Origin: Verrucomicrobiaceae bacterium
GTDB taxonomy: Bacteria > Verrucomicrobiota > Verrucomicrobiia > Verrucomicrobiales > Akkermansiaceae
Assembly: GCA_027487355.1 (NCBI GenBank)
Contig: JAIYDT010000492.1
Coordinates: 1-33,388, forward strand
Reading direction: 5' to 3'
DNA: 33,388 nucleotides
A model generated the notes under the pieces. The model saw only the letters and a list, made by a program, of their open reading frames with translations, was not told the origin of the DNA and did no database searches. The position numbers and the translations under genes were made by a program. Shown here in pieces: positions 1 to 33,388 of this stretch. Numbering within the stretch: position 1 is the first letter of the stretch; the number at the start of each line of letters is the position of its first letter.

Positions 1-94
1 CCCGGATGAGAGTTGTCGGCCCGTTAGACTAAACGGTCGGCTCGTCAGAAGCTGGATTCTCATCCTCTTCCGTTGGGCCGTGACAGGCTGGAAA

Positions 95-110
95 CCCTTA
101 CGTGTAAGGG
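95..110. promoter_or_regulatory. Inverted repeat CCCTTAC-GT-GTAAGGG, candidate operator or hairpin
   Basis: 7-bp arms with 2-nt centre, upstream of the SD-preceded start of the HTH gene at 163. Confidence 0.35.
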
Positions 111-162
111 TCGGCCGAAAAATCTTTGCCGATTTTCAAAAACGGCTTGGGGAGGTGCTAGG

Positions 163-471
163 ATGAGGCTCATGAATGGGCGAACTCATGAGCAGATGGA
201 CTTTTTTCCCCGGATGTCCTGGGAGGAGGATCGGCACCTGACTGTGCCTGGATCTGATCAGAAGCTGCGCCGGTGGGGCAGTGTGTCGAAAGCGCGGCGG
301 ATGCTGGACAACTGTGACCGGAAGGTGATTTACAGTCTGATCGAGCTGGGAGCGCTGCGTGCCTACAAGCTCAATCCGGAGGCCAAGAATTGTCATTGGC
401 GGATCGATCTGCTGAGCGTGTGGGATCACAAGCAGAAGCAGATGCGAGCGCGGCAGGTGATGGTGAAGTAG
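163..471 (+). CDS. Small helix-turn-helix (excisionase/MerR-like) protein
   Basis: ATG at 163 preceded by GGAGGT (150-155); WGSVSKARRMLDNCDRKVIYSLIELGALRAYKLNP resembles HTH_17; ORF track start 73 is probably too early. Confidence 0.6.
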   Translation: MRLMNGRTHEQMDFFPRMSWEEDRHLTVPGSDQKLRRWGSVSKARRMLDNCDRKVIYSLIELGALRAYKLNPEAKNCHWRIDLLSVWDHKQKQMRARQVMVK

Positions 472-544
472 GGGTGAGTGGAGGTGAGTGGAGTCAAGCG
501 TGTGGGGAATGAGCGCATGGTGTGCGCCTCGACCACGCCACTCC

Positions 545-1042
545 ATGAACGATCCGATTCGATCCCTCCTCCGCCATCTCCTGACCTGGTTCGCCGGTCT
601 GGGAGCCTTCCTGTTTTCCCACGGCCTGATCGCCGAGGGTGATGTGCAAGCGGTCAATCAGGACGGGGCCACTCTTGGCGCGGCCGTGGTGGCAATCCTG
701 ACGGTGGTGATCACTCGGGGGCTGATGGGTCTGCTGGGCAATCGCTTCCCTGCCCTTTCGAAGTTTCTAGGAGGTCAAGGAACGGTTCAATCCTTGCTCC
801 TGGTCTGCACGGTGACAGCGTTGATCCTGGCTGGTGGTGCGCTGTCATCGTGCTCCTTTTTGGACGACTACGAGCTGAAGGGCTCCGCCTACGTGGGTGG
901 GCGTGACGCCAAGGCGGGTCTGAAGTTTGAGGACGGCAACGCGCTCCCGTTCGGGAGGTTCTCCATGCGTGATCGTGAGACAGGCCAGGTGACCGGCTCC
1001 GCCGTGATCGAGGCCCGCAAGCGTGTCCACGCAGATAAATGA
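545..1042 (+). CDS. Membrane protein with hydrophobic segments and internal lipobox-like LSSC
   Basis: In-frame ATG 545; hydrophobic stretches AVVAILTVVITRGLMGLL and LLLVCTVTALILAGGALSSC; lies in lysis module. Confidence 0.55.
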   Translation: MNDPIRSLLRHLLTWFAGLGAFLFSHGLIAEGDVQAVNQDGATLGAAVVAILTVVITRGLMGLLGNRFPALSKFLGGQGTVQSLLLVCTVTALILAGGALSSCSFLDDYELKGSAYVGGRDAKAGLKFEDGNALPFGRFSMRDRETGQVTGSAVIEARKRVHADK

Positions 1043-1103
1043 ACCAGCGGGGGCCTGAGCGATCGCCAGCGCGACGCATGGAAGGCCCTGCCTCCTCTCC
1101 TTT

Positions 1104-1142
1104 CGAAGTCCCAAGTTCCAAACGCCAAGTTCCAACGAAGAC
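1104..1142 (+). repeat. Class I leader repeat (AAGTTCCAA type)
   Basis: cgaagtcccaagttccaaacgccaagttccaacgaagac directly before ATG 1143. Confidence 0.8.
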
Positions 1143-1310
1143 ATGCTCGCGATGCTCGATATCTCCAATCCGCTGATCGGCGTGGGCATCGGCCTGCTGC
1201 TGATGGTCTGCATGCTGGTAGCGATCGCCGGGCTGTTGGTCCGAGCGGTGGACCGGACGCAGGGGATCGAAGGGGAGCGCAAAGACCACGACTGCCACGG
1301 CCATGAGTAA
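1143..1310 (+). CDS. 55-aa single-TM protein, candidate holin (not in ORF track)
   Basis: Reads MLAMLDISNPLIGVGIGLLLMVCMLVAIAGLLVRAVDRTQGIEGERKDHDCHGHE*; overlaps endolysin start as ATGAGTAA. Confidence 0.7.
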   Translation: MLAMLDISNPLIGVGIGLLLMVCMLVAIAGLLVRAVDRTQGIEGERKDHDCHGHE

Positions 1311-1821
1311 GCTGACCATTCCAGAGGCCGTGGCCCGATTCGCTGAGAGCCGGATCGGAGTCCGCGAAAGCGGCGGAGCCAACAAAGGCGAACGGCTCCA
1401 GGAGTTTTTCGACTCCGACTCCTACGATCCGAATGGGCCGCGTCCTGGTGACGATGGTTACGCCTGGTGCGCAGCATTTGTTTGCTGGGCGGTGTATCAA
1501 GCGGTGCGCGACCGCAAGATCGCCTTCAAACGTCCAACCACTCCCGGTGCCTGGGATTACGAGAGATGGGCACGAGAGCAATCCAAGGGCGTGGACCTTC
1601 GCAAGCCGCATTCTGGAGACATTCGGCGAGGTGACATAGTCGTTTTCGGTTTCTCACACATTGGCATCGCAGTCTCGGATGCCAAGAACGGCATGGTCCG
1701 CACCGTCGAGGGCAACACCAACGCCTCGGGTGGGCGTGAAGGCGATGGAGTTTACGAGAGGATCCGTCCGTTGGTCAGCATCCGCAGCCGGATTCGCTTT
1801 GTGGAAGGAGGAGAGCTGTGA
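1303..1821 (+). CDS. CHAP-type endolysin
   Basis: GDDGYAWCAAFVCWAVYQA Cys motif and GDIVVFGFSHIGIAV His motif. Confidence 0.8.
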   Translation: MSKLTIPEAVARFAESRIGVRESGGANKGERLQEFFDSDSYDPNGPRPGDDGYAWCAAFVCWAVYQAVRDRKIAFKRPTTPGAWDYERWAREQSKGVDLRKPHSGDIRRGDIVVFGFSHIGIAVSDAKNGMVRTVEGNTNASGGREGDGVYERIRPLVSIRSRIRFVEGGEL

Positions 1822-2048
1822 AGGCCCCTCTCTCAACCACTCCAGCGGAGGCAGGCGAGACCGTCTTTGACAAAGCGGTCCGGGCGGATGACCTGGTCGA
1901 GTTCCTGAAGGATCTCTCCGGCCCATCGTTGCGGGATCTCTGCGGCTGGCTGGCGCGGGGTGGATGGATCAGTGGCATTCGAGGCCGCGTCCACTCGTTC
2001 GCGATCTATGAAGCCGCTCAGCGGTTCCTGAAAGGAGGGTCCAAGTGA
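1818..2048 (+). CDS. Small phage protein, unknown function
   Basis: GTG start overlaps upstream TGA; SD GGAGGAG upstream. Confidence 0.55.
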   Translation: MKAPLSTTPAEAGETVFDKAVRADDLVEFLKDLSGPSLRDLCGWLARGGWISGIRGRVHSFAIYEAAQRFLKGGSK

Positions 2049-2473
2049 TGGCCCTGGTGATCGCGGAGTTGATGATGGCGGACGTAAGCGGCGAGTCCGC
2101 GAAGTTCACAGCGGAGGAGCTGGGCAAGTGGGTGGCGATCCTGCTGTTCGTGACAGGCGGAGGCCTGGGCATCCGGAAGCTGCTTCAGAAGCCGGTGCCG
2201 GTGCGTGATCCGCTGACGGTGCAGGACATTTCCCCACCGGCTACCAAGGACGAGTTGGCGGAGGTGAAGGAAGACATCGACGCCCGGCTGGTGAAGATCG
2301 AGGCGGCGATGGACGAGCAGCGCCGTGTGGCGCGTGAGTCGCAGAGCAACGTCCACCGCCGGATCGACACCGTGGCCACGACGTTGGCGGAGGTGAAGGG
2401 GGAGCTGACCCAAATCAACAGCAACGTGCGAACGCTCTTGGAGCGATCCCTCAACAAACCTACCGGACGATGA
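2045..2473 (+). CDS. TM plus coiled-coil protein (spanin-like topology)
   Basis: Overlapping start; WVAILLFVTGGGLGI TM then long charged helical region; SD GGAGGG upstream. Confidence 0.55.
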   Translation: MMALVIAELMMADVSGESAKFTAEELGKWVAILLFVTGGGLGIRKLLQKPVPVRDPLTVQDISPPATKDELAEVKEDIDARLVKIEAAMDEQRRVARESQSNVHRRIDTVATTLAEVKGELTQINSNVRTLLERSLNKPTGR

Positions 2474-2703
2474 CTCCCGAACTGCACATCCTTGAAATCC
2501 TTCAGCTCTGCCATCCACGCGGACTGCGTGAGCCCGTGCTGGGCAGCGAGCTGCGCGTGCGTGGCGTCACGCTGTCTGTGAGCGATCAGGCCCGGCATGT
2601 CCGGAACCTGGAGAGCAAGCACCAGGTCACGGTGACGGCCGGTGAGGATTACACGCTGATCAAAATCACTCCGGAGGGACTGAGCCGACTCGCAGAACAA
2701 TGA
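2470..2703 (+). CDS. Winged-helix-like phage protein (Mu gp26 position)
   Basis: ATGA coupling; HILEILQLCHPRGL...LEVDQARHVRNLE-type wHTH composition. Confidence 0.45.
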   Translation: MTPELHILEILQLCHPRGLREPVLGSELRVRGVTLSVSDQARHVRNLESKHQVTVTAGEDYTLIKITPEGLSRLAEQ

Positions 2704-3239
2704 TCCGGAAGCGCAAAGCCAGGGGCGATAGCAAGCTCGACAAGCTCAAACCCGAAAGCCGGGTTTTGGAGCTGCGCGACTTGTTGCTCGCAGGCGCGAC
2801 CTACAAGGAGGCGAAGGCCTGGCTGTTGGAAACGTGCAACACGACCACGACCGGCGATGCGCTGATGCACTTCTGGCACCGTCATTGCCAGCCAATCAAG
2901 GATGAGGAGATGAGTCTGGCCGCCGCTGCCGCCGAGGGTCTGGTGGACCGGGCCGGTGCAGTGGACTGGGACACGGCGATCACCGAGTTCATGAAGCAGA
3001 CGACCTTCGAGATCATCAGTGGTCAGGAAGTCGATGCGAAGACGAAGGCGATCTATGCGCGGAACTGGGTCAAGCTGAAGGAGAGCAATCAAGCCGCCGC
3101 GAAGGCGAGGGAGTTCGTGCGTTCCAAGGAGGAGGCGGGGATCGATGCGCTGTTGGATGCCGTGAAGGGCGACAAGCAAGCAGAGGATCTGCTGCGCCAG
3201 CTCAATGAGCGCCTGGCCAAGAAGGGAGGTGCCGCGTGA
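2700..3239 (+). CDS. DUF3486 / Mu gp27-like protein (probable small terminase)
   Basis: RKRKARGDSKLDKLKPESR..LRDLLLAGATYKEAKAWL; position immediately upstream of large terminase. Confidence 0.65.
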   Translation: MIRKRKARGDSKLDKLKPESRVLELRDLLLAGATYKEAKAWLLETCNTTTTGDALMHFWHRHCQPIKDEEMSLAAAAAEGLVDRAGAVDWDTAITEFMKQTTFEIISGQEVDAKTKAIYARNWVKLKESNQAAAKAREFVRSKEEAGIDALLDAVKGDKQAEDLLRQLNERLAKKGGAA

Positions 3240-5245
3240 TCAAGCAGCGTGGTGCCGTGGCGAGATTGAGCGAGAAGCTCTCCGGATCGTCCAACGGAGC
3301 AGCTCCAAAGGTGGCGTCGTTCCGTGAGTTCCTTGAGCGTCATGCCAAGGTGAAGACTCCCGGTGGTGAGTATGTGCAGTACTCGCTGGTCGGTCGTGAG
3401 GCCCTTATCCCGATTGTCGAGACCTTTGATCTGGTGCTGGGATCTCACACAGGCGAACCGCTGCCTGACTCGACCATTGACCTCTGCGGCGGTGCTCAGT
3501 TTGGGAAAACGATTCTAGCCCTTAACTTTGGGATGTATCTCACGGCCTGCCAGTTCAGGAACTGGGGCTATTACCTTCCCGACGATGATCTGGTGGAGGG
3601 CATCGTTGACGCCAAACTTCGCCCGGATGTGATCGAACAGATCGACTGGCTCGGTCCTCTGATGCAGGTCGGCAAGATGGATGACAAGCGAGGCCGGTCC
3701 GTCAACCGCAAGGGCGCGTTCCAGGTCAGCGACGGCAAGCGCAAAGCTCAGGGCATGATCCGTGGCATGGGCAAGATTCCGACGTCATTCTCGATGGATG
3801 CCGTGATGGAAGACGAGAAGGACGACATTCCGGCGAAGCGGTCCAAGTATCTCACCGGCCGTATGACGGCCTCCGATCTGCGACTGCGGTCGTCGATCGG
3901 CACGCAGCGTCTCCATGCAGCGGGACAGCAGAAGCAGTGGGAGGATGGCTCCCAGGGCATTTACGTTTTCGATGTCGGCGGGGATCGCACGATCAACCTT
4001 GAGGAGAATTGGCCAGCCTGCTGCCGCCTGGCGGTGGATGGGAAGCCATCGCCGACCGATCCAAAGCTGACCAATGCCGGAGAGTTCCGGGATGACAAGG
4101 GAAACGCGTGGCCCTATCAGCCAGGTGCGAACTACTACTTCGCCGATCCAGATACGGGTCATGTGATCGACCGGAGCCAGCCGATCCTGAAGCATTTGAA
4201 GCCTGAGCGGATCAAGCTGCGCAAGTGGTCGTTCCGGATCTCGCAATTCGCGATCGGCGCGATGCCGATCAATCAGTTCGTCTCCCGGTGGCAGGACGCC
4301 ATCAAGGATCCGGAGATGATGGTTGTGTTCCGTTGCGATGTGATGGCGCTGCCATCGAACGTCGAGCAGGCGATCAATCCCGAGGTCATTCTCCGGGCCC
4401 GCACAGTGGAAGCGCCGTTTGATCTATCATTGGCTCCGGCCGCCGTTCCTCGCTTCGGTGGGATGGACACGGGCAACCGTTGCTGGTTCGTGAGCCGAGA
4501 CGTTTTCAGCGATGCAAGGAAACGCATCAACTGGGCGGAGCAGATCCCGCTTTCGCAGATGGTCGCCCGCGCCGAGTCGCTGTTCTACAAGCTCGGCCTG
4601 AGCTGCCTCTCGATCGATGCCAACCCGGCGGTCAATCAGGCGATCGCCCTTTGCTACAAGCTCAACGGCCTGGAAGATATCGACTGGCTGCCGTTCAATG
4701 GAAAGCCAGATGAGGCCCGCCTCCAGTTCCCTGGTGGACTGACATGGAACGGGGCCAGCAAGCGCTGGGAAGGCCTACGCTGTTTCGTGGTGGAGTTCTC
4801 GGTGAAGCAAGGCGGCGGCATCGTCCACAAGCTGGGCATCGATCCCCAGGGCGGGTTCAACAAGTTCTACCCGGTGATTCGCTGCAACCGCTTCGAGTCG
4901 ATTGACCGGGTGGTGAATGAGTTCCTCACACCCGCTGAGAACGTCATCCGGGTAGTGGATGGCAAGCTGCTCGAAGAGCCGGTGATGCGCCTGCCTCGAA
5001 AGGAGACTGGCTGCCTTCCGATCGTCGAGACCTTAGAAGCCCATCTCATCACCGGATCGAAGCGTGACAAGGGCAGCGACGGCGAGGCCTCCGACTACGT
5101 CGATAAATGCGAGAACCACCTGATGCTCGGCAATGCCTACTCGGCACTGTCGGAGCTGATCGGCGGGCATGCGGTGGTCGCTGCCCCGATCGAATCAGAG
5201 ACCATTGAACGCCCTCGTCGGGACCGTGGAAGGAGGGCGCTGTGA
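3236..5245 (+). CDS. Phage terminase large subunit (Mu gp28/GpA-like)
   Basis: Walker A-like CGGAQFGKTILALNFG; acidic MDAVMEDEKDDIP; FGGMDTGNRCW nuclease-like segment; 669 aa. Confidence 0.8.
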   Translation: MIKQRGAVARLSEKLSGSSNGAAPKVASFREFLERHAKVKTPGGEYVQYSLVGREALIPIVETFDLVLGSHTGEPLPDSTIDLCGGAQFGKTILALNFGMYLTACQFRNWGYYLPDDDLVEGIVDAKLRPDVIEQIDWLGPLMQVGKMDDKRGRSVNRKGAFQVSDGKRKAQGMIRGMGKIPTSFSMDAVMEDEKDDIPAKRSKYLTGRMTASDLRLRSSIGTQRLHAAGQQKQWEDGSQGIYVFDVGGDRTINLEENWPACCRLAVDGKPSPTDPKLTNAGEFRDDKGNAWPYQPGANYYFADPDTGHVIDRSQPILKHLKPERIKLRKWSFRISQFAIGAMPINQFVSRWQDAIKDPEMMVVFRCDVMALPSNVEQAINPEVILRARTVEAPFDLSLAPAAVPRFGGMDTGNRCWFVSRDVFSDARKRINWAEQIPLSQMVARAESLFYKLGLSCLSIDANPAVNQAIALCYKLNGLEDIDWLPFNGKPDEARLQFPGGLTWNGASKRWEGLRCFVVEFSVKQGGGIVHKLGIDPQGGFNKFYPVIRCNRFESIDRVVNEFLTPAENVIRVVDGKLLEEPVMRLPRKETGCLPIVETLEAHLITGSKRDKGSDGEASDYVDKCENHLMLGNAYSALSELIGGHAVVAAPIESETIERPRRDRGRRAL

Positions 5246-5411
5246 TCACTCAATTCTCCTGTATGGCGGCGAGCGTCTCTGAGGCGATTTGCAGGGGGGG
5301 TCATGCGAAATGGCTCCATGTGGCCTCAGTCGGCCAGAAAACGCCCTGCGTGGGGTCTGCGGTCAATTCCCGGCGCAATTTTAGGCCTTTCACCAATCCA
5401 ATTTCACTCTG

Positions 5412-7403
5412 ATGGCACCCAAAGCTCAAAAGACCCCGGATCCTGTGTTCGGAGCCGACTCAATCAAGTCGGCTCGCCGGGCACGCTACAACCCGCTCCG
5501 GACTCTGACGCCTGAGACCCTGACCAGGGCTCTCGACGCGTTCGAGTATGGTGACCTGCGTGAGTTCGCCTTGTTGGCCGAAGTGGTCGCGGATCGGGAT
5601 GACACCTTGAAATCGGTGAAGCCGAAACGCGAGAAGGCCACGGCCGCCCGCGAGTGGAAGGTGCTGAAGCGGGACAAGTCCCCCGAGGCGGAAAAGCATC
5701 AGGAGATCCTGAAGGCGTTCTGGGACAATGTCCGCGCCGAGAATGCCTATGACCGCAACGAGCGCGGGGGCATGGGACGCCTGATCAAGCAGATGATGAC
5801 CTCCGTCTCGTATCGCTACGCGGTGCATCACATCGTGTGGCGGCCGGAGCCGGGCCGCCTCCGGGCGACGTTCGAGTTCGTGCCACTGTGGTTCTTTGAG
5901 AATCGTGAAGGCCGGCTGCGGTTCATCCGCGATGGCGTCGGCGTGATCGGTGAGGAAATGGACCCGAGCGAGTGGATGGTCACCTATGGCGATGGTCTGA
6001 TGATCGCCTGCCTCATTGATTACCTGGGCAAGAAGTTCTGCACCCAGGACTGGCTGGCATTTTCTGAGAAGTTTTCGATGCCGGGTGTGCTCGGTCGGGT
6101 GAGCGCGGGCAAGGACACGCCAGCCGGGAAGGCAATGAAGTCTGCCGTCGAATCCTTCGGTCAGGATTTCTCCGCCGTGGTCTATGGTGACGACGGCACG
6201 GCCAAGATTGAGCTGATCCAGCCGAATGGTTCACCGACCGCGATGCCGATGCCTGCATTCATCGAGCGGGCCGACCGCAAGATGGCTGCACTCTATCGCG
6301 GAGCCGACCTCAGCTCGATGTCGAGCAAGGACGGCGAGGGCACGGGTGCCAGCCTCCAATCGGACGAGACCGACACGCTGGAAGCCGATGACTGCATGAC
6401 GATCTCTGAGACCTTGCAGGAGGTCGAGCGCGAGGTCATCCGCTGGCACTTCGGTGAAGGGGTGGAACCGCTGGCTTACATCGAGGTGCAGCCGCCGGTG
6501 CGAGTGGACAAGAAGTTCATCCTGGAGGCGGTCACCGCCCTTCAGAAGCTGGGTGTTCGCTTGTCCGTTCAAGAGATTTTGGAAGCTCTTGGCTTTTCCG
6601 AAGCGGATGCCGGTGATGTGGCGCTCGGGGAGACACAAGACATCAAGATTCAAGACTCAAGACAAGATCCTGTGGCGAACGCGGCTCAGCCGGGTGCGAT
6701 GAATGAGCTGATCGACTCTCTCCAGGCGGATCTGCAACCACTGGGCAGGGCTCTCGAAGGTGCCTTGATGGCGGATGATTTCCCAGCGATGCAGACCGCG
6801 CTGCGGATGATCTCCGAACGCATGCCGGAGTTCATGGACTCCCAGTTGCTGGCGGCCGCGATCGGTGATGAGCTGGTGGCGGCTTTCACGGGTGGGGTCA
6901 CTGCGAACGCTTTCGATCCTTCCCAGTCCCGCGACATCCGTGGCCGCTGGTCTGAGGGTGGCGGCGGCGGATCTTCATCCGGAGATTGGAAATCGAACGG
7001 CCTGTTGCCAGGTGCCAAGATCGTGCCGGATGAAGGCCATGCTCCGGTGCCTTCCTACAAGGCGGCGGCGAGGCTGATGCAGGGGGAGACCGTTCTCGAT
7101 GACCGCTCATCCCCTGTGCTCTTCAATGATGAGCTGATGGATCATTGGAGCGACAAACCGCGACAGGAGATCAAGAAGCGTCTCAGTGAGCTGGATGACG
7201 CGGTGGGCGCGGTGAAGAACCCCCACGAAGTTTGGCAGAAGGCCAACCAGACAGTCTATCTCAGGAAATACAGCGGCAACGGCCCTGTGCGTTGGATGGC
7301 TGTGTATGTCCCGAACGGGAAGGGCCGGACCTACTATTCCTCGGATCGAATCAACAAAGCGGACGAATCCTTCAGGCAGGGGAAGCTCCTGCGAACCAGA
7401 TGA
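5412..7403 (+). CDS. DUF935 (Mu gp29-like) portal with C-terminal PBECR-type nuclease-like domain
   Basis: AREWKVLKRDKSPEAEKHQ..IVWRPEPGRLRATFEFVPLWFFENREGRLR; C-term SRDIRGRWSEGGGGGSSS linker then VKNPHEVW..YLRKYSG..WMAVYVPNGKGRTYYSS. Confidence 0.75.
   Translation: MAPKAQKTPDPVFGADSIKSARRARYNPLRTLTPETLTRALDAFEYGDLREFALLAEVVADRDDTLKSVKPKREKATAAREWKVLKRDKSPEAEKHQEILKAFWDNVRAENAYDRNERGGMGRLIKQMMTSVSYRYAVHHIVWRPEPGRLRATFEFVPLWFFENREGRLRFIRDGVGVIGEEMDPSEWMVTYGDGLMIACLIDYLGKKFCTQDWLAFSEKFSMPGVLGRVSAGKDTPAGKAMKSAVESFGQDFSAVVYGDDGTAKIELIQPNGSPTAMPMPAFIERADRKMAALYRGADLSSMSSKDGEGTGASLQSDETDTLEADDCMTISETLQEVEREVIRWHFGEGVEPLAYIEVQPPVRVDKKFILEAVTALQKLGVRLSVQEILEALGFSEADAGDVALGETQDIKIQDSRQDPVANAAQPGAMNELIDSLQADLQPLGRALEGALMADDFPAMQTALRMISERMPEFMDSQLLAAAIGDELVAAFTGGVTANAFDPSQSRDIRGRWSEGGGGGSSSGDWKSNGLLPGAKIVPDEGHAPVPSYKAAARLMQGETVLDDRSSPVLFNDELMDHWSDKPRQEIKKRLSELDDAVGAVKNPHEVWQKANQTVYLRKYSGNGPVRWMAVYVPNGKGRTYYSSDRINKADESFRQGKLLRTR
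6635..6666 (+). repeat. Class III short-period repeat inside portal CDS
   Basis: acaagacatcaagattcaagactcaagacaag, translated DIKIQDSRQD. Confidence 0.65.
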
Positions 7404-7408
7404 AAAAT

Positions 7409-7440
7409 CGCCGGACCACGGGGAGACCGCCCGTGCGGCG
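7409..7440 (+). other. GC-rich stem-loop between portal and protease genes
   Basis: CGCC/GGCG and CACGGG/CCCGTG pairing around gagaccg, 5 nt after portal stop; no following T-tract. Confidence 0.5.
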
Positions 7441-7498
7441 CTAACGGCTGACTTATGAGCGGCTCCTCAGTCAACCAAGCTGTGAATCAACCATTACC

Positions 7499-8632
7499 AT
7501 GAAACCAAATCTCTTCAACTTCCTTTTCCGCCGCCGTGATGTGGCCATCAACTCCGGCAAAGTCCGCGCCATCGGCGTCATTGCAAATGCCGCTGCCCTC
7601 AGCGGTGGCGAGTGGGAATTGATCGCTCCCTACGGCGATTTCCCGACTGCCGACAAAAAGAAGATCCAGCGATTCACCAAGGCTGAGGCCGATCAGATGG
7701 TCGCGACCTTCAACTCAGTCTTCCACAAGCTCGGCACTCTGTTCCGTGGCGTGCCGATCTTCCACGGCCATCCGGACGTCGATCCGAAGAACTGGCCCGA
7801 TGATCGTCGCCTCGGAAAGGTGACCGCTCTCGAAGCCCGTGCAGACGGCCTCTATGGCAAGCCGGAATACAACGCCCTGGGCGAGCAAAACAAGACTGAG
7901 GGCTGGTGGGTCTATCCCTCGCCCGCATGGCTCTTCCCGCGCACGGCCGCCAACGTAATCCAGCCCGACGAGCTGCTGTCCATCGGCCTGGTGAACACGC
8001 CGAACATCCCCGGCTCCGTGCCGTGGTCGCAGAACTCCGGTGAACCGCTGCCGGAGGACGAACCCGAATCTCCCACGTCTGAAACCGACACCATCATGAA
8101 AGAAAAACTGTGTGCCCTCCTGGGCCTCGATCCCGCGACTGCCACCGACGATGAAGTCGTCGCCGCCGTCACCACCATGAAGTCCGACGCTGCCGCGAAA
8201 GCGACGGCTGAGGAGAACGCCCGCCTCGCCACCGATGCAAAGAAGACGGCAGAGACTACTGCCGCCAATTCACGCAAGGTTGGTGCCGATGCGATCGCCG
8301 CCGTTGCCATCAAGGCAGGCAAGCTGACCGAAGCTGACCGCGAGGCCACCGTGAACAGCCTGATCGCTCCGGGTGCGGACATGGTCGCCCTGGCCACTGC
8401 CATCGGTGAAAAGAAGCCGACCCTCAACACCGGCGCGCTCGAAATCGGCGGTCGCAAGGTGGCGATCAGCAACAGCCGGGAACGCGCCGCCGCGATCCAG
8501 GTCGAAGTCAACAGCCGCATGCAGTCAAGGGGCCTGTCCTACGACGATGCTTATCGCTCGGTCGAAACGGATCCGCAGTTCAGCCAGCTCTTCGCGGCGA
8601 TGAAGAAGCCGGGCGAAGAAGGTGCCGAGTGA
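7499..8632 (+). CDS. Mu I-like phage protease with C-terminal scaffold region
   Basis: GVPIFHGHPDVDPKNWPDDRRLGKVTALEARADGLYGKPEYNALGE..GWWVYPSPAWLF; Ala/Lys/Glu-rich C-terminus. Confidence 0.75.
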   Translation: MKPNLFNFLFRRRDVAINSGKVRAIGVIANAAALSGGEWELIAPYGDFPTADKKKIQRFTKAEADQMVATFNSVFHKLGTLFRGVPIFHGHPDVDPKNWPDDRRLGKVTALEARADGLYGKPEYNALGEQNKTEGWWVYPSPAWLFPRTAANVIQPDELLSIGLVNTPNIPGSVPWSQNSGEPLPEDEPESPTSETDTIMKEKLCALLGLDPATATDDEVVAAVTTMKSDAAAKATAEENARLATDAKKTAETTAANSRKVGADAIAAVAIKAGKLTEADREATVNSLIAPGADMVALATAIGEKKPTLNTGALEIGGRKVAISNSRERAAAIQVEVNSRMQSRGLSYDDAYRSVETDPQFSQLFAAMKKPGEEGAE

Positions 8633-8640
8633 GTTTTGGG

Positions 8641-8673
8641 AAATCCTAAGCACTAAACTCTAAACTCGAAAGA
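8641..8673 (+). repeat. Class II leader repeat (AAACTCTAAACTCGAAA type)
   Basis: aaatcctaagcactaaactctaaactcgaaaga before ATG 8681. Confidence 0.8.
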
Positions 8674-8680
8674 TAGACTC

Positions 8681-9052
8681 ATGAAAAAGGAAGACATCGC
8701 GGCCCGCTTGACGGCCGCAGGCATCGAGATCCCCGAGGGAGCGACCGTCGCCATCCTCACCGATCTGGCGAAGGCCAACAACGTCGATCTTAAAGAGACC
8801 ACGCCAACGGTTGACGGCGGCACGTCTCCATTGGATCAGCCGGAACCGGGCGAGAGCCCGATCGATGCTCAGGCCAAGAAGGATGTCGCCGAGCTGACTC
8901 CCGCCGCCGCGCCCAAGGGCATCACGGAAGAGGCCATCGCTGAAAAGACCCGAGTCGGTCTGACCCGCGCCCAGGCCATCGAAGTTCTCACGACTCAGGC
9001 CGCGCACGACGCGCAGCTTGCGAAGGAAGAAAAGGAAAAGGGCAAGGCCTAA
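8681..9052 (+). CDS. Small head-region protein with HeH/LEM-like N-terminus
   Basis: KKEDIAARLTAAGIEIPEGATVAILTDLAKANN; located between protease and decoration genes. Confidence 0.45.
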   Translation: MKKEDIAARLTAAGIEIPEGATVAILTDLAKANNVDLKETTPTVDGGTSPLDQPEPGESPIDAQAKKDVAELTPAAAPKGITEEAIAEKTRVGLTRAQAIEVLTTQAAHDAQLAKEEKEKGKA

Positions 9053-9095
9053 CAGCTGCGCCATCACAACGAACGAGACCAAACAGACTAGAACC

Positions 9096-9602
9096 ATGAA
9101 ATTCGAAATCATCGCCGGGTTGATCCTGGCCTCACTATTGGTGCTCGCGCTCGTCGCTGTCATGGCGAAGGCGTGGGCGTTTCGCCTCAAGGACGTCGCC
9201 TGGAATGGCGCGACTGACAAGGTGCTGGAAGACGGCCGCGCCACGTTGACCGCCGAAGCAGCCTTCTCCACGCGCTATCTGCTGGCAGCGAAGGGAACGG
9301 CCTCCGGGTCGATCATTCTCTGCACGGCCTCGCTGGTTCCGCTCGGCCCGTGCATCGACGAGCCGGCCAGCGGTGACACCGCGACGGTGCAGCTTCTCGG
9401 TGCTGTCGGCGGAACGATCAAGGTGATCGCCAGCAAGGCCATCGCTGAGAATACAAACGTCTATGCCACTGCGGGCGGCAAGGTCACGGATGCCGTGGTC
9501 ACCGGTGCTTACTGGGTTGGCAAGACTGCTCCGTTCTGCTCCGCCGCCGCTGACGGTGACCAGGTCGCCATCATTCCCCGGTTCCCAACCGTCAACCCCT
9601 GA
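9096..9602 (+). CDS. DUF2190-like capsid decoration protein with N-terminal TM segment
   Basis: In-frame ATG 9096; MKFEIIAGLILASLLVLALVAVMAKAWA followed by small-residue-rich beta domain (SGDTATVQLLGAVGGTIKVIASKAI). Confidence 0.6.
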   Translation: MKFEIIAGLILASLLVLALVAVMAKAWAFRLKDVAWNGATDKVLEDGRATLTAEAAFSTRYLLAAKGTASGSIILCTASLVPLGPCIDEPASGDTATVQLLGAVGGTIKVIASKAIAENTNVYATAGGKVTDAVVTGAYWVGKTAPFCSAAADGDQVAIIPRFPTVNP

Positions 9603-9645
9603 TCCTCTGATCCTCACCGACTGATTCATTCATCGAAATACTCCC

Positions 9646-10656
9646 ATGAAAAATCTGACCAAGAAGGGCATTGCCCTCAACGCTTACCTCGGTGGCCTCG
9701 CCCTGGCTGCCCATGCTCCCGCCGACGACGGCGCGTTCGTTCACGATCGCATTGTCGCCGCCAACTCCTCGCTCTTTACCGAGAGCTTCTTCAGCGAGCC
9801 CCTGACCAACTACGCGGTCGGCTGGCGCGACAGCAACGACATCGAGGCGACACTTCAGTTCTTCGCTCCCGAGGTCCGTGTGCCGCGCAAGTTCGAGTAC
9901 GCTGAAACGTCAAACCCCGAGGAGTTCTACTCCGAGGACAACGATGAACGCGCCCTGCGTGGTGATTTCGGCACCGTCGAATACACCCGTCTCAAGACCA
10001 ACGCGAAAACCGCGAACCGTGGTCTCAAGATCTGTGTGGACCTTGATGAGGTGGCTGATCAAACGGACTGGCAAAAGCAGTATGCCGCGAAGCTCCTCCG
10101 CCGCCTCCGCCGCAACAGCCTGCGCCGGGCGATTGCCCTGCTGTCTGCTGCCGCGACCAACACCGCGAAGACCTGGGACACCACGGCTGGGAAAGATCCG
10201 GATCAGGACGTAGTGAGCGATATTGTCACCGCGACGACGTCTTCGGGCGTTCGTCCAAACCGCGTGGGTTACGGTGACACGGCCTGGAGCAAGCGCTTCC
10301 TGGCACATCGCGCACAGACCTCTGCTGGCGGTTTTGCCAGTGCCGGTCTGACCTACGAGCAGCTGGCTGCAATCCTCAACGTGGATCAAGTGCTGGTCTC
10401 CAGGGAGCGCTATTCGACCGGCGGATCCAAGTCCGAGGTTCTCGGTAACCTGGTTCTGATGTTCATGGCTCTCGACGGTGCTGACACCGAAGATCCGTCG
10501 AACATCAAGCGCTTTGTCAGTCCCTGCGAAGGCGGTGGACCGGTGCGCGTTTACGAGCGCCAAATCACGTCGAAGCTCTATGAGATCGTCGTGGAGCACT
10601 ACGAACTGACCAAGATCACCAGCACCCTTGGAATCCGCAAGTTCACGGTGAGCTGA
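9646..10656 (+). CDS. Major capsid protein
   Basis: 336 aa; APEVRVPRKFEYAETSNPEEFYSEDNDERALRGDFG..RLRRNSLRRAIALL; canonical position after protease/decoration. Confidence 0.75.
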   Translation: MKNLTKKGIALNAYLGGLALAAHAPADDGAFVHDRIVAANSSLFTESFFSEPLTNYAVGWRDSNDIEATLQFFAPEVRVPRKFEYAETSNPEEFYSEDNDERALRGDFGTVEYTRLKTNAKTANRGLKICVDLDEVADQTDWQKQYAAKLLRRLRRNSLRRAIALLSAAATNTAKTWDTTAGKDPDQDVVSDIVTATTSSGVRPNRVGYGDTAWSKRFLAHRAQTSAGGFASAGLTYEQLAAILNVDQVLVSRERYSTGGSKSEVLGNLVLMFMALDGADTEDPSNIKRFVSPCEGGGPVRVYERQITSKLYEIVVEHYELTKITSTLGIRKFTVS

Positions 10657-10688
10657 ACCATTTGAAGGTCCAACCGCCTTCGATCCGA

Positions 10689-10724
10689 GCACTCCGGGGT
10701 TTTGCTTGTTTTCCCCCGGAGTGC
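10689..10724 (+). terminator. Strong stem-loop after major capsid gene
   Basis: GCACTCCGGGG (10689-10699) / CCCCGGAGTGC (10714-10724), 11-bp perfect stem, 14-nt loop; no 3' T-run. Confidence 0.6.
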
Positions 10725-10751
10725 TTCATCGAGAGCGCACCATTCAACCCC

Positions 10752-11192
10752 ATGTGGAGAGAAATCACAGAAGCCGATGTCCAGGGAGTCTTCAGCGCTC
10801 CGGAGCTGGCAGCCTACCAGGCGGCCGCGATCGCTGAAGGACAGGACCCAATGGCCGACCTCATTGAGGGCGTGGTCAATCAGGCCCGCGGCTACATTGG
10901 GGACAATACAGCGAATCGTCTTGCTGACGGCCTCACGCTGCCAGAGCGCTGCATACGTCCTGCGCTGCACATGCTACGTCCGGATCTGCTGACCCGGATT
11001 GATCTGCCGGTCAGTGATGACCGCCGGAGTGCTGCCAGGGAGGCCATTCGATTCTTCGAACGCGTCGCCGATGGCCGCGTGCAGATCGAACAGCCAGACG
11101 GCGCGACCGACGACAGTGGTGCAGCCCAGGCGATGGAAGTGCTGAGCGGTGCCGACCGCGTGTTTACCCGCCGCAAGCAGTCAGGGCTGTGA
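10752..11192 (+). CDS. Head-tail connector, Mu gp36 / DUF1320-like
   Basis: ATG 10752 (MWREITEADVQGVFSAPELAAYQ); ORF track start at 10662 runs through the stem-loop. Confidence 0.6.
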   Translation: MWREITEADVQGVFSAPELAAYQAAAIAEGQDPMADLIEGVVNQARGYIGDNTANRLADGLTLPERCIRPALHMLRPDLLTRIDLPVSDDRRSAAREAIRFFERVADGRVQIEQPDGATDDSGAAQAMEVLSGADRVFTRRKQSGL

Positions 11193-11240
11193 AGTTCCAA
11201 GGAGAGAAAATCCGAAATTCTAAATTCTAAATTCGAAATG
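11191..11240 (+). repeat. Hybrid class I + class II leader repeat
   Basis: gaagttccaagg followed by tccgaaattctaaattctaaattcgaaATG. Confidence 0.8.
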
Positions 11241-11564
11241 AAGACAAAGATCAACGGCCTCCAGATGCAGCTTTCCAAGGCGCATGCCGATCTGGGCAGG
11301 ATGACCGCCAAGGCAGCGGATGAGGAGCTGTCTCCTCAGGAGCAGCATGATGCTCAGGTCGCCGTGCCGAGGCTGCGCGGGCAAGTGGCGGATGTGGGTT
11401 TGGCGATCCATGAAAACGAACAGATGATCGAAGAGATCGAGGCGCTGATCCGGCACATAGAAACTTCCAATCACCGCAGCGCACGGCGGACGCTCTGCGC
11501 CCGCAAACTGGAGGCCGCTTCCGACATCCTCCGCCGCGAGCTGGGGGATCATCCGGCGGGCTGA
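11238..11564 (+). CDS. Coiled-coil phage protein, unknown
   Basis: Helical 108-aa ORF, start embedded in leader repeat. Confidence 0.5.
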   Translation: MKTKINGLQMQLSKAHADLGRMTAKAADEELSPQEQHDAQVAVPRLRGQVADVGLAIHENEQMIEEIEALIRHIETSNHRSARRTLCARKLEAASDILRRELGDHPAG

Positions 11565-11600
11565 AGTTCCAAGTTCCAAGCGACAAGTTCCAACGAAGAA
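11563..11600 (+). repeat. Class I leader repeat
   Basis: gaagttccaagttccaagcgacaagttccaacgaagaa before ATG 11609. Confidence 0.85.
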
Positions 11601-11608
11601 AGCCACGC

Positions 11609-11794
11609 ATGAAACTCACTTTCCACGCCTTTGAAGACGATGACTCGTTCTACCTTTTGCCGGGTGTGGCGGTGCGCGTGGGGCGTTGTGAGGACCTGTG
11701 CTGCGGACGCGTCCATGGCTACGCGCTGGAGTTCACTTGGCTGATGTGGGGCATGGCAATGACTCTCAACTTCTCACCTGAAGATTCTGTCTGA
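11609..11794 (+). CDS. 61-aa phage protein, unknown
   Basis: ORF preceded by class I leader repeat. Confidence 0.45.
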   Translation: MKLTFHAFEDDDSFYLLPGVAVRVGRCEDLCCGRVHGYALEFTWLMWGMAMTLNFSPEDSV

Positions 11795-11801
11795 CTAACC
11801 G

Positions 11802-11824
11802 CTGGCGACAGGAATGTCGCCGCT
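11802..11824 (-). repeat. 23-bp hairpin element, copy 1 (ctggcgacaggaatgtcgccgct)
   Basis: Exact reverse complement of 25816-25838; internal GGCGACA-GGAA-TGTCGCC hairpin. Confidence 0.85.
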
Positions 11825-11828
11825 CCTT

Positions 11829-12836
11829 ATGGCTGATCCGATTCCAGATCCAATTTACGATGCCCTGGTGAAAGCCCAGGAGCGGAAGGCGCTGCCGACG
11901 TCGCTCTCGACGGCGCAGCTCCGCGAGCTGTCGGCTGGGATCAGGGCGCGGGCGATCTTCACCGCGCGAGGTGCGAGCACGCTCTTCGCGGATGCGCTGA
12001 AGCGGATCATTGACGCGATGACCGATGGCGCCATCGACGAGGGCAGTGCAAGGGTGGCCATTCGGGAGACTCTGAAAGCGCTTGATTACACCCCAGAGCG
12101 GGGTTTTCCGGATGTGCCGGAAGGTGAGGTGCCGCCAGCGCTGAAGGGCACCATCGAGGACCTCAGCTCGATGCGCCGGCTGAATCTGATCGTGAACACG
12201 CAGCGCGATCTCTTCGCAGGGGCGGGGCAGCAGATGCGCGGGCACCAGCCCGAGGCGCTTTCCAACTTTCCGGCCTGGGAGCTGATCCGAGTGGGTGAGG
12301 TGACGGTGGCCCGTGACTGGCCTGCACGATGGGCGCTTTCCGGCGGTCAACCGATCCCTGAGAGCTATCCGCAGAACGCGCATCAGAGTCTCGGCAAGAG
12401 CACCGGCATGATTGCCCTGAAGGGTGACCCGGTGTGGGGTGAGCTGGGATCGAGCGCCAATTTCTCGGATGCCTTGGATGTGGATTTCCCTCCGTTTGCG
12501 TTCAACTCGGGGATGGGTTGGCGGCCGGTGCCGATCGAGCGTTGTCTGGAACTCGGAATCACTGGACCGGATGGGCAGTCGATCGAGGAGTTCCACGCTG
12601 GGATCGAACGGCCTCGGGTCATTCTCGGAAGCCTGCCACTGCCCACGCCGCAAGTGTCCCTGAAGGACGTGGATCCGAAGTTGATCGAGGCGTTCAAGAA
12701 GTCCACCGGCGCGAAGCCGGGAGCGGCTCCCAAGGTGGTGAACTACTCGGATATCCTGGAACGTTCCGTGGCCAGAAGCCGGGCGGCCTATGGTGCTGCC
12801 AATCCGGACTACAACCTGGAGGGACCACGCCGATGA
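11829..12836 (+). CDS. Phage head protein (possibly Mu F-like minor head)
   Basis: MADPIPDPIYDALVKAQERK..LRELSAGIRARAIFTARGA..DEGSARVAIRETLKALDY; track start 11814 lies inside the hairpin element. Confidence 0.45.
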   Translation: MADPIPDPIYDALVKAQERKALPTSLSTAQLRELSAGIRARAIFTARGASTLFADALKRIIDAMTDGAIDEGSARVAIRETLKALDYTPERGFPDVPEGEVPPALKGTIEDLSSMRRLNLIVNTQRDLFAGAGQQMRGHQPEALSNFPAWELIRVGEVTVARDWPARWALSGGQPIPESYPQNAHQSLGKSTGMIALKGDPVWGELGSSANFSDALDVDFPPFAFNSGMGWRPVPIERCLELGITGPDGQSIEEFHAGIERPRVILGSLPLPTPQVSLKDVDPKLIEAFKKSTGAKPGAAPKVVNYSDILERSVARSRAAYGAANPDYNLEGPRR

Positions 12837-13420
12837 GTGAGGTGGTGATCACTGTGAACCTGGATCAGGCGACCGAGGCGGTGCAGGCGCTGCGCAATGC
12901 CCTGGTGAACCGCCGTCCGATGCACCAACGAATCGCCGAAGATGCAGCAGAGTTCACGAAGGACTATCTCCGGGAGACCGGCCGCCATGCGACGGCGGAT
13001 CGTCTGGGTGCGAAGCCGACCGGCTTCCGCGCCAAGAATGCCCAACTGGTGGAAAGCGCTTTCGACGATGAGAAATCCTACGTGCGGATGCCGCGCCGGA
13101 CGGGACTGGGACGGGCCTTCGGAGAGATGGTCATTCTGCCAGGTGCCGGGCGGACATTTCTGACGCTGGCGGACTCTGCGCAGACCTATGGGAAGCGGGT
13201 GGGAGATTTTCCGGAAGGCACCTTCGAGTTCAAGATCGTGCAGGGCAGGTTCCCGGCGCTGGTGTTCAAGGGCACGGATGAAGTCGGCTATTATCTGGCC
13301 CGCAAGGTTCGCCAGAAACAAGACCGGACGCTGTTGCCCAGTGATGAGGACTACGTCGAGGTCGGCTCACGCTCCGGGATGACCTATCTTTCCAACCTTC
13401 TAGCCAACGAACCGACATGA
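12833..13420 (+). CDS. Virion morphogenesis (Mu G)-like protein
   Basis: ATGA overlap at 12833 in frame with track ORF 12518..13420; MSEVVITVNLDQATEAVQALRNALVNRRPMHQRIAEDAAEFTKDYLRE. Confidence 0.5.
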   Translation: MSEVVITVNLDQATEAVQALRNALVNRRPMHQRIAEDAAEFTKDYLRETGRHATADRLGAKPTGFRAKNAQLVESAFDDEKSYVRMPRRTGLGRAFGEMVILPGAGRTFLTLADSAQTYGKRVGDFPEGTFEFKIVQGRFPALVFKGTDEVGYYLARKVRQKQDRTLLPSDEDYVEVGSRSGMTYLSNLLANEPT

Positions 13421-13872
13421 GCAAAGCCCTGGACATGGCGGAACTGATCCGCACGCGCCTGCTGTCTGCTCCCACTGGCAGCGAGAGAACCACTCCCGTG
13501 GACCTGACGGATGTGGATGTGATCGTGGATCGTCAGAAGAACATTCTTTCGATGATCAGTCTCGCTGTCTCCAAGGCGAAAGGCACGGCCATCGTGATCC
13601 TCTGGGATGGCTTCCGAAGTGAAGATGGCGAACAGGCGTCCCCACGATTGGCGAACAGCTACCAGATCCGGGTTTACTCAAAGCCGGTCATCGCCGGGGA
13701 CAACCTGCTGGCAGATGATGTGATGGAATCCATCATTCTGCGTCTGTGGCAGTGGCGGCCGGTGGCGGGTGATGCCTATTTCAATGAGGCGCGGATTGTC
13801 GATGGAGGGCTGATCCCAGACAAGGCGTTCCTGGTTTACGACCTGCAAGTGACCCTTTCCCGCAATCTCTGA
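13417..13872 (+). CDS. gp37-like tail completion protein
   Basis: ATGA coupling, 151 aa, position. Confidence 0.45.
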   Translation: MSKALDMAELIRTRLLSAPTGSERTTPVDLTDVDVIVDRQKNILSMISLAVSKAKGTAIVILWDGFRSEDGEQASPRLANSYQIRVYSKPVIAGDNLLADDVMESIILRLWQWRPVAGDAYFNEARIVDGGLIPDKAFLVYDLQVTLSRNL

Positions 13873-13892
13873 CCCTTCTCCTCATCACGAAC

Positions 13893-14132
13893 ATGAAGAC
13901 CAAAAGCACCGATAGCCCCGAATCTGAAACGCCATCTGCTGCCGCTCCGGCCGCACCGGCTGCTGCACCCGCGCCGGTGACGGCCGTCTATGAACTCACC
14001 ACCGCTCAATATGGCCCGATCACCGTGGGCCGGGTGTGTGCGCTGATGGGCGCGCGACTCAATCTCACGACCGATCAGGCCGCGAAACTGAATGATCTGT
14101 ATCCGAACGCCTTTCAGCTGAAGGGCATTTAA
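13893..14132 (+). CDS. Small phage protein with Ala/Pro-rich N-terminus
   Basis: 79 aa, co-directional. Confidence 0.5.
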   Translation: MKTKSTDSPESETPSAAAPAAPAAAPAPVTAVYELTTAQYGPITVGRVCALMGARLNLTTDQAAKLNDLYPNAFQLKGI

Positions 14133-14165
14133 TCCTGACCCGAACTCCTCAACCGAGAACCTACC

Positions 14166-14759
14166 ATGTCTGCTCCAAGCACCGATTCACTGGCCCTCGC
14201 TGGCTTCACGTTCTTCATCCCAGACGGCAGCAGTGTCGATGGGCAAACCACGTCCGAAAGCGTCTATCCGGACAACAATCCCACGACCAACTGGACCAAC
14301 TTCATCCTCGGCGATGTGCTGAAGCACAAGTGGGGCAAGAAGAAGGTTTCCGATCCCTACCTGGCTCCGCTGGCCAATGGAGACTTCATCGAGATGCAGC
14401 GTGAGAACGTGATCTCTGAATGGGTGGACGTGATGTATCGCCAGACCCATGAAATCTTCCAGCGCCTGCAATATGGCCTGGCGGCCGCGATCGACAACGG
14501 CACGGCACAGGGCATCGGTGAAAAGAGCGATGCGTTCGTGAACGGCTGGCTCTTGGAGCAGCAAGTCATCAGCGGCGGGCCGAATGCCGGCACTGCCCGC
14601 GTGATCCTCCGGATGCGTGCTCAGGTGCGTCAGATGGACGATGTGGAATACGAAGGCCCGAAGGTCAGCGGCACCTCGCTGCGCTTCTACAAGATCCCAG
14701 TCAAGAGCGCGGGCATCAACACGCTCAGCTCTGGCAACAGCATCGTCTTCGCGGGCTGA
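14166..14759 (+). CDS. Probable tail tube/major tail protein
   Basis: 197 aa, position upstream of tape measure; beta-rich composition. Confidence 0.45.
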   Translation: MSAPSTDSLALAGFTFFIPDGSSVDGQTTSESVYPDNNPTTNWTNFILGDVLKHKWGKKKVSDPYLAPLANGDFIEMQRENVISEWVDVMYRQTHEIFQRLQYGLAAAIDNGTAQGIGEKSDAFVNGWLLEQQVISGGPNAGTARVILRMRAQVRQMDDVEYEGPKVSGTSLRFYKIPVKSAGINTLSSGNSIVFAG

Positions 14760-14789
14760 TCCGAGAACCCCCAACCCTGACCTACCGCC

Positions 14790-15740
14790 ATGCCTCCTAC
14801 CGCTCCAGGTGCACCCATCCCCACGGTCTCCGCCTCGACACCGGCTGCACCTGGGGCCCCGATCGGGACGGTGTCTCCCTCCTCTCCGTCCGCGCCAGGC
14901 TTCACGTTGCCAGGCTCCGCGTTTCCATCTGAGCCGGACGCGGCAAGCTCCGTGGTGACCGATGCCCTGACGACGCTGAGGTTCGAGGCCTGCGTAGCCC
15001 CTGAGCTGGGGAATGCTGGCAATCTGCTGACGGTTCCGGGTTTGCAAATCAACGGGAGGCCCGTGGCCACGTCCAGCGGCACGTCGGCAAGCTCCCTGGT
15101 GGGTCTGGTGCTGCACCAGGAGAGCCCGCTTCCGGGCATCTGGTGCGCAGCCTACTACAACAACACGGTGTGGAGATTCGACATCTGGTGGAACGGTGAG
15201 CTGATGCTGTATTTCGTCTCCGCGACCTTTGCCTATGCCAATCCGGGGGCGGTGCCGGAGTGGGACTTCTCGGACAATCCGGGCAACTATCCGAGCGAGG
15301 AATGGAATCATGCGCAATCCAGCAAGTTCAGCCTCATTGCCAACAATGTGGGCTACACCGTATTGCCCAACTACGAGCCGACTCTCTACGAGGATCCGCT
15401 GCTGCCGCGAGGCGTGGTGAATGGGAAACCGGCCTGGTTCTTCGGCGATGATCTCTACTGGGATGCCGGGGCTGAGGCATGGACCGGCTACGATCTGGCC
15501 GTGGTGTGGAGCGTGGACGAGTACGATCAGCCGGGCTGGGCGTTCGGCGAAGTCGGCGGCGGCGCGACTTGGTGGTGGTATCAGGACACGCCGCTGCCGC
15601 CGCTGCGGACGGTGGCGGACAGCGGCCTGGGCGGTGCTGCTGGCAACGTGCGCCTGATCCCCGGTCCGCTGGATGATCCAGCTCCGGCCGTGCCGACCTA
15701 CTCACCCTCCAACCCCTCTGCGCCGGGATCGGTGCTCTGA
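14790..15740 (+). CDS. Tail-associated protein with Pro/Ala/Ser-rich termini
   Basis: SPSSPSAPG at N-term and SPSNPSAPG at C-term flank a Trp/Tyr-rich core. Confidence 0.45.
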   Translation: MPPTAPGAPIPTVSASTPAAPGAPIGTVSPSSPSAPGFTLPGSAFPSEPDAASSVVTDALTTLRFEACVAPELGNAGNLLTVPGLQINGRPVATSSGTSASSLVGLVLHQESPLPGIWCAAYYNNTVWRFDIWWNGELMLYFVSATFAYANPGAVPEWDFSDNPGNYPSEEWNHAQSSKFSLIANNVGYTVLPNYEPTLYEDPLLPRGVVNGKPAWFFGDDLYWDAGAEAWTGYDLAVVWSVDEYDQPGWAFGEVGGGATWWWYQDTPLPPLRTVADSGLGGAAGNVRLIPGPLDDPAPAVPTYSPSNPSAPGSVL

Positions 15741-15749
15741 GCTACGGCC

Positions 15750-16268
15750 ATGCCACGTGCGCTCTCCAGCCTGAAGATCACCTGGAATCCTGGTGGGCAT
15801 GTGCTCCTGGATTTCGGCAGCGTGTCCGGGGATGAGCTGGCCGATGACATCGAGTTCGGCGTGGAGCAGCAGACCAGCAGCTACTCCGCCATCGGTCAGA
15901 TCTTCGGCAGCGCATCCGCAGATGGCGGGGCGCGACGGCCGATCAGTTTCAGCCGACGCATCTTCCATGCCGACCGTGCGGCCGCGCTGAACTACTGCCA
16001 TGTCTATCCGGCGCTGCTGCCTCTGGCTACGGAAGGCACGCTGACGGTGGAGAATCAGGGCGGCGCGACCTTCGAATACCGGGATGCTGTCATCCTTTCC
16101 GGCACTCCCCGGCCCTCCTATCCCTCCGGCCATGCGACCGACACCGTCTATCGGCTGAGCGCCGGGAACATGGTGCCGACTGCCGGGCTGCCTGTCGCGC
16201 CGGGCTACCCGCTGGAGTGGTATCTCACGAACTGCACCGACATCGACACGCCCTGCGGGGACCTCTGA
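15750..16268 (+). CDS. Phage tail-region protein, unknown
   Basis: 172-aa co-directional ORF. Confidence 0.5.
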   Translation: MPRALSSLKITWNPGGHVLLDFGSVSGDELADDIEFGVEQQTSSYSAIGQIFGSASADGGARRPISFSRRIFHADRAAALNYCHVYPALLPLATEGTLTVENQGGATFEYRDAVILSGTPRPSYPSGHATDTVYRLSAGNMVPTAGLPVAPGYPLEWYLTNCTDIDTPCGDL

Positions 16269-16280
16269 TTGGAGAAAGCA

Positions 16281-16310
16281 ATAAATTCTAAATCCTAAAC
16301 TCGAAACGAA
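16281..16310 (+). repeat. Class II leader repeat
   Basis: ataaattctaaatcctaaactcgaaacgaa before ATG 16319. Confidence 0.8.
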
Positions 16311-16318
16311 CACTTCCC

Positions 16319-16987
16319 ATGGGACTCTCACTCGCGACCAAGAAACTCGGCGGCACGGATCAGGCGTTTGCCTGGCTGCTGCACATGTCCGGCACCAACC
16401 TCGCTACGGGCGGGCAGGTGTCTCTCGGCAATGGCAATGACTCGCCGCTCTATCTGTCCTCGACCGGGGTGGGCATCAAGTCGGCAAGCGGATTCGTGGC
16501 GCTGCTGGTGAGCGAGGCGACGGCCGCCCGGACGGTGAACCTGGCCGACTATGCGGGGAAGCTCTATCCCGAGACGCGGGTCTATCTGGGCACCACGAAG
16601 ACGGTGACCAGCACGACGGCCGATCCCATCGCGGGATTCGGATTCACCCCGGAGATCAACGCGACTTATGAGGTGATCCTGGAACTCATCGCCACCTCCG
16701 CCGCGACGACGACCGGCGTGCAGCTCACGGTGACAGGCCCTGCGGTGGGGGCCTCGCTGACCCTTGTCCAGGACAACTCGGCGCTCTCGGTGGTGGCGAT
16801 CGGTGGCACCTACGCGGCGACGAGCTCGCCAGTGGCGACCACGCCCTTCGGCATCGTGCTGCGTGGCATCCTGACAACCGGCGGCGCGGTGAGCGCCGAC
16901 TTCGGCCTGAGTCTGAAGAGCGAGGTGAACGCCTCCCAGGTGCAGATCCTGGCGGGTAGCAAGATGACGTTCCGCCGCCGGGCCTAA
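16319..16987 (+). CDS. Phage tail-region protein, unknown
   Basis: 222-aa Thr/Gly/Ala-rich beta-type ORF preceded by class II leader. Confidence 0.5.
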   Translation: MGLSLATKKLGGTDQAFAWLLHMSGTNLATGGQVSLGNGNDSPLYLSSTGVGIKSASGFVALLVSEATAARTVNLADYAGKLYPETRVYLGTTKTVTSTTADPIAGFGFTPEINATYEVILELIATSAATTTGVQLTVTGPAVGASLTLVQDNSALSVVAIGGTYAATSSPVATTPFGIVLRGILTTGGAVSADFGLSLKSEVNASQVQILAGSKMTFRRRA

Positions 16988-16988
16988 G

Positions 16989-17020
16989 GTCCGATTTCCA
17001 AGGGCCAAGTTCCAACTGAA
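16989..17020 (+). repeat. Class I leader repeat
   Basis: gtccgatttccaagggccaagttccaactgaa before ATG 17032. Confidence 0.75.
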
Positions 17021-17031
17021 CAGACGACACC

Positions 17032-18600
17032 ATGGTCTCTCAACAAGTCATCGAGCTGGCGATCAAGACTGTCGGCGCTGAAAAGGCGGCGGCGGATCTG
17101 GACCGCGTGGCGAAGGCCGAGCGTGAGGTAGCGAGCGGCGGCGGTGGATTCGGCGGCCAGCTCGAAGGCACGACCACTCAGGGCCGACAGGTGGAAGAGA
17201 GTTTGGTCAGGGCGGTGAGCACTGCTCAGGATGAGCTGAACAACAAGCTCGCTATCGGTAAGGAGCACTCGATCTTCATGGTCCGCTCCAAGGAGCTGGA
17301 GCTACAAGGCGTCCGCGATGTCGAGCAAGCGACAGAGCGCCTGGTGCAAAAGCAACTGGCCCAAGCAGGCGCAGCCAAGCTCTCTCATCAGGGCATGATC
17401 GCTCTGGCAAAGGGGCTGGCTGCTGACGCTGCGATCGCAGGCAGCGCGATCAGTGCCGCGATGGGAGCTAACAAGCTGATCTGGGGGGAAAGCCTGGCCA
17501 TGGCAGATCGACTGGCTGAGCGCGATCGCGAGTTCGCGGCGGCGACTGAGAACTCCAGGTATGCGCTGTCACTGCTGAGTGGTGACTTTTCGAAGCTAAA
17601 GGACGATGCCGACTGGGCCTGGAAGGGCATCACTGAATACGCCAGCAAGCACGCGGACGTCTTGGGAGGCATCGTCGGTGGGCCAATCGGAGCGGCGGTG
17701 GGCAGCTATATCCAGAAGCTCAAGGACATCATGGGTGCGGCTGATGCCTCCTGGGAGGCGGCTGATGAATCACAGAAGAAACTGGCTGCTCTGGTTCAGG
17801 CCAACGCCAACGAACACGCCGAGATGCTCGCCAGTGGGAAGGCGTTCTTTGAGGCCTACACCGAGGCCGACAATGCTTACACGCAGCTAAGGCTGGCCAA
17901 CGCGGCGAAGATCCATCGTGCCGAAGCTGAGTTGAAAGCAGGTCGCGCCAAACGAGCAGGCGGAAGCGAAGAGGATTTAGCAGCGGGTTCGCTCGAAGCG
18001 AACGTTCAGGCTGCACAAGACACCAAGGCGATTGCGGAGGCCGTCGCGAAGTCGATGACGGACCGTAACAACATCGCCTGGCGCGAGGTTTTTGATAGAA
18101 CTGCCGCCGGTGCCAAGCCGGAGGAGATTGCCAGATTGACGACAGCCGCTCAGAAGGCGGCCGAAGAACTGGAAAGGGCGCAAGCGAATGTGAAGGCTAT
18201 TGGTGATGAAGCAGCTCCAAGGCTTACAAACCAATTAGAAGAAGTTGGCTTCAAGCTCAAGGATGCCACCGAAAAGAATTTGACTGACTGGGGTTCGAAT
18301 CTCGTGGCGGCTCTTGAGAAGGAGCAGGAGTCCGGGCAGTTGGACGCACGCGGCCTGGTGGCCGTGAAGAATGTTCGCAAGCTGATGGACGACGACCAGA
18401 AGATCACCGCCGATGAAGCGGAGGGTCTGAAGGAAGCTGCCAAGCTGCTGAGGGGAAGCGCCTCGGCAGCGTTTGGCGACGTTGGAACTGCCATGAACCA
18501 AATTCTCGGTAATGTTGATGGGTTGGTCGCGGTGCTGAAGACCCATGAACAGAAGATCGCTCAACAAGGCGTCCTCATTGAAAGGCTATCCGCTCAATGA
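17032..18600 (+). CDS. Tape measure protein (short)
   Basis: 522 aa, Ala-rich helical, AAADAAIAGSAISAAMGANK-type hydrophobic segment; position before hub. Confidence 0.6.
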   Translation: MVSQQVIELAIKTVGAEKAAADLDRVAKAEREVASGGGGFGGQLEGTTTQGRQVEESLVRAVSTAQDELNNKLAIGKEHSIFMVRSKELELQGVRDVEQATERLVQKQLAQAGAAKLSHQGMIALAKGLAADAAIAGSAISAAMGANKLIWGESLAMADRLAERDREFAAATENSRYALSLLSGDFSKLKDDADWAWKGITEYASKHADVLGGIVGGPIGAAVGSYIQKLKDIMGAADASWEAADESQKKLAALVQANANEHAEMLASGKAFFEAYTEADNAYTQLRLANAAKIHRAEAELKAGRAKRAGGSEEDLAAGSLEANVQAAQDTKAIAEAVAKSMTDRNNIAWREVFDRTAAGAKPEEIARLTTAAQKAAEELERAQANVKAIGDEAAPRLTNQLEEVGFKLKDATEKNLTDWGSNLVAALEKEQESGQLDARGLVAVKNVRKLMDDDQKITADEAEGLKEAAKLLRGSASAAFGDVGTAMNQILGNVDGLVAVLKTHEQKIAQQGVLIERLSAQ

Positions 18601-20258
18601 ACGCTCTCTGGGAAATCCAAGGTGAAGCAGGCCGCACGCTCGATGCGACGCGGCGGACGGTGACCGACGTCGGCTTGCTGGGTGCGGTGCTGACTCTAAC
18701 CTCGCTGGACGTGGACACGCTGACGTGGACGCAGCGCGGCGGGATGGTGCCTGATGATCGCCAGGAGCTGTGGCTGTTCCGAAATGGCGAGTGCGTTTTC
18801 CAGGGCAAGGTGACGCGGCGGAAGTTCCGCTACGAGGCAGGCAGCGGAAGAGCCTACGCGCTGGTGGCGAGCGGCGGTCTCTATGAGGCCTCGATCGGGC
18901 AGATCGTGGATGAGGCGACAGATGGCAGCGGAGCCACGGCGACGCGGCCGTCGATACAGTTTCCTCCAGGGAGCCTGCGCTCGATGGTGAGCCGTCTGAT
19001 CGCGGCGATGCCCGGTGTGACCGAGGGCGACATCTCCGACATCGATCTGGCCACCGTGGCAGGTGAGTTCCTGGTAGGACGGCAGACTTTCACAGGCGGC
19101 ACCTACCTGAACGTGCTGATGGATCTCCTGAAGCCTGTGGCGGATGTGGCGGGTCGGATCGACTACTCTCAGCCGGGGCAGCGGAAGCTGTGCATCGAGC
19201 GCCGCCCTGGGATGGAAACCCTGACTCTGCAACTCGGGGTGGACGATGTGGGGGAAGTGGATCTGACGCCACGCTCGGAGCTGCGGCTGACCGGCGTGGC
19301 CCTGGCGACGACCGCGCGGAACGCCGAGGGCAAGACCGTTTACTCCGCGCAGGTCTCCGGCGATGGAGCGCGGCTGGTGCCCTACAGCGGCCCGGAGGTG
19401 GGGGCATTCGTCCCGCCGGACAATCTGCCGATGGTAGAGATCCAGACCGCACCGGTGACGGGGGCCTGGGATGAGGTGAAGGTGCTGGATGCCGATATCG
19501 CCAAGGCCATCGCCGAGTATGGAGATTTCACCCCTGGGGGACCTCGGGGGCTGTATTCATCCACATTCGAAACCTTCAGGTATGCCGACTGGGCGACGCG
19601 CTATGAAGCGCTGCCATTCGGAGTGAGTGTGAAGAATGAGAGCGGAGCGGTGGATACGGGCTACCGATTCGTATCCGGGCAGATGGTGGACTTCCTCAAG
19701 ACCGACTACAATGTGGTGGAGAAGACCCTGCAAGTGAGCGGGAACATCATCGGAGAGTGGCTGGGGGGGTTCGCTGATGCGCCGTTGTTGTTTCAGTCGC
19801 TGATGTCCAAGATCGGGGTGACGCGGACCGGCTTCACAGCCCCTGTCAACGGGATGCTGGTCACTCAATACTCGCTGTCCTTCAGCTACACGGTCCCGGC
19901 GATCAACGTGAGCTATCCGACGCTGCAAACACTCTACGCAAAGGCGGCGTATGAGTATCTGACGCCCCCTGAGAACCTCGCTGAAAACATGCGCCGGGCT
20001 GGGGACTTCACACCGTATGAGGGCGCGGCGATTCTGAACCCGAAATACCCGTGGCAGCAGTGGTTGTGCAAGCGCCTCAACGTGGTGAACGGTGACGCGG
20101 ATCTGGCCACGGCCGGAGCCCTGATCCAGAGCGCGACGGTGCCCCTTCAGTCTGGAGTGGTGACGCTGAAAACAGGAGCCCCGCCCCGAGTGCCGCTGAA
20201 CGCGGTGATCGGGCGATACGCTGGCAACAGCGCGAAGGACAACATCGTGGAACTATGA
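18597..20258 (+). CDS. Tail hub/baseplate-like protein
   Basis: ATGA coupling; LDVDTLTWTQRGGMVPDDRQELWLFRNGECVFQGKVTRRKF. Confidence 0.5.
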   Translation: MNALWEIQGEAGRTLDATRRTVTDVGLLGAVLTLTSLDVDTLTWTQRGGMVPDDRQELWLFRNGECVFQGKVTRRKFRYEAGSGRAYALVASGGLYEASIGQIVDEATDGSGATATRPSIQFPPGSLRSMVSRLIAAMPGVTEGDISDIDLATVAGEFLVGRQTFTGGTYLNVLMDLLKPVADVAGRIDYSQPGQRKLCIERRPGMETLTLQLGVDDVGEVDLTPRSELRLTGVALATTARNAEGKTVYSAQVSGDGARLVPYSGPEVGAFVPPDNLPMVEIQTAPVTGAWDEVKVLDADIAKAIAEYGDFTPGGPRGLYSSTFETFRYADWATRYEALPFGVSVKNESGAVDTGYRFVSGQMVDFLKTDYNVVEKTLQVSGNIIGEWLGGFADAPLLFQSLMSKIGVTRTGFTAPVNGMLVTQYSLSFSYTVPAINVSYPTLQTLYAKAAYEYLTPPENLAENMRRAGDFTPYEGAAILNPKYPWQQWLCKRLNVVNGDADLATAGALIQSATVPLQSGVVTLKTGAPPRVPLNAVIGRYAGNSAKDNIVEL

Positions 20259-21667
20259 GCCGTCAATTCGAAGTGGTGAAGCTATCGGACGGGAACCTGG
20301 TGGCGACCGGGGGATGGGTGCGTGAGGCCAAGGGCACCGCCCGGATCTACGTGGCGGACGGCGCGACGGACACGACGCCAGGCGCGATGAAGATCCCCCT
20401 GGGGGGCTCCGGCCGCAACGTGCGGATCACGGGCTGGGACGGGTTGACTGGGATCTCGACGGCGGCGGACATTTTTCAGGCGATCGGTGAGCGTGAGTTC
20501 ATCGGACGGCTGCTGTCCGGATGGTCGCTGAGCTACGGTCTGGACGGCTCAGTGGAGCTGAGCGATGGGACGAATGTGGTGGCGACGGCCGCCGCCGGGA
20601 CAGTGCCGATCCCGAACCGCGTGGTGTGCTCTGCGACCGCCGAAAATGGGGGCGAGGGCGGCGGCGAATACACGGTGGATCTGGGCTCCGCGACGGGCAC
20701 GGTGGAGCTGGCGTTCGAGGCCTTCACGGTGCCGGATCGATTCATCGTGGAGTGGAATGGCAGCGAGGTGATCAATAGCGGGCTGCGAGGCTCCAATGGA
20801 ACCTACGATGGCAACGTGGTGGTGGTGGATGGACCGGGCACCGGGACGCTGTCTTTCAACAAGACGACGGCCTCGCCAGCGACCGCCCGCGTGACGGTCA
20901 TCACGCCCTACTCTGGGACGGCGTGGAACTTCACTCTCGGGTGTCCTGGGGGAGGCTCGCCCCCGTATCCAGTGAGCACTCTCGCGGACTGGGGAAGCTA
21001 CGATCTGGTAGCGACGACCTATGGCGAGGACACCTACCATTCCGGCACGACATTCACGCTGACGGCGCGGGTGGAAAAGGCGCGGGTGGCGATGCTGGGT
21101 GCGGAGATTTTCCCCCTATCCGGGACGGGGTTTTCCGGGACCATGAAGCGGGTGAGTCCAGGGCAGTTCGTGGGGGTATCCGATGCTGACTGGACCCTCG
21201 GAATCGACATCGATGGAACGGCCGCTCTGAGCGACGCGACCGACATCGTGGCGACCCGTCCGGCCGGCGATCTGAACGACCCGTCCGGCTACTACACGGC
21301 CACCCTCTATGGAGCCACCACCTACAACGGTGGAGTGGTCTATGGGACCCACGTTTCGCAGGCCGCAGGCACTCCGCTACAGGGCCGCGCCTATGTGCTG
21401 ATCGAGGAGTCGGAACCCGGCGAGATCAACACGGCAAAAGGCCCCTTTTTCGGTCCATCGCTGCCAAGTCCCGCCGACCCAGTGTATGCCCAGGAACTGG
21501 CGGAAGTGACCTCTGGCGGAGCGCTCATCCAGGTGCAGGATGGAACGCTGGTCTGGGCTCCGGCTGGAGGCGGCGGGACGGTCTCGATCGTGCAGATCGG
21601 ACTGGCTGATTTCATCGCTCTGGACCCACCGGATTCCGGCACAATTTACGCAGTCACAGGACCATGA
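20255..21667 (+). CDS. Tail tip/fiber-like protein with internal duplication
   Basis: ATGA coupling; repeated W(S/T)L..(L/I)DG(S/T).(E/A)LSD..(N/D)(V/I)VAT motifs. Confidence 0.45.
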   Translation: MSRQFEVVKLSDGNLVATGGWVREAKGTARIYVADGATDTTPGAMKIPLGGSGRNVRITGWDGLTGISTAADIFQAIGEREFIGRLLSGWSLSYGLDGSVELSDGTNVVATAAAGTVPIPNRVVCSATAENGGEGGGEYTVDLGSATGTVELAFEAFTVPDRFIVEWNGSEVINSGLRGSNGTYDGNVVVVDGPGTGTLSFNKTTASPATARVTVITPYSGTAWNFTLGCPGGGSPPYPVSTLADWGSYDLVATTYGEDTYHSGTTFTLTARVEKARVAMLGAEIFPLSGTGFSGTMKRVSPGQFVGVSDADWTLGIDIDGTAALSDATDIVATRPAGDLNDPSGYYTATLYGATTYNGGVVYGTHVSQAAGTPLQGRAYVLIEESEPGEINTAKGPFFGPSLPSPADPVYAQELAEVTSGGALIQVQDGTLVWAPAGGGGTVSIVQIGLADFIALDPPDSGTIYAVTGP

Positions 21668-22641
21668 TTTTACACCAAGGGAGCACGCTCGTGGATGATG
21701 TCCGGCTGGGCGCGGATCAGGTCGATTTCCTGGTCCATGGAGGGGTGCTGCTTTACTACCGCAGGGGCGCGTTTGACGGCGACATGGGGCAGTGCGTTTC
21801 GGAGGTGGTCGAGGACGGCGGCAACAAATACTTTGAGCTGACGTGGACGATGGACGCGCTGATGGATGGGGACGTGGAAGGCGGGCTGACGCACCCGGAT
21901 GACAGCCGCCTGACGTTCGTGGTGGAGAGGTCTGAGGACCTGACCACGTGGACGACGGATTTCGTCAATTCAGCCGCCCCAGAAGATCAAATGGACGGCA
22001 CCTGGCTTTATCGTGCGCGGTCGCCGTTTCCGGTGGCGAGCGAGACGAAAACCAGTCAGTTGGTGCTCGATCGTCCGCGCCCGGACCCGCGCTCGAATCC
22101 GCTGACTGAGGTCATCGTTGGTGGGGTATCTCTGGCCCTTCCGAACTACCCCTACGATCTGCCCGCCGACGCGGCGACGTTGGAGGCTGATCTGGTAGCC
22201 GCAGGATTCCCCGGCTCAACTGTGGAGGCCCTTTCCAGCGGTGCCTATTGGGCGCTCGTGACGAACTACGCCGGGCAGCTGCCCGCGTCCCCGGTGTCCC
22301 AACTGGTGATCGACAATGCCACTCAACCTCTTCCGAACTACCCTTACACGATCCCCGGTGATGAAGCGCTGCTCGTTTCCGACCTGGAGGATCTCGGCTG
22401 GACCGACGTGAGCCTCGTTTACCAGGGAGGCTACCGCATCGAGATCCCCGACGTGGAATCGACCGGCTACAATTCGGCAAACCGGGTCGAGTGGACTCCC
22501 TACCTGGTCGAGAACATGCTCGGCGAGCTCGTCAACTACGTCGGAACCTTCGCATTCGCCAGCGAGGCCGTGAATGAGGACGGGATCAGGACCAATGTGC
22601 CGTCCCAGTTTGGCAGGGTCAGAGCCGTATGGACGCCATGA
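21664..22641 (+). CDS. Tail tip/fiber-like protein with tandem LPNYPY domain
   Basis: ATGA coupling; two LPNYPY modules 192 bp apart. Confidence 0.45.
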   Translation: MILHQGSTLVDDVRLGADQVDFLVHGGVLLYYRRGAFDGDMGQCVSEVVEDGGNKYFELTWTMDALMDGDVEGGLTHPDDSRLTFVVERSEDLTTWTTDFVNSAAPEDQMDGTWLYRARSPFPVASETKTSQLVLDRPRPDPRSNPLTEVIVGGVSLALPNYPYDLPADAATLEADLVAAGFPGSTVEALSSGAYWALVTNYAGQLPASPVSQLVIDNATQPLPNYPYTIPGDEALLVSDLEDLGWTDVSLVYQGGYRIEIPDVESTGYNSANRVEWTPYLVENMLGELVNYVGTFAFASEAVNEDGIRTNVPSQFGRVRAVWTP

Positions 22642-23393
22642 TCCCAGTCTGCATTTTCACACATTCCGGGGCCGCCCTGCGTCTGCCGTGGGCGGTCCGT
22701 GGAGTCCTTGTGGTGGGATTGATTCCTGTGGTGTGTCAAGACGGCGGCGACCCATTGCCGCCGCACGTTCTTGGCTGGCTGGCGAGCGAGGGCGTGGAGG
22801 TCAGGACAACGAATTTCCCAAGGCGAGGGAACCTCAACGGGATCGAGTGCGCAGCCGGGATCTGCCGCGAGCTGGAGGCCGCGTGCATCCGTCATGGCTC
22901 AAGTCATGCGATCAAGCTCGATGACGACACGCTGATCGGCGATCCGCAGGTTTTCCTGAACTGGCTTCAGTTTGCGGCCATCGGATTGACCTGGTCTGAG
23001 GGATCGAGGCCGGGGGCGTATGGCTTGGCCTACTGCCTCAGCAGGCAAACCGCCGCCCAGGTAGCGGCCAGCCTTGAGGCATGGCCGGAGATCGACGAGA
23101 CCGCTCCTGAGGACCTCACGATCTGGTGGCTGGCCAAGCACTGCGGCCCTTGCCTCGACCAGCCCTTCGCAACTCGCAGCGGGGCTTGGTCAGCTATGCC
23201 GCACGGCTCTGATGCCCAGGACGCCCTCGCGAGATTCTCTGTTCTCACGGTCGGCAATGTCCCGGCGGGCGGATGGAAGGACCGGGATCGGCAGATCGCA
23301 GGTGAGCTTCGCAGGCTGGTCGAGCACCTCGCCCAACGTCGGCAACGGGGCAGGAACGCCCGGCGCACAGGCCGGGCACAAATCAGAGGCTGA
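22638..23393 (+). CDS. Glycosyltransferase (GT-A-like)
   Basis: ATGA overlap at 22638; PVCIFTHSG..HAIKLDDDTLIG DxD-type motif. Confidence 0.5.
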   Translation: MIPVCIFTHSGAALRLPWAVRGVLVVGLIPVVCQDGGDPLPPHVLGWLASEGVEVRTTNFPRRGNLNGIECAAGICRELEAACIRHGSSHAIKLDDDTLIGDPQVFLNWLQFAAIGLTWSEGSRPGAYGLAYCLSRQTAAQVAASLEAWPEIDETAPEDLTIWWLAKHCGPCLDQPFATRSGAWSAMPHGSDAQDALARFSVLTVGNVPAGGWKDRDRQIAGELRRLVEHLAQRRQRGRNARRTGRAQIRG

Positions 23394-23401
23394 GGCGAAA
23401 G

Positions 23402-23445
23402 TTTCTAAAACCTCTACCACTTTTTTCCAAAACGTTTTTGCGCCC
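23402..23445 (+). promoter_or_regulatory. Candidate prophage right-end transposase sites, two 22-bp units
   Basis: TTTCTAAAAC... at 23402 and TTTCCAAAAC... at 23424, exactly 22 bp apart. Confidence 0.45.
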
Positions 23446-23447
23446 TA

Positions 23448-24317
23448 CGGAGGACCGGCACGACCCTGCTCCACGAGTTGCTGGCACTCGATCAGCGCTT
23501 TGCCTGCCCGACGTTCTACGAGTGTTCCTTCCCGCATCATTTTCTTCTCACCGAGACCCTGATGACTCGCCTGACCAGTCGCTTCTTTCCCATCAAGCGG
23601 GCTCAGGACGAAATGATGGTCACTCTTTCATCTCCCGGCGAAGATGAGATTGGCCTTTCCTGCCTCGGGGCCGGATCGATTTATCAGGCTTCGATGTTTC
23701 CAAGCAGGACCCAGGAAAAGGTGGCCTACCTTGACCTTCTGGATCTCCCGCCCGCAAAGCTCGACCGTTGGAAGCGGGTCTTTCTGCGTTATCTTCGAGA
23801 ACTGGATTACCGCCACGGCAAGCCCCTGGTCTTGAAATCTCCTCCCCACACCGCCCGTGTGAAGACTCTCGTGTCGATGTTTCCCGAGGCGAAGTTCGTG
23901 AACATCGTCCGCGATCCGAGGGTGGTGTTCTCTTCAACGCTGAAGATGTGGAACAACCTGACCCGCATGCTCAGTCTGGAGCTGATCGGTGATTGGAACG
24001 TCGAGGACCCGCTGATCGAGAACTACCGCAAGATGCATGAGCGCCTGCGCGAAGCCCGACCGCTGGTGCCGGCGGGACATTTCAGCGATGTCCGCTTCGA
24101 GGATCTCGTGCGTGATCCCATTGGGGAAATGGAGCGGATCTATCGGGAGCTTGAGCTGGGCGGATTTGATGAGGTGCGTCCGGCGATCGAGGCCTATTTC
24201 GCCAGAAATCGCGAAGTGCGTGGGGGCAGATACGAGCTCACTCCCGATCAAAAACTGAAGGTCGATCGAGGCCTGGCAGAGGTCATCGAGGAAACCGGAT
24301 ACGCGGCCCGGGGCTAG
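23448..24317 (+). pseudogene. Sulfotransferase-family gene truncated at the PAPS-binding P-loop
   Basis: Frame open from 23409 reads ..RRTGTTLLHELLALDQRFACPTFYECSFPHHFL; FVNIVRDPRVVFSS 3'-phosphate-binding-like motif present; residues before RTGTT lost. Confidence 0.7.
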
Positions 24318-24409
24318 TCCTGAACCATCCTTGCCAGCTGCCTTGATTCCGCTGGCCCAATTGTTGCTGGAACTTGCGGAGAAGCAGCCTTACATCCAGC
24401 GCACCCTCC

Positions 24410-25813
24410 ATGAGCGACGAAGAACTCGATACCCACCAGAAAGCCCTGCGCATCAACCTCGATCCGCGCTGGTATGGCACGTTCGCCGAAATCGGAGCTG
24501 GCCAGGAGGTCGTCCGCTGGTTCTTCCGGGTCGGCGCGGCCGCTGGCACGGTGGCGAAAAGCATCTCCGCCTACGACATGACTGTCAGTGATGCCATCTA
24601 CGGCTCAGGCGATCGCTACGTCTCCCGCACCCGGCTCCAGGCCATGCTCGATCGCGAGTTTTCCCTCAACGTCGAGCGCCTCAGCGAACGCCGCGGCGAT
24701 CAGACCGCCTTCTTTGCCTTCGCCGACACCGTCGTTGCCCGCAGCTACAAGGGCGGCAACGAATGCCACGGCTGGATGGGTGTGAAATTCCAGTCCCGCC
24801 CGCATGATGAGCCCAGTCAGATCCTGATCCATGTTCGCATGCTCGACACCGAGGCATCCCTCCAACAGGAAGCCCTCGGCGTGGTCGGCGTTAACCTTCT
24901 GTACGGTGCCTTCTTTTTTCATCACGACCCCGAAGCCCTCCTCGAAAGCCTCCTCGACAAGCTCACCACCGGCCGCATCGAGATCGATGTCATCGAGTTC
25001 CGCGGCATCGAGTTCCGCTCGGTGGACAACCGCCTCATCAGTCTCAAGCTCGTCCAGCTCGGCCTCAGTGGAGTCGCCATGTTTGGCCCGAACCACGAGG
25101 TCCTGCAACCCTCCGAGGCACTCTACAAAAAGGCCGTCCTTGTCGAGCGCGGCAGCTTTCGCCCACCCACGCACGTCAACTTCGACATGCTCGAGTGCGC
25201 GCTGGAAAAGTTCAAGGCGGACCCCGCCGTCGAGGGCAAGGAGGTCCTGCCGCTCTTCGAGCTCACGATGCGCAACCTCCTCGCCGGTGGAGACGACATC
25301 GACCGCCGCGACTTCCTCGCCCGCGCCGATCTCCTCGCCGCCTGCGGCATGACCGTGCTGATCTCCGACTACTTCGAATACTACCGCCTCGCCGCCTACC
25401 TCGCCTGGCGGACCAAGGAGCGCATCGGCATCGTCCTCGGCGTCCCCAGCCTCACCGAACTCTTCGAGGAAAAGTACTACACCCAACTTCCCGGCGGCAT
25501 CCTCGAGTCCTTCGGCCGCCTCTTCAAGAACGACCTCAAGCTCTACGTCTATCCGCTGCTCGACGCGGCCACCAGCAAGCTCACCACAGTCGAGAACCTC
25601 GACGTCTCTCCCGAACTCCGCAAACTCTACGGCTACCTCGCCGACCGCGGCAGCTTCGTCGGGCTCGACAACTACAACCCCGAGTATCTGAAAATCTTCT
25701 CCCGCGACGTCCTCAAGAAAATCGCCGCCGGCGACGAAGCCTGGCAGGACATGGTCCCCGCTGGCGTCTCCGATCTTATCCGGAAACGAAAGTTCTTCGG
25801 CTGCAAAGGCTGA
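24410..25813 (+). CDS. Conserved bacterial protein (family seen mis-named TonB-dependent receptor or nucleotidyltransferase, from memory)
   Basis: ATG 24410; INLDPRWYGTFAEIGAGQEVVRWFFRVG..ISAYDMTVSDAIYG..YVSRTRLQAMLD..HGWMGVKFQ; no signal peptide. Confidence 0.65.
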   Translation: MSDEELDTHQKALRINLDPRWYGTFAEIGAGQEVVRWFFRVGAAAGTVAKSISAYDMTVSDAIYGSGDRYVSRTRLQAMLDREFSLNVERLSERRGDQTAFFAFADTVVARSYKGGNECHGWMGVKFQSRPHDEPSQILIHVRMLDTEASLQQEALGVVGVNLLYGAFFFHHDPEALLESLLDKLTTGRIEIDVIEFRGIEFRSVDNRLISLKLVQLGLSGVAMFGPNHEVLQPSEALYKKAVLVERGSFRPPTHVNFDMLECALEKFKADPAVEGKEVLPLFELTMRNLLAGGDDIDRRDFLARADLLAACGMTVLISDYFEYYRLAAYLAWRTKERIGIVLGVPSLTELFEEKYYTQLPGGILESFGRLFKNDLKLYVYPLLDAATSKLTTVENLDVSPELRKLYGYLADRGSFVGLDNYNPEYLKIFSRDVLKKIAAGDEAWQDMVPAGVSDLIRKRKFFGCKG

Positions 25814-25815
25814 CG

Positions 25816-25838
25816 AGCGGCGACATTCCTGTCGCCAG
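25816..25838 (+). repeat. 23-bp hairpin element, copy 2 (agcggcgacattcctgtcgccag)
   Basis: Exact reverse complement of 11802-11824; 2 nt after stop codon at 25811-25813. Confidence 0.85.
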
Positions 25839-26101
25839 CAACCTCGCGCAGAAGGCCCAGTCTCATCGCTTGGTCCGGGCCTTCGGCTTCGGATACAGAA
25901 TCCGCTTCTCCGTTTTTCCACAAGCTCGCGGTAAGTCTCTGAAGACAACCTTTCCGTAACCAGCTTCCGGATTGCCGAGGTCACGGAAAACAGTCGTCAT
26001 CCGGAAGAGATCCGCTAGCCTTCAGGCGATTTCGTTTTGTTTGTCCATGTTGACCAGTCGCCGGAAGAGCCGGTGGGCTGGCTGTTCCATTGTTTCCGAT
26101 C

Positions 26102-29100
26102 ATGAATGCTCTCAAACCCATCCGCGCCTTTTTGAAGCTTGCCGCCACTTGGCTTTTCCCGGGCCTGGCACTCGCCCAGTACAACTACTTCAATGTTCCG
26201 AGCAATTCGGACTGCATCATGCAGGACTACCGCTCGCCGAACGTGCCCGGAGGGATTTATGATGCGATGCATCAGGATTATGTGAGCAGTTCGGACGGTG
26301 GCTCTGGTTATTTCTACGGCGGGTACACCCACCAGAACAACGGCGGCACCAACACCCTGGTGCAGTATGTCTGCTGGCCCGCGAGCGGTGGTTTCGCCCC
26401 GTATTCGCAGCAGATTCCGACTTTTGCCGGAACCAACATGGTCGGCTACGCCCAGATCGGCGAGGGCAGCAGTTGCGCGATCAAGGGCTACTGGCCGCAG
26501 TTCAGCTCGAACCTCTGGACCCGCGAGGTGGTCCGCTACTGGCAACCGGCGGATGGCACGCCGCACGTCGGCTATCAGGGCATGTGGATGAAGGATCCGA
26601 CGACCGGTTTCTGGCATCATCTTGGCACCTTCATGTATCCCTTCGCCGTCACCGGGGTGAACGGCATGGCCGGCTGGCAGGAGAACTTCGTTGGCTACAC
26701 CGGAGATTACAAGGTCGCCCGGGCCGGCGGCTACTATCACAAAAGCGGGGCCTGGCAGCGCGCCAACCAGATCAGTTTCACCTCGAACGGAAAGACCTAC
26801 TCCACCACGGACGCCACCTATCCGACCAGTTTCGCCCAGTCCGATGTCGGGCCGACGTTCTCGGCCCAATACAACAATCCGAACACCGTCACGCTGGCCG
26901 ACCAGCCCGCCCTGCCGACCTTTGATCCGATCGTGATCAACAGCTCGACCGCCACCGTCAGCGGCTCGCAGCTTCTCGTGCAGTGGCAGATGCCGCTGAC
27001 CAGTTCGCCGCAACTCAGCTACAAGATCGAGGTCTTCAACAACTCCGCCTACACCGGTTCGGCGGCGATCACCTTCACCGACAATGAGCCGGACACCCGA
27101 CAGAAGCTCCTGAACATCTCCGGCGTCGCCACGCCCTATGTGCGGCTGACCATCACCGATATCTTTTATAACAACAGCACGCCAGTCCTCATCACCCCGA
27201 CCACCGCCACCCTCAGTCCGGCGACTTCGGTCTCCGGCGCGGTCGCGGGATTGAACTACAAGTACTACCAGGCCGCCTCCGGCACCTGGACCGTGCTGCC
27301 GGATTTCACCGCTCTTACCGCCACCCGTCAGGGTGCGGTGAACTTCCCGGATGTGACACCGCGGTTGCGGCGCACGAATTATGGGTTCACCTACACCGGT
27401 TACTTCAATGCCGCCACCAGCGGTCTGTATGCGTTCACCCTGCGATCCGGGGATGGCAGTGCGCTGGTCATCGATGGAACGACGGTCATCGACTTCGATG
27501 GCCTGCATGACTCCACCCAGTTCAAGAGCGGTGGCATCGCCCTGGCCGCCGGACCCCACACGCTCACGCTGCGCTATTTCAGGGGAAATCCTCCCGGAGT
27601 GAACACCACCGTTTACAACGACGGCATCGGCCTTTCCTACGAAGGTCCGGGAATCAACGCCGCCGATGTGCCCGCCTCCGCCTTCACGCGGGTGGCCGCC
27701 GGCAGCGAGCCGAGTGTCGCTCTAACAGCTCCGGCCAACAACGCATCGGTGATCAACTCCAGCACCGGCGTCAGTGCCGCGGTCACCGCCAACGGGGCCA
27801 CGATCAACAGCGTCCAGTATTTCCTGACCGACAACTACTCCTACTACCCAAGGCCCAACAAGGCACCGGATTACTTCGTGGGCCAGGATGCCACGGCTCC
27901 CTACGACCTGAGCTCGATGGTCTGGACGTCGGCCAGCAACCCGATCCGCGCCCGCGTGGTTTACAACGGCACGAACACCATCGACTCGCCTGCCATTTCC
28001 ATCACCACCACGAACCCCTCCCTTGGCGACTGGATCTGGAATCCCCTGGAAATGCACAACTATCCATCCGGAGCCAGCGTGCAGGGAAACAAGGTCTCCA
28101 TGATCGGTGACGGCATGAACCTGATGAGTCGTCAGGTCACCGGCGATTGCACCTTGATCGGCCGGCTCGCCGACATCACTCCGAACACTGCCGGGCCCGA
28201 CGGCATTTTACCGGAAGGCGATTGGCGCGGAGGGATCATCCTCCGCAGCAATGCCAACACGACCATCGGCGAGCCACTCGGCAACGGCAGCGGCACCCGA
28301 TTCGTGGCGCTCTTCAGCTCAGTGGACGGCGGCACCTATTTCCAGGACGATTCGATGACCAACGGCAACGGCGATGCCAACCGCTGGTCCTCGAATCTCG
28401 GCGGCAGCAACAAATGGTACAAGATCCAGCGGGTGGGAAACCTGTTCACCAGTTATGTGTCGGCGGACGGCGTAACCTGGAATGCGGTCAACAGCATCAC
28501 CATCGCGAACTTCGGCGCCACGATCCATGCCGGTGTCTTCATCCATGCGGTGCAGTCCTTCAACCCCAACCTCCATCGCGCCAGCTTCGATGGCTTCAGC
28601 CTGACGGGCGCGGCCGTCGTCGGGCCGGCCAGTGTCTCCATCAGTCCGCAATCCACGGCCGTGGTTAAAGGCATGCCGGTCACCTTCTCGGCATCTGTCA
28701 TCGGCCCGGTGCCGACAGGCTATCAATGGAAGTTCAACGGCACCGACATTCCCGGTGCCACATCTTCCACCTACACGATCCCGTCCGTCGCCGCCGCGAA
28801 TGCCGGCAGCTACTCGGTCGTGGCCAATGCCGTGACCAGCTCCGCCGCGGACCTGACGATCAGCACTCCGCCTGGATCCGGTGTGTGGACCAATGCCGCC
28901 GGCGGACCCTGGACAACGACCGGAAACTGGAGCGGCAACTCCATCGCCAGTGGCACGGATGCGGTGGCCGATTTCAGCACCCTGAGCTTCACGGCCAATG
29001 CCGCCGTCACCCTCAATGGTGCGAGGACCGTTGGCGCGATGGTGTTTGATGACCTCGATGCCACGAAGAACACTTGGACGGTCAGCCAGAATACCAGCGG

Positions 29101-32100
29101 ATCCCTGACCCTCGCCACGAGCAGCGGAACGCCCGCGATCTCGACCAATGTTCCCACCACGATCAGTGCGGTGGTCGCCGGAACCCAGGGGATGTTCAAG
29201 AATGGAACGGGAGCGCTGACGCTTTCCGGAGCAAGCACGATTACCGGAACCGTGCAGGTGACGGGAGGCACCCTGGAGGTCTCCAACAAATCCGGCGACT
29301 GTCCCTACAGCGTGAGTTCTGGGGCGACCCTCAAGATCGGCTACAACACCGGTGGTGGATACGCGAACACCAACCTGGTGATCAACGGCGACGGGGTGGC
29401 GGCGACCACGGGCTTCTACCTCGCGGGTGGAAGGACCTACAATGCCAGCGGCCAGATCATCCTCCAGGCCGCGCCGACGACGATCCGTCAATACGGCAGC
29501 GGACTGGCAAAGATCGGCACCTTTGATGTCAACGGCAACGGGCTCTGGTGCACCGCCAACGCCTCGGGTTCCGTCATCGATGCCAACGTCCAGATCGTCA
29601 GTTCGGGATTCGGCATGTCGATGGACATCGATCCCGGTGCAAGCACGCTGACCGGTGACCTCACGATCAACGGATCCCTGAACATCGGAAGCCTTGGCTT
29701 TTACAAGCGTGGACCCGGTTCCGTCCTCTTGAAAGGCGCGGCAACCACCAGCAACACGGCTGTCAGGGCGCTGGAAGGATCCGTGCTCTGCGGAGCCACC
29801 AACTGCCTGGGAACCGCGGCCGCAGTCCCGGTCTCCTCCGGTGCGAAGCTTTCCTTGAACGGCTACAGCCAGACCGTGGCCTCGGTCACCGGTTCGGCGG
29901 GCGGAACGATCTCGTTCGATGGCGCGAACACCCTCACCGCCACCACGGCGACCCTCGGCGGAGCCTTGCAGATGACGGTCAACAAAGGCGCAACGCCAAG
30001 CAGCAGTCGTCTGGTCAGCACCAATGCCCTCGCGTATGCGGGAACACTTTCGATTGCAATCCAAGGGGCCACTCCCCTCGCTCAGGGCGACTCCTTCCAG
30101 CTCTTCAGCGCCCCGAGTTACAGCGGATCATTCACCAGCATCGCCCTGCCCAATCTGCCGGTTGGTCTCGCGTGGGACACCAGCGCGATCGCCACCACCG
30201 GGTCGATCAGCATCATTTCCGCAGGAAACAGCCAGTGGAATGGTGGCGGAGCGGACACCAACTGGAGCAGCGCCCTGAACTGGAATGGGGTGGCACCCGC
30301 CAACAACCAGGTGCTGACCTTTGCCGGAACCACCCGTCCGACTTCGGTCAACAACCTCCTGACCTCCGTGGGCCGGATTGTGTTCAGCAACGGCGGCTTC
30401 TCGCTCTCTGGCACGGCGGTCACGCTTCAATGGGGCATCGTCCACCAGGCGGGAAACAACACCTGGGGAGTGCCCACGACATTGCTCGCCCCGCAGTCCT
30501 ATACCAGCGACGCAGGCACCCTGACCATCAGCGGAACCACCGCGAACGGCGGATTCGATCTCACCCTGGATGGAGCAGGAAATCATACGGTCTCGGGCGT
30601 GATCTCGGGCACGGGCGGTCTGGTGAAAAGCGGCACCGGCACGGCGGCGCTCTCCGCCAAGAACACCTACACCGGCCTCACCACGATCAACGGCGGCGTC
30701 CTCAATCTAACAGGCAATGGCGGCAGCACCGGCACCATCCGCGGCACCGCCACCGTCAACTCCGGAGGAACCCTTCGTCTCAGCACCGGTGACGCCACCG
30801 GCTACAGCGGGGGATCCGCGGCGCTGACCGTGATCAATCTAACAGGTGGCACGCTCAACGTGAACACCACCTCCAACCAGACGCTCGGCAGCGCCGTCAT
30901 CAACATGACCGGCGGCACCATCAGCGGACTCAGTGGCGGCAACATCGACTTCTTCGGCGGCGGTTCGGCCCTCAACACCTTCGCCTCCAGCACCACCTCG
31001 GTCATCAGCGGCGTCCAGCTTTCGCCCCTGCGCCAGGGCAGCACGACCTTCAACGTGGCCGCCGGGACCACGGCCTCGGGCATTGATCTCGACATCTCCT
31101 CCGTCCTGAAAGGCGCTGCCGCCGGCGATGCGGTCGGGGGCGTGCTGTTCAAGGATGGAGCCGGAACGATGAGGCTTTCCGGTGCCAATACCTACGCGCG
31201 GGCCACGACGGTCAGCGCCGGAACCCTTCTCGTGAACGGATCACTCGCGGCGGGCAGCACGGTGACGGTCTCGACGGGCGCGACGTTGGGCGGAAGCGGC
31301 ACGATCAATGGGCCCACCACCGTGTCCAGCGGCGGAGTCATCGCCCCGGGAAGCCTCGGACTGGGCACCCTGACCCTCAACAACACGCTTTCTCTTTCCG
31401 GAACAGCAAGGATGGAGATCGGCAAGACCGGCCCGACTCTGACCACCGACCGGATCAGCGGACTGACCACCGTGACCTACGGGGGAACCCTTGAGGTAAC
31501 GAAAACCGGAACCACCGATCTGGTGGCGGGGGATTCGTTCCAGTTGTTCAGCGCGACCACCCGCACGGGTTCCTTTTCAACCATCAGTCTCCCGGTTCTG
31601 ACCACAGGGCTGGTCTGGGACACCACCGCGCTTTCCACCACCGGAACCATCGTGGTGGCAAAGGGCCCCCAGACCATCAGCTTTGATGCCCTCGCCGGGA
31701 AAACGTTTGGCGATGCGGCTTTCATCCTGACCGCCACGGCCAGCTCCGGACTTCCCGTTAGCTATTCGAGTTCCAACACCTCGGTCGCCACGGTTTCTGG
31801 AAGTACGGTGACAATCGTAGGTGCGGGCTCGACGACGATCACCGCCTCGCAGTCGGGCAATGCAAGTTACCTGGCCGCCACAAGTGTCCTGCAGACCCTC
31901 ACGGTCGGGAAGGCCGCGCAGACCATCAGTTTCGGAATCCTGGCGGCAAAGACCTTCGGGAATGCGGCCTTCAGCCTCACTGGGACCTCAAGCTCCGGTC
32001 TTTCCGTCAGCTATTCGAGTTCGAACACGGCCGTCGCAACCGTTTCCGGCAGCACCGTGACCATCGTCGGTGCCGGTTCGACCACGATCACCGCCTCCCA

Positions 32101-33388
32101 ATCCGGCACCACCAACTACCTCGCGGCGACGAGTGTTCCCCAGACGCTCAGCGTGGGACAGGCATCCCAGACGATCACCTTCGGAACCCTCGTATCGAAG
32201 ACCTTTGGCGACGCCACGTTCAGTCTCGGCGCGACGACGACCTCCGCTCTGCCAATCACCTATGTGAGCTCGAATCCTGCGGTCGCGACGATTTCGGGAA
32301 ATACGGTAACTCTCGTAAGTGCGGGCTCGACCACCATTACCGCCTCACAGCCCGGCAACACCAACTACCTCGCGGCGACGAGCGTGCCACAAACCCTGAC
32401 CGTCAATCAGGCGTCGCAGACGATCAGTTTCAGCGTCCTGGCCTCAAAGACCTACGGCGATACCTCCTTCAGCCTTGGTGCCAACGCCAGTTCAGGTTTG
32501 CCCGTCAGCTACGCGAGTTCCAACACAAGCGTCGCAACTGTTTCCGGAAGTACGGTGACCATCGTCGGTGCGGGCTCGACCACGATCACCGCCTCACAGC
32601 CCGGCAACACCAATTACCTCGCGGCAACCGGTGTTCCTCAGACGCTGACGGTCGGTCAGGCCTCGCAGATCATCACCTTCGGGACGCTCGCTTCAAAGAA
32701 CTTCGGCGATGCCGCCTTCAGCCTTGGAGCAACCTCGACCTCTGCACTGACAATCTCCTATGCCAGCTCAGACCCGACAGTTGCCACGGTCATCGGCAAC
32801 ACCGTCACGATCGTCGGCGCAGGCTCAACGACCCTCACCGCCTCACAGCCCGGCAACACCAACTACCTCGCGGCGACGAGTGTTCCCCAGACGCTCAGCG
32901 TGGGACAGGCATCCCAGACGATCAGCTTCGGCGTCCTGGCCTCAAAGACCTACGGCGATACTTCCTTCAGCCTTGGTGCCACCGCCAGTTCTGGTTTGCC
33001 CGTCAGCTACGCGAGCTCCAACACCAGTGTCGCAACCGTTTCCGGAAGTACGGTGACCATCGTCGGTGCCGGTTCGACCACCCTCACCGCCTCACAGCCC
33101 GGCAACACCAATTACCTCGCAGCAGCAAGCGTCCCACAAACTCTAACGGTAAATCCGGCAAGCGCCCAGGTAAGTCTCGGCGATCTCACCTCCAACTACG
33201 ATGGAAGCGCCAAACCGGTGTCCGTCACCACCACTCCGGCCGGTCTGTCCGTAGAGGTGACCTACAATGGGTCTTCAACCGTTCCGATCAATCCAGGCAC
33301 CTATGCAGTGAACGCCGTGGTCACCGATCCAAATTACACAGGCAGTTCTTCCGACACCCTGGTGATCGTCAATGTCCTCACCGTGGTC
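26102..33388 (+). CDS. Giant secreted multidomain surface protein, 3' incomplete (>2429 aa; absent from ORF track)
   Basis: Single open frame to window end; signal peptide [29 protein letters not shown]3472-like (26180-26920), PA14-like (27240-27660), autotransporter-associated beta-strand repeats (about 28870-31650), six 83-aa repeats, MBG-like end. Confidence 0.85.
31670..33163 (+). repeat. Six tandem 249-bp (83-aa) coding repeats
   Basis: Units start 31670, 31919, 32168, 32417, 32666, 32915, each exactly 249 bp; consensus [83 protein letters not shown]. Confidence 0.95.

Follow-up and report, generated by a model that had tools for sequence, protein, structure and literature searches.

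Phage T4 carries effectors inside its head: its internal proteins and Alt have a capsid targeting sequence that is cleaved by the prohead protease. The protein that we describe here resembles them by role, as a putative effector inside the head whose linker could serve an analogous targeting or cleavage function, although its motif is internal and lies between two domains. MuF polymorphic toxins are a second related system, in which a head-interior protein encoded in the packaging module ends in an exchangeable C-terminal toxin domain (Jamet et al. 2017, PMC5576092). In the locus examined here the carrier is instead the portal protein, a separate MuF-like protein has no cargo domain, and there is no small downstream ORF able to encode immunity. 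Closest of all are the fusions of PBECR domains to MuF and portal proteins already described by Iyer et al. 2017 (PMC5512222).

We analyzed a 33,388-nucleotide stretch of DNA from a relative of Akkermansia (hereafter the window). Since portal-PBECR fusions were reported by Iyer et al., the fusion is not new as a kind, and the window protein is a further case of it: it shares with those fusions the PF18810 family, attachment to a portal, the His plus Ser/Thr pattern, and the phage context. Our analysis differs in that the slot is traced over orthologous portals, where it is either empty or filled by PBECR2, PBECR3, or a PBECR1-like domain; in that portal and MuF gene are seen to alternate as carriers of the cargo; and in that a recurrent linker motif is recognized, whereas the main text of PMC5512222 uses the word 'linker' 0 times. 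The recurrence of this motif across many phages is the less expected part of the finding.

A Mu-type portal with a C-terminal PBECR2 domain

The portal ORF (5412..7403, + strand) encodes 663 aa and lies in a Mu-like prophage of this relative of the gut bacterium Akkermansia. Its core, at aa 56-394 (5577..6593, +), is a DUF935/Portal_Mu domain (PF06074, E 7.5e-51), and the ORF also matches the PHROG 113 portal (E 3.6e-32). It belongs to a phage head gene module in which the next gene is a Mu-like head protease/scaffold of the gpI type (7499..8632, +; Mu-like_Pro PF10123, E 4.5e-15). Upstream, a large gene at 3236-5245 occupies the terminase position and has no significant Pfam match; its homologue holds the same place in a viral contig from IMG/VR (L003). 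At the far end, a very long open frame of 2433 aa (26090-33388) runs off the window and matches PATR repeats, PA14, Ig, MBG_3, and DUF3472. Lying next to the prophage, it probably encodes an autotransporter-like surface protein of the host.

The initial annotation had placed a portal and a PBECR-type domain in one ORF, and this proved correct: the linker that it quoted, SRDIRGRWSEGGGGGSSS, and the C-terminal sequence both lie within 6906-7403 in the reading frame of the portal, and the C-terminal part searched alone matches PBECR2 (PF18810) at aa 559-659 with E = 5.7e-4, a score of 20.5 bits that lies under the Pfam gathering score of 27.1. We delimit the predicted RNase domain as aa 524-663 (6981..7400, +). 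By sequence comparison the match is not due to chance, because relatives occur in 13 other genomes, several of them above the cut-off, while a PF18810 search of 14 control genomes gave at most one match, below the cut-off. NCBIfam returned no match, searching PDB sequences with the domain or its profile gave chance matches only (MHC, beta-2-microglobulin), and tblastn of the domain against annotated phages returned none. A second PF18810 match in the same genome (C516, E 0.12) was discarded because its frame is spurious and runs antisense to an ORF of glycosyltransferase type.

The relatives come from a protein search over 388 genomes of the phylum, which gave matches in 18 genomes and clear PBECR2 relatives in 13 besides that of the window, after L019, L020, and L021 (without the domain's invariant residues) and L017 (a short fragment) had been left out. 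This last sequence (G216:C83), from a genome of the same genus, is 26 aa long, shares 73% identity with the PBECR2 end, and resembles a prophage remnant. PBECR2 was matched in 13 of the 14 full-length proteins scanned (best E 1.2e-10) and scored above gathering in L005, L016, L011, and L018. It is carried on Portal_Mu proteins (L005, L016, and the IMG/VR contig L003), on Phage_Mu_F proteins (L011, L012, L013), on Phage_min_cap2 proteins (L007, L010), and on a large protein of polyvalent type that also matches a metallopeptidase (L014). In L054 (7756-9361, +), two PBECR2 domains stand in adjacent frames behind a minor-capsid-2-like protein, perhaps as duplicated or split cargo.

According to Iyer et al., the PBECR active site consists of a His in the N-terminal helix and a Ser/Thr in strand 4 (PMC5512222). 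Seven alignment columns are invariant among the relatives (H578, R590, P604, E606, W608, R655, and G657 in window numbering). His578 (7143-7145, +) is kept in all 15 aligned sequences, and the column of Thr640 (7329-7331, +) is Ser or Thr in 14 of the 15. Judged from this alignment, the window domain keeps the catalytic pattern of the family, and RNase activity, which in BECR RNases needs no metal, is predicted from it. An AlphaFold model of the domain, made from an alignment of the window, L048, L049, and L050, reached a pLDDT of 81 in the best of five models (47-59 in the other four) and has short helices followed by five strands. His578 lies at a helix end and Thr640 opens strand 4, as expected of the PBECR2 active-site pattern. 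A model of the full-length protein (pLDDT 36) was set aside.

In the suggested check of the BECR fold by structure prediction, the topology of the model fits, but the model matched no solved structure, BECR or other, in Foldseek (best E 0.07). Against viral predictions (BFVD), polyvalent phage proteins appeared near the top with probabilities of 0.99-1.00 and a TMq of about 0.5, at weak E-values (8.9e-3 at best). Because of the missing solved-structure match and these weak viral E-values, we take the support for the predicted BECR fold to come from sequence and topology and not from structural superposition.

The portal C-terminus as a slot for exchangeable cargo

A search of the phylum with the portal core only found related portals in 44 genomes, 30 of which were fetched. 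Most stop at plain-portal length, and the plain orthologues, of about 507-550 aa, lack the C-terminal region. One of them, L263, ends in ...AEAFAGTTPTN, which aligns to ...VAAFTGGVTAN of the window just ahead of AFDPSQSRDIRGRW. As this plain orthologue stops precisely at the point where the linker of the window begins, the alignment identifies the PBECR2 domain as cargo added onto a plain portal. The same junction has other occupants: in L275, from the window's genus, a PBECR3 domain follows a GNSDGAIKGWETRRRNGW linker (6.8e-9, above cut-off), and in L274 a PBECR1-like domain (0.0011, below cut-off) follows a zinc-ribbon-like stretch. Among the related portals, then, the junction holds PBECR2, PBECR3, a PBECR1-like domain, or nothing.

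The carrier is exchanged as well. The window encodes a separate MuF-like minor head protein (11814..12836, +) that gave no match to the PBECR2 HMM. Pfam did not recognize the MuF family in it; BLASTP related it to the MuF-like protein of L009 (4e-25), which itself bears PBECR2, and to the Phage_Mu_F protein of L012 (1e-14). With purpose-built profiles for portal, MuF, and PBECR2, we surveyed modules in which both genes were seen. Of 11 head modules with cargo, eight had it only on the portal (the window, L048, L024, L049, L050, L257, L288, and L289), three had it only on MuF (L023, L027, and L051), and none had it on both, although the 11 cases are not independent events, L257, L024, L049, and L050 being closely related. 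The portal cargo is PBECR3 in L288 and PBECR1-like in L289; L257 is an Akkermansia muciniphila prophage. Given this, and since the genome of the window belongs to one family with small-genome members that have this domain, an Akkermansiaceae-like host within Verrucomicrobiota is likely. L290 has cargo on neither protein. In a prophage from the same genus (L291:4936-6378, -), the MuF-like protein extends about 200 aa further at its C-terminus, and this extension is a candidate for cargo of a different family.

Linker motifs between head proteins and effectors

The linker of the window (6912..6983, +) starts just past the point where the plain portal L263 ends, and consists of the motif FDPSQSRDIRGRW (6912-6950) and a Gly/Ser run. 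This motif is a member of a recurrent class, QPRDxxGRWT, with S instead of P. The proposal that the linker is an element seen in phage head proteins ahead of effector domains agrees with what we found, as QPRDxxGRWT recurs across phage contigs. A second class is KGDYxGHPFRGNQWT and a third is GTSEGAKKGWETRR; between them they were seen in the window, L048, L187, L194, L197, L252, and others. The portal of L048 is 69% identical to that of the window over its length, yet its linker reads GDYLGHPYRGNQWGGGD and belongs to a different class (GHPYRGNQW) at the same junction. L049 and L050 have GTSEGARKGWDKRGRG.

With strict coding patterns, IMG/VR held at least 120 stretches with QPRDxxGRW (80 loci among the matches listed), 79 with GHP[FY]RGNQW, and 15 of the GAxK[GA]WETR class. 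Pfam matches in 62 QPRDxxGRW ORFs among the matches listed included ADPrib_exo_Tox (8/62), Phage_Mu_F (5), Zeta toxin (2), three portal families with 8 ORFs in all, and single Tox-REase-5 and Colicin E5 domains; by PHROGs, the ORFs among the matches listed also included portals, minor head proteins, and head proteases. Some strict QPRDxxGRW matches lie in proteins seemingly unrelated to heads (for example, L061 and L062), and a match is therefore not always meaningful. Among the ORFs with GHP[FY]RGNQW are ADP-ribosyltransferases, XkdF-family phage proteases, MuF, Zeta toxin, and topoisomerase IB. Portal_Mu, Phage_portal, portal_2, portal_3, MuF, and head proteases are joined by linkers to ADP-ribosyltransferase, Zeta-toxin, PBECR, and other effectors. 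In L189, for example, Phage_portal (102-349) is followed by the motif at 527 and a Zeta toxin at 598-755, and in L123 MuF is followed by the motif and then by weak metallopeptidase-like and ADP-ribosyltransferase matches. Each of these two patterns matched one annotated phage protein, the 'internal head protein' of Xanthomonas phage Rb1 (QPRDxxGRW) and the 'capsid maturation protease' of Nocardia phage P3.1 (GHP[FY]RGNQW).

The GHPFRGNQW class is found in up to six copies in one protein (L194, 1957 aa), ahead of further domains, and in nine copies in one 9.6-kb stretch. It lies within the first 60 residues in 33 of 70 complete ORFs and within the last 60 in none of the 70, and copies within one protein are a median of 227 aa apart. 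Contigs tend to use one linker class: of the 79 contig pieces with GHP[FY]RGNQW, 35 hold it at least twice and 3 contain QPRDxxGRW as well, while 1 of the 80 pieces with QPRDxxGRW among the matches listed has the second class. Residue-shuffled ORFs gave no copies of the linker motifs, a control that bears on second copies only, the contigs having been fetched by motif. Exact-motif scans of the 388 genomes of the phylum gave 1 (L308) and 0 matches; because the window's own linker, with its S instead of P, escapes the strict pattern, all that these scans show is that the phylum's cellular DNA seldom contains the strict motif. A literature search on the motif strings found nothing relevant.

We tentatively suggest, at somewhat less than even odds, that the linker classes are interchangeable forms of a single functional element, a tag for virion cargo or a processing site, that would serve to load the proteins or domains behind it into the head or to free them inside it. 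This suggestion draws on the joining of several unrelated head-protein families to effectors, on the N-terminal bias and the spacing of the GHPFRGNQW copies, on the tendency to one class per contig, and on the different classes at the same junction of portals that are 69% identical.

Possible roles of the portal-borne domain

What would a predicted RNase do on a portal? Because portal C-termini point into the capsid, about 12 copies of the PBECR2 domain per particle would sit within the head beside the DNA exit. As the portal itself remains in the virion, injection would require a release step, and the domain may be released or exposed during ejection, perhaps when the linker is cleaved by the head protease encoded next door. 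It could then cut host or defense-related RNA at the start of infection. We infer packaging in the virion and injection with the DNA from the location of the portal only, and give a probability of about 0.65 to the reading in which the portal bears a predicted RNase that is held in the head, freed or exposed at ejection, and directed at such RNA.

The domain might instead have lost nuclease activity and be an appendage within the head that binds RNA or DNA or plays a structural part. A structural role would suit attachment to a structural ring protein, and some PBECR domains, such as that of phage Mu gp30, are considered inactive (PMC5512222); however, the active-site His and Ser/Thr are kept in nearly all relatives, and the slot takes different PBECR families, as expected of effectors and not of a structural part, which makes this reading unlikely. 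Somewhat less probable again is action late in the producing cell before lysis, with the portal only limiting or localizing the domain. T4 RegB, a BECR-fold RNase, acts on the phage's own transcripts (PMC5512222), and the producing cell is where the portal is synthesized, but the very different carriers, namely portal, MuF, and minor capsid protein 2, point to virion location as what they have in common.

The initial annotation had also raised an anti-competitor RNase and had noted no obvious immunity gene immediately downstream. The latter holds: the head protease gene begins 95 nt downstream of the portal ORF with no small ORF between them, and the same is true of L048, L024, L049, and L050. 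None of the five portal-PBECR2 modules checked, all with the head protease directly after the portal, has a small immunity-like ORF behind it; this weakens the anti-competitor idea and makes a polymorphic toxin of the MuF type, aimed at competitors and paired with an immunity protein, improbable. Least credible by far is that the region is the normal end of a portal, wrongly taken for an effector domain. The isolated PBECR2 match falls below the Pfam cut-off, as such a misreading would have it, but we rejected this explanation because PBECR2 also occurs on unrelated proteins and because L263 and the other plain orthologous portals, ending before the linker, lack the region; a fold common to ordinary portal C-termini is thereby excluded.

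This locus is a clear comparative case for the portal C-terminus of Akkermansia-type phages as an exchangeable slot for predicted RNases, alternating with MuF. The short linker motifs offer a possible systematic route to virion-carried effectors. If they are loading or cleavage signals, how phages choose the proteins that enter the head would become directly testable.
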